64,000 nt of DNA, taken from contig NZ_KE387165.1 of the NCBI RefSeq assembly GCF_000430545.1, positions 728 to 64,727 on the forward strand, written 5' to 3'. The stretch's first letter is position 1. The number at the start of each line of letters is the position of its first letter. A program made the position numbers and the translations under genes. The notes beneath the pieces were generated by a model. That model worked only from the letters and a program-made list of their open reading frames with translations, was not told the DNA's origin and searched no databases. The stretch is from Tenacibaculum ovolyticum DSM 18103. Its GTDB lineage: Bacteria > Bacteroidota > Bacteroidia > Flavobacteriales > Flavobacteriaceae. This document shows positions 1 through 64,000 of this stretch, in pieces.

Positions 1-2894
1 CCGGTTGTTGTCGTTGTTACTGTTCCTGCTCCTTGACATCGTGTACTAGTTGCTGGACTAAATGCTGCAATGGTGACTGTTGGGGTTACTGTTACAATTG
101 GCTTATCAATAAGTTCACTACTACAAGTACCGTTTGATGCAAGAATGTTATATGTTGTATTTACTATTGGAGTTACATTAAAATTAATATTACCTCCAGT
201 TCCTGCGATTACTGAACCTACGTTACTGTCATCACTATCCAATCTTAATTGGTAATTCACACCAGAAACACTCGAGCTTAGCGTTATTGTTGCTGTAGCT
301 CCTAAACAAATTGTATCATCACTTACAGCTAGTGTGTCATCTACAACACACAAAGTAGCACTAGTTTTTTCTCCACATGAATTATTAGCATGTTTAACTA
401 CAACGTAATACGTTTTACCATTTAAACTTGCATTTGGATTTATTCCTAAAACTGAAGTTGTAACATTACTATATGGAGATGTGTTGGTAAGTATCGTTCC
501 TCCTGAATCTGGATCTCCGTCATACCACTGATACGTTAAACCACCAGTTGCATTATTTGGCACACTATAATTAGGTGTTCCTGTTGTGAATGACGTCGCT
601 TGATCAGCTGATGATACAACTGTAAAACTCACTGAACTTGTACTAACAGACGTAGAAACATTGCTTGGAGCAGTATCTATATCTATATTTACTGCTAATA
701 TTTCTCCACCTACTACTCCGTCATAACTAGTTCCTAAAATTGCACCTCCAGTTGTTACTTGACCTGATGCATTAAATCCGTCTCCATCTAATATACCATC
801 TGAATTAGTATCTACTCCTCCTGATTCTAAAACATCATTACATCCATCCTTATCTGAATCTAAATCTTGATAATCAGGTGTTCCATCATCATCTGTATCA
901 ACAGATGTACATCCTTCAACAATAACCTCTATTGCATCTCCTCCACTTCCTTCTACTCCTGTTCCTGTCCAATTAAATGTAAGTGTCGTAAATGTTCCTA
1001 TTACGGCCACAGATCCAGCAGCTGTTCCTTCTAAAAGCCCCATTAGAGCTTCTGTACCTGTACTCGTTAATCCTGTTTGGTTAGATCTTCTTATAAAATT
1101 ACCTTGCACTTCAAAATCATCTGTTCCTGACAATCGAGATAATGTACCCCCTGAGGTTAATTCAAATTCTAAAGAATTAGAAGTCGTTCCACTTGCCCCT
1201 CCTAATCTATCTAAATGAATTACTGGATTAGTTACTGGATCAGTAAAGGTAATTGTAACAACACCTGAACCCTTATCATCTGCGGGTAAGTCAATATCTG
1301 TTGCAGATGCATCTGGTGTACTATCCCAATTAAGATCTAATAAAAAAGAGTTTGCTCCAACTAATGAACCTGATGCTGATGTCCAAAAATCAGTCGGTCC
1401 AAAATTTGCTGAAGTACTACTTCCAAAATTATTTGCATTTCCTGAAAAACTTGTTGTTACAGTTACTCCCGTTCCACTTCCTACCGTAGATGTAAATGAA
1501 AAAGGTGCTATTGAACCATTACTCGGGTTTGTTCCTGCCCAAACTCCACTCGCTTGCCCAGTACATAAACCTTCAGCAGTATCTAATATTCCATCATTAT
1601 CATCATCTAAATCAGTAGCATCATCTATACCATCACCATCATTATCCGGTAAAACCGTAACCGTAACTGTAGATGAACTACAATTGGTAGGCGCTGGCTT
1701 ACATGTACTATAAAATAATGTATATACACCAGGCGCTGTTCCCGGTGCTACATTAACTGCTCCTGTACTTGTATTTAAACTAACTCCCGCATTTGTTGAA
1801 CCTACTTCTACCAAGTCTACCTCTGAGACTGGAGGGTTTGTTACAGACCCTACAGTATCATTTACTAAAACGTTTGCCACTGCAACTCCTCCTGAAGTTG
1901 TAACAACAGTTCCAGAGTCACTATTTGCTATAATAACTGGAAGCCCCCCTACGCTTGACACAAATACACCTGAATCTAAGCTTTGATCACCTACATCTGC
2001 TATTGCAATTTTCATATGATAAGTAACACCAACTATTAAATTTATATTTGTTGTAAATTTTTTAGTTATTCCATTAAACTCTACGTTAATAGGCTTTGCC
2101 TGATCATTTAAACTACAAGTAGCTGAATTATTAGGGTCTGCATCATTATCAAGACTATGCCCATTATTAATATATAAAGCTGATTGTGTTAAATCTGTTG
2201 GAGTTGTCCCATCTTGTGCACAACCTTTAAACCCCGCATTTAAATTATTAATTGACACCGCATTAGAAGTACCTGGTACTATTGCTAAATTTAAGGCAGG
2301 TGTTTCTCCAAAATCATAAGTATTGTTATTATTTATATCTCCATCTGGAACTCCAGGATCAGACCCTGTGGGATCTGAAACAAAGAAACCAAATACATCA
2401 TTAAAAACTGACCCAACATAATCTGGAAATTCTTCTGAACCAAATTGATACTCAACCAAAACTCCTGTGTAATTTGGTTGCGCAACAAAATCAAATTCAA
2501 AAACAACAACATCTCTATTTGCTGTTGTATTTATATTTATTAAATCTTCATCATTAAAACCAAAGCCTCCATCAAATCCTTCGGAATTATAATTATTTAG
2601 ATTGTTATTATTAAAAGTTGTTGCTATAGATGCAGTGGAAAATGCAATTCCACTATCAACTTCTAAAGCAGCTCCAGCAATTCCATTTGAGAAAATACCT
2701 AACTGAGTTCCTACTCCAGAAGTTATTACAGGATTACTAATAATAATACCTGATGACTGCAACTCCGTAGCTATTGCTGCGGCTGTAGGATTTGTACTAT
2801 ATGTTGCTTGTGAAAAGGTTGCATTTATTTTTATAAATAAAAATAGAATGAGTAATAAAGAAAGTTTGTTTTTAAAAAAGTACTTTTTAATCAT
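1..2894 (-). CDS. Large secreted adhesin, choice-of-anchor L domain (partial, N-terminal part)
   Basis: The open frame starts at the ATG at 2892-2894 and runs off the left edge without a stop, giving at least 964 residues. It opens with Lys-rich residues and a hydrophobic stretch ending around NATFSQ, a Sec signal peptide. Residues about 25-300 match the choice-of-anchor L domain (TELQSSGIIISNPVITSG, then SGIAFSTA and VVFEFDF). Two Asp-rich thrombospondin type 3-like stretches follow (DNDGDGIDDATDLDDDNDG near residue 415, DTDDDGTPDYQDLDSDKDG near 680), probably binding calcium. After these come Thr/Ser-rich Ig-like modules. Such proteins in Flavobacteriia are usually exported by the type IX system as surface adhesins, but the C-terminal sorting signal lies outside the window. 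The class is well supported; the ligand is unknown. Confidence 0.85.
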   Translation of the reverse strand, partial: MIKKYFFKNKLSLLLILFLFIKINATFSQATYSTNPTAAAIATELQSSGIIISNPVITSGVGTQLGIFSNGIAGAALEVDSGIAFSTASIATTFNNNNLNNYNSEGFDGGFGFNDEDLININTTANRDVVVFEFDFVAQPNYTGVLVEYQFGSEEFPDYVGSVFNDVFGFFVSDPTGSDPGVPDGDINNNNTYDFGETPALNLAIVPGTSNAVSINNLNAGFKGCAQDGTTPTDLTQSALYINNGHSLDNDADPNNSATCSLNDQAKPINVEFNGITKKFTTNINLIVGVTYHMKIAIADVGDQSLDSGVFVSSVGGLPVIIANSDSGTVVTTSGGVAVANVLVNDTVGSVTNPPVSEVDLVEVGSTNAGVSLNTSTGAVNVAPGTAPGVYTLFYSTCKPAPTNCSSSTVTVTVLPDNDGDGIDDATDLDDDNDGILDTAEGLCTGQASGVWAGTNPSNGSIAPFSFTSTVGSGTGVTVTTSFSGNANNFGSSTSANFGPTDFWTSASGSLVGANSFLLDLNWDSTPDASATDIDLPADDKGSGVVTITFTDPVTNPVIHLDRLGGASGTTSNSLEFELTSGGTLSRLSGTDDFEVQGNFIRRSNQTGLTSTGTEALMGLLEGTAAGSVAVIGTFTTLTFNWTGTGVEGSGGDAIEVIVEGCTSVDTDDDGTPDYQDLDSDKDGCNDVLESGGVDTNSDGILDGDGFNASGQVTTGGAILGTSYDGVVGGEILAVNIDIDTAPSNVSTSVSTSSVSFTVVSSADQATSFTTGTPNYSVPNNATGGLTYQWYDGDPDSGGTILTNTSPYSNVTTSVLGINPNASLNGKTYYVVVKHANNSCGEKTSATLCVVDDTLAVSDDTICLGATATITLSSSVSGVNYQLRLDSDDSNVGSVIAGTGGNINFNVTPIVNTTYNILASNGTCSSELIDKPIVTVTPTVTIAAFSPATSTRCQGAGTVTTTTT

Positions 2895-3479
2895 AATTTA
2901 GAGGATTAGATTAATTAATTAATTTTGGTTGTTGATTATATAAGCTATAAACAGATAGTTAATCTGTTTATGAATTAATTTTTTATTTTAAATTTTTAAG
3001 TATACTTAAACAGCTTCATTTTCTTAAAACATTAATATACATTTTGGTCTAAATAATTCTTCTTTAACAGAATAAACAAAAGACATATTATTATTTATTT
3101 TATCTTGTTAACACACCACAAAACTACTTATCAGCTCCGACACAAAGAATAACAACATTTATACTTAACTGATACACTTACTTATCTTGAAAACTATTTT
3201 CAAAAAAAACGCACCAATTACTAAAAGTTAGACTACTTAACTATTAGCTAAAAATGTTAATAAAAAAATCATTTGGTAACTGATCCCCCCATTGGAAGCA
3301 ATACTCAAAATATTAACAACAATTTAACAAATAATTCGGTTAAATCCAAAAAAATATTTTTCACTAAAAAAACAAAAAAAAACAATCATCTAACAAACAA
3401 ACATTTAAAATATATTCTAATAAAAAAGTGTGCCTAAATAATTACTCAATGTATTTAATAAAAAAAGTAAAACAACTTA

Positions 3480-3506
3480 TTTTACCATAAAAAAAGTATG
3501 GTAAAA
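3480..3506. other. Hairpin with 10-bp stem
   Basis: TTTTACCATA at 3480-3489 pairs with TATGGTAAAA at 3497-3506 around an A-rich loop. It could be a terminator or an operator; nothing adjacent decides between them. Confidence 0.45.
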
Positions 3507-3690
3507 CCGTAAAATTCACAAAATAGTCAACACCTATATTAAGCGAGTATTAAACCGCACAAAACAAACATAAAGGACTAACATACAGTTTGTTGCGAAA
3601 TTAAATTTCTATAAAACAGACACATACACAAGCTATTTCACAAATAAATTATGACTCTTCATTAAATACTTACTACATTAATCATAATAG

Positions 3691-4365
3691 TAAGACACTT
3701 TTATTTGTAGCAAGTCACATAAATTAATCTTTTAGTTATTGTTAAAAAAAATAAAATCAAGTAAATAGAAATACCATAAGAAAAAACCAAAAAGAAGAGG
3801 TCATAAAATTAACAGAAAGCAAAAAAAGAGCTTTTAAACTAAAATAACAATTACCATAAGAAGTCAATACTCTTTGTTACCTACAGAAAAAGAAGTGTAA
3901 TAATTTATTATTTTCAAAACGAAATTACCAAGAAGCTAACACATAATTCATGAGCAATAATAATTTGCTCTAGTAGCACTACTCAAACATCTTTTATTAA
4001 ATATTTAGAAACGATTAAAAATAGTATCATTGTAAGTCATCTTACTATACAGCCCTAAAACTGAAAAGAACTACTCTTTTTCATAATACCGAAAGAGAAC
4101 TGTAAAATATACTGTAATAGAAAAGACCTTAAACTTTCGTTTAAGGCCTTTTCATCTAACCAAACTTAGTATAAAAACTAACTACTACTATTTTTAATCC
4201 CATAAAACATTTTAATAAACTTCTCCTTTTAGAGTTTCCTTAAAAAAGGTTTTCATCTTACTCAGAGAAGTTATGCAAGGGGATATATCTTTTAATATTT
4301 TCTTGACATATAACTTTGTCTACATTAAATAAGACACTCTTATTTATGATAAGTCACATAAGTTC
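3691..4365. repeat. Imperfect direct repeat (copies at 3691-3726 and 4330-4365)
   Basis: Both copies begin TAAGACACT, continue with TTATTT and end with AAGTCACATAA; roughly 29 of 36 positions agree. The preceding bases (CTACATTAA) are also similar. They may be duplicated regulatory or 3'-end sequence. The function is unknown. Confidence 0.5.
4121..4154. terminator. Probable bidirectional rho-independent terminator
   Basis: AAAAGACCTTAAAC and GTTTAAGGCCTTTT form a 14-bp stem with one G:U-type mismatch and a TTTC loop, with A/T runs on both sides. No intact gene ends directly beside it, so it may be left over from a lost gene. Confidence 0.6.
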
Positions 4366-4400
4366 AAAAAAAAACTCAAAAAAAGTTTTTTTTGAGTTTT
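4366..4400 (-). terminator. Terminator of the prmA-clpS transcript
   Basis: AAAACTCAAAAAAA and TTTTTTTGAGTTTT form a long A/T-rich stem directly after the stop codon at 4400-4402, followed on the minus strand by T-rich sequence. Confidence 0.7.
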
Positions 4401-4672
4401 TAATATAAATATTTTCTTAAAATGATTCGATGTTCTGGCTTAGACTTATCGTAATCATCTACGAGTACTTCTAATATTTCTGGCTTTTCGAAACCAACCT
4501 CTAATTTTGATTTATATTTAGAGACATATAATTTATAAACTTCTTTATTTTTTTCGAATATTAAAAAATGATGTTCATTTAAGATCGAAAAACAGATTTC
4601 ATTTCCTGAAAAAACTTCTGATTTATCTTTTATAAAATCAGAAAATTCGTAGTATCTAAAAACACTTTCCAT
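4400..4672 (-). CDS. Hypothetical protein downstream of clpS
   Basis: A 90-residue soluble protein I do not recognise (begins MESVFRYYEFSDF, ends IILRKYLY), rich in Glu, Lys and Tyr, with no signal peptide or membrane segment. I use the ATG at 4670-4672; an in-frame TTG at 4681 would overlap the clpS stop. The ATG lies one base after the clpS stop and the gene ends at a strong terminator, so it is probably the last gene of the tpiA-prmA-clpS transcript. A link to ClpS-dependent proteolysis would be inference from position only. Confidence 0.7.
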   Translation of the reverse strand: MESVFRYYEFSDFIKDKSEVFSGNEICFSILNEHHFLIFEKNKEVYKLYVSKYKSKLEVGFEKPEILEVLVDDYDKSKPEHRIILRKYLY

Positions 4673-4673
4673 A

Positions 4674-4949
4674 TTAAACAATCTCTGCCGATAAACCTAA
4701 CTGTAATAATCTTGAGCACTTAGCTTCTAAATCTTTGTACTCACCTGTTTTTACCGCGCACTTACCTTTATAATGAACTAAAACAGAACATTGCTCTGCC
4801 TGCTCTAATGTGTGATCACAAACACTTACTAGACTATCAATAACAAAATCAAAAGTATTTACATCATCATTATGTAAGATAATTTCGTGCTTTTTTGTTT
4901 CCTGAATTAAAACATCTAGCTCTTCTTGTATTTTTTCTATCGTACTCAT
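4674..4949 (-). CDS. clpS: ClpS, adaptor of the ClpAP/ClpCP protease
   Basis: A 91-residue protein. ClpS binds N-degron substrates (Leu, Phe, Tyr or Trp at the N-terminus) and hands them to the Clp ATPase. The core is visible: LHNDDVNTFDFVIDSL, in which the NDD..TFDFV segment forms the substrate pocket, then the His/Cys region and VHYKGKCAVKTG. The length is normal for the family. The start codon directly abuts the prmA stop, so the two are co-transcribed and probably translationally coupled. Confidence 0.93.
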   Translation of the reverse strand: MSTIEKIQEELDVLIQETKKHEIILHNDDVNTFDFVIDSLVSVCDHTLEQAEQCSVLVHYKGKCAVKTGEYKDLEAKCSRLLQLGLSAEIV

Positions 4950-5789
4950 TTATGCCGTTTTTTGATACTGCAAAGCTACCCAATTATTTCTTTTAATTGT
5001 CTTATTTAATGTTAAACCATATTTAGACACCTCTTCATCAATAATTATAATATCCTCACTATAAAATCCACTTAACAATAATACACCTGTTTTATTCAAA
5101 CAACTAGTATATATCTCCATATCACTTAATAAAATATTACGGTTAATATTCGCAATAATTAAATCATATTTCTTATTTACTAATAATGATGAATCTCCTT
5201 CGAAAACAGAAATATTTTTACAACCATTTCTTTCGACGTTTTCTAATGAGTTTTCATAACACCAAGCATCAATATCAATTGCATCAATTGGCTGTGCTCC
5301 TTTCATTTCAGCAAAAATTGCTAAAATTCCTGTTCCACACCCCATATCTAACACTTTCTTATTTTTAACATCTAAGTCAAGTAAGTGTTGTACCATCATA
5401 TGTGTTGTTTCATGATGCCCTGTACCAAAACTCATTTTAGGCTCAATAACAATATCATACTTTAAATTTGGGTTTTCATGAAACGGCGCTCTTATACTCA
5501 CTAAATCATCAACTTTAATTTGATTAAAGTTCTTCTCCCATTCAGCATTCCAATTTGTTTGCGCTATTTCTTTGTAATTAAAGTTAATTACAAACGCTTC
5601 TGATTTTAAAATATAAACGTCTTCTAGCATATTTTCTTTCCATTCATTTTTTTGAATGTATGCTACAACTCCGTTTTCGTTTTCAACAAAACTCTCAAAA
5701 CCAACTTCTCCTAACTCAGCTATTAAAATTTCTGTTGCTGGTTCTTTAGGTGTTACCTCAAAAGCATATTCTATATAAATATTATCCAT
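4950..5789 (-). CDS. prmA: Ribosomal protein L11 methyltransferase PrmA
   Basis: A 279-residue SAM-dependent methyltransferase that trimethylates ribosomal protein L11. The N-terminal third is the substrate-recognition domain. FGTGHHETTH (121-130) is the PrmA signature, VLDMGCGTGILAIFA (146-160) is SAM motif I, and ANINRNIL is the catalytic-site motif. The start overlaps the tpiA stop by one base and the stop touches clpS, a compact housekeeping operon common in Bacteroidota. Confidence 0.95.
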   Translation of the reverse strand: MDNIYIEYAFEVTPKEPATEILIAELGEVGFESFVENENGVVAYIQKNEWKENMLEDVYILKSEAFVINFNYKEIAQTNWNAEWEKNFNQIKVDDLVSIRAPFHENPNLKYDIVIEPKMSFGTGHHETTHMMVQHLLDLDVKNKKVLDMGCGTGILAIFAEMKGAQPIDAIDIDAWCYENSLENVERNGCKNISVFEGDSSLLVNKKYDLIIANINRNILLSDMEIYTSCLNKTGVLLLSGFYSEDIIIIDEEVSKYGLTLNKTIKRNNWVALQYQKTA

Positions 5790-6547
5790 TAAATCGATTT
5801 AATAATATCAATAAAGTCGTCTGCTTTTAAAGCTGCTCCTCCAATTAATCCTCCGTCTACATCTTCTTTTGAAAAAATCTCTTTAGCGTTGGCTGGTTTT
5901 ACACTCCCTCCATATAATACAGAAATATTATTCGCTACTTCATTTCCGTATTCATCTTTTATAATACCTCTAACAAAAGCATGCATTTCTTGTGCTTGTT
6001 CTGGTGATGCTGTTTCTCCAGTTCCGATTGCCCAAACTGGTTCGTAAGCCAAAATTATTTTAGAGAAGTCTTCTTTTTTAAGATGAAACAATCCCTTTTT
6101 AAGTTGACTTTCAACAACCTTAAAGTGATTATTAGATTTTCTATCTGCTAACAATTCACCAAAGCAAAAAATCACTTCTAACTTATTTACTAACGCTGCA
6201 TTTACTTTTTCAGCAAGAAGCTCGTCCGTTTCTCCGAAATATTCTCTACGTTCTGAATGCCCTATAAGAACTATTTTCAAACCTAAAGAAGTTAGCATAT
6301 CAGCTGAGATCTCTCCTGTAAAGGCACCACTTTTTGTTTGGTGCATATTTTGTGCAGCTACTTCTATTTTAGATTTTTTTGTTCTTTTTACAGCAGTACT
6401 TAAGTTTACAAAACTCGGTGCAATAATCACCCTAGTATTATCGTCTACTTTTTTCTTGATTCCTTTCTTAATTCCCTTAATTAACTTTTTAGTTTCATCG
6501 AGGTTATTATTCATCTTCCAATTACCTGCTACTATTTTTTTTCTCAA
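5789..6547 (-). CDS. tpiA: Triosephosphate isomerase
   Basis: A 252-residue glycolytic TIM barrel interconverting dihydroxyacetone phosphate and glyceraldehyde 3-phosphate in the cytosol. Every catalytic motif is present: NWKMN with Lys11, IGHSERR with His97, AYEPVWAIGTG with Glu169 as the base, YGGSVKP and DGGLIGGAAL for phosphate binding. It heads the tpiA-prmA-clpS string and lies 22 bases after a thioredoxin-like lipoprotein gene. Confidence 0.97.
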   Translation of the reverse strand: MRKKIVAGNWKMNNNLDETKKLIKGIKKGIKKKVDDNTRVIIAPSFVNLSTAVKRTKKSKIEVAAQNMHQTKSGAFTGEISADMLTSLGLKIVLIGHSERREYFGETDELLAEKVNAALVNKLEVIFCFGELLADRKSNNHFKVVESQLKKGLFHLKKEDFSKIILAYEPVWAIGTGETASPEQAQEMHAFVRGIIKDEYGNEVANNISVLYGGSVKPANAKEIFSKEDVDGGLIGGAALKADDFIDIIKSI

Positions 6548-6569
6548 AATTATCTTATAATTTATGTTC

Positions 6570-7064
6570 TTATTTTTCTTTTAACGCTGCTTCTAACCTT
6601 GGGTCAAACGACTCCATTACACTAGCTAAAGAAATAATACCTCTCTCGTTTACCACCATGTAACTTGGTACATCATTAATACCTAAACTTTTTGCGTACC
6701 CAGATTTAAGAGATGCTGGCAAGAAATAATGATCTCCCTCAATATTAAAGAATCTCTCTATTCCTTTTTTCCATTGAGGAATGGATTTATCTATTGATAA
6801 AAACACAAAAACAACATCAGGATTTTCTGCTTTTAATTTTTTAATTTGTGGTATACCTGAAACGCATTCCGCGCACCAAGAAGCACAAACTTCAAACATT
6901 ACTTTTTTACCTTTATATTTCGCAAGGATTTCTTTAAAAGTAATTGTTTCTTCGTTTAATGTTAAAAATTCTTCATTTAAAACCTCTTTTGAAAAAGCGG
7001 CTGGTTTTTCTGCATTACAAGATGCAAATAAAACAAAAACAGTTAAGTATAATATTATTTTCAT
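6570..7064 (-). CDS. TlpA/ResA-like thioredoxin-fold lipoprotein, intact CxxC
   Basis: A 164-residue protein with a lipoprotein signal (lipobox LFASC, Cys16) and a thioredoxin-like fold. The redox motif is CAEC at Cys64 and Cys67 inside ASWCAECVSGIP. It is probably anchored in the membrane facing the periplasm, reducing or isomerising disulfides. It is the third of three homologous genes in a row (6570-8069) that share length, lipobox and the FL(S/A)xD block; of the three, this and its neighbour keep both cysteines. The substrate is unknown. Confidence 0.88.
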   Translation of the reverse strand: MKIILYLTVFVLFASCNAEKPAAFSKEVLNEEFLTLNEETITFKEILAKYKGKKVMFEVCASWCAECVSGIPQIKKLKAENPDVVFVFLSIDKSIPQWKKGIERFFNIEGDHYFLPASLKSGYAKSLGINDVPSYMVVNERGIISLASVMESFDPRLEAALKEK

Positions 7065-7098
7065 TGGAAAAATTAGTTTTACAACTGTTAAAAATAAG

Positions 7099-7590
7099 TT
7101 ATTTTTTTAATATTTCAGTTATTAAATTGTCAGTTATTTTAGTTTCGTTAAAAATAATTATTTTACCATCTTCATTTAGCACTAAATAACGAGGAATCCA
7201 GCTTAATCCAAGAAACTTACAAAAATCTCCTTCCCATCCCGTTTTTAGATAATAATGTTGTCCTTTTATTCCTAACTTATCAACTGCTTCTTTCCATGGT
7301 TTTACACCTCTATCTAATGACAAAAACATATATACAATTTCTGGATTTGTCTTTTGAAGCTTCTTTAGTTTTGGCAGCCCTTTTAAACAATCTTTACACC
7401 AAGATGCCCAAATATCAATCACAATTTTTTTCCCTTTATTTTGTGTTAAAATATTTTCAAACTTAATCTCTTCGTTATTCATTGACACAAAAGTATCTTC
7501 CAATGCTTTACTCGAAAACTCTACGGGATTATAAACTGAGCAACTTAACAATAAATAGGTTGCAATAACCAATACTAAATTTTTTCTCAT
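7099..7590 (-). CDS. TlpA/ResA-like thioredoxin-fold lipoprotein, intact CxxC
   Basis: A 163-residue lipoprotein (lipobox LLLSC, Cys17) with a thioredoxin-like domain and the redox motif CKDC (Cys65, Cys68) in WASWCKDCLKGLP. The start overlaps the stop of the upstream paralogue in a 4-base ATGA arrangement, so translation is probably coupled. It is the closest of the three to canonical TlpA around the active site (WASWC). Confidence 0.88.
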   Translation of the reverse strand: MRKNLVLVIATYLLLSCSVYNPVEFSSKALEDTFVSMNNEEIKFENILTQNKGKKIVIDIWASWCKDCLKGLPKLKKLQKTNPEIVYMFLSLDRGVKPWKEAVDKLGIKGQHYYLKTGWEGDFCKFLGLSWIPRYLVLNEDGKIIIFNETKITDNLITEILKK

Positions 7591-8069
7591 TTTATTTTAT
7601 TTTTCACTTTCTGTGACACACTTGATGATTTGTAGAGTTTTATTTCTCCGTTTTCATCTAGTATTAAAAACCTTGGTATTGTTTTTAGTTTTAAAAACGC
7701 ACCTAATTTTCCTTTTCCTTTTTTAGGAATGTAATAATGTTGCCCTGTTACCTTTATATTTTGTAATCCTCTTTTCCAATCAAAATAAGAATGATCTACT
7801 GACAAAAAAGCATATTTAATTGATGGATTTTCTTTCTGAAAAGCAATAACATCATTAAAACTATCTTGACTTACCGGGCAGTAGGTTGCAAAAACCTGTA
7901 TAAACAATTGTTCACCTTTATTTTTCGCTAAAATTTCTTTTAAAGTAATTGAATCTCTATTTATAGTAACTAATTTCTCTTCTAATGCTTGTTTATCAAA
8001 AGATTTAGGCTGAAAAACAGCACAACTATTTAGTGTTAAAAACACTACAAAAAATAAAAATATTTTCAT
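7587..8069 (-). CDS. Thioredoxin-fold lipoprotein with degenerate active site (CxxS)
   Basis: A 160-residue lipoprotein (lipobox LNSC, Cys16), homologous to the next two genes over its whole length. At the active site it reads ATYCPVS: the first cysteine (Cys64) is kept but the resolving cysteine is Ser67, and the preceding Trp is Tyr. CxxS thioredoxins in other organisms act as mixed-disulfide traps or isomerase-like proteins, so this may have diverged in function rather than died; the frame is intact and the coupling to neighbours is tight. It starts one base after the permease stop. Confidence 0.85.
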   Translation of the reverse strand: MKIFLFFVVFLTLNSCAVFQPKSFDKQALEEKLVTINRDSITLKEILAKNKGEQLFIQVFATYCPVSQDSFNDVIAFQKENPSIKYAFLSVDHSYFDWKRGLQNIKVTGQHYYIPKKGKGKLGAFLKLKTIPRFLILDENGEIKLYKSSSVSQKVKNKIK

Positions 8070-8070
8070 T

Positions 8071-9156
8071 TTAATTTAGTTTAATTCGAGGGTCTAACCA
8101 ACTATAAATAACATCAACTAATATATTTATAAGAATAAATAATGTTGCTACTACTAAAACACTTCCCATTATAACAGGTAAATCAAGCGTATTTAATGAG
8201 TTTACAATTTCTTTCCCTAATCCATTCCAGTTAAAAATATACTCCACAAAAACTGCGCCTGCTAACATAGAGGCAAACCATCCTGAAATTGCTGTTACAA
8301 CTGGATTAAGTGAGTTTTTAAGAGCATGTTTATAAACTACTTGGTACATCGTTAATCCTTTTGCTTTGGCTGTTCTTATGTAATCTTGGTTCAAAGTTTC
8401 TAATAAAGAGTTTCTCATTAACTGTATTACAACTGCTAACGGACGAATACCTAGTACTATTGCTGGTAATAATAAGTTTTTCCATTGAATATGAGTTCCT
8501 TCTCCAAAATCATCAACCTCAAACAAACTACCCGTCATTTCTAAACTGGTATATTCATGTAATACAAAACCAAAAAACCATGCGAATAAAATTGCCGAAA
8601 AGAAAGATGGTACACTCATACCTAAAGTACTTATTATCGCAATAACACTATCGAAAAAAGTATCTTTATATAATGCTGATAAAATTCCTAAAAAAATTCC
8701 TAATCCTAAGGCGATGACTATTGCAAAAACAGCCAGAATTGCTGTATTAGGTAATGTTTCAGAAATAACTTCTGACACATTTTTTCCGTTTTTTTGAAAA
8801 GATTGTCTCAAATACGGATATTTAACAACCACATTTATATCGTTTATCGAAAACAATTTTAATGCGTCATATTTATCTTTAGTCAAAAACGTATAATCAT
8901 CAACCTGCTTGCTATGTAATGACAATAAAGAAATATCATTTAAATAATATAAATACTGTGTAAATATAGGTTTATCAAAACCATATTTTTTTCGGATATT
9001 TTTAAGTTGCTCAGTATCTTCTCGTTGATCTAACATCATTCTAGCAGGATCACCAGGCAGCACGTTAAATAAAAAGAAGATAACAGTAACAACACCAAAG
9101 AGTGTCAAAAAACCGTATAAAAATTTATTAATTACATATTGAAACATATATAACAA
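8071..9156 (-). CDS. OppB/DppB-type peptide ABC transporter permease
   Basis: A 361-residue inner-membrane permease of the binding-protein-dependent type. The N-terminus carries the family signature (LPGDPARMMLDQ) after the first membrane helix, and five further helices lie in the second half. The EAA loop, which contacts the ATPase, is QDYIRTAKAKGLTMYQVVYK followed by HALKNSLNP. A loop of about 90 residues between helices 1 and 2 is larger than in typical proteobacterial OppB. No partner permease, ATPase or binding protein is adjacent; in Bacteroidota these are often scattered. Confidence 0.88.
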   Translation of the reverse strand: MLYMFQYVINKFLYGFLTLFGVVTVIFFLFNVLPGDPARMMLDQREDTEQLKNIRKKYGFDKPIFTQYLYYLNDISLLSLHSKQVDDYTFLTKDKYDALKLFSINDINVVVKYPYLRQSFQKNGKNVSEVISETLPNTAILAVFAIVIALGLGIFLGILSALYKDTFFDSVIAIISTLGMSVPSFFSAILFAWFFGFVLHEYTSLEMTGSLFEVDDFGEGTHIQWKNLLLPAIVLGIRPLAVVIQLMRNSLLETLNQDYIRTAKAKGLTMYQVVYKHALKNSLNPVVTAISGWFASMLAGAVFVEYIFNWNGLGKEIVNSLNTLDLPVIMGSVLVVATLFILINILVDVIYSWLDPRIKLN

Positions 9157-9182
9157 AGATAAAAGAAAGTGTTAAAAAAGTG

Positions 9183-9190
9183 TACTTTTG
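9183..9190 (+). promoter_or_regulatory. Candidate -7 box of the pyrF promoter
   Basis: TACTTTTG fits the Bacteroidota -7 consensus TAnnTTTG, 20 bases before the pyrF ATG. I see no clear TTG -33 element at the expected distance, so this is tentative. Confidence 0.4.
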
Positions 9191-9210
9191 CTTAACTTTT
9201 ACAACAACTC

Positions 9211-10020
9211 ATGACTACACAACAATTAGTTAACGAAATTAGAAAAAAGAAATCGTTTTTATGCATCGGTTTAGATGTCGATTTGACGAAAATACCGCAA
9301 CATTTATTAGAAGAAGAGGATCCTATTTTTGCCTTTAATAAAGCCATTATTGATGCTACTCATCATTTATGTGTTGCCTACAAACCAAATACAGCTTTTT
9401 ATGAAGCTTATGGAATTAAAGGGTGGAAATCTCTTGAAAAAACAATAAGGTACATCAACGAAAAACATCCTGAAATTTTTACGATTGCAGATGCTAAACG
9501 TGGAGATATAGGAAACACATCAACAATGTATGCAAAGGCTTTTTTTGAAGATTTAGCTTTTGATTCTGTTACTGTTGCTCCATATATGGGAAAAGATTCT
9601 GTTGAGCCTTTTTTAGCTTTTAAAGACAAACATACAATCATGCTTGCCTTAACATCTAATCAAGGAGCTTTCGATTTTCAAACAAAAGACGTAGAAGGAA
9701 AGGAATTATATAAACAAGTTTTAGAAACTTCTAAGGCATGGAAAAATTCAGAAAATTTAATGTATGTTGTTGGTGCTACCAAGGCTGAATATTTTTCTGA
9801 AATACGTAAAATTGTTCCTGATAGTTTTTTATTGGTTCCAGGTGTAGGTGCACAAGGCGGAAACTTACAAGATGTATGTAAATACGGAATGAACAGTAAT
9901 GTTGGTTTACTAATTAACTCTTCTCGAGGAATTATTTACGCTTCTAATAAAGAAGATTTTGCAAACAAAGCAGCAAACAAAGCAGAGGAATTACAATTAC
10001 AAATGAGTGAAATATTATAA
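9211..10020 (+). CDS. pyrF: Orotidine 5'-phosphate decarboxylase (type 2)
   Basis: A 269-residue cytosolic enzyme catalysing the last step of UMP synthesis. The catalytic DxKxxD motif is [11 protein letters not shown] (Asp94, Lys96, Asp99). CIGLDVD near residue 18 and the phosphate-binding VPGVGAQGG near 207 are present. Its length and the GNTS motif place it in the longer type 2 group. It is a single gene closed by a terminator, divergent from the permease gene. Confidence 0.95.
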
Positions 10021-10022
10021 AA

Positions 10023-10051
10023 AAAGCCAAGGTTAATGACTCCTTGGCTTT
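10023..10051 (+). terminator. Terminator of pyrF
   Basis: AAAGCCAAGG and CCTTGGCTTT form a perfect 10-bp stem with a 9-base loop, two bases after the stop codon. Confidence 0.85.
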
Positions 10052-10084
10052 ATAAATAAAATACTACAATTTAAAAATATAAGC

Positions 10085-10119
10085 TTAAAATTGGTTTACT
10101 TAAAACAAACCAATTTTAA
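10085..10119 (-). terminator. Terminator of the susCD operon
   Basis: TTAAAATTGGTTT and AAACCAATTTTAA form a 13-bp perfect stem with a 9-base loop just after the SusD stop codon, followed on the minus strand by T-rich sequence. Confidence 0.75.
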
Positions 10120-10129
10120 ACTTCATTAA

Positions 10130-11620
10130 TTAAAGTGGATTTTGAACCATATTAGGGTTTGCATCCATTTCTAACTGTGGTATTAACCATTCCCATTTAA
10201 TATCTGAAGCAGGAATGTTTATGTTATTGTCAGCCAAAGCAGCAGAATGATTTGCTCCTGATCTATCTAAAGGTAAATTTAACCTTTTAAGATCTAAAAA
10301 TCTAAATCCTTCTCCCCATAATTCAACTCTACGTTGAATTAAAATTTCGTCAATCAATGCAGCTCCTGCATTCGTTGATAAAGTATAATTACTATCTCTC
10401 GATACAGCTAACGTAAATAATGCAGCAGCAGCTAAGTTATCACTACCTTGTCTTGCTAAAGCTTCAGCTTCTATTAAATACATCTCTGCAGCTCTCATAT
10501 GAGACACATCAACCCTACTATCTCCATTATCAACTGCAATGAATTTTTGACTTGTATAAGGCTTTCTTGCATGAGAACCTAACAAAGAAACTCCTGATGG
10601 TAAATTTAAATGCAAACCAGTTGGGTCAAATAAACCTTTTCTTACATCTGTTGCAGAAATTTTATCATATAATAATGAGTTTATAGATCTAGGGTTTCCT
10701 CTAATTGCTGATGAACTAAAGTTTCTAGACATATAAGCGCCAAAGTTACCCCATTTATCTGTCTGATCTGCTATAATATGACTTGCCCACATAAATTCAG
10801 AATTACCTTGTGAATCAATACGGAAACCTTTTGCATAAGTTGATTGACTCATTAAAGGATATCCTGCTCTAGCTTGTGCTGCCATTGTTGCAGCTATAGG
10901 CCAATTTCCTTGAGTTAATGCTACTCTTGCTTTTAATCCCATAACCACATTAGCGTTAAAATGTGATTTATATTCTCTTGAATAACTTGCTAAAGCTATT
11001 AACGCAGCATCAAGATCTATATTAACCTGACTATAAACCTCTTCCACTGTAGAACGAGCCGAGTTTAAGGTTTTCGTATCCAACTTAATAGGAATTCCTA
11101 ATTGTGTATTTCCTCCACCTACAACGTATCTACTTCCATACATTTGAACTAATTGATAATGACACCAAGCTCTATAAGCTAATGCCTGACCTTTAATAGC
11201 CATTTTATCTTCTGTTAATCCTTCTGCAGCATCTACACCATTAATTAAAATATTAGCATTCGCTATTAACTCATAATAATATTGCCATTGGTACCTATTG
11301 TAATTATCAGTAGTACTCCTCCCTGAATTCCATTTATAAACAGCATTAAACCATTGTTCTCTATGTACAATTTGATCTTCACCCAAAGCATCCATATAAA
11401 TATAAATTGCTCCTTGTCCAGACCTTCCTTGCGCTCCAAAATCTTTTCTATAGTATAAAGACCTGTGTATTCCATTTAATAATGACTTTGCATTATCTGT
11501 TGTAGCTACAGTAGCACTAGCAGACACTTCGTCAGTAGGTACTGTATCTAAGAACTCTTCTTCACATGAAGTGAAAAAAATCATTCCAATAACTAATAAA
11601 CTATAAATATATTTTTTCAT
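10130..11620 (-). CDS. SusD/RagB family nutrient-binding outer-membrane lipoprotein
   Basis: A 496-residue lipoprotein (lipobox FFTSC, Cys19) of the SusD/RagB fold: N-terminal TPR-type helices (YRAWCHYQLVQMYG) and the family's C-terminal block (RRVELWGEGFRFLDLKRLNLPL). SusD proteins lie on the cell surface as a lid over their SusC channel and capture glycans or peptides. The start is 3 bases after the SusC stop, so they form one operon. No glycoside hydrolase or peptidase follows, so the substrate cannot be read from context. Confidence 0.94.
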   Translation of the reverse strand: MKKYIYSLLVIGMIFFTSCEEEFLDTVPTDEVSASATVATTDNAKSLLNGIHRSLYYRKDFGAQGRSGQGAIYIYMDALGEDQIVHREQWFNAVYKWNSGRSTTDNYNRYQWQYYYELIANANILINGVDAAEGLTEDKMAIKGQALAYRAWCHYQLVQMYGSRYVVGGGNTQLGIPIKLDTKTLNSARSTVEEVYSQVNIDLDAALIALASYSREYKSHFNANVVMGLKARVALTQGNWPIAATMAAQARAGYPLMSQSTYAKGFRIDSQGNSEFMWASHIIADQTDKWGNFGAYMSRNFSSSAIRGNPRSINSLLYDKISATDVRKGLFDPTGLHLNLPSGVSLLGSHARKPYTSQKFIAVDNGDSRVDVSHMRAAEMYLIEAEALARQGSDNLAAAALFTLAVSRDSNYTLSTNAGAALIDEILIQRRVELWGEGFRFLDLKRLNLPLDRSGANHSAALADNNINIPASDIKWEWLIPQLEMDANPNMVQNPL

Positions 11621-11623
11621 TTG

Positions 11624-14600
11624 TTAAAATTTTAAATTAACCCCCATTGTAATCACTCTAGATGGCGTATATACATTTGATGTATTCCCACTAAACTCTT
11701 GCTGCGAATTAAACCCCTTACGTGCATTTAAAGAAAATAAGTTTTCTGCGTTTGCAAAGAATTTAACACTTGACATATTCAATTTATTTGCTAAATTCGA
11801 TGATAAATTATACGAAAAACTAACTTGCCTTAAGTTTAAAAAAGAAGCATCAGTTAACCATCTATCAGAAGTAGCTCCCCATTGAGAACTAAAACTAGAA
11901 TCTAATCTTGGAACATCTGTAACATCTCCTGGCTTTTGCCATCTATTTAATATATCAACACTTTTAGAGCCACCATAATCACCAGCGCTCATAATACCCG
12001 CATAATTAAAGTCTAAATTTTCTCCACCTATCTGATAGGTAAACATAAAATTCAAATCAAAATTTTTATAACTTAAAGAATTTGAGATAGAACCTGTTAA
12101 ATCAGGAATAACAGTACCTGCATAGTGATATTTAGCATTATTAGAATCGGGGGTAACAGCTACCCCATTAACAGTTCTAACACCCGTTGCTGAAGCGTCT
12201 TCTGCAACAAACAAACCAGAACCATCTGTTGGATCTACTCCATACCAATCTCTAATCCAATAATCAAATAAAGATCTACCTACTTTTAGTTTTTTAGTTC
12301 CGTTAATAATTTCTTCCTGAGGTAAGAATGTAAACTCATTCTGTAAAGTAGATGCATTTACATTAATATTCCATTTAAAATCTTCTTTTTTAAATATATC
12401 ATAACCTAAACTAACCTCGATACCCCTATTAAATAATGTACCTATATTTTCTTTTTTTGAACCAATTCCATCAGACAATGCAACAGGAACATCAAATAAT
12501 AAATTATCTGATTCTTTATTATAAAATTCAACAGAAGCATTTAACCTTTCAAAAAGACCAAATTCTATAGCTACATCAAAGTTTTTACTAGTTTCCCATT
12601 GTAACTCTGGGTTACCTAAACTAGACCTTAAAAACCCTGATTCGCCTCCATTATTATAATCTAATTCAAATAAGGCCTGAAAAGGATAATACCCAATACC
12701 TCTACTATTACCTAACTCACCGTATGAAGCTCTAATTTTTAAATCATCAACCCAAGAGATACTTTCCATAAAGTTTTCTTTTTTCACACTCCAAGATCCA
12801 CCAACAGACCAGAAAGTACCCCATTTATAATCTGGACCAAATCTAGATGAACCATCTCTACGTAAAGAAGAACTAAAGAAATATTTATTATTAAAATTAT
12901 AATTAGCTCTACCAAAATAACTTTCTTCTTTTAATCTATCTACAACAGAACCTAAATCTGTAGTTGTAACAAAATTAATTAATTCTGTATTTCCATCTAT
13001 AATTAACCCTGCTCTATTACCATATAATCGATCTATTTTTAAATCTTGAGATTCATGTCCTAATAAAAAATCTAAATTATGATCTCCAAAAGATTTTTTA
13101 TAACTTAACAACTGGTTAAACCCTAAAGTTGTAGTTCTTGTATATGATTTAGAAGCATCTCCACCTGGAGCACCATCACCAACTAATTTATTTCTAAAAG
13201 TACTTCTATAATAATTTTGTTCTTCATAAGATAAATTAGTTCTAAAAGATAATCCTTCTGCTAAAGTTAAATCAATATAGGTTTTGGCGTTCAAATTATT
13301 TGTTTCTCTGAGCTCCTTATTTAACAAAATTTCTTGTACTATATGTCTTCCTGCACTTGCTCCAGAAGGCCTTACCCCTTGATAATCAAATAACTTATCA
13401 CCATTACTATCTAAAATATAATCTCCAGTAACTGGATCATGCTGGTGAATTGGGTAAATAGGCCCCATCCCTCTTGTAAATCTAAATGGGTTTACAAAAG
13501 AATTACTTCCTTCTGTTTGTGCTTGATTTCCTTTTGAAAAAGTACCAGCAATATTTAAACCTGCTTTCAACCAAGGTCTTGCTTCATAGTTTAAATTAAC
13601 ACGTGTAGACACTCTTTCAAAATCAGAATTTAAAAGATAACCATCTTCTTTTAAATACCCCATAGAAGCAAAATAATTTGCATTATCACTTTTTCCTTGA
13701 TAACTTAAGTCATAATTACGCCTAATACCAACTCTGGTAATTGCCTTTTCCCAATCTAAATCATCAGCATATAACAACCTTGCATTTGGATTCAATTTAC
13801 CATCAACCCCTACAATTTGATCATTGGGTACATTAAATGGATTGTATCCTAATAAATTAAATATACCATTTGTTGCTCCTGTATTAGCTGTAGCTAAATC
13901 CGCAGCTGAAGCTGTACCTGGTACTGCATTAGAATTACGTAAAGCTTCCCACATGATTGGATAATAATCTTTTGCATTAATTCTATCATATTCAGCTATA
14001 CCTCTTGTAACAACACCTGTTGAAGCACTAAATCTTAATTCTCCTACTTGAGACTTTCCTTTTTTTGTTGTAACAATAACAACACCATTTGTCGCTTTAT
14101 TTCCATAAAGAGCAGTTGAAGATGCATCCTTTAATATAGATATACTTTCAATATCATTTGGATTAATAGCATTTAAGTCTCCATTAATAGGGATACCATC
14201 AACTACATACAATGGAGAATTAGAAGCTCCAAACGAACCAAAACCTCTAATTCTAATAGATTGTCCAGATCCTGGCTGACCACTAGACGCAGTTACAATA
14301 ACCCCTGGAGAAGCTCCTTCTAAAGCTGTTGATATATTAGAGACAGCTCGATTTTCAATATCTCCTGTATTAATAGTTGTAACAGCTCCTGTTAATGCCT
14401 CTTTGCTCGAAGTACCATAAGCTACAACAACAACTTCATTTAAAAGATTACGGTCTTCGACCATCATAACATTAACAATACCTAAATTACCTATTGTCTT
14501 TGTAACAGTTTTATAACCTAAGCTGCTAAAAAGAAGAATATCTCCTACACTAACTTTCAAAGAATACTTTCCATCAAAATCTGTTTCTGTACCAGATGTA

Positions 14601-14737
14601 GTTCCTTTTATAAGAATACTAACACCAGGAATACCTCCTAAATCTGAAGAAACTGTTCCTGAAATAGTTTTTTTTTGCGCCAATAATGATGTGGAAATAA
14701 ATAAGAACATCAATATTAGAGAAATTTTTACTTTCAT
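11624..14737 (-). CDS. SusC/RagA family TonB-dependent outer-membrane transporter
   Basis: A 1037-residue 22-stranded-barrel type transporter. A signal peptide (ending LLAQ) is followed by a carboxypeptidase D-like regulatory domain (ISGTVSSDLGGIPGVSILIKG, residues 25-100). Next come the plug domain (LNEVVVVAYGTSSKEALTGA, VDGIPINGDL, IESISILKDASSTALYG) and the barrel ending in an aromatic C-terminal strand (VITMGVNLKF). It imports a large substrate across the outer membrane with energy from TonB and is paired with SusD. No intact hybrid two-component or anti-sigma regulator is adjacent; a LytTR remnant lies upstream. Confidence 0.95.
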   Translation of the reverse strand: MKVKISLILMFLFISTSLLAQKKTISGTVSSDLGGIPGVSILIKGTTSGTETDFDGKYSLKVSVGDILLFSSLGYKTVTKTIGNLGIVNVMMVEDRNLLNEVVVVAYGTSSKEALTGAVTTINTGDIENRAVSNISTALEGASPGVIVTASSGQPGSGQSIRIRGFGSFGASNSPLYVVDGIPINGDLNAINPNDIESISILKDASSTALYGNKATNGVVIVTTKKGKSQVGELRFSASTGVVTRGIAEYDRINAKDYYPIMWEALRNSNAVPGTASAADLATANTGATNGIFNLLGYNPFNVPNDQIVGVDGKLNPNARLLYADDLDWEKAITRVGIRRNYDLSYQGKSDNANYFASMGYLKEDGYLLNSDFERVSTRVNLNYEARPWLKAGLNIAGTFSKGNQAQTEGSNSFVNPFRFTRGMGPIYPIHQHDPVTGDYILDSNGDKLFDYQGVRPSGASAGRHIVQEILLNKELRETNNLNAKTYIDLTLAEGLSFRTNLSYEEQNYYRSTFRNKLVGDGAPGGDASKSYTRTTTLGFNQLLSYKKSFGDHNLDFLLGHESQDLKIDRLYGNRAGLIIDGNTELINFVTTTDLGSVVDRLKEESYFGRANYNFNNKYFFSSSLRRDGSSRFGPDYKWGTFWSVGGSWSVKKENFMESISWVDDLKIRASYGELGNSRGIGYYPFQALFELDYNNGGESGFLRSSLGNPELQWETSKNFDVAIEFGLFERLNASVEFYNKESDNLLFDVPVALSDGIGSKKENIGTLFNRGIEVSLGYDIFKKEDFKWNINVNASTLQNEFTFLPQEEIINGTKKLKVGRSLFDYWIRDWYGVDPTDGSGLFVAEDASATGVRTVNGVAVTPDSNNAKYHYAGTVIPDLTGSISNSLSYKNFDLNFMFTYQIGGENLDFNYAGIMSAGDYGGSKSVDILNRWQKPGDVTDVPRLDSSFSSQWGATSDRWLTDASFLNLRQVSFSYNLSSNLANKLNMSSVKFFANAENLFSLNARKGFNSQQEFSGNTSNVYTPSRVITMGVNLKF

Positions 14738-15170
14738 AAAATAAGTTTTTAATTATAAATTTATTTTTAATTAATCCGAGAAATAACCATTAATTCAATT
14801 AACCATTATCAATAACACTTACCTCCCCTACAATATTAACACTTTTTAGCAATTAATTAACACTAAAACAACTAAATATATCATTTTTTAAGAATCACAA
14901 CAACAAAACCCCACAATCTATTATATCTCAAAAAGCTTCTCTAATACAGAATACTATTGAATAATAACTTGTTTCTATTTAATTTCAAAAAAATATAACC
15001 CTACAAGTTAATACAACCACTTACGAAACAATTCGAATAATCCTTCAGAAAGAAAAACACAAAAAAATAAAACTTTTTTAAAACTATTATATCAAACAAA
15101 AAGAAATACAAATCAATATAAAAACTATAGACATATAAAGAAAATCTAATATCGCAAAAAAGAAAAGTAA
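14738..15170. other. AT-rich intergenic region upstream of susC
   Basis: About 430 bases of very AT-rich sequence with no gene. It presumably contains the susC promoter, but I could not single out a -33/-7 pair with confidence. Confidence 0.5.
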
Positions 15171-15467
15171 AACTATTTCATTAGAGTAAAACATAATTAT
15201 ATATTTGTTTCTAATTACCATGTCGAAATTTTCACAACAGATAACAGAAAATACTTATTAAGAGAGTCTTTATCTAGTATTATAAAAAGACTAAACTCTA
15301 GCCAGTTTATTAGAATACATAGATCTACAATTATAAACTCAAACTTTATAGATGAAATAATTGCATCTAACTACGGAGAAACAGATGTAAAAATAAATGA
15401 TAATAAAACTTTTAGAGTTAGTAAAGGTTACAAAAAAGAGTTTCAAGAAATCATGGGAGTTAAATAG
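15171..15467 (+). pseudogene. Remnant of a LytTR-type DNA-binding regulator
   Basis: From just after a TAA at 15168-15170, one frame stays open to the TAG at 15465-15467 but has no usable start codon. Its translation is a LytTR domain: NYHVEIFTTDNRKYLLRESL, then FIRIHRSTIINSNFIDEI (the F-R-(I/V)-HRS-x-I-(I/V)-N hallmark), and a C-terminal FRVSKGYKKEFQ. The first strand looks shortened: FIRVKHNYI runs almost straight into NYHVEI, missing about ten residues of the usual ILYIEA segment, and the receiver domain is gone. It lies between susC and a BtuF-like gene. I infer a decayed LytTR response regulator. Confidence 0.7.
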
Positions 15468-15487
15468 TATTAAACTTCACCTTATTC

Positions 15488-16255
15488 ATGAATAAAAAAA
15501 GTGCAAAATCTTCATATAAAAGAATAATTTCATTAGTCCCTAGTCAAACAGAATTACTGGTTGATTTAGGACTTGAAGACTCTATTATTGGTGTTACTAA
15601 ATTTTGTATTCACCCAAGTCATTTAATAAATAACAAAACGATTGTTGGAGGAACAAAAACCATTAAACTTGATAAAATAAAAGGGTTAAACCCTGATATT
15701 ATTCTTTGTAATAAAGAAGAAAACACTAAAGAAATTGTTAAAGCTTGCCTACAAATTGCACCTACACATGTTTCAGATATTTTTACACTTGATGACTCTA
15801 AAAAACTTATAAAAGAATACGGTGATATTTTTTATTGTAAAACACAAGCTCAAAACATCATTAAAAAATTAGATTCTGAAATTTTACAATTTCAGAAATT
15901 CATTAAAAACAAAAGAAAAAAAACAGTTGCTTACTTTATTTGGAAAAACCCATGGATGGTTGCTGCAAATAACACTTTTATTAACCACCTTATAGAATTA
16001 AATAATTTTAAAAATATTTACAAGAACTTAAACCGTTACCCTGAAATTGAATTACAGGATATTAAAAAAGAAAATCCTAATTTAATTTTACTCTCATCTG
16101 AACCTTTTCCTTTTAAAGAAAAACATATTAATGAAATGGCATCAAACGACATTCAATCAAAAATAATTTTGGTTGATGGAGAAATGTTTTCTTGGTATGG
16201 TAGCAGATTACTAAAAGCTTTTGATTATTTTAAAAAATTACACAATAGTATTTGA
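15488..16255 (+). CDS. BtuF-like periplasmic-binding-fold protein (helical backbone metal receptor family)
   Basis: A 255-residue protein with the two-lobed BtuF/FecB fold: RIISLVPSQTELLVDLGLEDSIIGVTKF at the start, LNPDIILCNKEENTKE, AYFIWKNPWMVAANNTFINHL in the centre and a C-terminal lobe. Relatives bind cobalamin or haem-like metal chelates. There is no signal peptide or lipobox, unlike transport BtuF; cytosolic or unrecognised-export variants of this kind are common in Flavobacteriia. No permease or ATPase is adjacent. Its 3' end overlaps the convergent small gene by 18 bases. Confidence 0.8.
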   Translation: MNKKSAKSSYKRIISLVPSQTELLVDLGLEDSIIGVTKFCIHPSHLINNKTIVGGTKTIKLDKIKGLNPDIILCNKEENTKEIVKACLQIAPTHVSDIFTLDDSKKLIKEYGDIFYCKTQAQNIIKKLDSEILQFQKFIKNKRKKTVAYFIWKNPWMVAANNTFINHLIELNNFKNIYKNLNRYPEIELQDIKKENPNLILLSSEPFPFKEKHINEMASNDIQSKIILVDGEMFSWYGSRLLKAFDYFKKLHNSI

Positions 16256-16435
16256 TAATTCTTTGTATAAATACTTTACTCGGTTCAACTTTTCTAATAT
16301 CTGCATTGCTTTAAATGCAGATCGATCACTTTTACACTCGTCTTCATATTTATAATCATTAGCTCTTTCAACTAATTTACGATACCTATCTTCAAGATGT
16401 GTTCTATAATTCTGTAATTGATTAATTCTTGACAT
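16238..16435 (-). CDS. Small hypothetical protein
   Basis: A 65-residue charged helical protein (begins MSRINQLQNYRTHLEDRY, ends KYLYKELSNTIV), likely a coiled-coil hairpin with no membrane segment. I use the ATG at 16433-16435; the frame extends upstream to 16492, but that part reads like untranslated AT-rich sequence. The 3' end overlaps the convergent BtuF-like gene. I do not recognise the family. Confidence 0.65.
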   Translation of the reverse strand: MSRINQLQNYRTHLEDRYRKLVERANDYKYEDECKSDRSAFKAMQILEKLNRVKYLYKELSNTIV

Positions 16436-16520
16436 TTTAGATATAATTAAGGGCTTTATAAATATACGTAAATATTTGACTAACAAAAACATAAATCAAA
16501 AAACATTCTTTTTTAAAACA

Positions 16521-16546
16521 AAAAGAGTTCGCAAATTAGCGAACCC
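16521..16546 (-). terminator. Terminator of the DUF4197 lipoprotein gene
   Basis: On the minus strand GTTCGC-TAATTT-GCGAAC is followed by a CTCTTTTTGTTTT tract, 25 bases after the stop codon. Confidence 0.75.
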
Positions 16547-16570
16547 TTCTGTTGGTGTTTTCATAAAATT

Positions 16571-17281
16571 TTAGAACTTGTCTTGCAAAGCAAATACTTG
16601 CTTTAACAAAGCTGTATTACGTAAACCTACTTTTTCACGAATTCCTTTTTCTTCAACAGCTATCATTGTAAAAACTCCTTTTAAAGCTTCTCCTGTAACG
16701 TAATCTGTTAAGTCTGGATTTACTCTTTTTACAAAAGGAATACTATTATATTTATTAATCAAATTCGACCAAATTTTATCAGCTCCTACTTTCGCAAAAG
16801 ATTTTTTAATTACTGGATTAAATTGATTGTACAATGCTGTATTTGTTTTTCCTTGTAAATAAGAAGTTGCTGCGTTTTGCTGACCTAATAAAATATTTTT
16901 AGCATCGTTAAAACTTATTTCTTTAACTGCATTTACAAAAATTGGTGTTGCTGTTTTAACAGCATCCTCTGCGGTTCTATTAATTGCTTTTAACCCTTCA
17001 TTAGCTAAATTACTTAAGCCTATTTTACGTAAACCTTTATCAACAGCCTGTAATTCTTTTGGCAAAATAATTTTAACTAATTCATTTCTATAAAAACCAT
17101 CTTTAGCTGTTAATTTAGTAACCTGATGTTTAATCCCGTTATCTAAAGCTTGGCGTAATCCATTTCCTATTTGTTGTTGCGATAAAACACCTCCACCTTG
17201 AGGTAATTGATTCACTACTTTTTGTAATTCTGCACATCCTGTTAATAAAACTACAAATGCTACTGCTACTATTTTTTTCAT
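16571..17281 (-). CDS. DUF4197 family lipoprotein
   Basis: A 236-residue lipoprotein (VLLTGC, Cys16). The rest is an all-helical DUF4197 domain, recognisable from the repeated IGNGLRQALDNGI, ILLGQQNAATSYLQGKT and KGVFTMIAVEEKGIRE segments; the last is the family's conserved end. The function is unknown in any organism I know of. It is probably monocistronic, with its own terminator. Confidence 0.85.
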   Translation of the reverse strand: MKKIVAVAFVVLLTGCAELQKVVNQLPQGGGVLSQQQIGNGLRQALDNGIKHQVTKLTAKDGFYRNELVKIILPKELQAVDKGLRKIGLSNLANEGLKAINRTAEDAVKTATPIFVNAVKEISFNDAKNILLGQQNAATSYLQGKTNTALYNQFNPVIKKSFAKVGADKIWSNLINKYNSIPFVKRVNPDLTDYVTGEALKGVFTMIAVEEKGIREKVGLRNTALLKQVFALQDKF

Positions 17282-17332
17282 TCTTAATTTGGTTTATATA
17301 TTTTTAGAAACAATTATCTATTAATTGTCACA

Positions 17333-17497
17333 TTATTTAAAACTATCTGTTTTTTTATCGTAACCGTAAGGGCAATGTCTACAACCGCTTTTACAGCAAT
17401 AACCTCTTTTTAAATGATAACTCTCGGTAAACACTTTATAACCATCTTCATTTAAATAGTAATCCTCTTCAGTTAACTCTATTCGTTTATTGTACAT
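17333..17497 (-). CDS. DUF5522 family small Cys-rich protein
   Basis: A 54-residue protein with the DUF5522 signature: YYLNEDGYKVFTESYHLKRG, then GYCCKSGCRHCPYG with four cysteines, a probable metal-binding knuckle. I use the ATG at 17495-17497; upstream in-frame codons to 17539 are not needed for the family and run into the preceding terminator. The function is unknown. It lies between a terminator and the DUF4197 gene. Confidence 0.8.
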   Translation of the reverse strand: MYNKRIELTEEDYYLNEDGYKVFTESYHLKRGYCCKSGCRHCPYGYDKKTDSFK

Positions 17498-17526
17498 AGT
17501 TACAAAAGTATTCTTTTTTAAACACA

Positions 17527-17554
17527 AAAAGACTGCCAAATTTGACAGTCTTTT
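17527..17554 (-). terminator. Terminator of the ABC-permease/M1 gene
   Basis: AAAAGACTG and CAGTCTTTT pair across an inner palindromic CAAATTTG core, 20 bases after the stop codon of the 1217-residue gene. Confidence 0.75.
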
Positions 17555-17574
17555 ATTTTAACAACTAATTTTCA

Positions 17575-20500
17575 TTACAATTTCCTTCTATTATCATCAG
17601 ATTTAGTATCTATTAACTTATTGTAAGGATCTACACCTACCTCTATAGGTTTCTTGTCTACAATAATAGAAATTTTGTTATCTATTTGAGTAACCTTATG
17701 TTTTTGCAAATACAATTCTACTTCTTTTTTCTTACCATCAACTTCTTCTTCTCCAAAAACACCTATATCAATATAATCAGCTAACTTCACTGATAATACT
17801 GGTTTTTTCATTTTATCTGTTTTGTAAGTTAATGTGTCTCCTGCCTGTTCTCCATAATAACGTTTTCCTTTTTCATTATTACGATATTTAGAAACTTCAA
17901 ACTCAATATCTACTTGATATTTACCATTCTCTAATTTTTTAGAATCAACTTTTGTTACTCTATTTTTATATAAAGTAATTGTTTCAAACATGTCTTTAAT
18001 TACATATTGTAAACTATCTGGTGTTACTTTCCTTATATAATCAACCATTTCTATTGAAGTAGTATATGGCGCTTCTTGAAACTTCACTTTCTGTACATAT
18101 TCTTTTAAAGTACCATTTAGTTTTTCTTCTCCAATGTAATCGCTCAATGCGTATAAAACCATTGACCCTTTTTGGTAATGAATATATCCTTGACCATCAT
18201 TATACATTAACGCTTTTTCACGTTTACGCTCAAAAGTACGTTGCTGTAAATAACCATCTAAAGCTTTCTTTAAAAATTTTCGCATTTTTCCTTTACCGTA
18301 TTCTTTTTCTAATACTTTTAAAGAAACATATTCAGACATACTTTCAGACATCATAGTCGCTCCTAAAACATCAGCACCTATTACCTGATGCGCAAACCAC
18401 TGGTGCGCAACCTCATGTACAGTAACTGCAAACGGATAATCCACTCCTCCTTCATCAGTATCATCTACATCTGCAATAAAACCAATCGTTTCTGAAAACG
18501 GAATTGTGTTTGGAAATGATTGTGCAAAATTCACATCTCTTCTTGGAAACTCAATAATACGGACTTGTTTATGTTGATACTTACTAAAATTAGTAGAATT
18601 ATACTCTAAAGATGCTTTAATACCTTTAAACATTCTATCTAAGTTATATTCATGTCCTTTTTGATAATAAATTTCTAAGTTCACATCGTTCCATCTATCT
18701 TTTTTAACTTCATATTTTGCAGAATTAAACGCATAGAAATTTAAAATTTTACTATCCATTTTATAATGAAAATAACGACGACCATCTTTTACCCACTCCT
18801 TCTGTAAGTACCCTGGAGCTATTGCTATTTGATCTTCAGATGTTGAAACAGTTGCTTCAAAATCTATCCAATCTGCATCTTTAGAAATATAGGTATCTCC
18901 TAAAGCTGTGCTATCTGATGGATGTGGACGTAATTCATTCTTTGGTAAATCGAATTTTTTTCGTGTTTTATCATCTCTTAATTCTCCTGAAGAAGAATAC
19001 CCTAAAGATGGATAAATACTACTGTTCATAAACGTTCCATTTTCTAATACTGGAGAGTGGCTACGTAAAAAAGTGTTTTCTTTATTCTGAATCGTAAATT
19101 TTAATTCTAAACTATCCCCTGGTTGTAACGGAGTATTAAATTTATAAATATCAAAATTTTGTATAGAATCTTCTAATACCAATGTATTTGGCTTACTAAA
19201 TTCAAACGTACTTGGGTATTGATTATGATTTAAGAAAACACTATCAATTGCTTCATTGGTTTTATTAATCATTTTATAAGTCCCTGAAGATTTGAAATTC
19301 CTCGTTTTAGGAAAAATATTCATAGCAACATTTACAGCTACAATACGAGGTTGCGCCTTACCTTCATACTTTTTATAGTCTTTTTCCCAGCGAACCTGTA
19401 ATTGTTCACTTTCCTTAGAAGAACGTCGTGTGTTTAAAGTATTATTTTCATAATAAATACGTGCTCCTATGCTAAAGAAACCTATTAATAATAACGTTAA
19501 AACTCCAACTACTTTTAAATTGAATCGTTGTTTAAAAATTGCTAATCTCTCTTTAAACGAATGTGGTAAACCACGTACCCAAAATAAACTTGCCAAAACC
19601 AAGGCTATTAATCCTCCTAATAACCAATATATTTTATATGTAAAATACCTACCTAACGAAGCTCCATATCCATTCATATCTGAATACGAATAATTTGGAC
19701 CTTGATTATACTTAAATACCGCTTGTTCTATACCTGCAAAGCTTAAAAATCGAATTCCTATTGACAATACTAATAAGACAAACAATCCTAAATATGGATT
19801 TCCAAACAACGATTGAATAAACAATGCTAATAATGCCCATATAACAAAGTGGATAAATTTTAAAGCGTACACTTCATATAAATAATGCCCAATTTCGAAA
19901 TTATAATAACCTTTATAAATTTGAAATAATATACCTGCAACCACAATTACAGCCAACATTACTAATTGCATTTTTAATAAAGCTACAAATTTTGATACTA
20001 ATAATGTCCAATTTTTAACTGGTGTTACATCCACAATATGATTTGCCCCAGCAATTTTTGCCCTATGAACTAACATACCCGCATATAAAAAGGTCATTAA
20101 ATTAATAAACAAACTAAACGAACCTCCAGGAACTAATAACATTTGCCATGTAGTAGGATATGTTTTTGTACCAAACATTTCTCCTGCTGTTACAGCACTT
20201 ATTAAAATAAAAATTAACCCAACTAATAAAATACTAATAAAAGGTAAGCTTGTAACAATGTATTTAAAATCGATATTTGATAATTTCCAAGTAGTTTTTA
20301 TATCATTCCAAAATGAATACTCATATACTACCTTAGGTAATTCAACACGAGTTATTCCTCCAAAATTTTGTTTAATAACACGTTCTCCTTTATTCTTTTT
20401 AAAACTGAACGAGATTGCATTCTGACTGAATGAAAATAATTTATAAACTCCTGCCAACATCAAACTAGCTAAACCTAACCATAACAATCGGTTATAAACT

Positions 20501-21228
20501 ACTACGCCTTTAAACGGCGGCATTAATTCGTTTTGCTCTGCAACGGTCCAATAACGTGTATAATAATTAGCTGCCTGACCTCCGAAAGGATCGAATAAAG
20601 CAGTCCAAAAACGATTGTCTGGATTTGCTAATAAACTCTCTGCCATTGCCTGAACAAATATCAATAATAAAACAGTTATAAAACCTGCTGCTATATTTCT
20701 TGTAAAAGTTACGACACCAAAAACAATAACTCCAAATAACAATACATTCGGAATAATATACACTAAATAAGAATGTGAATATGCTGAAAAATTAAAGGCT
20801 CCAACAATCTCAGAATTTGTTCCTGGCAATCTAAATCCTATAAACATACCTAAACCAGCAACTAAAATAATTAGTAACACAATTAAAAAAGAGCTTAAAA
20901 ATTTTGCTGATAAATAATTAATTTTGCTAAATGGATAGGAGTATAAAATTGAATGCATATTACTTTTATAATCTCTATATACCGATGTTCCTATTATAGA
21001 TGGAAATAAAAAGAATAAGAAAATTGCCAAGGTATTAAACATCCCGTTAATTGCCATTGGTGAATTTACAATTTTAGAGGATCCTGTTGTTACAGTTAAA
21101 AAGTCAAAAATACCCGCAGAACTTGCAGAAAAGGCTAATGCTAACAAAAAGAAAATTGCTGCATATATATAAATTGCTGGTTTATTAAACCAGTACTTTA
21201 ATTCGTGTTTAAATATGGTAAAAAACAT
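17575..21228 (-). CDS. ABC-2 type permease fused to an M1 aminopeptidase
   Basis: A 1217-residue two-part membrane protein. Residues 1 to about 570 hold roughly twelve membrane helices in two ABC-2 permease-like halves. Residues about 620-1217 form an M1 gluzincin domain with HEVAHQWFAHQ near residue 940 as the zinc site and the third ligand in the following SESMSEY. The peptidase should face the periplasm. Such fusions are frequent in Bacteroidota next to a dedicated ATPase, as here (21270-22157, 41 bases upstream). The substrate is unknown; export coupled to peptide trimming is an inference. Confidence 0.92.
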   Translation of the reverse strand: MFFTIFKHELKYWFNKPAIYIYAAIFFLLALAFSASSAGIFDFLTVTTGSSKIVNSPMAINGMFNTLAIFLFFLFPSIIGTSVYRDYKSNMHSILYSYPFSKINYLSAKFLSSFLIVLLIILVAGLGMFIGFRLPGTNSEIVGAFNFSAYSHSYLVYIIPNVLLFGVIVFGVVTFTRNIAAGFITVLLLIFVQAMAESLLANPDNRFWTALFDPFGGQAANYYTRYWTVAEQNELMPPFKGVVVYNRLLWLGLASLMLAGVYKLFSFSQNAISFSFKKNKGERVIKQNFGGITRVELPKVVYEYSFWNDIKTTWKLSNIDFKYIVTSLPFISILLVGLIFILISAVTAGEMFGTKTYPTTWQMLLVPGGSFSLFINLMTFLYAGMLVHRAKIAGANHIVDVTPVKNWTLLVSKFVALLKMQLVMLAVIVVAGILFQIYKGYYNFEIGHYLYEVYALKFIHFVIWALLALFIQSLFGNPYLGLFVLLVLSIGIRFLSFAGIEQAVFKYNQGPNYSYSDMNGYGASLGRYFTYKIYWLLGGLIALVLASLFWVRGLPHSFKERLAIFKQRFNLKVVGVLTLLLIGFFSIGARIYYENNTLNTRRSSKESEQLQVRWEKDYKKYEGKAQPRIVAVNVAMNIFPKTRNFKSSGTYKMINKTNEAIDSVFLNHNQYPSTFEFSKPNTLVLEDSIQNFDIYKFNTPLQPGDSLELKFTIQNKENTFLRSHSPVLENGTFMNSSIYPSLGYSSSGELRDDKTRKKFDLPKNELRPHPSDSTALGDTYISKDADWIDFEATVSTSEDQIAIAPGYLQKEWVKDGRRYFHYKMDSKILNFYAFNSAKYEVKKDRWNDVNLEIYYQKGHEYNLDRMFKGIKASLEYNSTNFSKYQHKQVRIIEFPRRDVNFAQSFPNTIPFSETIGFIADVDDTDEGGVDYPFAVTVHEVAHQWFAHQVIGADVLGATMMSESMSEYVSLKVLEKEYGKGKMRKFLKKALDGYLQQRTFERKREKALMYNDGQGYIHYQKGSMVLYALSDYIGEEKLNGTLKEYVQKVKFQEAPYTTSIEMVDYIRKVTPDSLQYVIKDMFETITLYKNRVTKVDSKKLENGKYQVDIEFEVSKYRNNEKGKRYYGEQAGDTLTYKTDKMKKPVLSVKLADYIDIGVFGEEEVDGKKKEVELYLQKHKVTQIDNKISIIVDKKPIEVGVDPYNKLIDTKSDDNRRKL

Positions 21229-21269
21229 ATATTTTATTTTTTAAGTTAAAAAATGATTTTGTTGATTAA

Positions 21270-22157
21270 TTACGCCGTTACTGGCTGATCATCTTTTAAA
21301 GCGATAAAATACACATCGTCTAATTGAGGTGCTGTTGCTACAAAATCTTCTGTTGGTTTTTCATCTGAAAAAACACGGACATTTAACGTATTATCTTGAT
21401 TGTAATTAGATGAGAGCACATTAAAAGTAGCTTCTACACTTTCTAAATCATCTCTATTGATAACTTTTGTCCAAATTTTCCCTTCAATTTCTGCTGTAGC
21501 TTCCATTGGTGTGGTATGCTTTAAAATACGTCCACCGTTTAAAATTGCCATTTCCTTACATAACTCCTTTACATCTTCAACAATATGAGTAGAAAAAATC
21601 ACTGTACAGTTTGTTCCTACTTCACGAAGTACATTTAAAAAACGGTGACGTTCTGCTGGATCTAAACCTGCAGTAGGCTCATCTACAATAATTAATTTAG
21701 GATTATTTAAAAGTAATTGAGCAATTCCGAATCGTTGCTTCATTCCTCCTGAATAACCAGCTACAAACTTTTTACGAACTTCATACAAGTTTGTAATTTC
21801 TAATACTTTTGTTACTATTTTTTTTCGATCAGATTTTGAACTAACTCCTTTTAAAGTTGCAAAGTAATCCAATAAATCCTCAGCAGACATCTTTGGATAC
21901 ACTCCAAAAGCCTGTGGTAAATACCCCAATACTTTACGTAAAGACATCTTATCTTCTAAAACATTAATATCTCCAAAAGTTATTGATCCAGAGTCAGGAC
22001 TCTGTAAAGTTGCAATCGTTCTCATTAAAGATGATTTACCTGCTCCGTTAGGTCCTAATAAACCAAACATACCTGTTCCTATTTCTAAATTTAAACCATC
22101 AATAGCTTTTACGCCATTCTTGTAGGTTTTCGTTAAGTCTTTAATAACTAATTTCAT
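21270..22157 (-). CDS. ABC transporter ATP-binding protein
   Basis: A 295-residue nucleotide-binding subunit: Walker A GPNGAGKS (35-42), Q-loop PQAFG near 81, signature YSGGMKQR (about 134-141), Walker B LIIVDEP (about 155-161) and the switch His in IFSTHIVEDV. The C-terminal 70 residues are a CcmA-type extension. It is the partner of the permease/peptidase fusion directly downstream. Confidence 0.93.
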   Translation of the reverse strand: MKLVIKDLTKTYKNGVKAIDGLNLEIGTGMFGLLGPNGAGKSSLMRTIATLQSPDSGSITFGDINVLEDKMSLRKVLGYLPQAFGVYPKMSAEDLLDYFATLKGVSSKSDRKKIVTKVLEITNLYEVRKKFVAGYSGGMKQRFGIAQLLLNNPKLIIVDEPTAGLDPAERHRFLNVLREVGTNCTVIFSTHIVEDVKELCKEMAILNGGRILKHTTPMEATAEIEGKIWTKVINRDDLESVEATFNVLSSNYNQDNTLNVRVFSDEKPTEDFVATAPQLDDVYFIALKDDQPVTA

Positions 22158-22323
22158 ATCTTTTGGTTTTATTGATTCTTAATAGTTTACATATCAGTAG
22201 CCTTTAAGATCAAATTGTTACAAAAAAAAACTCTTTTCGGAAAAAACTTTTCTACATACGGAAACAATAAGCACAACTATTTATTTAAAAGTGAAATATT
22301 CGCCACAAATAAATTATACTATT

Positions 22324-23373
22324 ATGAAAAAATTATTTCTATTACCAATTGCTTATTGCATGTTAATTATTGGATGTCAAACTACAGATTCTGATGTTTT
22401 AGATAACGAAAAAAAAGAAACACTAACTGTTAAACAACGATCGGAAGATATTCCTCTTATAAGAAAAGTTTCAGCTACTTTTAATAAAATTGTTCAAAAT
22501 AAAGAGGCTTGGAAAAAAATAAAGGCTTTTGTTACTGAAAATCATGTTATACTTAAAAAGAATAATGTTTTCGAAGATCATTTTATAATGAATGCTTTTA
22601 CTATTAAAGATGATGTTTTTATTGGGAAAACTTCTTTTAAAAATACTTTTTCAGAAACTTATAACGCTCTTTATCCTGAAGATAATATTAATTACACTAC
22701 TGTTTTGAAACAACTTCCAAAACTTCATTTTGGTTTTCCTGTATCTGCTTTAAATAATTATGATGTATGGAAAGAAAGTGGTTTTCCTATTTTAGCTAAA
22801 AGTTATGATGTAGGCAATAATAAATTACAAATAATCAACAAAGAAGAAGCTATTAAATTAGTTGGTATCGATAACTTTAATGAGCTTATTAAAAATTATA
22901 AGCAAGAATATGAGAACTATTACGTTTCAAAATCAGATGTTATTTCAATAATAACGGCTAGAGAAAATCAAGGTCATATTATGACTCTTAAAGAAGGTAA
23001 CTCTACCATTGCTTCCTTTGAAATTAATACTAAAAAACACTACAATCAATTTAAGATTAATGAAAGTAAAGAAACATACTCTATATCACAAAGTAACATG
23101 ATGTATCAAACTTATATTGATCTACCTAATGGTTGTAATGGTTATTATAGTTTCATTTGTGGAAGCTTAGAAATGAATACTTATACTGAAAAAATGCAAG
23201 CTTTAGCCAATGAAACGTGTAATACTTTTTGGAGATGTATTCCTTGTTGTGATCCTTATTCTGGCGGCATCTCTTATTATACAATGATTTTTGAACCAAC
23301 AGCAATAAAATGTAAAAAAGCACAAAACTATATACAAGCACTAAGTATGTACTCTTTAGAAATTAACAAATAA
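22324..23373 (+). CDS. Hypothetical lipoprotein with a C-terminal cysteine cluster
   Basis: A 349-residue lipoprotein (MKKLFLLPIAYCMLIIGC, Cys18). I use this ATG at 22324, because upstream in-frame codons from 22291 would spoil the signal peptide. The body has no domain I recognise. The last 90 residues hold eight cysteines: NGCNGYYSFICGS, ETCNTFWRCIPCCDP and a final KCKKA, probably disulfide-bonded outside the cytoplasm. It stands alone, divergent from the ABC operon, and ends at a strong bidirectional terminator. Confidence 0.75.
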   Translation: MKKLFLLPIAYCMLIIGCQTTDSDVLDNEKKETLTVKQRSEDIPLIRKVSATFNKIVQNKEAWKKIKAFVTENHVILKKNNVFEDHFIMNAFTIKDDVFIGKTSFKNTFSETYNALYPEDNINYTTVLKQLPKLHFGFPVSALNNYDVWKESGFPILAKSYDVGNNKLQIINKEEAIKLVGIDNFNELIKNYKQEYENYYVSKSDVISIITARENQGHIMTLKEGNSTIASFEINTKKHYNQFKINESKETYSISQSNMMYQTYIDLPNGCNGYYSFICGSLEMNTYTEKMQALANETCNTFWRCIPCCDPYSGGISYYTMIFEPTAIKCKKAQNYIQALSMYSLEINK

Positions 23374-23375
23374 AT

Positions 23376-23413
23376 AAAAAAGGGTACTTGAAATATTTCA
23401 AGTACCCTTTTTT
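23376..23413. terminator. Bidirectional terminator between convergent genes
   Basis: A perfect palindrome: A-run, GGGTACTTGAAA, TA, TTTCAAGTACCC and T-run. It serves the lipoprotein gene on the plus strand and the hut/DUF4136 transcript on the minus strand. Confidence 0.9.
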
Positions 23414-23431
23414 ACAATTTCAGAAAAAATC

Positions 23432-23977
23432 TTATTTCTTATCGCTTCCAGGAGGATATTTTGCCATTATTTCATTTACAAACTCCTTAATACGAGCTTC
23501 TTTTTGCATAACACTAGTTGTTTTTAAAGCTCCTGTTCCAATACCTTGCCATACCAATTCTTTCTTTTTAGCATCTAAAATATCTAAAAACAAAGTACCT
23601 TCTGTATATTGGTTTACATTTAAACGATTAGCTCCGTTCCACATCCAAGGATTCCAACCCAAACCATAACCATATCCCCAATTATTATCGGCAATATTAA
23701 CTCGTTCTCTACTCTTTGTAAAAAGACTCACCAACACATCTGGAGTAGATGATTTTGTCATTCCTTTTGCTACTAATTCTGATTCAACAGCACGCATAAT
23801 TCGTTTTTTATCTAAATCAGAAATTGACGCTTTATCAATTCCTTTTTTATAAAACGCAAACGTTTTGTATTGGTTAAAATTCACTTTAGTATCATAATCT
23901 GTAGCTACTCTTACAGAGCTACATGATGTAATAACTAAAGCAATAATTGGCAATAAAAGTAATTTATTTATTTTCAT
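23432..23977 (-). CDS. DUF4136 family lipoprotein
   Basis: A 181-residue lipoprotein (lipobox VITSC, Cys19) followed by a DUF4136 domain: VRVATDYDTKVNFNQYKTFAFY at the start and a conserved end (EGTLFLDILDAKKKELVWQGIGTG, then IMAKYPP). DUF4136 proteins are envelope lipoproteins of unknown role. It begins 11 bases after hutU and so is probably transcribed with the histidine-degradation genes, but nothing in the sequence ties it to that pathway. Confidence 0.88.
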   Translation of the reverse strand: MKINKLLLLPIIALVITSCSSVRVATDYDTKVNFNQYKTFAFYKKGIDKASISDLDKKRIMRAVESELVAKGMTKSSTPDVLVSLFTKSRERVNIADNNWGYGYGLGWNPWMWNGANRLNVNQYTEGTLFLDILDAKKKELVWQGIGTGALKTTSVMQKEARIKEFVNEIMAKYPPGSDKK

Positions 23978-23988
23978 TTTCTTAGGAT

Positions 23989-25986
23989 TTACATGTTATC
24001 TAACAATGCATCATCCACTAAATTAGGTACTGTTACTTGCAAGTCTTTTTCAGATTTCATTGCTCGTTTTATCGTAAAAACAGCTTCTTCATTTCTTGCC
24101 CAACTTCTTCTTGCTATTCCGTTATTAACATCCCAAAAAAGCATTGATTTTAAGCGTCTTGATGCGTCTTTAGAACCATCAAGAAGCATGCCAAATCCAC
24201 CGTTAATAACTTCTCCCCAGCCTACTCCACCACCATTGTGAATAGAAACCCAAGTAGCTCCTCTAAAACTATCTCCAATTACATTTTGTATTGCCATATC
24301 AGCTGTATAACGAGAACCATCGTAAATATTAGAGGTTTCACGGTAAGGAGAATCGGTACCAGAAACATCATGATGGTCACGACCTAATACGACATTTCCT
24401 ATTTTACCTTTCTTAATCGCTTTATTAAAAGCCTCTGCTATTTTCATTCTTCCTTCTGCATCTGCATATAAAATACGTGCTTGAGAACCTACTACCAGTT
24501 TATTTTCTTGCGCTCCTTTAATCCACTGAATATTATCAGCCATTTGTTGCTGAATTTCTTCTGATGAATTCTTTTTTATCTTTTCTAAAACTTTACATGC
24601 AATTGCATCCGTTTTTGCTAAATCTTTTGGATCTCCTGAAGTACACACCCAACGAAATGGTCCAAAACCATAATCGAAACACATTGGCCCCATAATATCT
24701 TGTACATAAGATGGATATTTAAACTCTCTTCCAATTGTTGGATTATCTGACATTACATCTGCTCCCGCTCTACTTGCTTCTAGTAAAAAAGCATTTCCGT
24801 AATCAAAGAAATAAGTTCCCTTAGCTGTATGTTTATTAATCGCTTTTGCGTGACGACGTAGTGTTTCTTGTACTTTTTCTTTAAACAGTTCTGGCTCATT
24901 TGCCATCATTTCATTGGCATCATCAAATGAAATATCTGCTGGATAATAACCTCCTGCCCAAGGATTGTGTAATGATGTTTGATCTGAACCTAAATCTACA
25001 TGAACGTTTGCTTCATCAAACTTTTCCCAAACGTCAACAATATTACCTAAGTAAGCTAGTGATACTGTTTCTTTGTTCTCTTTTGCTTTCTCTACTCTTG
25101 CTACTAATGTATCTAAATCAGTAATTTTTTCATCAATCCAACCTTGATCTAAGCGTACTTGCGTAATTTTTGGATTTACCTCAGCACAAACCGTAATACA
25201 ACCAGCAATGTTACCAGCCTTTGGTTGTGCTCCACTCATTCCACCTAAACCTGCAGTTACAAATAAGTTCCCTTTAGGTTCTTTATTTATTTTTCTAAAT
25301 CCGTTTAAAACGGTTATTGTTGTTCCGTGCACAATTCCTTGTGGACCAATATACATGTAACTACCAGCAGTCATTTGCCCGTATTGAGAAACCCCTAAAG
25401 CATTAAATTTTTCTAAATCATCTGGCTTAGAGTAATTAGGAATTACCATTCCGTTTGTAACTACAACTCTTGGCGCATCTTTATGTGATGGAAATAATCC
25501 CATCGGATGACCAGAATACATGGTTAATGTTTGCTTATCTGTCATTTTAGACAAGTACTGCATCGTTAATAAATACTGTGCCCAATTAGAAAAAACAGCT
25601 CCATTACCACCATAAGTAATTAATTCATGTGGGTGTTGCGCAACTGCATAATCTAAATTATTCTGAATCATTAACATGATTGATTTTGCCTGCTCACATT
25701 TACCTGGATATTCTTTAATATCTCTAGCATGCATTTTATAAGTAGGGCGAAAACGGTACATATAAATTCTACCATATTGTTCCAATTCATCAGCAAATTC
25801 AGGTAATAAAACTTCGTGATGTTTTTTATCAAAATATCGTAAAGCATTTCTTAAAGCTAACTTTTTTTCTTCAGCAGTTAGAATTTCTTTACGTTTTGGC
25901 GCTCTGTTTATTGAAGAATCGTAAACTGGCATTTCAGGTAATTCGTTTGGAATACCTTGCTTAATCTGTTTTTTAAATGACATCAT
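23989..25986 (-). CDS. hutU: Urocanate hydratase
   Basis: A 665-residue cytosolic enzyme converting urocanate to imidazolonepropionate with tightly bound NAD+, the second step of histidine degradation. Family blocks are present: YGGNGAVFSNWAQYLLTMQY, TLTMYSGHPMGLFPSH, GPQGIVHGTTITVLNGFRK, VTAGLGGMSGAQPKAGNIAG and, near the end, VSIHNGGGVGWGEVINGGFG. It is about 110 residues longer than the common 556-residue bacterial form, as in the long form known from eukaryotes and Bacteroidota. It lies 11 bases after hutH. hutI and the last step are not in this window. Confidence 0.95.
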   Translation of the reverse strand: MMSFKKQIKQGIPNELPEMPVYDSSINRAPKRKEILTAEEKKLALRNALRYFDKKHHEVLLPEFADELEQYGRIYMYRFRPTYKMHARDIKEYPGKCEQAKSIMLMIQNNLDYAVAQHPHELITYGGNGAVFSNWAQYLLTMQYLSKMTDKQTLTMYSGHPMGLFPSHKDAPRVVVTNGMVIPNYSKPDDLEKFNALGVSQYGQMTAGSYMYIGPQGIVHGTTITVLNGFRKINKEPKGNLFVTAGLGGMSGAQPKAGNIAGCITVCAEVNPKITQVRLDQGWIDEKITDLDTLVARVEKAKENKETVSLAYLGNIVDVWEKFDEANVHVDLGSDQTSLHNPWAGGYYPADISFDDANEMMANEPELFKEKVQETLRRHAKAINKHTAKGTYFFDYGNAFLLEASRAGADVMSDNPTIGREFKYPSYVQDIMGPMCFDYGFGPFRWVCTSGDPKDLAKTDAIACKVLEKIKKNSSEEIQQQMADNIQWIKGAQENKLVVGSQARILYADAEGRMKIAEAFNKAIKKGKIGNVVLGRDHHDVSGTDSPYRETSNIYDGSRYTADMAIQNVIGDSFRGATWVSIHNGGGVGWGEVINGGFGMLLDGSKDASRRLKSMLFWDVNNGIARRSWARNEEAVFTIKRAMKSEKDLQVTVPNLVDDALLDNM

Positions 25987-25997
25987 AATTTCTTTTT

Positions 25998-27485
25998 TTA
26001 ACGGACTGTAAATTCTTGATTTTTAACCATACTTATTAATGCGTTTATATCATCTTTAAGTACACGATCTTCTTCTAATTTAGCAACTTTACTTCTAATT
26101 AACTTAAAGTTTTCTTCAATAATAGGAGAAAATGTATTTGGCCTTCTAAAATCCATTGCCTGCGCAGCGTACATAAATTCAATTGCCAATATCTTATCTA
26201 AGTTTCCTAAAATTTGATTAAATTTTCGTCCAGAGATACTTCCCATAGAAACATGATCTTCTTGTCCTAACGAAGTTGGAACACTATCTGCTGATGGAGG
26301 AAAACATAATGATTTATTTTCAGTAACCAATGCTGCTGTTGTGTATTGTGGAATCATAAATCCTGAATTTAATCCTCCAGCCTCGGTTAATAACCTAGGT
26401 AAACCGTGCTTTCCTTCTAATAATAAATAACAACGTCTGTCTGCTATATTTCCTAGCTCAGAAACGGCTATTGATGTATAATCTAATGCCATTGCTAATG
26501 GCTGACCATGAAAATTACCTCCTGAAATTGCTTCTGTTTCACTTAATACAATAGGATTATCAGTTACAGAGTTCATTTCTATTTCTGCTAATTCTTTTAA
26601 ATGCGCATATGCATTTCTCGATGCTCCATGTACTTGAGGCATACAACGGATTGAGTATGGATCTTGTACTCTTGGAAAACTATCATCAGCTGCGTTTTCA
26701 GAATCTTTTAACAACATACGCATGCGTTCTGCTACTTTTAAATTCCCTTTAAACGGACGAATCTTGTGTAATTCTTCTTTAAATGGAGAAACATTTCCTG
26801 AATATCCCTCTAAAGTCATAGCTCCAGTAACATCAGCTAAATCTAACACATATTCCATTTTATTTAAACCTAAAATAGCATGCGCTAAAATAAACTGCGT
26901 TCCATTAATTAAGCCTAAACCTTCTTTTGCCATTAAAGTTAACGGCGCTAAGTTATTTTTCTCTAATACTTTTTTCGCTGATAAAATATCATCTCCTTGC
27001 CAAAATTCTCCTTCTCCTAATAACGGTAAAAACAAGTGAGATAATGGTGCTAAATCTCCTGAGGCACCTACTGATCCTTGTTCAGGAACAACAGGTAATA
27101 AATCGTTTTCAATAAAATAAATAATACGCTCAATCAATTCTATACGTACTCCTGAAAAACCTTGACAAAGTGCTTGCACCTTACAAATCATCATTATTTT
27201 AGATAATTTTTTATCAATAGGATTTCCAACACCAACAGCATGTGTAATTAATAAATTCTCTTGTAATTTACTTGTTTCTTCTGGAGAAATTTGCACATCA
27301 CATAAAGGACCGAAACCAGTATTTATACCGTAAGTAGCAACATCTGAATTTGCCATTATTTCTACCTTTCTTCTACATTCATTTACCTTATTTTCTGCAT
27401 CACTAGTAATTACAGCTTTTAAAGTACCCTCAGCAATTGCAATTACCTTATTTACAGTTAATTTATCTATTCCGTATTTAAACAT
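25998..27485 (-). CDS. hutH: Histidine ammonia-lyase
   Basis: A 495-residue cytosolic enzyme deaminating histidine to urocanate. The MIO prosthetic group forms from Ala141-Ser142-Gly143 in GSVGASGDLAPLSH; TYGINTGFG and DNPIVLSE are further active-site blocks. I use the ATG at 27483-27485 (MFKYGIDKL); an upstream in-frame TTG at 27509 would lie within the predicted promoter. It is the first gene of hutH-hutU-DUF4136, with a promoter and LysR-type box in the short gap to the divergent regulator. Confidence 0.95.
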   Translation of the reverse strand: MFKYGIDKLTVNKVIAIAEGTLKAVITSDAENKVNECRRKVEIMANSDVATYGINTGFGPLCDVQISPEETSKLQENLLITHAVGVGNPIDKKLSKIMMICKVQALCQGFSGVRIELIERIIYFIENDLLPVVPEQGSVGASGDLAPLSHLFLPLLGEGEFWQGDDILSAKKVLEKNNLAPLTLMAKEGLGLINGTQFILAHAILGLNKMEYVLDLADVTGAMTLEGYSGNVSPFKEELHKIRPFKGNLKVAERMRMLLKDSENAADDSFPRVQDPYSIRCMPQVHGASRNAYAHLKELAEIEMNSVTDNPIVLSETEAISGGNFHGQPLAMALDYTSIAVSELGNIADRRCYLLLEGKHGLPRLLTEAGGLNSGFMIPQYTTAALVTENKSLCFPPSADSVPTSLGQEDHVSMGSISGRKFNQILGNLDKILAIEFMYAAQAMDFRRPNTFSPIIEENFKLIRSKVAKLEEDRVLKDDINALISMVKNQEFTVR

Positions 27486-27506
27486 CCGTTTTAGTTTTAT
27501 TTTTAA

Positions 27507-27534
27507 CAAAGTTATTTTTATTTTTGATAACCAA
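27507..27534 (-). promoter_or_regulatory. hutH promoter with overlapping LysR-type box
   Basis: On the minus strand a TTG (-33) is followed after 17 bases by TAACTTTG, which fits the Bacteroidota TAnnTTTG -7 box. The inverted repeat GTTAT-N11-ATAAC (27511-27531) covers the spacer, exactly the T-N11-A layout bound by LysR regulators; one is encoded divergently 30 bases away. Confidence 0.6.
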
Positions 27535-27564
27535 CAAGACTTATAAAGTCATCAACTGATAACT

Positions 27565-28443
27565 ATGAGTAATCAAATAGAACTTCGTCATTTACGTTAT
27601 TTTTTAGCCGTTGCTGAAGATTTACACTTTAGAAAAGCTGCTGAACGTCTTTATATTTCTCAACCTGGATTGAGTAGGCAAATAAAACAAATGGAAGATG
27701 ACTTAGATATTAAGTTGTTTATTCGCAATAATAGAAAAGTCGAATTAACTGAAGTTGGGAAATACTTAAAAAAAGAACTTACGCAAAATTTAAAAAACTT
27801 AGCGCACGTTTTTAACTACGCCAGATTATTACAAGATGGAAAAGATGGACATTTAAATTTTGGTTATGTAGGTTCTGCAATGCAAGAAATTATTCCTAAC
27901 CTATTAATTGAATTTAAAAAAGAACACCCTAATGTTCAATTTGGTTTAAAAGAACTAGATAACGAAAAACAAATTGATAGCTTATTATCTCAAGATATTG
28001 ATATAGGTTTTGTAAGATTAGATCGCGTACCAAGAGGACTTTCAATTAAACCAATTTTAAAAGAATCATTTTGTTTAGTATTGCCTAAAAATCATTTAGT
28101 AAATAAAGATAATTTTAAAGGTTTACATCAATTAAAAGATGAATCTTTCATTCTATTCGATCCCTCATATAGTCCCTCTTATTACGAAAAAGTAATGCAG
28201 ATTTTTGATGATAGTAAATTTGTTCCTATAGTATCTCACAATACAATTCACGCTGCATCAATTTATAAACTGGTAGAAAATAATTTTGGCTTGTCAATTG
28301 TTCCTAAATCGCTACAGTATGGGTATGATATGAATGTTAAGTTTATTGAACTTTCTAACATTTCTCAACGCACCACGCTATCTGTAGTTTGGGATAAAAA
28401 CAATAGAAATCCTATTGTTGACTCCCTTCTAAAAATAATTTAA
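27565..28443 (+). CDS. LysR family transcriptional regulator, probably of the hut genes
   Basis: A 292-residue regulator. The N-terminal winged helix-turn-helix (LRYFLAVAEDLHFRKAAERL, YISQPGLSRQIKQMED, residues 6-45) is typical LysR; the rest is a periplasmic-binding-protein-like effector domain. It is divergent from hutH with an 80-base shared gap that holds a LysR-type box, so control of histidine degradation, perhaps by urocanate, is a reasonable inference. Confidence 0.9.
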   Translation: MSNQIELRHLRYFLAVAEDLHFRKAAERLYISQPGLSRQIKQMEDDLDIKLFIRNNRKVELTEVGKYLKKELTQNLKNLAHVFNYARLLQDGKDGHLNFGYVGSAMQEIIPNLLIEFKKEHPNVQFGLKELDNEKQIDSLLSQDIDIGFVRLDRVPRGLSIKPILKESFCLVLPKNHLVNKDNFKGLHQLKDESFILFDPSYSPSYYEKVMQIFDDSKFVPIVSHNTIHAASIYKLVENNFGLSIVPKSLQYGYDMNVKFIELSNISQRTTLSVVWDKNNRNPIVDSLLKII

Positions 28444-28445
28444 AT

Positions 28446-28479
28446 AAAAAAGGTTGTCTAAATATTTAGACAACCTTTT
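28446..28479. terminator. Bidirectional terminator between lysR-type gene and phosphatase gene
   Basis: AAGGTTGTCTAAA, TA and TTTAGACAACCTT form a perfect stem flanked by A- and T-runs, between convergent genes. Confidence 0.88.
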
Positions 28480-28504
28480 AAGCTTTACAACGAAAACTAT
28501 ATTA

Positions 28505-30706
28505 TTATTTAATTCTAATTTTTTTAGTATAATTTACATCTCCTGAATTCATCTTTACGACATAAGTTCCTTTTGCTAATTGCCCTACATTAAAACCAAT
28601 GTTATAAATTCCTTTAGCATGTTTTTTATTTGAAATTAAAGTTTTTATTTTTATACCTGCAAGATTGTATATCTCTACAGTAATACTGCATTCTTTTTGA
28701 ACAAAATAGTGAACATTACCTTTTTCAGACATTGGATTAGGATATATTCCTAACACAACAAATGTTTCTTTAATATCTTTATTTTCTTTTGCTTTTATAT
28801 AATTAACATAATCTCCATAATTTTTATCAGCAGATTTTTTTGACACATTACTTGTTAACTTCACACCGCATACTCCTTTATCTACGTAATAACTTTTGTA
28901 GTGATATTGACCTGTATTTGGCTTTGTAATATCTTTCATAAAATACCAATCTGCCTGTACTCTATCTTCTTTTACATCTAAAATATAATAACCATGTTTT
29001 GTTAAATTAACATCTTTCATGTGTTTATTTAACTTTTTGGTATACCATTCTGCAATACTTGCAGCAACACCTCCTGCTGCATCTAAATTTTGCGAGGTTA
29101 CACTTGGCACAATAAATTCTGCCGCTAAACATTTATCATTGTACATTGTATTACCTATATAAGTACTATGAATATCTCCTGTTAACACTACAATATTATC
29201 AATACTATTATCGCTTATGTATTTATAAATCTTAGCTCTCTCTTCTGTAAATCCATCCCAAGCATCTTTTGTTGGCACTCCTTTATAGTACATCATCATT
29301 ACTTGATTTCCTATAATTCGCCATGTAGCACTTGAACTTGATAATTTATTTAATAACCAATCAAACTGAGGTTTCCCTAATATTGATTTATAAGATGCGC
29401 TTCGTCCTGCCGTTTTTTCTATTGACTCTTTTTTTAAATCACCCTTCTTAAGTGATTTTTCAAGTAATGAAACTAATTTATCTTCATTAAACCTTGAATC
29501 TGCCCTTCTTTTTCCAACAGTTTTATAACTATATACCAAACTTGTTATTCCATCTAGTACAAATTCTTTTTCTGATTTTGTTAGCTTTGATGTTTCAATA
29601 AAATATGGCATAATTTCTTCTAAAGCTATTTTAATTTCTTCTGGAGTTTCAACAGCTTGTGTTTTAACCATCCTTTCTACCTTACTTTTCAGCTTTTCTT
29701 CTTTAGTATGCTTTTTCTTTTCTTTTACAACGACTCCTTTATTAGCTAATGTTTCCCCTCTTCCTTCTATTCGAGTATCTAACATTAACAAATCTGCTAA
29801 ATTTCCATAAGAAAAACTTCTATATAATCGATATTCTTGTATTGAATTAGCTCTAACTGGTTGCCATTCAAAATATGCTTTGTAAGCATTATTTTTCCTT
29901 GTTTCCCAACTTCCTTCCTTTGATTCTGTATGATTTTCGGCTCCAAATTTATCTGCATCATTCGCAAACTCATGATCATCCCAAATAAGAATAAAAGGAT
30001 GTTGTTGGTGTAACTCTCTTAACATTGGATCTAAACGATAATATGAATAACGAATTCTATAATCATTTAAAGTTACAATCTCGTTCTTAGGTAAATGCCC
30101 ACGGCCTATAGATTTTTTATATCCATAACCTCCGCTTTCATATTCATAAATGTAATCTCCTAAATGAATTACAGCATCAATGTCTTTTCTTTTTGCTAAT
30201 TCTTTATAAGCATTAAAATATCCATTTTGATAATTTGAACATGAAACCACTCCAAAACGTACATTACTCACGTTCTCTGTTGGTGAGGTTCTTGTTTTTC
30301 CTATTATCGATTTTTTTCCTAGTGCTTCAAATTGATAATAGTATGATGTATTGGGTTCTAAATCTCTAACATCTATTTTAACAGTATAATCTACCTTATC
30401 GTTTGTAACTACACTTCCTTGTTTTACAATGTTTGTAAAATTAACATCTGTTGCCATTTTCCAACTAACATTAACTGCTGCATTATTTGTTGTTATACGT
30501 GTCCATATAACCACAGCATCTTTTAAAGGGTCTCCTGAAGCTAATCCGTGATAAAACGGAGCTAAAGAAGTATCAAAATAATCTTCTATGGCTCCATTTT
30601 TAGATGATCTCGCAATTTTAGTTACAACACCTTCTTCTTGGGCATTAATCGTTGTAATAGCTAGCAATAAAACTGCTATTATAATGTAGTTTAATCTTTT
30701 ATACAT
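28505..30706 (-). CDS. PhoD-like alkaline phosphatase with type IX secretion tail
   Basis: A 733-residue secreted metallophosphatase. A signal peptide (ending TINAQ) is followed by the PhoD N-terminal domain (FYHGLASGDPLKDAVVIWTRI). The metal-site blocks are FGVVSCSNYQNGYFNAY, DAVIHLGDYIYEYESGGYG, FILIWDDHEFANDADK and VVLTGDIHSTYIG. The last 70 residues are a Por-type sorting domain (LGIYPNPMSEKG ... KGTYVVKMNSGDVNYTKKIRIK), so export across the outer membrane by the type IX system is expected. A Lys/Glu-rich insertion near 330-390 is unusual. It probably releases phosphate from organic esters. Confidence 0.92.
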   Translation of the reverse strand: MYKRLNYIIIAVLLLAITTINAQEEGVVTKIARSSKNGAIEDYFDTSLAPFYHGLASGDPLKDAVVIWTRITTNNAAVNVSWKMATDVNFTNIVKQGSVVTNDKVDYTVKIDVRDLEPNTSYYYQFEALGKKSIIGKTRTSPTENVSNVRFGVVSCSNYQNGYFNAYKELAKRKDIDAVIHLGDYIYEYESGGYGYKKSIGRGHLPKNEIVTLNDYRIRYSYYRLDPMLRELHQQHPFILIWDDHEFANDADKFGAENHTESKEGSWETRKNNAYKAYFEWQPVRANSIQEYRLYRSFSYGNLADLLMLDTRIEGRGETLANKGVVVKEKKKHTKEEKLKSKVERMVKTQAVETPEEIKIALEEIMPYFIETSKLTKSEKEFVLDGITSLVYSYKTVGKRRADSRFNEDKLVSLLEKSLKKGDLKKESIEKTAGRSASYKSILGKPQFDWLLNKLSSSSATWRIIGNQVMMMYYKGVPTKDAWDGFTEERAKIYKYISDNSIDNIVVLTGDIHSTYIGNTMYNDKCLAAEFIVPSVTSQNLDAAGGVAASIAEWYTKKLNKHMKDVNLTKHGYYILDVKEDRVQADWYFMKDITKPNTGQYHYKSYYVDKGVCGVKLTSNVSKKSADKNYGDYVNYIKAKENKDIKETFVVLGIYPNPMSEKGNVHYFVQKECSITVEIYNLAGIKIKTLISNKKHAKGIYNIGFNVGQLAKGTYVVKMNSGDVNYTKKIRIK

Positions 30707-30879
30707 TTGTGTTAGTTTTTAATAAGTTAATTGGTAATCGTTTTATTAGTATTGTTTCCTTTTACTTTAATAAAGTATTCTCCACTAAAAAAAATTCAGT
30801 GTTAATCGTAATGGTTTGATTTTTTTAGAGCATAACTATCTTTATACATCAATTTCCTAAAGCTGAGTATATCGCTATT
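30707..30879. other. Upstream region of the PhoD-like gene
   Basis: Non-coding and AT-rich; it probably contains the phosphatase promoter. It directly adjoins the decayed phosphatase remnant. Confidence 0.4.
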
Positions 30880-31210
30880 TCAATATTCCCAACTTCTTTA
30901 GAATCTTTAATTCCAAAACATAAGTTGCATTAGAGATTAAGTTCGATAACTTTACAAAACTGTTATTCATTAATTTAGAATTCACTTGCTTAGTGATTTC
31001 TTTTTATAAAGGATAATTGTATCAATCTATACCAAAAAAATTCAGCTTCATAATACGCTCTTAGGGTTGTTTTCTGAAGTTTGATGCCAACCAATTATAA
31101 TAGTAGTTAAAGGATTCTCGGTTAAGACTAATCGGTATTTTATCATTACCTGCCAATGAGGTGAATACAATACTTAAATGAAGTGTCGTTAATAGTTTTT
31201 GAAGGGACAT
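30880..31210 (-). pseudogene. Decayed purple-acid-phosphatase-like metallophosphoesterase (5' part only)
   Basis: Reading the minus strand from the ATG at 31208-31210 gives a signal-peptide-like start (MSLQKLLTTLHLSIVFTSLAG). A frameshift leads into KYRLVLTENPLTTIIIGWHQ then TSENNPKSVL and a stop. After further frame changes comes NNSFVKLSNLISNATYVF then GIKDSKEVGN. These pieces follow, in order, the N-terminal fibronectin-like domain of purple acid phosphatases (Y-R-L-x-x-x-x-NP-x-TT-x-x-x-GW-x-Q; F-V-x-L-x-x-L-x-x-NT-x-Y-x-F-x-I-KDS). The catalytic domain is absent. It lies just upstream of a functional PhoD-like phosphatase. Confidence 0.65.
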
Positions 31211-31496
31211 ATTTTAAAATTTTTACACGAAACTAAACTATTATTAAAGTAAATACTATGCATGCATAGTAACTTAACCAAAAGTTAAATTTCATAACAT
31301 TACTGTAACTTTTATTTAAAAAACTACTAACCAATAGTTAACACTTACAAAGGCAACATATAATAATTTAGCTAATTATTTAATTCGTTTTTATCAATAC
31401 TTTTATTCAACTATTTATCAATTCCTCTTGGGCTATCTCATATACTTGTATATTAAATTTTAAATCATTCCATAAAAAAATGAGTATCTTTGGCCA
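31211..31496. other. Intergenic region
   Basis: No gene found. Near its right end TATCTTTG (31485-31492) fits the TAnnTTTG box, but it is only five bases before the GTG used by the next gene, which would make that transcript almost leaderless. Confidence 0.35.
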
Positions 31497-31820
31497 GTGA
31501 TTTTCATCTCTAAACATATCGTTCCCAAAGGGTTTGTTGGTATTACGCTCTTTCCTTTCATCTTTTTAAAACGAAAAGATTTAAAACTTAATTATGAGCT
31601 TGTAAATCATGAAAAAATTCATTTACGTCAACAAAAAGAGCTCCTTATTGTTTTCTTTTACCTTTTTTATTTTTTTGAATGGTTTGTTAAATTTTTAAAA
31701 TATCGAAATAGTTTTAAAGCATATAAAAACTTAAGTTTTGAGCGAGAAGCCTATCTAAATGAAGAGAATTTGTATTATTTAGAGAAAAGAAAAACTTGGG
31801 CTTTCCTTTACTATTTATAA
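31497..31820 (+). CDS. Small conserved-looking protein with an HEKIH motif
   Basis: A 107-residue basic protein starting at GTG 31497; the only nearby ATG is out of frame and stops at once. NHEKIHLRQQKELL (about residues 37-50) has the HExxH form of a zinc site, followed by a hydrophobic helix (LIVFFYLFYFFEWFVKFL) and FEREAYLNEENLYYL, whose Glu could be the third ligand. This resembles the zinc-site half of a small membrane metallopeptidase, but activity is not shown. Similar proteins occur in Flavobacteriia as hypotheticals. Confidence 0.7.
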   Translation: MIFISKHIVPKGFVGITLFPFIFLKRKDLKLNYELVNHEKIHLRQQKELLIVFFYLFYFFEWFVKFLKYRNSFKAYKNLSFEREAYLNEENLYYLEKRKTWAFLYYL

Positions 31821-31850
31821 TTAATGAAAGAATCCTAATTTCTTTTAAGA

Positions 31851-31893
31851 AATTCGTAAATTGCACCATCAATTTTCTATAAAATTTACGAAT
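31851..31893 (+). promoter_or_regulatory. Inverted repeat reaching into the icmF start codon
   Basis: ATTCGTAAATT (31852-31862) is exactly repeated inverted as AATTTACGAAT (31883-31893), the last two bases being the A and T of the icmF ATG at 31892. In RNA this would be an 11-bp stem hiding the start codon; as DNA it could be an operator. Confidence 0.45.
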
Positions 31894-34800
31894 GGAACAA
31901 ATAGCACCTTATAAACCAATACATAAAGTAAGAATTGTAACAGCCGCTTCATTATTTGATGGACACGATGCTGCCATAAATATTATGCGTAGAATTATTC
32001 AATCTACCGGAGTTGAAGTTATTCATCTTGGGCACGATAGAAGTGTTGAAGAAGTAGTAAACTGTGCAATACAAGAAGATGCTAATGCTATTGCAATGAC
32101 CTCTTATCAAGGAGGACATACTGAGTATTTTAAATACATGTATGACTTACTAAAAGAAAGAGGAGCTTCTCACATCAAGATTTTTGGTGGTGGTGGTGGT
32201 GTAATCCTTCCTGAAGAAATTAAGGAATTAATGGATTACGGGATTACTCGTATCTATTCTCCTGATGACGGTCGTGAGTTAGGATTACAAGGAATGATTA
32301 ATGATTTAGTAAAAACTTCTGATTTTGCTATTGGAAATATTTTAAACGGAGAAATTAATCATTTAGCAGAAAAAGAAATAGGAAGCATTGCTCGTATTAT
32401 CTCTTCTGCCGAAAATTTTCCTGAAGTAGCTAAAGAAACTTTAGATACAATTCATGAAAAAAATAAAAATTCTAAAACACCCGTTTTAGGAATTACAGGA
32501 ACTGGTGGGGCTGGTAAATCGAGTTTAGTAGACGAATTAGTTCGTCGTTTCTTAATTGATTTTCCAGAAAAAACTATTGGTTTAATTTCTGTAGATCCAT
32601 CAAAACGTAAAACAGGTGGTGCTTTGTTAGGAGATCGTATTCGTATGAATGCCATTAATAACGAACGTGTTTATATGCGTTCTTTAGCTACCCGTCAATC
32701 AAACTTAGCCTTATCTAAATATGTAAACGAAGCTGTACAGGTTTTAAAAGCTGCTGAGTTTGATTTAATTATTTTAGAAACTTCTGGTATTGGACAATCT
32801 GACACAGAAATTATAGAGCATTCAGATACTTCATTGTATGTAATGACTCCTGAATTTGGTGCTGCAACTCAGTTAGAAAAAATTGACATGCTTGATTTTG
32901 CTGATTTAGTAGCCATTAATAAATTTGACAAACGTGGTGCTTTAGATGCAATACGTGATGTTAAAAAGCAATACATGCGTAACAACAATTTATGGGATGT
33001 TCATATGGATGACATGCCTGTTTTTGGAACTATCGCTTCTCAATTTAACGATCCGGGAATGAATACGCTATACAAACGTATTATGGATAAATTGGTTGAA
33101 AAAACTGGAGTTGATTTAAAATCTAGTATGGAAATTACCAAAGAAATGTCTGAAAAGATATTTGTAATTCCACCTAGTAGAGTTCGTTATTTATCAGAAA
33201 TATCTGAGAGCAACAGAGCGTATGATAAAAAAGTAGATGACCAAGTTATCGTTGCTCAAAAACTATATGGTATTCATCAAACAATTCTTTCGATTGTAAA
33301 TGTCACGTCGAGTGCGCTCGAGACGTCTTTCATTTCTAAAAATGGAATTGATCAGGATGAAATTTTATCTCTCGACTCCGCTCAAGACGACAAAGAGTTT
33401 TTAAAATTATTAATTGCTCAATTTGATAAAGTAAAACTAAATCTTGATCCACATAACTGGGAAGTTATTTTAAACTGGAAAGAGAAAGTTAAAAAATACA
33501 AAGACCCTGTTTATAGTTTTAAAGTAAGAGATAAAGTTATAAATATAGATACACACAGTGAGTCTTTATCACACACACAAGTTCCGAAAGTAGCCTTACC
33601 AAAATACCAAGCTTGGGGAGATTTATTACGTTGGAATTTACAAGAAAATGTTCCTGGAGAGTTTCCATATACCGCAGGATTATATCCTTTTAAAAGAACA
33701 GGGGAAGACCCAACAAGAATGTTTGCTGGTGAAGGTGGACCAGAACGTACAAACAGACGTTTTCATTATGTAAGTTTAGGAATGCCTGCAAAGCGTTTAT
33801 CTACAGCTTTTGATAGTGTAACGCTGTATGGTAATGATCCAGGAGTTAGACCTGATATTTATGGAAAAATCGGTAATGCAGGAGTTTCAATTTGTTGTTT
33901 GGATGATGCTAAGAAATTATTTTCTGGTTTCGAATTAACACACGCTTTAACCTCTGTAAGTTTAACGATTAATGGTCCTGCGCCAATGTTGTTAGGTTTC
34001 TTTATGAATGCGGCTATCGATCAGAATTGTGAGAAATACATTAAAGAAAATAACTTAGAAGAATTAGTTGAAGCTAAATTTAAGGAAATTTATGATTCAA
34101 AAAATTTAGAAAGACCTGTTTACCAAGGAGATTTACCTCAAGGTAATGATGGTTTAGGATTACTATTATTGGGATTAACTGGTGATATGATTTTACCTGC
34201 AGATGTATATGCAGAAATTAAAAAAACAACACTAGCTCAAGTTCGTGGTACTGTACAAGCTGATATTTTAAAGGAAGACCAAGCACAAAATACGTGTATC
34301 TTTTCTACAGAATTTGCATTACGCTTAATGGGTGATGTACAAGAATATTTTATTAAAGAACAGGTACGTAATTTTTATTCAGTTTCTATTTCTGGATACC
34401 ATATTGCCGAAGCTGGAGCCAACCCTATTACACAATTGGCTTTAACATTATCTAACGGATTTACTTATGTTGAATACTATTTATCTCGTGGTATGGACAT
34501 TAATAAATTCGGACCAAACTTATCATTCTTTTTCTCTAACGGAATTGACCCTGAATATTCAGTAATTGGTCGTGTTGCTCGTAAAATTTGGGCTAAGGCT
34601 TTAAAATATAAATACGGTGCTAATTCAAGAGCACAAATGTTAAAATATCATATTCAAACTTCTGGTCGTTCTTTACACGCTCAGGAAATTGATTTTAACG
34701 ATATCCGTACAACGCTTCAAGCTTTATACGCTATTAATGATAACTGTAACTCATTGCATACAAATGCCTATGACGAAGCTATTACAACACCTACTGAAGA

Positions 34801-35344
34801 ATCGGTACGTAGAGCAATGGCAATTCAGTTAATTATCAACAAAGAATTAGGTTTAACTAAAAATGAAAACCCTATTCAAGGAGCTTTTATTATTGAGGAG
34901 TTAACCGATTTAGTAGAAGAAGCTGTTTTATTAGAGTTTGATAGAATTACTGAACGTGGTGGTGTTTTAGGAGCTATGGAAACAATGTATCAGCGTTCTA
35001 AAATACAAGAAGAGAGTTTGTACTACGAAACCTTAAAACATACAGGAGAATTCCCTATTATTGGTGTAAATACTTTCTTGAGTTCTAAAGGTTCTCCAAC
35101 AGTACAACCTGCAGAAGTTATTCGTGCTACCGAAGAAGAAAAAAAGTATCAAATAAAAACAAAAGAGATACTAAACAAAGCCAATGATGGTAAAGTTCAA
35201 GAACAATTAGCGATTCTTCAAAAAGCAGCTGTTCAGAATGAAAATTTATTTGACAAATTAATGGAAGCTACAAAGTTCTGTTCTTTAGGTCAAATTACCG
35301 AAGCTTTATTTAAAGTTGGTGGACAATACAGAAGAAATATGTAA
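31892..35344 (+). CDS. icmF: Fused acyl-CoA mutase with G-protein chaperone (IcmF type)
   Basis: A 1150-residue fusion of three parts: an adenosylcobalamin-binding domain ([13 protein letters not shown], 20-32), a MeaB-like GTPase (P-loop [12 protein letters not shown], 200-211, and NKFDKRG near 345), and a methylmalonyl/isobutyryl-CoA mutase barrel ([20 protein letters not shown] and [19 protein letters not shown]). The enzyme rearranges branched acyl-CoA such as isobutyryl-CoA to n-butyryl-CoA using B12, with its own repair chaperone. Residues about 469-502 ([16 protein letters not shown] and onward to LDSAQDDKE) are encoded by an inserted palindromic repeat and do not look like family sequence. 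A terminator follows. Confidence 0.93.
33301..33394. repeat. Palindromic repeat inserted in frame inside icmF
   Basis: TGTCACGTCGAGTGCGCTCG and onward (33301) is matched in inverted orientation by TCTCGACTCCGCTCAAGACG (33368), i.e. two arms of the type TGTC-x(3)-TCGAG-x(4)-TCGAGA. Such elements are normally intergenic in Flavobacteriia (family knowledge). Here the length keeps the frame and both arms are translated. Confidence 0.75.
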
Positions 35345-35402
35345 GCAAACAATGTTTGCTAATAATTATAGAACCTCACATTTACTTGTGAGGTTTTTTG
35401 TT
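35344..35402 (+). terminator. Terminator of icmF (plus an adjacent small palindrome)
   Basis: CCTCACA and TGTGAGG (35374-35393) form a stem followed by TTTTTTGTTTTT. Upstream, AGCAAACAATGTTTGCT (35344-35360) is a second small palindrome right after the stop codon. Confidence 0.8.
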
Positions 35403-35454
35403 TTTAATACGTAATGTTAATCATAAAAAAGAGACTACATTTTAAAATGTAATT

Positions 35455-36090
35455 ATGACACTTACACAACAATTAAAAGAATTAGCCGATAATAGTGAAA
35501 AAAGGCATCCTGGTGAGCCTCAAATCATCATGAAAGCTGCTATTACCGAACTAGAAAAAACAAATATATTAGCCGAGGTTATAAAAACAGGTGATACATT
35601 TCCTGATTTTTCTTTACCTAATGCAACTGGTGAATTAACCGCTCTTAATACACTTCTTAAAAAAGGGAAAATAGTACTTACTTTTTACAGAGGCGGTTGG
35701 TGCCCATATTGTAATTTAGCTTTAAAAGCATTGCAAAACGCACTTCCTGAAATTAATGACAAAGGAGCTACGCTTATTGCAATTACGCCAGAAACGCCTG
35801 ATAATTCTCTTAATTCAAAAGAAAAAAATAATTTAGAGTTTGAAATCTTAACAGATAGCAATAATGATTTAGCAAGGTCTTTAGGTTTACTATATAAATT
35901 ACCAGAAAACTTAACAACTCTTTATAATAGCTTTGGAATTAACCTTCTTAAAAGTCAAGGAAATAATGAGAACGAATTGCCTATTGCTGCAACTTATATT
36001 ATTGATACAGATAAAAAAATAACGTACGATTATATTGTTGAAGATTATAAATTAAGAGCCGATCCTTTAGCTATTATCGCTGCTCTTTAA
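35455..36090 (+). CDS. Peroxiredoxin-like AhpC/TSA family protein
   Basis: A 211-residue thioredoxin-fold protein. FPDFSLPNATGE (49-60) starts the AhpC/TSA domain and FYRGGWCPYCNLAL holds CPYC at Cys83 and Cys86, as in the peroxiredoxin-like family close to Bcp/PRX-like2. There is no signal peptide, so it is cytosolic; reduction of peroxides or disulfides is expected. It pairs with the DUF547 gene 13 bases downstream, and the two are bracketed by icmF 3'-end sequence on each side. Confidence 0.88.
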   Translation: MTLTQQLKELADNSEKRHPGEPQIIMKAAITELEKTNILAEVIKTGDTFPDFSLPNATGELTALNTLLKKGKIVLTFYRGGWCPYCNLALKALQNALPEINDKGATLIAITPETPDNSLNSKEKNNLEFEILTDSNNDLARSLGLLYKLPENLTTLYNSFGINLLKSQGNNENELPIAATYIIDTDKKITYDYIVEDYKLRADPLAIIAAL

Positions 36091-36102
36091 AATATTTTAA
36101 TA

Positions 36103-36795
36103 ATGTATAAACACTTAAATAAACTTTCTGAGCAACTTTTACTTCATGTAAAACTAGATAAAAACGTCTCAGAAATTCGTTTAGAGTTAGCCTGTTTCGA
36201 TTTTAAAAAATTAAATAATTCGCTTATTAATGATACTCAAAAAAAAGCATTTTGGATTAACATCTACAATGCTTTTTATCAAATATTAAGAGAAAAAGAG
36301 AAAGTTAACAAACAAATTATCTACAAGAAAAAGCTATTTACAATTGCTGGTACAATGTTTAGTTTAGATGATGTAGAACACGGAATATTAAGAAGGTATC
36401 GTTATAAATATTCATTGGGTTTTATTGCTAATTTATTTCCTCCTAAAATAATTAAAAAACTTGCCGTCTCTAAAATTGATTATCGTATTCACTTTGCATT
36501 AAATTGTGGTGCAAAAAGTTGTCCGCCAATTGCCTTTTACACTCCTTTAAATCTTGAAGAAGAATTAAACTTAGCTACTCAATCTTTTTTAGAAAGTGAA
36601 ACCGATTTTTATCCTGATAAAAAAGAAATACATACAACAGCTCTTTTTAAATGGTTTTTAGCCGATTTCGGAGACATAAAAGGAATTAAAAATATATTTA
36701 AAACGCAACTAGGTAAAGATATTTCTGATTATAAAATAAAGTACAAAGAATATTCTTGGGAAGAAGATTTAGCGAACTTTAAAGATGAAATTTAA
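36103..36795 (+). CDS. DUF547 family protein
   Basis: A 230-residue protein with the DUF547 core: KKAFWINIYNAFYQIL (48-63), FSLDDVEHGILRR and, as the most conserved block, RIHFALNCGAKSCPPIAFY with an invariant-looking Cys pair; it ends with FKWFLADFGD and a YKIKYKEYSWEED tail. DUF547 has a papain-like topology in fold predictions, but no activity is established to my knowledge. No signal peptide is visible here. It is probably co-transcribed with the peroxiredoxin-like gene. Confidence 0.88.
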   Translation: MYKHLNKLSEQLLLHVKLDKNVSEIRLELACFDFKKLNNSLINDTQKKAFWINIYNAFYQILREKEKVNKQIIYKKKLFTIAGTMFSLDDVEHGILRRYRYKYSLGFIANLFPPKIIKKLAVSKIDYRIHFALNCGAKSCPPIAFYTPLNLEEELNLATQSFLESETDFYPDKKEIHTTALFKWFLADFGDIKGIKNIFKTQLGKDISDYKIKYKEYSWEEDLANFKDEI

Positions 36796-36820
36796 ATACC
36801 ATCGCTACCAAATTCTTCTT

Positions 36821-36872
36821 TTCTAAGTCAAATTACCGAAGCTTTATTTAAAATTACGTAAACAATATAGAA
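36821..36872 (+). pseudogene. Decayed copy of the icmF 3' end
   Basis: Bases 36827-36852 are identical to 35289-35314 near the end of icmF (26 of 26), and the match continues imperfectly on both sides for about 50 bp in total. The copy is followed, like the original, by a CCTCACAT ... TGTGAG terminator. It encodes no start and only about 15 recognisable residues, so it is a fragment. Confidence 0.75.
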
Positions 36873-36879
36873 GGCAATG

Positions 36880-36907
36880 CCCTCACATCCATTTGTGAGT
36901 TTTTTTG
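36880..36907 (+). terminator. Terminator after the icmF fragment
   Basis: CTCACA and TGTGAG pair around TCCATT and are followed by a T-run and TTTGTTTG. It is the counterpart of the icmF terminator and serves the DUF547 transcript. Confidence 0.7.
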
Positions 36908-37000
36908 TTTGCAAAATTTTCTATTTATAGAATATTTGTAGCTTTAAATATTTAACAAAAAACTATTCAATTTTAATGTGAATTCGACAGAAGAAAAAGG

Positions 37001-37273
37001 TGTCAGTTCGAGTGAAATTCTGGAAGAATTTATACCAATTCGGATATAAAATGATTGTAAATAAATACGTTTTAATTTTCGCTAGTTTAAGACATAAAAT
37101 TGAAACATAGCCTTAGCTATATTTCAATTTTATAACGAAGAAATAGTAGAAAAGTAAATGTATTTTACCGATTATATTATGTCCGAATTGATATTAGTAT
37201 CGAGAACAACCTTTTTCCTTTTTAAATTATACTTCTCGATACTATTTTCTATCAAAAATCACTCGAAGTGACA
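37001..37273. repeat. Palindromic repeat element interrupted by a MITE-like insert
   Basis: TGTCAGTTCGAGTGA (37001-37015) and TCACTCGAAGTGACA (37259-37273) are inverted with one mismatch. Inside the right part, GTATCGAGAA (37197) and TTCTCGATAC (37233) form a second inverted pair. The architecture is like the TCGAG-type repeats of Flavobacteriia. The left half is split by the element at 37033-37193. It occupies the gap between the DUF547 gene and 37394. Confidence 0.65.
37033..37193. mobile_element. MITE-like 161-bp palindromic element with TTA target duplication
   Basis: The ends are TACCAATTCGG (37033-37043) and CCGAATTGATA (37183-37193, inverted match with one difference), and the inverted similarity continues inward to an inner stem (37094-37112 with 37115-37133, 17 of 19). 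The whole element is symmetrical about 37113. TTA flanks it on both sides (37030-37032 and 37194-37196), as a target duplication would. No coding capacity. The transposase family is not identifiable from this. Confidence 0.65.
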
Positions 37274-37393
37274 ATTTAAAAATCAAAAATTTTCATGTCG
37301 AGCTCATATAATTTTAGGGAATGATGATAAAAGTCATTTTTCTAAAAAATTAGTAGTCGTAAATTAGTATAAACAAAAATCAAAAGATCAATT

Positions 37394-37816
37394 ATGAAAT
37401 TAAGTACAACAGAAGGACAGTTAAAAATTGTAATGGATAAACCTGCTTTTAACAAGTTTTCTTTAGAAGAGGCTGGTTTAAAAGAAAGTTCGTACACTGT
37501 TGAAGGTGGTAATTTACGTTTAAAAATAGAGTTAGGCTATATACAAGATTATCGTTTTTATAAAATGCCAATAATCGAATTAGAGTACGAAAAGAACATC
37601 AAAGAAAGTGGATGGATTATTGAATTTAATGGTGAGAATATTTTAGAAGCTAAAGATCATTCTGGTTCTAAAACTGTTTTATTATTAAACCGTAACAAAA
37701 TGAGTAAATTAATTAATCGTCATGAAAATAATTTAATTATTCATGGTGATTTTTCTGAGGAAGTAAACATTAAAAATTCGAGTAGTTTTAACTTCTTAGA
37801 AGAACAAGGACACTAA
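37394..37816 (+). CDS. Hypothetical protein
   Basis: A 140-residue soluble, beta-rich looking protein without signal peptide or membrane segment (MKLSTTEGQLKIVMDKPAFN ... SSSFNFLEEQGH). I do not recognise a family. The start is well defined: the upstream region is repeat sequence and the ATG has an A-rich leader. It is a single gene with its own terminator. Confidence 0.7.
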   Translation: MKLSTTEGQLKIVMDKPAFNKFSLEEAGLKESSYTVEGGNLRLKIELGYIQDYRFYKMPIIELEYEKNIKESGWIIEFNGENILEAKDHSGSKTVLLLNRNKMSKLINRHENNLIIHGDFSEEVNIKNSSSFNFLEEQGH

Positions 37817-37853
37817 TTTAATTACCCCCAACCCAATAAATTGTGTAAGTTTT

Positions 37854-37886
37854 AAATTCTCAGGTAACATTTACCTGAGAATTTTT
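37854..37886 (+). terminator. Terminator after the hypothetical gene
   Basis: AAATTCTCAGGTAA, CAT and TTACCTGAGAATTT form a perfect 14-bp stem followed by T-rich sequence. Confidence 0.85.
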
Positions 37887-38069
37887 GGTTATAAATACAA
37901 TAGGTTTAAATACATGTTTCAATAACAAAACTATCTAACATAAAAAAACCGTTTTATAGCTTATAAAAAAGTACTACATTTATTATTCAAAAATTCTACA
38001 TAGATCTCTAATATGCCAGAATAATAAGGTAAGAAGAATATATATAAACAAGTTAAGAAACATTTAAAA

Positions 38070-38645
38070 ATGACGAATAAACAGTGTAATTCCAATGGAT
38101 TAGTTGGAGGTATTTATAACTATGGTACAAGGAACCCAAAAATTCATCGGATTTTAAGTATGTTAATTGACCATATAATAATGTGTCTTATAGTTGTGCC
38201 ATTGGCAATTTTAATATTTGTTTTTGTGTTAAATTTTGAAGATAATTTGAATAAAGAATTTGGAATAGCCTTAATTTTCATTCCATTCTTTATTTACCTA
38301 AACAAAGATTTTTTCAATGCCAAAAGTCCTGCGAAACGGATTTTAGGATATCAAGTAATCGACCGAAAAACAAATAGTCCAGCCAATGAATTACAATGCT
38401 TCATACGGAATTTGACAATCTGTATTGCTTGGCCATTAGAAGTGGTTATTAGTTTATTAAGTCCTAAAAGACGAATCGGAGACTTTTTTGCTAATACAAA
38501 AGTAATCGCATCTGAAAAAGAAAAATTAAAATCGATTTGGACAGATTTAAAAAGTACAACATTGAAACTGAATTTTATCGGAATTTTAGTAATTGGTGGA
38601 TTTTACTTTTATGGATTAAGTTTAATGTGGCCAAATATGAATTAA
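38070..38645 (+). CDS. RDD family membrane protein
   Basis: A 191-residue protein with the RDD pattern: RILSMLIDHIIM in the first helix region (Arg and Asp), LNKDFFNAKSPAKRILGYQV in the centre (Asp), and RRIGDFFANTKV after the third segment. Four hydrophobic stretches are visible, the last near the C-terminus (residues 165-185), which is additional to the usual core. RDD proteins are small membrane proteins, some with Na+/H+ antiport activity; the role here is unknown. Confidence 0.85.
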   Translation: MTNKQCNSNGLVGGIYNYGTRNPKIHRILSMLIDHIIMCLIVVPLAILIFVFVLNFEDNLNKEFGIALIFIPFFIYLNKDFFNAKSPAKRILGYQVIDRKTNSPANELQCFIRNLTICIAWPLEVVISLLSPKRRIGDFFANTKVIASEKEKLKSIWTDLKSTTLKLNFIGILVIGGFYFYGLSLMWPNMN

Positions 38646-38764
38646 AAAAAACGATTTACCTACAAAGTATAAAATTAATTACTGGTTTTAACCTGTTTAC
38701 AAAATTTTTCACGGATTTTATTACTTAAACACCATTGACCATACACAAACACGTTCTACACAAT

Positions 38765-39316
38765 TTGAAAAAACTAACAATCATATCTATTTTAATTCTA
38801 CTATTTAGTTGTAAACAGAAAGCTAAAAAAGTAACATCTGAATTTACCGAACAAGATGCGTATGAAATAATTAACGACCACTTTATCGAACAACTAAAAA
38901 AATATGAAGGAGACTCAATAATATTTTGGAATAATAGACAGTTGAAAAAACCCAAATTTAAACATACATTTATAGAATCTGATAAAGTTTTAAATTTCCC
39001 TGAAAACCCAGATTTTTATCCGATTTTCATTTCTGAATATTGGAAAACAGCCAAAATAAAAAACATAACAGTAGTGGAATGGGATGAATACAATACCTTC
39101 TTTAAAAAAAATGATTCTATAGATTTAAAAGCATTATGGAATATAAAATTTAATGGAAAACATGTTCATAATGTTTCCTATCCTATTTATAACCCTGAAA
39201 CGAAAACTGCAGTTATTAGAGATTATGATTATCGACCATTTCTAATTTGTGGGACTGGATTAGATAACTTGTATCATTATGAGAAAACAGAAAATGGATG
39301 GATTATTTTGAAATAA
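38765..39316 (+). CDS. Hypothetical lipoprotein
   Basis: A 183-residue lipoprotein (MKKLTIISILILLFSC, Cys16). I start it at TTG 38765, which gives a clean signal peptide; an in-frame TTG at 38735 would add ten residues that do not fit one. The mature part is mixed alpha/beta with no family I recognise (ends HYEKTENGWIILK). It follows the RDD gene by about 120 bases. Confidence 0.65.
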   Translation: MKKLTIISILILLFSCKQKAKKVTSEFTEQDAYEIINDHFIEQLKKYEGDSIIFWNNRQLKKPKFKHTFIESDKVLNFPENPDFYPIFISEYWKTAKIKNITVVEWDEYNTFFKKNDSIDLKALWNIKFNGKHVHNVSYPIYNPETKTAVIRDYDYRPFLICGTGLDNLYHYEKTENGWIILK

Positions 39317-39431
39317 AAAACTATGTACAACAAAGAACTGAGGTAAAAATAAAAACGAGCTCTTCATTAGTTTTACTCAATATTACGCTAAGCTCAAATT
39401 AATATCCTTCTCTATTTTTAGCTGTTTTTTT

Positions 39432-40136
39432 TTAGAACACTATTTTATTCTCTACTGAAATCTCTGAGCCTTCCATTAAAAATACGGAGGTTGGTTTCTG
39501 ATTTTCTAACTCTTCAAAGCACTTTCCATAAGTTGCTAAAAAATCTATAGCAACTTTATAATCTTCCACCAAATACTGTTTCCATTTTGGGTGTTTCACT
39601 TCATACTCTGTTGTTATATTTTTATTTTTAGCATAGCCCCAATAATGTTCTGCAATAAATTCAGCTTCTGAATTCTCTTCAACTCCACACAAAATATTTG
39701 AAACCTCAACAGAAATTTCATTCCACTTCTTAGCTTTTTTCCATTGGTAAGAAACCTTTAATTTTTCATCAGACTCTTCCCATACATGTTTCATTGGTAA
39801 GGTTTCATAATTTTCATTATAAATGGTATTTGCAACAAATGTAATTGCCGATTTTGGTACGATTTCTTTAATAAACACCACACCTCTTTTGTATTCATTA
39901 TTAACTTTCCTTTTTACATAAAACCGAAGGTTTACTTCTTCAAAGTTTCTATGAAACGGAATCTTCATTCCTAATATTTTAGTATCTAAAAACATAAAAC
40001 CAATAACACTAACATAGCATTTATCATTAAAAAAATCGAGTTCAGTACCATTCGGCACATACTTTTGTAATATTTCTGGATTTACTTCGTAATTAATCAT
40101 TACTAACTTTCGCCACTCTGCATTTAAAAAACTCAT
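39432..40136 (-). CDS. DUF2071 (YqjF-like) protein, last gene of the palindrome-controlled operon
   Basis: A 234-residue soluble protein. FLNAEWRKLVMINYEVNPEI then LQKYVPNGTELDFFNDKCYV and SVIGFMFLDTKILGMKIPFHRNFEEVNLRFYV match DUF2071, a family with an acetoacetate-decarboxylase-like beta fold. No enzymatic activity is established for most members. A second DUF2071 protein is encoded two genes upstream (41285). It is the last gene of the 45069-39432 string, six bases after the membrane-protein gene. Confidence 0.85.
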   Translation of the reverse strand: MSFLNAEWRKLVMINYEVNPEILQKYVPNGTELDFFNDKCYVSVIGFMFLDTKILGMKIPFHRNFEEVNLRFYVKRKVNNEYKRGVVFIKEIVPKSAITFVANTIYNENYETLPMKHVWEESDEKLKVSYQWKKAKKWNEISVEVSNILCGVEENSEAEFIAEHYWGYAKNKNITTEYEVKHPKWKQYLVEDYKVAIDFLATYGKCFEELENQKPTSVFLMEGSEISVENKIVF

Positions 40137-40142
40137 ATTTTT

Positions 40143-40538
40143 TTAATTTAAATATATTATAAAAAAAACCGTACTTAAATACCCCCAAAACAGTGTAAAC
40201 AAAACATGCATTATTGTTTCAAATATTTTCCCTTTCCATAACATCGGAGAATATACAAAGAATTGAAAAACGAGCCTCACAAACCAAAAAAGAGATAAAC
40301 CAAAGGCTATTTTTCTGCCTAAGTTTGTTTCAATAATTTCTTTTGTTGATGTAAAACATAAAACACCTATTAAAAAAACAACAAAAGCTATAAAAAAGGT
40401 ATGAACCTTCATCATTTGTTGATTAATTAAACTCAATGTACTTAACTCCTCTTTCCAATTAAAATATTTTGAAAATCCGATATGCAAAAAGGCTAGTAGA
40501 GTTAATAATACTCCTATTATTTTTAAATGAATATACAT
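40143..40538 (-). CDS. Small four-helix membrane protein
   Basis: A 131-residue membrane protein with four hydrophobic segments (about 5-22, 44-64, 75-95 and 108-129). A HIGFSKYFNWKEEL loop follows helix 1. I do not recognise the family. It is packed between the methyltransferase and DUF2071 genes with gaps of 6-9 bases. Confidence 0.75.
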   Translation of the reverse strand: MYIHLKIIGVLLTLLAFLHIGFSKYFNWKEELSTLSLINQQMMKVHTFFIAFVVFLIGVLCFTSTKEIIETNLGRKIAFGLSLFWFVRLVFQFFVYSPMLWKGKIFETIMHVLFTLFWGYLSTVFFIIYLN

Positions 40539-40547
40539 AGATATTTT

Positions 40548-41294
40548 TTATGGATTGCAACTAAAAACAGACATAAATGGCGTAAGTTTAACCTCTGAAA
40601 CAGAATTAAAACCTGCTTTTTTGAATACTCTTTTCCATACTTTTCGAGAAAAAAAATGTGTAAATCCTATTGAAAATGCTAAGAAATTTGGAAAATCTCG
40701 TAAATGTTCTACCATTATTATTTTCCCTTCTGGTTTACAAATTCTGTAACACTCTTTTAAAAACTGAACTTTCTCAGATTCTTTCCTTATTTCATGAGCT
40801 GCTGACAACAAAAAAACAACATCTACAGATGCATTTTCTAATGGAATATAACTTGTCTTAATTTCTTGTGTGTTTGGATATTCCGTTGTTACCTTTCTAG
40901 CTCTTACAATAGCTGCTTCGGTATGTTCTTTTACATTGTAAAAATCAAAAACTTTTAAGCTTGCATTTGGAAATTTACGTTTAATAATAAAACTTGTTTC
41001 ATCAAATCCTGCATTTATATTTACCATACTTTCAGGCTTAATTTTTATAATACTATCCAACCAAGACAATGTATAATACTTTGAAAAATCATACACATAC
41101 ATCGAGACTATTAATGGCATTATAAACCCATAAAGAAATAGTAATAGCCCCCCCAAGAACAAACCATTTGGCCATTTTAATAAAAACTGACTGCCAATTA
41201 ATACTGCTAGAACGATTAAACCGACAATATAGAAGTGCCTATTAAAGCTTAAAATATTTAAAACTCCTTGAAATTTTCTTCTCGCTACTTCCAT
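40548..41294 (-). CDS. Membrane-tethered class I methyltransferase-like protein
   Basis: A 248-residue protein with two N-terminal membrane helices (about 20-38 and 44-68) and a cytosolic Rossmann methyltransferase domain. Later motifs are clear: DVVFLLSAAHEIRKESEKVQ, and FLKECYRICKPEGKIIMVEHLRD as the usual post-II block. Motif I is unusual: MVNINAGFDETS stands where VLDIGCGTG is expected, so the glycine loop is weak. A lipid, quinone or membrane-bound substrate would suit the anchor, but this is inference. The start overlaps the upstream DUF2071 gene by 10 bases. Confidence 0.82.
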   Translation of the reverse strand: MEVARRKFQGVLNILSFNRHFYIVGLIVLAVLIGSQFLLKWPNGLFLGGLLLFLYGFIMPLIVSMYVYDFSKYYTLSWLDSIIKIKPESMVNINAGFDETSFIIKRKFPNASLKVFDFYNVKEHTEAAIVRARKVTTEYPNTQEIKTSYIPLENASVDVVFLLSAAHEIRKESEKVQFLKECYRICKPEGKIIMVEHLRDFPNFLAFSIGFTHFFSRKVWKRVFKKAGFNSVSEVKLTPFMSVFSCNP

Positions 41295-42019
41295 AACTCT
41301 ACGACTCCTTTTTTCCAGTAATACGGTACGTTCTCTATTTTAAAAGCATTGGCTAGCACACTTTTTTCTAGTTTTAAATCATCTAAAAAAGAAATATCAT
41401 ACGCTGTTATATTTACAGGTTTTGGTTTCCAGTTCTTCCGTACTCCTTCAATAATTAAGACTTCTTTTGATTTTTCATTATACGTAAACGTAAAGGGTAA
41501 CGGGCCTGCAAACCTTCTTGCTTCTTTCCAACTATCAAAAGGTGATAATTTAGGTAAATCAATAGCGCCTATAGTTTCTTTCGTTACGATCTTAAATTTA
41601 GATTTTTTTGAATATATTTCTGTAACAACTTCTTTTTTAATTTGATTAATATCTGTAGTTGTATAATTATAATGTGTGAATATATTCCCCATAAAAGCCA
41701 TCTTTTTTTTATTTGTTTCTGACTTTAAAATATACAACCCTCGTAATTTTTTTCCTTTTGCATTCGTATAGCGAACGAAAACACGGTAGCCTATTAGAAA
41801 GAAATCATTTCCTAAAAACTTAGGAAACCCTTTTGGTCTTAAGTTTTTTGTTTGCACTGTTGCCATTGCTATAAACGCCCATTTATCTTTAAATAAATCC
41901 AACTCTAAACATTCTGGTATTAACTCTGCTAATTCTTCTTTTGGTACAGCAAAAGTTAAAACAAGTGAACTTTCAAAAAAAGCCTCTACTCCAAATAAAT
42001 GATTCTTAAGAAACGACAT
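41285..42019 (-). CDS. DUF2071 (YqjF-like) protein
   Basis: A 244-residue soluble protein of the same superfamily as the product of 39432: SSLVLTFAVPKEELAELIPE then CLELDLFKDKWAFIAMATVQTKNLRPKGFP, then FFLIGYRVFVRYTNAKGKKLRGLYILKSETN. The two are only distantly similar, so this is an old duplication or separate recruitment. The function is unknown. Both ends overlap neighbouring genes (10 and 14 bases). Confidence 0.8.
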   Translation of the reverse strand: MSFLKNHLFGVEAFFESSLVLTFAVPKEELAELIPECLELDLFKDKWAFIAMATVQTKNLRPKGFPKFLGNDFFLIGYRVFVRYTNAKGKKLRGLYILKSETNKKKMAFMGNIFTHYNYTTTDINQIKKEVVTEIYSKKSKFKIVTKETIGAIDLPKLSPFDSWKEARRFAGPLPFTFTYNEKSKEVLIIEGVRKNWKPKPVNITAYDISFLDDLKLEKSVLANAFKIENVPYYWKKGVVELWK

Positions 42020-42401
42020 CTTTATTTATTTTTTTAATTAATACAAATTCATTGTAATACACCAATACAACAAACAAGCAGGCATAAACAATATTGAATT
42101 TACCCCAAAGTAATATATCTGAAGCAAAGAAGAATTCTATAACATTCATTACAAGAACTATTGTTATTTGAAAAATAGCATTTAATCTAGATTTAAATTG
42201 GCTTAAAATCCAAACCACCATTACTAGTTCTGATAATCCTATTAATAGGGTTAATTCACTAGCATATTCACCACCTAAAATTCTTGAAACAATTTGTTGA
42301 TGCCTTGGTTCAAAATTTAAAATCTTGCAGAAAAGTCCATTTATTAGCCAAATAGCACTAATAAAATAAGTTACTAAACTATTGATTACTTTTAAACTCA
42401 T
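42006..42401 (-). CDS. DoxX-like family membrane protein
   Basis: A 131-residue membrane protein with four helices: TYFISAIWLINGLFCKILNF with the DoxX-like W-(L/I)-x-(N/G)-G-x-x-x-K pattern, RHQQIVSRILG, then ELTLLIGLSELVMVVWIL and two C-terminal segments. I use the ATG at 42399-42401, which overlaps the upstream stop as ATGA; an in-frame ATG at 42419 is possible. DoxX-like proteins are poorly understood. Confidence 0.82.
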   Translation of the reverse strand: MSLKVINSLVTYFISAIWLINGLFCKILNFEPRHQQIVSRILGGEYASELTLLIGLSELVMVVWILSQFKSRLNAIFQITIVLVMNVIEFFFASDILLWGKFNIVYACLFVVLVYYNEFVLIKKINKDVVS

Positions 42402-42871
42402 GTAAGTATTTCTTTCCATTTGTCTGTTTCTGCAAATTCTTTTATGGTATCATTTCTAAGAATTAGAAAGTTGGTCATATACCTTTTCAAAAACAATAGG
42501 TCTGCTAATTTACCCAACATTCCTAATGGAGAAACATACTGTAAAACATCCACCAAAGTTGTTATATTATCTTCATATGAAAAATAGTGTTCATGCCTAA
42601 AACTTTTAAAAGCACCTGAAAGCATTATGTCTGCAAAATAATCTGGTGAATCACAACCTATTACTTTTGATGTGAAATTCTGATATATACCCAAATGCTT
42701 CGCTCTCCAAGTAACCGTTTCATTTAACGCTATTAATCCTTCCGTTTTCCCTGAAATTGCTTTTTCATTTGTTTTTTTAGTAGAAATTTTATGTAAATCT
42801 ATACTTCTAGAAAGGTCAAAAACTAATTTTTGAGCTGCTTTTACTTTGGTGAATAATACAATTGTAGGCAT
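42398..42871 (-). CDS. SRPBCC family ligand-binding protein
   Basis: A 157-residue START/Bet v1-like protein: FDLSRSIDLHKIST (family opening), ETVTWRAKHLGIYQNFTSKV, the F-x-H-x-H block FKSFRHEHYFSYED, then LVDVLQYVSPLGMLGKLADL and a C-terminal helix (LILRNDTIKEFAE). This is the common bacterial SRPBCC layout with a hydrophobic pocket for a lipid or similar ligand. No signal peptide. It is coupled to the DoxX-like gene by an ATGA overlap. Confidence 0.87.
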   Translation of the reverse strand: MPTIVLFTKVKAAQKLVFDLSRSIDLHKISTKKTNEKAISGKTEGLIALNETVTWRAKHLGIYQNFTSKVIGCDSPDYFADIMLSGAFKSFRHEHYFSYEDNITTLVDVLQYVSPLGMLGKLADLLFLKRYMTNFLILRNDTIKEFAETDKWKEILT

Positions 42872-42913
42872 AGTTTTTCTTTTTAGGTGATCATTATTTT
42901 TTACACGAACTAC

Positions 42914-43288
42914 TTACTCTTTTATTGTTTCAGTTTCTCCTTGCCTACTTGCTTTTCTTCCTTTTAAGAAAAAGAGAATGAAACAGATCATTACAACTCC
43001 TAAATAGATTGAAAAACCACCTATTTTACTACTTAAGGTTTCAACTAGATCTTTATAATCTACCAATCCATAGATTTTGATAATTCTTAACGCAAAACCA
43101 ATATTTAATAAATAAAAACCAATTTTAAAAAGCTTATTGGTTGCCATAGCTATTTCAACTTTTTGATGAAATATATCTAACATAAAAATTTTACTATTTT
43201 TAAAAAGATGTTGAGATACAAGTGTTGTTAATCCAATACTAATTGGTAAATAAATTAAATACGCGATTAATTCTAATGATGTGTTCAT
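42914..43288 (-). CDS. Small membrane protein, paralogue of the product of 43800-44150
   Basis: A 124-residue protein with three hydrophobic segments (about 5-25, 57-75 and 92-110). The motif NKLFKIGFYLLNIGFAL corresponds to NKLLRIAYYLLNIGLAV in the paralogue, in the same position before the second helix; ML(D/N) then F also align before it. I do not recognise a named family. It lies between the SRPBCC and PNPOx-like genes. Confidence 0.75.
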   Translation of the reverse strand: MNTSLELIAYLIYLPISIGLTTLVSQHLFKNSKIFMLDIFHQKVEIAMATNKLFKIGFYLLNIGFALRIIKIYGLVDYKDLVETLSSKIGGFSIYLGVVMICFILFFLKGRKASRQGETETIKE

Positions 43289-43311
43289 AATTTTATTTTT
43301 AATTGTTTTTA

Positions 43312-43803
43312 TTATAATTCTCTAGTCATTTTACCTAGGTTTATTTTTTCTGCTTTGGTAAACTTTACTTCACGTACCATCGGCATATCTCCCCATAAAT
43401 ATTTATTTCCTTTTAATATTTTGGTTGATTTTACTCTTCGTTGCATAGCGCGTAGTTCATTACTTGTAGCTATTCTTTTTACACCTAACTCACCATACAA
43501 TTTCACAGCTGGATATTCAGAAAAAACACCTTTAAACAAACTTTTAAGCCAAAGCCATTTACTTGAATTCACTGCTAGTATGCAAACACTTTTATTTTCT
43601 TTAGCATTTTCACCTAGTTTCGTTGCAAATTTTTCAAAATAAAAACCTGTTTGATTTTTATTTAAAAACAAAGAACCTATTGGTGTAACTGTTGGTTCAT
43701 TATGTACGTTTACTGAAGCTATAGAAACGTGCATATTTACTCCGAAACTTTTTTTAAAGTGTACTTTAATTTTTTGCCAATCTTTTTCTAAACTTAACTT
43801 CAT
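43312..43803 (-). CDS. Pyridoxamine 5'-phosphate oxidase-like (FMN-binding split barrel) protein
   Basis: A 163-residue protein with a split-barrel fold: MHVSIASVNVHNEPTVTPIG, SLFLNKNQTGFYFEKFATKL, then ENKSVCILAVNS and VKLYGELGVKRIATSNELRA. The layout is that of PNPOx-like flavin- or F420-binding proteins; whether this one binds FMN cannot be said. It overlaps the upstream membrane gene by four bases (ATGA). Confidence 0.8.
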   Translation of the reverse strand: MKLSLEKDWQKIKVHFKKSFGVNMHVSIASVNVHNEPTVTPIGSLFLNKNQTGFYFEKFATKLGENAKENKSVCILAVNSSKWLWLKSLFKGVFSEYPAVKLYGELGVKRIATSNELRAMQRRVKSTKILKGNKYLWGDMPMVREVKFTKAEKINLGKMTREL

Positions 43804-44150
43804 ACTGTTTTGTTTTTAAATTGTTTATGAATTAGATATACTGTATAAATATTTAGCATGTGTAACAAAGCTATAATCAATAAAATGTAACTCAATCGAC
43901 TACTTATTTCTAGAATCATTGCTACTGTACTAGTAATTTCTTTTAATGAATGTAAACTCCAAACAGCTAAACCTATATTCAATAAATAATATGCAATTCT
44001 TAGTAGTTTGTTAATACCATTTCCAAAAGCTATTCTATCTGGAAAATAATTTAAAATATATACCTGTCCGTTTTTATAGCACATATTTCCTACCCAAATA
44101 ACGATAGCACTTGATAATAAAATATAAATAACATAAGTGAGTTGATTCAT
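43800..44150 (-). CDS. Small membrane protein, paralogue of the product of 42914-43288
   Basis: A 116-residue protein with three hydrophobic segments. NKLLRIAYYLLNIGLAVWSL is the block shared with the paralogue. I use the ATG at 44148-44150, which overlaps the upstream stop by four bases; the frame is open further upstream (to 44228) but that part lies inside the upstream gene. The two paralogues flank the PNPOx-like gene. Confidence 0.75.
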   Translation of the reverse strand: MNQLTYVIYILLSSAIVIWVGNMCYKNGQVYILNYFPDRIAFGNGINKLLRIAYYLLNIGLAVWSLHSLKEITSTVAMILEISSRLSYILLIIALLHMLNIYTVYLIHKQFKNKTV

Positions 44151-44524
44151 ATTTCTTTTTTTAAAGTTTCTAAAATATATGTCCAAAAGATTGATAACAA
44201 TACTGGTATAACACACATTGTTATCCAAATAAATCCTTCATTTATAGAGTTTTTATAAAAATAATCTACAACATACAGTGAAATAAAATAGATTATTACC
44301 ATACTAAAATAACCTAGAATTAGCCTGCAGTATTTCATATCTATAAACCTCAAATAAAAAAGAGTCATTAAAAATGAAAACACTTGATAAATACCAATAA
44401 AAAAAGCTAAAACAGCTGCTAATGAGAAATATTCTTTTTCTACGATTCCAATTAATAGTAATACTAAAAACGGAATTATTAAAATTCTATTAATCCACGT
44501 CATAATTGAGATATTTATTTTCAT
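44147..44524 (-). CDS. Small four-helix membrane protein, first structural gene of the operon
   Basis: A 125-residue membrane protein with four hydrophobic segments (about 9-27, 32-58, 66-88 and 97-118). Family not recognised. Its ATG at 44522-44524 lies three bases after an 18-base near-palindrome that copies the one upstream of the regulator gene, so it appears to head its own regulated transcript. Confidence 0.75.
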   Translation of the reverse strand: MKINISIMTWINRILIIPFLVLLLIGIVEKEYFSLAAVLAFFIGIYQVFSFLMTLFYLRFIDMKYCRLILGYFSMVIIYFISLYVVDYFYKNSINEGFIWITMCVIPVLLSIFWTYILETLKKEI

Positions 44525-44526
44525 AG

Positions 44527-44544
44527 TTTCAGAAATTATTGAAA
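44527..44544. promoter_or_regulatory. Putative GbsR/MarR operator, copy 2
   Basis: TTTCAGAAATTATTGAAA differs from the perfect palindrome at 45098 in two of 18 bases. It lies between the regulator gene and the first structural gene, touching the latter's start region. Confidence 0.6.
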
Positions 44545-44562
44545 GTTTATTTTCAAATTTTT

Positions 44563-45069
44563 TTACTTTTTTATCATTTTTGTAAAGCTTGATAATAACC
44601 AGTGTTCATCAGCCTTTATCGTTTTATCAAGAATATTATTTACAGTAGTTGTTACGGTAGATAGGTCTTTCATTACCTTTTTAAAAGCTTCTACATCTTC
44701 CGATTCTTCTTCAACATCCGTTTGTAATTCTTCTAAAACTTTTAAAACAGGTTCAATCTCACGCTTCTTTCGCTCTTTGGTAACTTGCTTAAATAACTCC
44801 CAAATATCTTTATCTGCTACAAAAAACTCTTTACGTTCTCCCATTACAAATTCCTTGCTTACAATTCCCCAATCAATCAATGCCCTTACATTCATATTTA
44901 CATTTCCTCTCGAAATTTGTAAAGTTTCCATAATATCATCTGCCGATAAAGGTTTTGTAGACACTAATAATAGTGCATGAACTTGCGCCATTGTTTTATT
45001 TATACCCCAGCTAGTTGCTAAACTTCCCCAGGTATGTATGTACTTTAATTTTGCAGCTTCTAAATTCAT
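44563..45069 (-). CDS. GbsR/MarR family transcriptional regulator
   Basis: A 168-residue winged-helix regulator. LATSWGINKTMAQVHALLLV leads into the helix-turn-helix (LSADDIMETLQISRGNVNMN VRALIDWGIV, about residues 42-71) and a wing (VMGERKEFFVAD); a long acidic helix and a C-terminal helix for dimerisation follow. I use the ATG at 45067-45069; an ATG at 45087 is less likely. It heads the operon running to 39432, and palindromes lie on both sides of the gene, so it probably represses itself and the operon. Confidence 0.88.
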   Translation of the reverse strand: MNLEAAKLKYIHTWGSLATSWGINKTMAQVHALLLVSTKPLSADDIMETLQISRGNVNMNVRALIDWGIVSKEFVMGERKEFFVADKDIWELFKQVTKERKKREIEPVLKVLEELQTDVEEESEDVEAFKKVMKDLSTVTTTVNNILDKTIKADEHWLLSSFTKMIKK

Positions 45070-45097
45070 ACAGCAAATATATAACATTTTATTAAAC

Positions 45098-45115
45098 TTT
45101 CAATAATTATTGAAA
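45098..45115. promoter_or_regulatory. Putative GbsR/MarR operator, copy 1
   Basis: TTTCAATAATTATTGAAA is a perfect 18-base palindrome, 28 bases upstream of the regulator start and also in the shared gap with the divergent sigma-factor gene. Confidence 0.65.
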
Positions 45116-45189
45116 ATAAAATAATTTATTTTTTTACGCTATCTTGTAATACTTTTAATTCTATGAATACTAATCAATAAAAAACAATT

Positions 45190-45672
45190 TTGAGTAACGA
45201 CTTTTACACAACATCTATAATGCCGCATGCAGGGCTTATAATTAAAATTTGTAGAGCATATACAGATTCTCAAGAGGATTTTGAAGATTTTTATCAAGAG
45301 GCATGTTTGCAAATTTGGAAAAGTAAGGATGCTTTTAAAGAAAAATCGAAGTGGAGTACTTGGATATACAGAATTACCCTAAATGTTTGCCTAACATTAA
45401 ATAAGAAAAACAAACGAAGAGGTACTAATGTAGAAATACTTCATGAAGAGTCTGAAAAAAACACCGCTTTTAAGGATGAGAATTTGAATTTACTGTATGA
45501 CGCTATAAAAAAATTGTCAGAGACAGACAGAGCGGTTATTTTATTGCATTTAGAAGAAAATCCGCACAAAGAAATTGCTGCAATTATTGGTACCAGCCCA
45601 AATAACATTGCAGTTCGTATTAACAGAATTAAAAAACAATTAAAAATTATACTAGATGGAAAAATCAATTGA
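45190..45672 (+). CDS. ECF-type RNA polymerase sigma factor
   Basis: A 160-residue sigma-70 family protein with region 2 (DFEDFYQEACLQIWKSKDAF, then KSKWSTWIYRITLNVCL) and region 4 (AIKKLSETDRAVILLHLEEN, HKEIAAIIGTSPNNIAVRIN). The start used is TTG 45190; an internal ATG at 45220 would remove the first ten residues. The next gene overlaps its end by 17 bases and encodes a membrane protein with a short cytosolic N-terminus, the position of a cognate anti-sigma factor. Confidence 0.9.
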   Translation: MSNDFYTTSIMPHAGLIIKICRAYTDSQEDFEDFYQEACLQIWKSKDAFKEKSKWSTWIYRITLNVCLTLNKKNKRRGTNVEILHEESEKNTAFKDENLNLLYDAIKKLSETDRAVILLHLEENPHKEIAAIIGTSPNNIAVRINRIKKQLKIILDGKIN

Positions 45673-46273
45673 AAAAATATGGAACGAAGCATTTATTAAC
45701 GAACAGGCCTTAATTGCTCCAAAAATAAATGGATTATACAATCAAAAATCAAAATCGGTTATCAATAAAATAAGAAGAACCTATGAGATAGATAACAAAG
45801 GGTTATTACCTATGGCAGGAATTGTTCTTATTGGCGGTATTCTTTTATCAGAGCCTATTATTGGAGCTTACGGAACTTTTTTAATTTTATGTTTATATTA
45901 TTTTAATAGCAAACTACTAAGTCAATTTGATAGTATTGATGTAGGATCAGATAATTTAACCTATTTAAAAAATTATAAGAGCATTATAAACTCAATAATG
46001 AGGGCAACAAAAAAGTTATTTATGTTTGCAATTCCTTTAGCTGTATTATCAATTTTTACACTAGCCTATACTGTTAAAGAAAAAAGCTTCTTTTCTAATT
46101 TCATATCAAGTGATACTACAATTTTTGAAGTTTTAGGTATTGGTTTAATCGTTGCTATTATAGTTTTTTTTATTGGAATAATCGTTTATAAAATATCTAC
46201 TAAAATTTTATACGGTACATTAATTTCGAAATTAGATACTATTATTAAAGAGATGGAAGAATTAAGTTACTAA
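45656..46273 (+). CDS. Membrane protein, probable partner of the sigma factor
   Basis: A 205-residue protein: a 45-residue charged N-terminal part (MEKSIEKIWNEAFINEQALI), then four hydrophobic segments (about 51-68, 70-86, 118-138 and 155-180). The 17-base overlap and the N-terminal charged arm suggest an anti-sigma factor, but no zinc HxxxCxxC motif is present and the family is not certain. Confidence 0.7.
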   Translation: MEKSIEKIWNEAFINEQALIAPKINGLYNQKSKSVINKIRRTYEIDNKGLLPMAGIVLIGGILLSEPIIGAYGTFLILCLYYFNSKLLSQFDSIDVGSDNLTYLKNYKSIINSIMRATKKLFMFAIPLAVLSIFTLAYTVKEKSFFSNFISSDTTIFEVLGIGLIVAIIVFFIGIIVYKISTKILYGTLISKLDTIIKEMEELSY

Positions 46274-46456
46274 AACGTATAACTGCTATTTAAGTTCTGA
46301 TTTTTTTGTTTTCCACAACTTATTTTTTCATAATAAATAATAAAACTACGGCATAAATTTTATTACTTTTTTTACTTAAAACATTGTGTATTAAAGTGTT
46401 TTGTTTGATATTTAACATAATTAATGTATAACCCCCGTAAAACTTAATTATTTATT

Positions 46457-49400
46457 ATGAAAAAATTAGCTACAATAGCTTTATGCTTATCTTTTAGTCT
46501 CTTTTCATTTTCTCAAGACCTAAGTAAAAGAGTAACAATCAAAAGCCCATCTCAACAAATTCAACAACTTTTAGTAAAAAACGGAATCGATCTCAGATGT
46601 GGTAGCACTCACAAAGAAAATAGTATTCAGTTAGAACTATCTACATCTGAATTAAATATTTTAAAAAAAGAAAAGATTCCCTATTCCATCGATATTGAAA
46701 ATTTAACCAGCTTTTACCAAAAAAGGATCTCAGAAAACTTACCAAAAGCAGTTCGTAATCTTCAGTTAAGAAAGAGTAGAAAATTAGCTAATAAAACTGC
46801 TGTTTCAAATACTATAATAAATAGTAGTTTACAATATAATGGCTGTAGTGAAATAGACTGGCAAGTGCCTACTAATTTTAACTTAGGTTCTATGGGTGGT
46901 TGTTTAACTGTTAGTGAAACAATTGCTGAACTTGATGAAATGAGAACAAAGTTCCCTAATTTAATTTCAGCTAAAGCTGATGCTTCTCCTACAAATCAAA
47001 AAACACATGGAAACCAACAAGGAACAACCACATGGAATGGTCAAACAGTTTACTATGTTAAAATAACGGGAAACCAGAGCTTACCAGAAGGCTCTAAACC
47101 TCAAGTATTATACACTTCAATGATTCACTCTAGAGAGGTTAGCAGTTTAATGAGTAACATCTACTTTATGTGGTATTTATTAGAAAATTACGCTACCGAT
47201 ACTGCTATAAAAAATTTAGTAGATAACAACGAATTGTATTTTATTCCAATAGTAAATCCTGATGGCTTACGCTGGAACGAACATGTAGCACCTAATGGTG
47301 GAGGTATGCAACGTAAAAACTTAAAACCAAATACTGGCGGTACAGGTAATACCGCTGTTAATAGAGGTGTAGATTTAAATAGAAATTTTGACTATTTCTG
47401 GGGTACTGCTGGTAGTGGATCTTCTGGAACTCCAACTAGTGAATCTTACAGAGGGCCTAGTGCTTTTTCAGAACCAGAGTCTCAGATTTTAAGAGATTTT
47501 GTTTTAAATAGAAATATTAAAACATGTTTAATGAATCATTCATATGCAAATGGAATTCCTCATCCGTATGGAGGAAATCCTACATTTACATCTGGTAGAG
47601 AAGATGAAATGCACAAATGGCATGAAGACATGACTAAATATAATAGATATGTTTCTGGTGCTACCATATTTTCTGCCGCTAATGGTGTTGCCGACGATTG
47701 GATGGTAGGCGGTAATACAGATACTAATGGTTCTGCTGGTTCTGGTAAAAACATTCTTGCAACGACTCCTGAACATGGTGATTCTGGTTTTTGGCCAAAT
47801 CCAACAGAAATAGTACCTATTGCAAAAAGAGCCGTACGTATTTATTTAATGAGTGCTTATCAAGCAGGTAAATATGCAAAATTGCATGATTTAACACAAA
47901 GTAACATTACCTCTCTTACAGCTAATTTAACTTTTGGTATAGAACGAATTAGTCAAACTTCTAGTGACTTTACAGTTACTATAACTCCTATTTCTACAAA
48001 TATTAGCAGTATAATCGCTCCTACTCCAATAACTGGAATTAATATTCTAACACAACAAAATGTAACAGGAAGTTTAGTCTTAAACAACAATATAACTGCT
48101 AATGAAAAAATAGAATATAATGTTAAGCTATCTAATGACGAGGGAATCTTTTATGATGCTAACTTCGAAAAATATTATAATCCTACAGTTTTATTAAGTG
48201 ATTCTCCTGATACTGATGGACTTTCTAACTGGAATAATAATAATGGTTGGGTAAGTAGTACAACAGATGCTTTTTCTGGCAACACAGCATTAAGAAGTAA
48301 TAGTACTAGTCCCTACCCTAACAATAGTACTAAAACACTAACTTCTAAAAATTCATATGATCTCTCAACCTCTAGCAAAGTGCTTATTCAATTTTATACA
48401 AAGTGGGATATCGAAAGGAATTTTGATTTTGTAGAAATACAAGCAGCCACTAATGGAACTAACTGGCAAGCTTTATGTGGTAATTATAACAAACCAAACG
48501 CTACTTCTTCTACTAATAGCGCTCATTCTCAAAAAAACGGTACTAGCAAAGCTTTTCAAAGCACAAATAGTTCAGGTAGGGTATATGATGGTGACCAAAT
48601 GAATAAATGGGTTATGGAAGAAATAGTAATAGATGCTAACAATAATAGCTTTTTATTAAACGCAACGAATGCTTCCTTTAGATTTAGATTCAAGTCTGAC
48701 GCAAATAATAAAAAAGAAAGTTATTCAACCACTTATGATGGTTATTTTATAGATGATTTCAAAATTATAAGCATTAGTGTACCCTGTGAAGTTAGCATAC
48801 CAAATAGTATAACAACAAGTAATATTACGAGTAATACTGCAAAAATAAACTGGAGTAATGTTCCTTCTGCTAATTACGATTTAAGATATCGTAAAACAGG
48901 TACTTCTAACTGGTCTGTTGTTACAGACATAGTAGGTGCTACAAATACCATAACAAACTTATCTCCTAGTACCGAATATGAAGTACAAGTTCGATCAAAA
49001 TGCGATACCAATAACACCTCAGCATATTCAGCATCGGTAAATTTAACAACTACAGCTATAAATTATTGTACCTCTAAAGGAGCTAATGTTAACGTTGAAT
49101 ATATTCAAAAAGTAGTTTTAGGAACAATCAATAACACCTCTACAGGAGGTAATGGTTATTCTGATCATACATCAATTTCTACGAATTTAACAAAAGGTGA
49201 AACTAATACAATTACAATTACTCCAAAATGGACAGGAACTGCTTATGATGAAGGTTATGGTGTTTGGATTGATTATAATAAAGATGGAGACTTCTCTGAT
49301 GCTAACGAAACTGTTTGGACAAAAGCAAAATCTAAAACAACTCCAGTTAGCGGAACGTTTACTGTACCAACTTCTGCTATAGAAGGGCCTACAAGAATGC

Positions 49401-50755
49401 GTGTTATTTTAAAATACAATGCTACACCAGTAGCCTGTGAAGCATCCTTTTCTTATGGTGAAGTAGAAGATTATACAGTAACTATTATTAGTGCCGCACC
49501 AGATACACAAGCACCAACTGCTCCAAGTAGTTTAGCTTCATCTAATATAACAGAAACAAGTTTAACCTTAAATTGGGTAGCTTCCACTGATAATGTAGCT
49601 GTAACATCGTATGAAATATATAACGGTAGTACAAAAATAGGCACTACGACTAATGCAACCACCTATAATGCAACAGGGTTAACAGCAGCAACAGCATATA
49701 CCTTTTTAATAAAAGCAAAAGATGCAGCAGGAAACATATCACTAGCAAGTAATACTCTAAATGTAACTACAAATGCTCCAGATACACAAGCACCAACAGC
49801 TCCAATAGATGTAATTGCTTCTAATATTACACAAACTACAGCGACATTAAATTGGACAGCTTCAACAGATAACGTAGCTGTAACAGCCTATGAAGTTTTT
49901 AATGGAGCTACAAGTATAGCAATCGTTAGCGGGACTTCGGCTAACATTACTGGGTTAATAGCAAATACATCGTATACCTATACCGTAAAAGCAAAAGATG
50001 CGGCAGGGAATGTATCAATACCTAGCAGCAATGTAACATTTACTACTTTAAATGCAGTAATTAACTATTGCGCATCAAAAGGAAATAGAGTAACCTACGA
50101 ATGGATTGATTATGTTTCTTTTGGAGGAATGACCAATACAACTGCAGCAAATGGAGGTTATGGAGATTTCACCTCTAAAATTGCTACGGTAACAAAAGGA
50201 AGTACTACTCAACTAGTGGTTAGTGCAGGTTTTAATAATTCAGCTTATTCAGAGTTTTTTACTGTATGGATTGATTATAATCAAAACGGGACTTTTGAAA
50301 TAAATGAAAAGGTAATGTCTAATTCTTCAAACAGTGCTACAAATAGATCTTCAAACGTAACCATTCCAACAACTGCACTTTTGGGCGCAACAAAAATGCG
50401 TGTATCTATGAAATATAATTCAGCATCGACAGCCTGTGAAACTTTTGCTGATGGAGAAGTTGAAGACTACACTGTAAATATTACTGATAATATTAGTAGA
50501 CAAACAAATATTTTAACCTCGTCAGACTCTCATTATATTATATATCCAAACCCAGCGGCATCGTTCATAACGATAAAAAATTTAGATTTAAAAAGAACCA
50601 CTTTCAAAATTACAAATGCAATTGGTCAATTAGTAAAATCTGGTCGTCTTATTAATGATAATTTTATCGATATCTTATCATTAAAAAAGGGTGTATATCT
50701 GATAGAAATAAATGATGGAGGAAAAAAAACAATAAAAAAGTTCATTAAAAATTAA
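46457..50755 (+). CDS. Secreted M14 zinc carboxypeptidase with FN3 and GEVED modules and a type IX tail
   Basis: A 1432-residue exported protein: signal peptide (LFSFSQ), a pro-region, then the M14 domain with HSRE (His224, Glu227) as zinc ligands, DLNRNFDYFWG, NHSYANGIPHPYG and the catalytic Glu439 in TTPEHGDSG. A jelly-roll-like region follows. After it come an FN3 module, a GEVED module (GVWIDYNKDGDF ... GEVEDYTV), two near-identical FN3 modules, a second GEVED module and a Por sorting domain (YIIYPNPAASFITIKN ... KKGVYLIEINDGG). It probably digests proteins at the cell surface or outside. A terminator follows. Confidence 0.93.
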   Translation: MKKLATIALCLSFSLFSFSQDLSKRVTIKSPSQQIQQLLVKNGIDLRCGSTHKENSIQLELSTSELNILKKEKIPYSIDIENLTSFYQKRISENLPKAVRNLQLRKSRKLANKTAVSNTIINSSLQYNGCSEIDWQVPTNFNLGSMGGCLTVSETIAELDEMRTKFPNLISAKADASPTNQKTHGNQQGTTTWNGQTVYYVKITGNQSLPEGSKPQVLYTSMIHSREVSSLMSNIYFMWYLLENYATDTAIKNLVDNNELYFIPIVNPDGLRWNEHVAPNGGGMQRKNLKPNTGGTGNTAVNRGVDLNRNFDYFWGTAGSGSSGTPTSESYRGPSAFSEPESQILRDFVLNRNIKTCLMNHSYANGIPHPYGGNPTFTSGREDEMHKWHEDMTKYNRYVSGATIFSAANGVADDWMVGGNTDTNGSAGSGKNILATTPEHGDSGFWPNPTEIVPIAKRAVRIYLMSAYQAGKYAKLHDLTQSNITSLTANLTFGIERISQTSSDFTVTITPISTNISSIIAPTPITGINILTQQNVTGSLVLNNNITANEKIEYNVKLSNDEGIFYDANFEKYYNPTVLLSDSPDTDGLSNWNNNNGWVSSTTDAFSGNTALRSNSTSPYPNNSTKTLTSKNSYDLSTSSKVLIQFYTKWDIERNFDFVEIQAATNGTNWQALCGNYNKPNATSSTNSAHSQKNGTSKAFQSTNSSGRVYDGDQMNKWVMEEIVIDANNNSFLLNATNASFRFRFKSDANNKKESYSTTYDGYFIDDFKIISISVPCEVSIPNSITTSNITSNTAKINWSNVPSANYDLRYRKTGTSNWSVVTDIVGATNTITNLSPSTEYEVQVRSKCDTNNTSAYSASVNLTTTAINYCTSKGANVNVEYIQKVVLGTINNTSTGGNGYSDHTSISTNLTKGETNTITITPKWTGTAYDEGYGVWIDYNKDGDFSDANETVWTKAKSKTTPVSGTFTVPTSAIEGPTRMRVILKYNATPVACEASFSYGEVEDYTVTIISAAPDTQAPTAPSSLASSNITETSLTLNWVASTDNVAVTSYEIYNGSTKIGTTTNATTYNATGLTAATAYTFLIKAKDAAGNISLASNTLNVTTNAPDTQAPTAPIDVIASNITQTTATLNWTASTDNVAVTAYEVFNGATSIAIVSGTSANITGLIANTSYTYTVKAKDAAGNVSIPSSNVTFTTLNAVINYCASKGNRVTYEWIDYVSFGGMTNTTAANGGYGDFTSKIATVTKGSTTQLVVSAGFNNSAYSEFFTVWIDYNQNGTFEINEKVMSNSSNSATNRSSNVTIPTTALLGATKMRVSMKYNSASTACETFADGEVEDYTVNITDNISRQTNILTSSDSHYIIYPNPAASFITIKNLDLKRTTFKITNAIGQLVKSGRLINDNFIDILSLKKGVYLIEINDGGKKTIKKFIKN
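49499..50050 (+). repeat. Tandem FN3-module repeat inside the M14 gene
   Basis: CCAGATACACAAGCACCAAC occurs at 49499 and again at 49778, a period of 279 bases (93 residues). Both units encode SxITxTxxTLNWxASTDNVAVT and KAKDAAGN, a recent-looking duplication. Confidence 0.8.
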
Positions 50756-50765
50756 ATACCCAGTA

Positions 50766-50799
50766 TTATACCCTCATCTTATATGATGAGGGTATAATT
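50766..50799. terminator. Bidirectional terminator between convergent genes
   Basis: TTATACCCTCAT and ATGAGGGTATAA form a perfect 12-bp stem with an 8-base loop, between the ends of the M14 gene and the J-domain-like gene. Confidence 0.85.
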
Positions 50800-51511
50800 A
50801 TTTAGTTCTTGTTCTTTTTTTTAATTTAAAAATACGATCACTGTAATAAGCTACTAATTCATTTACAAATAACATTGGTTGTGTATAAGATGTTAAAACG
50901 GTATAGGTATGTGACGATACTAAGTTTTCTAACTGATATTCTAACGTTGTTATTTCGTTTTTTAAATAGGCATTGGTATCAATACTATTCTTTTGTTTTG
51001 AGCTATTTTTTAGTACAATTGATGTATTTCCACTAAAAATGTGTGCATGATACGCCTGTAATTCTTCTAAAGTACCTGTTTTATATATTTCTATAAGTTT
51101 AGTAGTAATATCTGTCGCTAGTTCTTGTTCATTTTCTTTTAAAGAAAACTTATCAGGATGTACATGAAACATAGCCTCTTTGTATAATCGCTTTTTTTCT
51201 TGTTGATTAGAAGCATCAGAAAGTGACGCACTTTTATCAATTACTTTTAAACCTGTTGAAGCAACATAATTTTTTCCTTTCTTTTTCTGCGCTAAACGTT
51301 TTTCTTTTTTAGCTTTCTTTTGATTTTTATATAAAGTAGTTAACTCTCTCTCTTCAACTAATAAATCTGAAATAGCATTTCTTAAAGATTGTTCAAACGG
51401 AAATAATCTATTTTCTATTTGACTAATTTCATTCTTTAAATAAACTATTCTTTCTTTTAAATCTAAAAAGTCTACATCTGTTTTATTGGTAGGAGATTCA
51501 CTTTTTTTCAT
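50798..51511 (-). CDS. J-domain-like protein
   Basis: A 237-residue soluble protein with a long N-terminal coiled coil (residues 15-85, VYLKNEISQIENRL) and a J-domain-like core: KRLYKEAMFHVHPDKFSLKE (about 108-127) with the HPD tripeptide, followed by helix 3-like sequence and the region ending near LQAYHAHIFSG. A second coiled coil closes it. HPD-containing proteins stimulate Hsp70 ATPases. It starts nine bases after recQ. Confidence 0.8.
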   Translation of the reverse strand: MKKSESPTNKTDVDFLDLKERIVYLKNEISQIENRLFPFEQSLRNAISDLLVEERELTTLYKNQKKAKKEKRLAQKKKGKNYVASTGLKVIDKSASLSDASNQQEKKRLYKEAMFHVHPDKFSLKENEQELATDITTKLIEIYKTGTLEELQAYHAHIFSGNTSIVLKNSSKQKNSIDTNAYLKNEITTLEYQLENLVSSHTYTVLTSYTQPMLFVNELVAYYSDRIFKLKKRTRTK

Positions 51512-51520
51512 TGAACAATC

Positions 51521-53653
51521 TTATCTTTTCTTTTGTAAAATAGTAAGTCCTATTCTTATTTGCTCATACGGAACTTTTTCTCCTAAAAACTCAAAATAAG
51601 GTTTTAAAGTAGGTTCGTTTTTTAATACTTTTTTTGCGTTTGCTATTAATTTAATCGTGTTAGCATCAATAAACTCATCTAAACTCACGTCTTTTCCTTC
51701 TAAATATAATTTAGATAGATGAGAAAAAATTGTTTGTGCTTTTAAATTACGTTTATCAGCAATATCATCTATTGAAAAACCTTCTTTATATAAAGCATAG
51801 GTTTCTAAAGTTGTGTCTTTTTTACCTTTCTTTTTTTCTTTTACAAAGGTTTTAATCTCTTCCATAAACTCACCTCCATAAACTTCTAACTTTCGTTTTC
51901 CTACTCCGCTTATTGCCATAAATGCGGAATCTGTTTGTGGTCGTTCGTTTTCTAATTCACGTAAAGTCGCATCACTAAAAACTAAATATGCTGCAATATC
52001 TTCTTCTTGTGCTATACGGTAACGTAATTTTCGTAAACGTTCGAATAATGTATCCTTTACAGCTTTCTTTGCTACCTTTCTTCCTTTGGCATTCGTTACC
52101 TTTTCTTCCTTCTTAAGTTCAACTGGTATTGTTAATTGAACTTTTTCGCCATCAAAAAGTACTTTTTTAGAAAAATCAGTTAATTGCAATGTGTTATTTA
52201 AATGGAATGCGATTTGACAAAATCCCTGATTTATTAACTGAATAATATAGTGCTGCCAATCTTTCCACGAAATATCTGCTCCAATTCCGTAGGTTTTTAA
52301 AGTTTGATAATTTTTATCTAAAACACCCGCATTTTTGGCTCCTCTTAATACATCAACCACTGTACCCATTGCTTCTTTTTCTCGTAATCGGTAAATGGTA
52401 GAAAGTGCTTTTTGTGCTATAATTGTTCCATCAAAAAACTGCACTGGATTTTTACATACATCGCAATTACCACAATCGTTTTCTATTAATTCACCAAAAT
52501 AACTTAGCAGAACTTTTCGTCTACATGCAGTTGCTTCAGCAAACTGCTTCATACGATCTAACTTTGCTTCTTGTACTTCTTTATTGCTTGTATTTGCAAT
52601 AAATTGACGCAATTGAATTACATCGGCATAACTATGAAACAACAATGCTTTTGCCGCTAAACCATCACGCCCTGCCCTACCTATTTCTTGATAATAGCCT
52701 TCAATATTTTTGGGCATATTGTAATGAATTACCCAACGTACATTCGATTTATCGATTCCCATACCAAATGCAACAGTTGCACAGATAATTTGAACCTCAT
52801 CTTTAATAAAATCTTCTTGGTTTTTAGCGCGTTCTTCAAAAGTTAAACCAGCATGATATGCCTTTGCATTTATATTTTGCTGCTTTAACTTCCCTGCCAA
52901 TTGCTCAGTTGCCTTTCTACTTAAACAATATACAATACCAGCTTCATTTGGTTTTTTATTAATAAATTTAATGATTTGCTGCACCCTATCATTTGCAGGT
53001 CGTACTTCTAAACTTATGTTTTCTCTATTAAAAGAACTTACATATTTTGTTGCATGAGGTACCGCTAATTGTTCTAAGATATCTTCTTGAGTTGCTTTGT
53101 CTGCTGTTGCGGTTAATGCAACAATAGGAACATCAGGTAGTGTTCTTTTTAAAAATGATAATTGCTTATATGACGGTCTAAAATCATGCCCCCAAGCAGA
53201 AATACAATGTGCTTCATCAATAGCAATACAGCTTATATATGTTTGGTTTAATATATTCTGAAGCAATGCTAAACTTTCAGGAGCAACATATACTAGTTTA
53301 ACTGTTTTATTTACAATACCATCAAAAACTTGTTGTTGTTCTTCTGGTGATTGACTACTATTATAGTAAGTTGCAGCGATTCCGTTTGCCTTTAAACTAT
53401 CAACTTGATCTTTCATTAAGGCTATTAATGGAGAAATAACTAATGTTATTCCTTCAAAAAACAATGCTGGTAATTGAAAACATATCGATTTCCCTCCACC
53501 TGTTGGCATTATTACTAACGTATCTTTTTTTGCTAAAACATTTTCAATGATTTTTTGTTGCTCTAATCGAAAGCTATCATATCCAAAATTTTCTTTTAAC
53601 TTCTCTAATAAATCGTTCGCTGTTATCTGCATCATACCTGCAAAAATAATCAT
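51521..53653 (-). CDS. recQ: ATP-dependent DNA helicase RecQ
   Basis: A 710-residue 3'-5' helicase used in recombination and repair. Motif 0 and Walker A ([15 protein letters not shown]), DEAH box ([20 protein letters not shown]) and motif VI ([10 protein letters not shown]) are intact; the zinc site is [10 protein letters not shown] followed by CGNCDVC. After the RQC winged helix come an HRDC domain ([17 protein letters not shown]) and a C-terminal helix-turn-helix ([24 protein letters not shown]). The first ATG is placed directly after the T-run of a terminator; MMQITANDL at 53635 is an alternative start. Confidence 0.94.
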
Positions 53654-53658
53654 AAAAA

Positions 53659-53684
53659 AAGCATAGAAAATAATTTCTATGCTT
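53659..53684 (-). terminator. Terminator between the S41 protease gene and recQ
   Basis: AAGCATAGAAA, ATAA and TTTCTATGCTT form an 11-bp stem followed on the minus strand by a T-run that ends at the first recQ ATG. Confidence 0.75.
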
Positions 53685-53710
53685 CATTTTATTTTTAATA
53701 AAACTGTTTC

Positions 53711-56700
53711 TTATTTTAAATCTTTTAATAAAACATCAACCGCCTTCTTTAGTTGTGCATCTTCACCTCTTTCTTTCCATCCTGGTGCGTTTTTAACTAA
53801 ATAATCTGGTACTGCTGGAGCTTCATTCTCCATATTTTTTCCTGATTTTTTAACAAACCAAGCTCTAAAAGGCATACGAATTGCTCCGTTTTGTAATCTT
53901 TTTCCTCCAGTAGAAACTACTGCTCCAAATGTTGGTTGCCCTACTAACTTACCTAATCCTAAGTTTTTAAAAGCATGTGAAAAAATTTCAGCATTCGAGT
54001 AACTATTCTCATTACACAAAGCAACTACTGGTTTTGTGTTTACTGATAAGATTGCACGCTCATTAAACGGGTAATTCCCTGCAAATTTCTTATTATTTTT
54101 CAAACTCTTAACCGCTCCTCTAGGTATTGTATAAGCATGTTGATCTACATTTAAAACAGCCATTAATCTGTCGGTTGTCCAACCACCGCCATTATAACGC
54201 ACATCAATTACAATTCCTTTTTTACCATAACCACTAGCTTTTAATTCACGCTCAAAACGCTCGAAACTTGGCATATTCATTCCTTGAATATGTATATACC
54301 CTAATTGTCCGTTAGAATATTCATCTACTAATTTTTTACGAGAAGTTATCCACGCTTCATACTGTTGTCCTCTAATAGATCTTTGTGGTCTTATTACCAC
54401 ATCTTTTTTATTTTTTAAACTCAATAACACTTCGTTTCCTCGAGTTTGTTTTAATAATTTATAAAAATTAGTGTTTTTATAAATCTTCTTACCATTTACA
54501 GCAACGATAATATCACCTTTTTTCAATTTACTTTTTGACTTGTCGGCAACTGTATTTTCTAAAACATAGTTCACTTTTACTCCATCATTGGTATTTGCTA
54601 CCTCTAAACCTAATAAACCAACTTTATCACTTGTGTTTCTAGGTGCTGATCCTCGATACCCCATATGACTTGCGTTTAACTGACCTAACAATAAATTATA
54701 CATATACGTATAATCTTGATGTGTGGTTGCAGATAATACCCAAGGTCTATATTTTTTAACCAAGCCACTCCAATCATATCCATGAAATTCAGGATCATAA
54801 AAACCAGCCGTTAAAGCTCTTATTCCTTCATTAAAAACTTGCTCGTATTCTTTCTTTACGTTTTTAGTATACGTAGCTGAATGTGGTAATTTGGTTACTT
54901 TATCAGACTTTGTATCTAATTTACTTAAACTCCCTCTTGAGGTAAAGTAAACTTTTCCTTTATTTTCTGAAATGCCTCTAGCGCCACGTACTGCTTTAAT
55001 TGCTTTCGGTTTACTACCATCCCATTTTACTTTGTAAGTACTTCTTTTTTTACTTGCAGGGTCTGTTGCTGAAAAATAAATAAATTTACTATCGGCACTA
55101 AATATAGGACTGTACTCATTGTCTTGTAAAGATGTTACCTGAACTAAACGGTTATATATTCTATCTTCATCAATCTTAACAATTACTTTTTTCTTCTTAT
55201 CCTTTTTACTAGATTTTCCTTTTTTCGTGTCTTTTTTCTCTGGATAATAAGAACCTTCTTCATGATCTTTCTTAGATTTTTCCCAGTCAGATTTGTCTAA
55301 CCAAACCATCCAAACATCATAATTAATTCCGCTTCTATTAGATAAAAATGCTAACTTTTTACCATCTGCACTCCAAACGGGATTTCTATCACTTCGTGGA
55401 TGCATTGATACATTCATTTTAGTTGAAGGATTTTTTATCGATTGAATAAATATTTCACTATCAAAATTTAAATCTTCTTGTGAGTATGCGATATATTTAC
55501 TGTCAGGACTCCATGAAACGCTTTCGGCCGCTGCCCATGAATTTGAATATTCTTTTGATTTAACAATTTTACCGTCTTTTAAATCGGCAATCATTAAAAT
55601 TCCTCTACCAACTTGATATGCTATTTTCTTACCATCAGGAGAAACCAAAGAACTTTCTACATCTTCCTTACTTTTGGTTAGCTTCGTAACTTTCGTTTTT
55701 AAACTTCGGTGTAAACCGACTAATGTATCTGTAGAAACTACACTATATAATTGATAAACACCATCTCTATCTGATGAAAAAACAACCGTTTTATCATCTA
55801 TCCATTGTGGGTTTCTATCTCTAAACGAATGTTTACTTACATTATTAGATCGTTTCTTTTCTTTATTATTTTCTTTTACAAAAATTTCTCCATTAATTTC
55901 AAGTGCTATGCTTTTTCCGTTTGGTGAAATTGCATAACTACTAACACCGTTAGAAACTGTTTTTGTTTCTTCTTCTTCAAAACGATTGTCTGAAGGAATT
56001 GCTAAGTTTATTTTTTGTTTTGATCCGTTTGCAACCTTAAATAAGTTTACACCACTTATATAAACAAATGTTCCATTATTACTTACCGAAAATGCTCTAA
56101 CTCCATCTTTTTTTTCAGATGTTAATTGAGTAGCAACACCGTTTGACGTTCCGTTTGAAGAAATTGATTGCTTATAAACATTATATCTTCCACTTTTTGC
56201 ACTTATATAATATAAATTACCTGTAGCATCCCAAATAGGTGAATAGTCATTTATTTTGTTATCGGTTATTTGAATGTATTTTTTCGTTTCTGTATTATAA
56301 ATCCAAATATCTCTTTGTGCTGAACCTGAATAATCTTCACGAGCAATACGACAAGCTCCTTTAGTAAAAGCAATTAATTTTCCGTTTGGTGAAACCGTAG
56401 CCATTTCTCCGTAGGCTGTTAATAAACGTTGTGGAGTTCCTCCTTTTTCGTTTACAGTATACATTTGTTTATCCCATTCTGGCCCACTATACGCTCTTTT
56501 AGTTGTAAAAACTATCTCTCCCTTTTTAGTCCAATTTGTAGGAATATTTGCCGTAGGATAATACGTTAACTGCTTAGGTACTCCTCCGTTTACAGAAGTT
56601 GTAAAAATATTATCATTTCCTTTTCTATTTGATGAAAAAGCTAATGTTGTTCCATTGGAGTTCCAAACTGGGTTACTTTCGTACCCTTTATGAATTGTTA

Positions 56701-56872
56701 TTCTTTTTGACTCTTTACTATTAAAATTATATACCCAAATATCTCCATGATAACTAAATGCCATTTTAGAAGCATCATTACTTATTGCGGGTTTTCGAAT
56801 TAAAGCATTTTGTGAAATTGATACACCTATACTAAATAGTGCACCTAGCAGGAATAAAGTTTTTTTTAACAT
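53711..56872 (-). CDS. Tricorn-like S41 family protease
   Basis: A 1053-residue exported protease. A signal peptide (ending SISQ) is followed by two beta-propeller-type regions of PD40 repeats (such as FSYHGDIWVYNFNSKESKRI; NPVWSADGKKLAFLSNRSG). Next come a Lys/Asp-rich linker (about 545-575), a tricorn C1-like helical part, a PDZ domain (LLGLEVANTNDGVKVNYVLE, KKGDIIVAVNGKKI) and the S41 core (GIVIDVRYNGGGW, NSYSNAEIFSHAFK with the catalytic Ser, GQPTFGAVVSTGG). It probably degrades peptides in the periplasm. Confidence 0.92.
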   Translation of the reverse strand: MLKKTLFLLGALFSIGVSISQNALIRKPAISNDASKMAFSYHGDIWVYNFNSKESKRITIHKGYESNPVWNSNGTTLAFSSNRKGNDNIFTTSVNGGVPKQLTYYPTANIPTNWTKKGEIVFTTKRAYSGPEWDKQMYTVNEKGGTPQRLLTAYGEMATVSPNGKLIAFTKGACRIAREDYSGSAQRDIWIYNTETKKYIQITDNKINDYSPIWDATGNLYYISAKSGRYNVYKQSISSNGTSNGVATQLTSEKKDGVRAFSVSNNGTFVYISGVNLFKVANGSKQKINLAIPSDNRFEEEETKTVSNGVSSYAISPNGKSIALEINGEIFVKENNKEKKRSNNVSKHSFRDRNPQWIDDKTVVFSSDRDGVYQLYSVVSTDTLVGLHRSLKTKVTKLTKSKEDVESSLVSPDGKKIAYQVGRGILMIADLKDGKIVKSKEYSNSWAAAESVSWSPDSKYIAYSQEDLNFDSEIFIQSIKNPSTKMNVSMHPRSDRNPVWSADGKKLAFLSNRSGINYDVWMVWLDKSDWEKSKKDHEEGSYYPEKKDTKKGKSSKKDKKKKVIVKIDEDRIYNRLVQVTSLQDNEYSPIFSADSKFIYFSATDPASKKRSTYKVKWDGSKPKAIKAVRGARGISENKGKVYFTSRGSLSKLDTKSDKVTKLPHSATYTKNVKKEYEQVFNEGIRALTAGFYDPEFHGYDWSGLVKKYRPWVLSATTHQDYTYMYNLLLGQLNASHMGYRGSAPRNTSDKVGLLGLEVANTNDGVKVNYVLENTVADKSKSKLKKGDIIVAVNGKKIYKNTNFYKLLKQTRGNEVLLSLKNKKDVVIRPQRSIRGQQYEAWITSRKKLVDEYSNGQLGYIHIQGMNMPSFERFERELKASGYGKKGIVIDVRYNGGGWTTDRLMAVLNVDQHAYTIPRGAVKSLKNNKKFAGNYPFNERAILSVNTKPVVALCNENSYSNAEIFSHAFKNLGLGKLVGQPTFGAVVSTGGKRLQNGAIRMPFRAWFVKKSGKNMENEAPAVPDYLVKNAPGWKERGEDAQLKKAVDVLLKDLK

Positions 56873-56936
56873 CCGTTCAGTTTTATACCAACGAAATTAA
56901 AGTTTTATGATTCTTTTACATAAACTTTAAGATATT

Positions 56937-58112
56937 TTAACTTTTTATGAATAATTTTTCTTTTTCTGTTAATAATATTTTTTCACTAGTCTTTTTTAAA
57001 TTACTAGGTATATTTTCATAAAAAGGTTTATTAAAATCAATGTTTCCTTTTTTTATTTTTTCACCTAACTTACTTTCATTAATAAATAAACTTTGTTTAG
57101 CCCTAAAGCCATTAATATATCTTTTTGTTTTTATTACTCCATTCATTTGTGAAATAGAATAACTTATACCATACTTATTGTTTTTCATTTTATTAAATGA
57201 AAGTTCAATAGTATGGCTTTTCATCTTAATTTTATAAGGCTTCTTAGTTCTCTTTGTCGTTGCATCCTTAAAATCAGAATTATAAACCATATTAAGCTTC
57301 AAATTCTTTATAGATTTGTAATCTTTATCAAATACAATTAAACTGTTTTTTAAATTAAAAATATTTTTTCCATTTTGAATACAAGTAGCATTAAAATATA
57401 CATTAATAGTATTCTTGTTTTTTTCAATAACTTCTATCTCATAGTCTTTAGCTGAGTTCACTAAAATATATTGTAATAGAAAATCTAAATGTAAGAACTT
57501 AAAAAATGATTTATTTTCAACATGACCACTATTCGAGTCGACAAAATCCTTTTTTATTTCTTTAATTTTTGAGAAATCTATAGATTGAAGAGTTATTTTA
57601 TTCTCTTTTTCAATTGTTATATCAGTTTTAAACAATGAGTTTTTACTGTACCAATCTAATTGAACTTGAAATAGTCTAGTAAGTGAATCATTAACACTAA
57701 AACTTTCCTTGTAAGTAGCGTTACGAATAACCTTCTTAGTTGAATATTTTTTTGATAAACCATTTTCTAAAATATCAATAAATTTTTGCTTTAAATCTAG
57801 ATTATAAAGTACGATTTCATCTAATTGATTTGCTTTTCGGGTAAGTAACAAAGTGTCTTTATTTTTAAAATCTTCAAAAATAAAGACACTTTCAATATAG
57901 TTTATATGAGATACAACAATTCTATTATTTTTTAAGGGAATTTTTATTTTACCATCTGCATTAGAAACACTTCCCACTTCTATATCAGGATAAAAAACTT
58001 GAACTAAATCTATTGGTTTTTTAGATAAACTATCTAGAATTAAAAACTCTTTAGATTGTGCTAAACTTATGTAGGCTATAAAAAACAGAAACGAAGTAAA
58101 CTTTATTCTCAT
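56937..58112 (-). CDS. Secreted protein with a carboxypeptidase-like regulatory domain
   Basis: A 391-residue exported protein: signal peptide (SFLFFIAYISLAQS), then a carboxypeptidase D regulatory-like beta domain (residues 22-100: ILDSLSKKPIDLVQVFYPDI, SVSNADGKIKIPL, LDEIVLYNL). A long Lys-rich region of probable beta-strands follows. This layout is common in Bacteroidota envelope proteins of unknown role that resemble the start of TonB receptors without a barrel. It follows the S41 gene's start by 64 bases, in the same direction. Confidence 0.8.
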   Translation of the reverse strand: MRIKFTSFLFFIAYISLAQSKEFLILDSLSKKPIDLVQVFYPDIEVGSVSNADGKIKIPLKNNRIVVSHINYIESVFIFEDFKNKDTLLLTRKANQLDEIVLYNLDLKQKFIDILENGLSKKYSTKKVIRNATYKESFSVNDSLTRLFQVQLDWYSKNSLFKTDITIEKENKITLQSIDFSKIKEIKKDFVDSNSGHVENKSFFKFLHLDFLLQYILVNSAKDYEIEVIEKNKNTINVYFNATCIQNGKNIFNLKNSLIVFDKDYKSIKNLKLNMVYNSDFKDATTKRTKKPYKIKMKSHTIELSFNKMKNNKYGISYSISQMNGVIKTKRYINGFRAKQSLFINESKLGEKIKKGNIDFNKPFYENIPSNLKKTSEKILLTEKEKLFIKS

Positions 58113-58332
58113 TTTATTAACTGGTTAATTGTATGAAATTTATAACACTACCTCAAAATTATTGCCAAAGTATTAAATTATAAATTTATTCTTAATAATC
58201 AACAGAAAATGTGTTAAGAATCATTCCTTTTTTCACTAAAATTACCATAATTATATATGCCATAGATTTTATTTTTAAACTTTTGAAAATTAAATCACAT
58301 TTTACAATACCACCCCAACTTATTCGTTCTAA

Positions 58333-58911
58333 TTATTCCATCTTTTCTCCTAATAAAACTACTTTTTTCAACCATTTTTCTCTAAAATTTAAAGTAGAAT
58401 CTTTAATTACTGAAATAAAAGTAACTTTAACAGGGTTTATTCCGCAAAACTGTAGTGTCCCTTTTTTAAACTGATTAATAGCTGGTCGTTTCATAATTAA
58501 AAAATCATACCATTTTGGTGTGTCTGAAGTAATAATTAACCGTGCAGATTTTCCTTTTAAAAGTTTCTTAGGTAATGGTTTTCCTTCAATTGGTTGAAAA
58601 GTAACTCCTGGTAAAAATGTTCTATCAATAAAACCTTTCATTAATGCAGGATAACCTCCCCACCATATTGGAAATATCCATACAATGTGATCTGCTTTTT
58701 TAATTTTATCAATTGCATCAACAAGGTCTGGTTCTAACTCCATTCTTTTTCGGTAACCAAACCTCAAATTAGGATTAAAATCTAAATCAGAAATATTAAT
58801 TTGAGTAAGTTCAGCATCCGTTTTATTTACTCCTTTTATATAAGCTGCTGATAAAGCGTAATTAAAACTCTCTTTATCTGGGTGCCCGTTAATTATTAAA
58901 ATTTGTTTCAT
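58333..58911 (-). CDS. NAD(P)H-dependent flavodoxin-fold oxidoreductase
   Basis: A 192-residue flavoprotein of the MdaB/KefF-like quinone reductase type: ILIINGHPDKESFNYALS (FMN phosphate loop), then DHIVWIFPIWWGGYPALMKG and FIDRTFLPGVTF around the isoalloxazine site. I use the ATG at 58909-58911, the usual start of the family; an upstream ATG at 58944 adds 11 residues. A Crp/Fnr regulator gene lies 61 bases upstream on the same strand and probably controls it. Confidence 0.9.
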   Translation of the reverse strand: MKQILIINGHPDKESFNYALSAAYIKGVNKTDAELTQINISDLDFNPNLRFGYRKRMELEPDLVDAIDKIKKADHIVWIFPIWWGGYPALMKGFIDRTFLPGVTFQPIEGKPLPKKLLKGKSARLIITSDTPKWYDFLIMKRPAINQFKKGTLQFCGINPVKVTFISVIKDSTLNFREKWLKKVVLLGEKME

Positions 58912-58972
58912 GCTTGTTCTATATCTTTTTACAAAGAACTGCACCTTTTAACTTTTTTGAAAGGACATATGT

Positions 58973-59536
58973 CTAATTCGAAATAGACTTTCGTATTCTA
59001 CTTAAATGTCTTTGAGTAATACCTAAATATGAAGAAAGATAGATTAATGGAATTAACTGTAAGAGTTCTGGCTGATTGGTAAGTAAATCTCGATATCGCT
59101 GCTCTGCTGTTTCCCTTTGTAATAAGAAAACTCTTTTTTCTAGCTTAATATACTCTTGCTCTGCAATAACCTTTAAAAACTTTAACCAGTTAATACTTAA
59201 CTCTTCTAATTTTAGAATATCTTCTCTTGAAATAGTTAATAGTTCAACATCAGTTAAAGCCTGAACATTTTCAGCTGTTTTATTTTGTAATAAAAATGAA
59301 GAATAAGCACTAACAAAAGTATTAGAGAAAATAAAACAGTATGTAACTTCTTCTTCTGTTGAGGAGTGATAAAATGACCTAAACAATCCTGAAGTTACAA
59401 AACTAACTTCTTTACAAACCTGACCTTCTTTAATGTAAAAATCTCCTTTTCTAATTCTTTTTTGCGTTACTTTTTGTTCAAATAAATCAATATCCTCACT
59501 CGTTAAGATATTAAATGCTTCTAAATAACTTCTCAT
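58973..59536 (-). CDS. Crp/Fnr family transcriptional regulator
   Basis: A 187-residue regulator with a cNMP-binding-like beta-barrel (IRKGDFYIKEGQVCKEVSFV, SGLFRSFY; residues 25-105) and a C-terminal helix-turn-helix (LSSYLGITQRHLSRIRKSI). Family-typical start at the ATG 59534-59536 (MRSYLEAFNILTSEDI); an upstream in-frame ATG at 59557 is possible. It lies upstream of a flavin oxidoreductase gene, a common regulator-target pair in Flavobacteriia. Confidence 0.88.
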   Translation of the reverse strand: MRSYLEAFNILTSEDIDLFEQKVTQKRIRKGDFYIKEGQVCKEVSFVTSGLFRSFYHSSTEEEVTYCFIFSNTFVSAYSSFLLQNKTAENVQALTDVELLTISREDILKLEELSINWLKFLKVIAEQEYIKLEKRVFLLQRETAEQRYRDLLTNQPELLQLIPLIYLSSYLGITQRHLSRIRKSISN

Positions 59537-59688
59537 TTTACTTATCACTTCGACCATAGCTTATATAAAAAAGGTTTTACACTGAATGTAAAGATACACA
59601 AGTCATCAAAATAGTGTATCTAAAACCACATTGTTTATAAATACTTCTTCTATCTTACCTTTTTCAAAATAAAGTAAACGCATAAAAG

Positions 59689-60351
59689 CTATTCTTTTAA
59701 AATTTCTAATTTTACTATCGAAGGAAGGTAAGCTTTAACAATTGTATAATCACCTGAACAACAAGGAAAAGGTGAAACTTTCCAGCTCCAAAATATTTTA
59801 AACGATTTCCCTAAATATTTTGGATTATCGTTTAATTCTTTTTTATCAAAAAGTGATATACCTCTAAAATCATTTTGTCCAAATCCAAAATCATATGTTT
59901 TTCCTTCTGAATCTTCAAAATTTATGTGATGATAGTCTCCTATGTCATTCCCTTTATAAATAACGATAAGAGGATTCGGAACATCTTGCCATTGCTCTCT
60001 TTCATATTCAATAAGCTGTTCTAGTTCTAATTTATAATTCTCTGAACACTCAACTATAAAATCATGAACAGTCCATTCATTCATGTTTGATTCACTCTTT
60101 TTATTTATTAGATATTTATCCAAAACATACCCAAAAATGGAGTCCCTCTCAACGCAACTTATTTTAAGCCATTTTTCATCTATTTTTTTAATAACCTGAA
60201 TCTTTTCTAAATAATTAAGTTGACCTATTATACCAGAGCTTGAATTTGGTTTTTCTCTTATATTCAAACCATTTTTAAGATTAACATATTTTATCTTTTG
60301 ACTAAAAGAAAAAGTGCTAACTAATAATAAAATTATGTATACTATTCTCAT
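59689..60351 (-). CDS. Exported SH3-like domain protein
   Basis: A 220-residue protein with a signal peptide (IVYIILLLVSTFSFSQ) and a bacterial SH3 domain (KYVNLKNGLNIREKPNSSSG ... GQLNYLEKIQVIKKIDEKWL, residues 20-80). The C-terminal 130 residues are not recognised and contain a Pro-Cys-Cys pair (FPCCSGDY). I use the ATG at 60349-60351; an upstream ATG at 60366 adds five residues. Its ligand is unknown. Confidence 0.78.
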   Translation of the reverse strand: MRIVYIILLLVSTFSFSQKIKYVNLKNGLNIREKPNSSSGIIGQLNYLEKIQVIKKIDEKWLKISCVERDSIFGYVLDKYLINKKSESNMNEWTVHDFIVECSENYKLELEQLIEYEREQWQDVPNPLIVIYKGNDIGDYHHINFEDSEGKTYDFGFGQNDFRGISLFDKKELNDNPKYLGKSFKIFWSWKVSPFPCCSGDYTIVKAYLPSIVKLEILKE

Positions 60352-60407
60352 TATTTTTAAATACAAAGTTCACATAAACCTAAAATTTGAAGTAATGATA
60401 GGTCTTA

Positions 60408-60869
60408 TTAATTATTTTCTATTTTCGCTACTACTCGTAAATTTAATACCTCTTTTTTGAATTTATATTCTAATTCTTCAAAATTTCTTTCCTCAATTAT
60501 TTTTCTTTCTTTTAAATCGATAATAAAACTCACTTTTGTAATCCATGTATTTGATACATTTGAAAAATCAGATTCAATAGTTCTTTCATCTGAATTAATT
60601 TCTATTTCATAGTCTTCAGTTAGTAAAGTTATTTTAGCCCCTTTAAATGTTTTTAAATCAATTCGACTTAAAATGGTAGAGTTCATAAATAAAACTTCAT
60701 TTAATTCTTGAAATTCAACCCAAAATTGACCGTCTTTTGATTCCGAAATTTTAATACCTGAAACATTTTTTATTTTATTCTCAGTAAAAGTATCAACATG
60801 TAACCTTTTCATTGCTCTCATGTTACCAAGAGATGCTAATATTTCATCTTTTTTTCTAAAAATATTCAT
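60408..60869 (-). CDS. Hypothetical protein
   Basis: A 153-residue charged soluble protein (MNIFRKKDEILASLGNMRAM ... LNLRVVAKIENN) with alternating beta-strand character and no signal peptide. I do not recognise a family. It precedes the SH3-like gene by about 55 bases in the same direction. Confidence 0.65.
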   Translation of the reverse strand: MNIFRKKDEILASLGNMRAMKRLHVDTFTENKIKNVSGIKISESKDGQFWVEFQELNEVLFMNSTILSRIDLKTFKGAKITLLTEDYEIEINSDERTIESDFSNVSNTWITKVSFIIDLKERKIIEERNFEELEYKFKKEVLNLRVVAKIENN

Positions 60870-60981
60870 TTTGGATTTACTTTTTTAAGTTTAGCTAAAA
60901 TTAAAATTCTTATTTTATTATTTATCTAGTTTTAGAAAAAATATAGCCTTTTACAATAGCTATCTTTATTAATTGCTTTTT

Positions 60982-62016
60982 TTAATTTTCTAAAGCATTC
61001 TCAACTATAGAAAAAGTCTTATTTATTGGATCTATTTCAGCTTTTATTCCATAAGGAATCGTAAAAGTAGGACAAGTATGCCCAAAATCCATTTCAGTAA
61101 TTATAGGTAAATCTGTTAAACCAGATTCGTTTCTAATTACTTTTATTAATGCATTCTCATATTCTTTTATATATTTATTATCATAAGGTCTTCCTACTAT
61201 TAGCCCATTAATATTATGCATTATGCCAGAGGCTACATAATTTCTTAATATCCAAAGAAAATAATGAGGTAACATAGTTGCTTCAGATGTTTCTAAAAAC
61301 ATTATTTTACCTTGCCATTCAGAAGGGCTCACCCACAATTTTGTATCTTTTAAAGTTTCTAAAACATCAAAACACCCTCCTAATAATTCTCCTGAAACAA
61401 TTTTAGAACCCTGTAAGAAATTCCAACCATTGGATTTTGTTAACTGTCTAGATATATTTTGATTTTTTGGATTATTCCATTCAAGTCGTTCAGATGTCCA
61501 CCCCTCAATATTTGGTTTAATTTCATTTCTAACTCCATTAGAAAATAAGGTGTTTTTTATATCTGATATTTGATAATTATGCATTCCATTATTTTCTGCA
61601 AACCCAACAAGTGTTGATGTTCCATAGAAAGATGTTACTCCTGCTTTATAAAAGCAAAAATGCGCCACTGTTGAATCAGAAAAACCAATAAAAATCTTAG
61701 GTTTTTTTTTAATAACATCAAAATCAATAAATGGTAATATTCTTATGCTATCATCACCTCCAATATTAGAAATAATTGCTTTTATTGAATCATCTTCAAG
61801 AGCCTCCATTAAGTCTTCTGCTCTTGCTTTAGGATTTTCATAAATCCATTTAGCTGGTTTCAATGCATTTTTGGTTTCAAGAACTTCTAATCCAAAATTG
61901 TCATATATCTGCCTTTTACCAATTTCATATCTACTAGGAATTTCACCTGCTCCACCCCATGATAAAGAAATGGTAGCTACCTTATCTCCTTCTTTTAATT
62001 TTTTGGGTTTTATCAT
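60982..62016 (-). CDS. S66 family peptidase (LD-carboxypeptidase/MccF-like)
   Basis: A 344-residue cytosolic serine peptidase. KLKEGDKVATISLSWGG is the S66 opening, AIISNIGGDDSIRILPFID the conserved glycine block, and FIGFSDSTVAHFCFY carries the nucleophilic Ser in the GFSDST motif; LGGCFDVLE and DFGHTCPTFTIPYG are the family's Glu and His regions. S66 enzymes cleave murein tetrapeptides (LdcA) or peptide-nucleotide antibiotics (MccF); the GGDDS block is nearer the MccF type. No antibiotic cluster is adjacent. Confidence 0.87.
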   Translation of the reverse strand: MIKPKKLKEGDKVATISLSWGGAGEIPSRYEIGKRQIYDNFGLEVLETKNALKPAKWIYENPKARAEDLMEALEDDSIKAIISNIGGDDSIRILPFIDFDVIKKKPKIFIGFSDSTVAHFCFYKAGVTSFYGTSTLVGFAENNGMHNYQISDIKNTLFSNGVRNEIKPNIEGWTSERLEWNNPKNQNISRQLTKSNGWNFLQGSKIVSGELLGGCFDVLETLKDTKLWVSPSEWQGKIMFLETSEATMLPHYFLWILRNYVASGIMHNINGLIVGRPYDNKYIKEYENALIKVIRNESGLTDLPIITEMDFGHTCPTFTIPYGIKAEIDPINKTFSIVENALEN

Positions 62017-62122
62017 AGTTATTTTTCTTTCTATACAACGTTATTAAAAATACAATTATACAATAACTAATTATATTCAGTACAAGCTAAATTATTAAAA
62101 AAATAAGGAATCAAAGTTGTTT

Positions 62123-62662
62123 CTAACCGCAAACTTTACAATCGTCTTTATCTTGAATTTCACCAACTAATTTACCATCATCATTTAAAATAAAACCACA
62201 ACAATCCATAAACCCTTTAGCTATTAATTTACGTGCTCGCTGAATTTGTGATTTTGTGGTTGGTAAACTTTGCTTTAAAGTCGTTGCAACTTCTTGTTGT
62301 TTTAATCCTTTAATATCTGATAAAAATAAAGGATCTCTATATTTTTTTGGTAAGTTTTGTAAAATACCACGCAAACAATCTTTTTCTGTATGCGTATGCT
62401 CTTCTATTTTTGTTTCCGTTTCAAAATTAGCTAGTTCAAAAGTTTTATTTGTACTTTTAAAATAGTCCATTATAGCGTTTCTAGCAATGGTGAATATCCA
62501 CGCCTTTAATTTCGTAATATCTTTTAGCGTATGAAGCTTTGTGTGTATTTTAATAAAAGTGTCTTGCAAAATATCATCTGTAACCGTAGCGTCTTTAACC
62601 TTACTTAAAATAAAGTATTTAACGTCATCAGCATATTTTGTCCAAACTTGATTTGTTGTCAT
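62123..62662 (-). CDS. sigZ: SigZ-type ECF RNA polymerase sigma factor
   Basis: A 179-residue sigma-70 family protein: region 2 (ATVTDDILQDTFIKIHTKLH, LKAWIFTIARNAIMDYFKS), region 4 (LPKKYRDPLFLSDIKGLKQQ, EVATTLKQSLPTTKSQIQRA), then the SigZ tail FMDCCGFILNDDGKLVGEIQ ending DKDDCKVCG. The four C-terminal cysteines could bind metal and act as a sensor (inference). A 14-bp inverted repeat lies upstream, then a Cys-rich peptide gene and DUF3703, all on the same strand. Confidence 0.9.
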   Translation of the reverse strand: MTTNQVWTKYADDVKYFILSKVKDATVTDDILQDTFIKIHTKLHTLKDITKLKAWIFTIARNAIMDYFKSTNKTFELANFETETKIEEHTHTEKDCLRGILQNLPKKYRDPLFLSDIKGLKQQEVATTLKQSLPTTKSQIQRARKLIAKGFMDCCGFILNDDGKLVGEIQDKDDCKVCG

Positions 62663-62680
62663 TTTATAAATTTACAAAAA

Positions 62681-62749
62681 TGTTATTACGAAGTCAAGGC
62701 TAATTTTCAATGAAACATTAGAAAAAACACCTTATACTTCGTAATAACA
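62681..62749. promoter_or_regulatory. 14-bp perfect inverted repeat upstream of sigZ
   Basis: TGTTATTACGAAGT (62681-62694) is repeated exactly in inverted orientation (62736-62749), 41 bases apart, filling most of the gap between sigZ and the Cys-rich peptide gene. It could be an operator pair or form a stem behind the peptide gene. Confidence 0.55.
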
Positions 62750-62769
62750 AAAGTTAACAAATTTGCGAT

Positions 62770-62874
62770 TTAACAATTGCAGTTATTACATGAACAGCTT
62801 TCGCATGTGCAGTTTGTACAACTTCCTGTTTTACAACCGTCACAATTACACGTACATTGATTTTTATATTTCAT
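62770..62874 (-). CDS. 34-residue cysteine-rich, metallothionein-like peptide
   Basis: The minus strand encodes ATG (62872-62874) to TAA (62770-62772), 34 residues with 11 cysteines: MKYKNQ, then CTCNCDGC, KTGSCTNCTC, ESCSCNNCNC. All Cys are in CxC or CxxC spacing, as in metallothioneins, with no aromatic residue after Tyr3, and CxC is regularly separated by polar residues. Chance occurrence of such a frame in 25-30% GC DNA is very unlikely. It lies between DUF3703 and sigZ on the same strand, so a role in metal binding or delivery is plausible. I know of no named family that it fits. Confidence 0.72.
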   Translation of the reverse strand: MKYKNQCTCNCDGCKTGSCTNCTCESCSCNNCNC

Positions 62875-62929
62875 GATATTTAATCTTTAAATTCATATAG
62901 TAGACTTATTTATATTTAAAAAGATGCAT

Positions 62930-63271
62930 TTATTTATAAAAATATTTTTGAAGTTCTTTTCTAATAGGCATGGGCTTTATTGGCGAAATATTTGCTCCTC
63001 CAGTATTTCCTTTTGGTACCCAAATGTTTGTAAACAATATAGCAGCTAAAATTCTAGTAAACTGCCCAATTATTTCTTTTACGCTTATTATTCTAATTCC
63101 GTAAATAAACATCCAACAATGAGATAACGTGTGCCTATACAAATGTTTTTGACCTAAAACATGAGCGTTTTCTAAATGATAAAAAGACACTTTAAAGCGA
63201 TTGCTTTTAAGTGCCTTTTTAGCCAATGTTAATTGATTGTAATATTCTTGTTTACGTTGTAGCTGTGTCAT
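62930..63271 (-). CDS. DUF3703 family protein
   Basis: A 113-residue protein with the whole DUF3703 pattern: FYHLENAHVLGQKHLYRHTL then SHCWMFIYGI, VKEIIGQFTRILAA and VPKGNTGGANISPIKPMPI. His and Cys clustered in the first half (HxxxAHxxxQxHxxxHxxxHC-like) could bind metal. In other bacteria DUF3703 genes often lie beside metal-resistance genes, which fits the Cys-rich peptide 55 bases downstream. It is probably soluble. Confidence 0.87.
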   Translation of the reverse strand: MTQLQRKQEYYNQLTLAKKALKSNRFKVSFYHLENAHVLGQKHLYRHTLSHCWMFIYGIRIISVKEIIGQFTRILAAILFTNIWVPKGNTGGANISPIKPMPIRKELQKYFYK

Positions 63272-63321
63272 AATTATATCGTTTTAAGAATATGACACTC
63301 ACTTATATAAAAAGATGCTTT

Positions 63322-63765
63322 TTAATGTATTTTTAATAAACTAATATCAAAAATTAAAACAGATCCTCCAGGGATTCCTGCATAGTTTTTGCTACCGTAT
63401 CCTAATTTTGATGGAATTAATAAAATACCACTTCCTCCTTCTTTAAAATAAGTAACACCTTCCGTCCATCCTCTTATTACGCTTTGTAAATTAGTTTTAA
63501 ACGTTGAGTTTTGATCAAATACTTTTCCATCTAAATAATAACCTTTATAAGCTATGGTTACAGTTGAGTTAGATGTTGGCTGCCCACCAGTACCTTCAGT
63601 ATTTATAACGTAGTATAAGCCTGAATCGCTTTTTTTAGCTGTTAGGTTATTATCCGCAATATATTTTACAATTTCAGCTTCATTTTGTGCGTCAAAATTA
63701 GGTTCTTCACTTGAACAAGAAAAGAATGCTGAAATAATTGTTAATAGGGATGCTATTTTTTTCAT
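63322..63765 (-). CDS. FKBP-type peptidyl-prolyl cis-trans isomerase lipoprotein
   Basis: A 147-residue lipoprotein (FFSCSS, Cys17) with an FKBP domain: VTIAYKGYYLDGKVFDQN, SVIRGWTEGVTYFKEGGSGI and LLIPSKLGYGSKNYAGIPGG. Active-site residues of FKBPs (Tyr, Phe-Asp, Trp of RGWxEG, Tyr of GYG) are present. It assists folding outside the cytoplasm. It follows the amidohydrolase gene at the right edge. Confidence 0.93.
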   Translation of the reverse strand: MKKIASLLTIISAFFSCSSEEPNFDAQNEAEIVKYIADNNLTAKKSDSGLYYVINTEGTGGQPTSNSTVTIAYKGYYLDGKVFDQNSTFKTNLQSVIRGWTEGVTYFKEGGSGILLIPSKLGYGSKNYAGIPGGSVLIFDISLLKIH

Positions 63766-63794
63766 TTTTAATAATTTAATATTAGTTCTAAATT

Positions 63795-64000
63795 CTATTT
63801 AACTTTTTCACCGTTTACATAAGTTGCTATAACTTTTGTATTCGGGATTTTATCTCCTTTAACTGTCATAATATCATTTTCTAAAATGATAAAATCGGCA
63901 ACTTTACCAACTTCAATACTTCCTTTCTCTGCTTCTTCAAAATTACCATAAGCATTCCAAATAGTCATTCCTTTTAAAGCATTTTCTCTAGATAAGGCAT
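63795..64000 (-). CDS. Amidohydrolase family protein (C-terminal part, runs off the right edge)
   Basis: The last 67 residues of a metal-dependent amidohydrolase: LSRENALKGMTIWNAYGNFE then EAEKGSIEVGKVADFIILEN and DIMTVKGDKIPNTKVIATYVNGEKVK before TAG (63795-63797). GS(I/L)xxGKxADFxxL is the return-to-beta-sandwich block of the superfamily, and the spacing is that of YtcJ-like amidohydrolase 3 proteins. The metal-binding part is outside the window, so the substrate is unknown. Confidence 0.85.
   Translation of the reverse strand, partial: ALSRENALKGMTIWNAYGNFEEAEKGSIEVGKVADFIILENDIMTVKGDKIPNTKVIATYVNGEKVK

Follow-up and report, generated by a model that had tools for sequence, protein, structure and literature searches.

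On the minus strand of the window (the whole 64-kb stretch of DNA that was analysed) lies a short, cysteine-rich reading frame that appears to belong to a new family of metallothionein-like peptides; the sigma factor to which these are usually coupled is probably autoregulated and has a cysteine cluster built in. The explanation that best accounts for the locus as a whole, and one that we consider likely, is that a sigma factor, autoregulated and equipped with its own cysteine sensor, drives production of the peptide; the latter would then be a metallothionein-like thiol peptide of small size, probably cytoplasmic and able to bind metal. Reading in the direction of transcription, the genes run in the order DUF3703 (63271–62930), peptide (62874–62770) and SigZ-like sigma factor (62662–62123).

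The peptide gene (62770–62874, minus strand) is defined by its translation, its linkage to the sigma gene and its pattern of substitution. Translated from 62874 to 62770, the frame reads MKYKNQCTCNCDGCKTGSCTNCTCESCSCNNCNC: 34 residues of which 11 are cysteine, with the spacing C-x-C-x-C-x2-C-x4-C-x2-C-x-C-x2-C-x-C-x2-C-x-C; i.e. a small protein with the CxC/CxxC arrays that are a trait of metallothioneins. Its cysteine count tops that of the 153 ATG-started ORFs of 25–60 amino acids in the window, the runners-up having 7 and 6, and the maximum per window in 20 simulated first-order Markov windows was 4–7. The frame itself and a cysteine content beyond chance, both claimed by the original prediction, are thus borne out. 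The window copy matches no family in Pfam or NCBIfam; amongst its relatives, none of 33 members finds a Pfam family at E<=10, and a single one of the 33 has an NCBIfam match, to an unrelated parallel beta-helix repeat (E 0.044). Known metallothionein families were therefore set aside as its identity, no curated profile of either database having matched. A search of solved structures with the peptide gave one meaningless match (E 7.7). In open-licence PubMed Central, where absence counts for little, no paper on the peptide was found among the matches listed, none that brings SigZ and metallothionein together and none on DUF3703; within the same corpus, the combination of sigma factor, metallothionein, ECF and autoregulation had Mycobacterium SigC as its sole match.

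On comparative grounds the frame is a real gene, strongly conserved in marine flavobacteria. With a cut-off of E<=1, a protein search picked it up in 69 of the 97 genomes that make up a genus sample and, counting at E<=0.1 with some of the matches weak, in 71 of 397 genomes from 49 of 237 genera in a family sample (Flavobacteriaceae-level); when a phylum sample was searched with a profile, 5 of its 395 genomes matched, each belonging to the same Flavobacteriaceae-level family as the window. The 59 named loci include Tenacibaculum, Polaribacter, Lacinutrix, Kordia, Flavicella, Lutibacter, Xanthomarina, Gelidibacter, Winogradskyella and Sinomicrobium, along with three Saprospiraceae MAG contigs. 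No copy of the peptide was found in plasmid records.

Every one of the 57 loci retrieved through the genus and family searches preserves the 11 cysteines at the same spacing; a conservation that is partly selected, since these are the best-scoring matches, just as a larger set of 92 loci was chosen for the 11-Cys motif. Non-cysteine positions are kept as well, three examples being G in 56/57, T in 55/57 and N in 56/57, and both TGT and TGC occur at every one of the 11 cysteine positions across the 92 loci. For 630 pairs drawn from 36 genus-group loci, pS averages 0.782 and pN 0.097, giving a pN/pS of 0.12 in the peptide frame; the other two sense frames of the same stretch give 2.04 and 0.44. 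This comparison shows the peptide to be under strong protein-level selection. It also agrees with the original prediction, which had looked for cysteine conservation with synonymous drift (here pS 0.78, pN 0.097) and would have been contradicted by nonsynonymous changes at the level of intergenic DNA; the substitutions are overwhelmingly synonymous in frame.

As to linkage, a profile built from 12 sigma sequences shows an orthologue of the sigma gene in 68 of the 97 genus genomes (E below 1e-78, the next matches, which are paralogues, beginning at ~1e-44), and in 68/68 the peptide lies directly upstream on the same strand, with a gap of 5–170 bases in 67 and of 705 in one. The 29 genus genomes without the sigma gene contain a single weak peptide match (E 0.57), and four weak second matches (E 0.008–0.64) are found elsewhere in genomes that have the peptide–sigma pair. 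All 52 sigma-bearing genomes of the family sample fall within the 71 that have a peptide match, adjacency being checked there for the fetched loci only; the two genes adjoin in 57/57 first loci, and 52 of the 59 named loci have the sigma gene alongside the peptide, seven being without it. The conserved homologue beside sigZ, on whose existence the original prediction had staked itself, is thus present. In the genus and family samples the sigma gene is not seen without the peptide, and the peptide can exist alone: of 19 family-sample peptide genomes lacking the sigma gene, 13 hold a peptide-like ORF (11 with the full motif, two with one cysteine changed or missing), and reading of the remaining six revealed no peptide-like ORF. 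Since these 13 keep the peptide ORF without the promoter-like block described below, the peptide does not depend on the SigZ-like factor.

Two further observations concern the arrangement of these genes. In one genome (G283:C3:142262-142798) the sigma gene has two internal stops and the adjoining peptide match spans only residues 13–34; the two seem to be decaying together. Separately, a 74–79-aa, probably membrane-bound protein follows the peptide in four sigZ-less loci (L092 1246–1485, L100 6152–6376, L102 2250–2489 and L105 3056–3286). It has a His/Cys-bearing C-terminus (EHIHIKPLISEVHESC in one form) and matches no noteworthy Pfam family; tblastn failed to detect it in any of the 13 family-sample loci that lack the sigma gene and have the peptide ORF.

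Upstream of the peptide we see a bipartite promoter-like block, GCATCTTTTT-N12-GTCTAtTAtatGAA, with its GTC usually placed 29–34 bases before the ATG. In the window it takes the form TGCATCTTTTT-N12-GTCTACTATATGAAT (62891–62928, minus) and, at 39.9 bits, is the best match of the window to a matrix from which seven near relatives, the window itself included, were left out. The second-best match, GCATCTTTTT-N12-GTCATATTC (63282–63319, minus; 9.0 bits), stands before DUF3703 and is a weak variant, with GTCA in place of GTCT. Amongst 92 distinct upstream regions from the loci selected for the 11-Cys motif (85 sigZ-linked, 7 not), a regular expression that allowed spacers of 9–16 matched 82, with a spacer of 12 in 82/82. 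All of these are sigZ-linked (82/85), the other three (L011, L041, L110) being variants recognised by eye, and the block is found in 0/7 of the sigZ-less loci, which hold the seven lowest leave-out matrix scores. Three loci score low despite a visible block (L116, −10.1; L110, 4.7; L095, 9.7 bits; median 38.9).

The exact pattern GCATCTTTTT-N12-GTCT occurs 90 times in the 97 genus genomes, as compared to two copies of a reversed control: 63 just before the peptide, 17 at 408–436 bases before it and 10 elsewhere. At 17/17 of the more distant sites DUF3703 starts 14–37 bases further on. None of the 29 sigma-less genus genomes has an exact copy, and 5 of the 68 sigma-bearing ones have none before the peptide. 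As block and sigma gene co-occur in this way—the block being found only in sigma-bearing genomes—we infer that the SigZ-like factor reads it, and propose that the block before the peptide represents its −35/−10 elements. The original prediction missed both this probable sigma-dependent promoter and the hairpin that separates the peptide from the sigma gene (see below); its metallothionein-like reading is itself supported.

Loose matching in the source genome returned four sites (the reversed control, two), of which two correspond to the blocks before the peptide and DUF3703, a third lies inside an ORF and was set aside, and the fourth follows a SigZ-like paralogue. The last of these, a GCATCTTTTT-N13-GTC site (L125; C8:107068-107093), has downstream of it an ORF that by eye resembles a sterol desaturase; an exact N12 site likewise comes after a paralogue in a second genome (G045:C8:681253-681278). 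Both are possibly examples of a related promoter, belonging to a paralogous sigma factor.

The sigma factor (179 aa; 62123–62662, minus) can be placed amongst the ECF factors, as its Sigma70 region 2 and region 4_2 domains (Sigma70_r2, Sigma70_r4_2) both exceed the gathering score. It misses the equivalog cut-offs for SigZ, with 169.9 vs 212 bits for NF007215 and 155.9 vs 168.65 for TIGR02959, so that ‘SigZ’ serves only as a nearest-family label; the name used in the original prediction is right as to the nearest family, but falls below the curated cut-offs of both models. The four cysteines with which this neighbour was said to end are indeed there: its C-terminal part (62126–62215, minus) carries C154, C155, C175 and C178 as CC...CxxC, and the inter-domain linker contains the motif H91-x4-C96 (62375–62392, minus). 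Aligning the window protein with 34 sequences from the 52 named sigma genes shows C96, C154, C155, C175 and C178 to be invariant (35/35), with H91 kept in 34/35. A predicted structure (mean pLDDT 81, pTM 0.42) resembles solved ECF factors over residues 1–158, its tail being modelled with moderate confidence. Elsewhere, one genome (G004; L184, from 2359 onward; G004:C22:9352-9579) has a partial second sigma copy, consisting of region 4 and a cysteine tail with CxxC, ~1 kb behind the sigma gene. The source genome contains four further matches to the SigZ model at E<=1e-20 (L128–L131, on C18, C8, C23 and C10), two of them close paralogues; at the same threshold plasmid records hold only two SigZ relatives, both in Priestia.

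Taking these elements together, our preferred reading is as follows. The SigZ-like factor would transcribe the peptide–sigZ pair from its own block, and DUF3703 from the second copy. A surplus of thiophilic metal, with Zn or Cd the likeliest, would bind the cysteines of the sigma factor (C96, C154/155 and C175/178), which in its metal-bound form would become active without an anti-sigma factor; the induced peptide would in turn bind the metal, remove the signal and so close the loop. The hairpin might allow much peptide and little sigma factor to be made, damping what would otherwise be a positive loop. By analogy with the animal alpha domain, eleven thiolates would suit a cluster of about four Zn or Cd ions. 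To a stricter version we give an even chance: that this is a metallothionein with a dedicated sigma factor, in a two-gene homeostat free of any anti-sigma factor, where the cysteine cluster senses thiophilic metal and the peptide switches the response off; the same even chance covers, jointly, the sigma factor transcribing little besides the peptide–sigma operon and DUF3703.

The main pointer to Zn, Cd or Pb is the plasmid context of DUF3703, the second probable member of the regulon (62930–63271, minus; PF12487, E 1.3e-36), with a promoter-like block of its own. The original prediction had DUF3703 following in the same direction; it is on the same strand, but does not follow the peptide, as it lies upstream in transcription order. 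Relatives of DUF3703 occur in 91 plasmid records, of which six were opened; five of the six have metal-efflux genes nearby, namely CDF, CzcA-type, P-type ATPase, CadR or cation-transporter genes within 5 kb, and the sixth none. These neighbours help the metallothionein-like reading, which stands as the best one. Within the 59 named loci DUF3703 appears in 12, and a further 27 clusters of neighbouring genes are each shared by 5 to 20 loci. The idea that efflux genes are conserved beside the peptide–sigma operon was considered and rejected, since none of the ten recurrent clusters scanned (one member each, against Pfam) is a metal-efflux family, a result that counts against our preferred reading; the ten comprise a mutase, an amidohydrolase, a peptidase, a radical SAM protein, DUF1684, an AsnC-type protein, an MFS protein, a weak MauE match and two unmatched. 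Upstream of DUF3703 in the window, an ORF at 63322–63765 (minus) looks by eye like an FKBP-like lipoprotein, and is also near the operon in some relatives.

This metal context bears on the strongest of the alternatives, in which the thiol peptide would serve redox or nitrosative buffering, or carriage of Cu(I) or Fe-S, and the sigma factor would sense oxidation and not metal. Ligands that are all cysteine would be equally apt for Cu(I) or for redox chemistry, and the paired cysteines of the ECF tail could form disulfides; set against this, the surroundings of DUF3703 point to Zn/Cd/Pb efflux, and the C-terminal cysteine clusters of CorE, CorE2 and OrbS, in the portions of their descriptions available, answer metals. 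We regard the redox or Cu(I) alternative as unlikely.

Between peptide and sigma gene the window is predicted to fold into a stable hairpin (TGTTATTACGAAG...CTTCGTAATAACA, then a short T run; 62681–62749, minus) that is terminator- or attenuator-like, the intergenic stretch having a folding z of −6.4. When each stretch was compared with 60 shuffles, 72 of 79 peptide–sigma intergenic stretches gave z <= −3, their sequences being mostly dissimilar (six of the 85 sigZ-linked loci were not folded: three are shorter than 30 bases, one is 702 bases long and two had no sigma start found). The hairpin is not universal, as 9 of 68 genus loci have only 5–8 bases from peptide match to sigma gene and hence no room for one. 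The motif GTAA[AC]TTTA is present in 23 of the 79 stretches versus 0.6 expected; going by the Bacteroidota promoter consensus, we take this to be a possible weak vegetative promoter of the sigma gene.

With 11 of its 34 codons specifying cysteine and a stable hairpin separating it from the sigma gene, the frame would also be compatible with a leader-peptide attenuator, in which translation of a cysteine- or metal-sensing leader sets the terminator, and with it the level of sigma factor, the peptide itself being inert. However, conservation extends to the non-cysteine positions, with a pN/pS of 0.12; two loci (L006 and L020) with 3 and 5 bases between the genes have no hairpin at all; and the peptide ORF occurs without the sigma gene in 13/19 sigma-less family genomes and 7/59 named loci. 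Such an attenuator is accordingly improbable in our view.

The genus sample contains 27 further matches to the sigma profile, comprising 26 paralogues and one sigma-gene fragment. The terminal CxxC, a Cys-rich ORF within 700 bases upstream and the block are each absent from 26/26 paralogues; the CC pair is found in seven, six of which have four tail cysteines and no peptide gene upstream. The cysteine tail alone does not therefore track the peptide, as 7/26 paralogues have the CC pair without it, and we weigh our preferred explanation slightly lower on that account. The same counts have a bearing on whether the peptide is chiefly a regulator, a metal-bridged partner that supplies the sigma cysteine tail with metal, or withdraws it, in the manner of a small anti-sigma factor. 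The sigma gene is never found without the peptide (68/68), and paralogues that have no peptide also have no terminal CxxC, as this would lead one to expect; yet the peptide survives without the sigma gene, and CC tails persist in those seven paralogues, making for a very improbable account. Finally, a chance ORF or remnant, as a short frame without a family match might be taken to be, is rejected as having next to no likelihood, being contradicted by conservation with synonymous drift (pN/pS 0.12), by the sigma linkage (68/68) and by the Markov simulation (maxima of 4–7).

The family of metallothionein-like peptides (~30–36 residues) is of a length that gene callers and annotation tend to miss. 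A SigZ-like branch with only a borrowed name gains a probable output, promoter and sensor, and DUF3703 a functional hint. Should the proposed loop operate, two genes would between them supply sensor, transcription factor and buffer; the whole would be a metal-response circuit of very small size, and could serve as a testable model for sigma factors with built-in metal sensors.

Amongst known bacterial metallothioneins, those of the SmtA type (cyanobacteria, Pseudomonas) commonly have His ligands and a GATA-type zinc-finger fold, according to the available part of a published account (PMC10612145). The peptide is like them in being small, Cys-rich and probably metal-buffering; it is unlike them in packing 11 cysteines into 34 residues, in the absence of His from the window copy and of any Pfam match, and in having a sigma gene beside it. 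The MymT-type copper metallothionein of mycobacteria is, in the same part of that source, Cys-rich with a motif unlike other bacterial metallothioneins (PMC10612145); at the level of that description, it and the peptide are alike as Cys-rich bacterial peptides.

Amongst the systems closest to the sigma factor are CorE and CorE2, formerly ECF44 and now ECF238. In the portions of the sources available, CorE2 of Myxococcus, which carries a CC pair, responds to Cd and Zn (PMC8999054), no linked anti-sigma factor was found for CorE, and no metallothionein gene features in either description. As in these proteins, so far as described there, the window sigma factor has a C-terminal cysteine cluster (C154, C155, C175 and C178 in 35/35) and a linker cysteine; it differs from them in that its linker has one Cys with a His (H91-x4-C96) in place of the CxC of CorE-like factors, and that its tail, CC-x19-CxxC, has a spacing of its own. 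SigZ of Bacillota, represented by one plasmid record of Priestia megaterium, is homologous and has in common with the window protein the linker Cys and CC pair, but lacks the terminal CxxC, and the 6.5 kb read from that record contain no short ORF rich in Cys. OrbS of Burkholderia cenocepacia, in the available part of its description, carries a C-terminal four-Cys metal sensor on an ECF factor; it differs from the window protein in its Cys spacing, siderophore regulon and inhibition by Fe(II). CorE, CorE2 and OrbS provide precedent for on-board metal sensors in ECF factors, of the kind we propose here.
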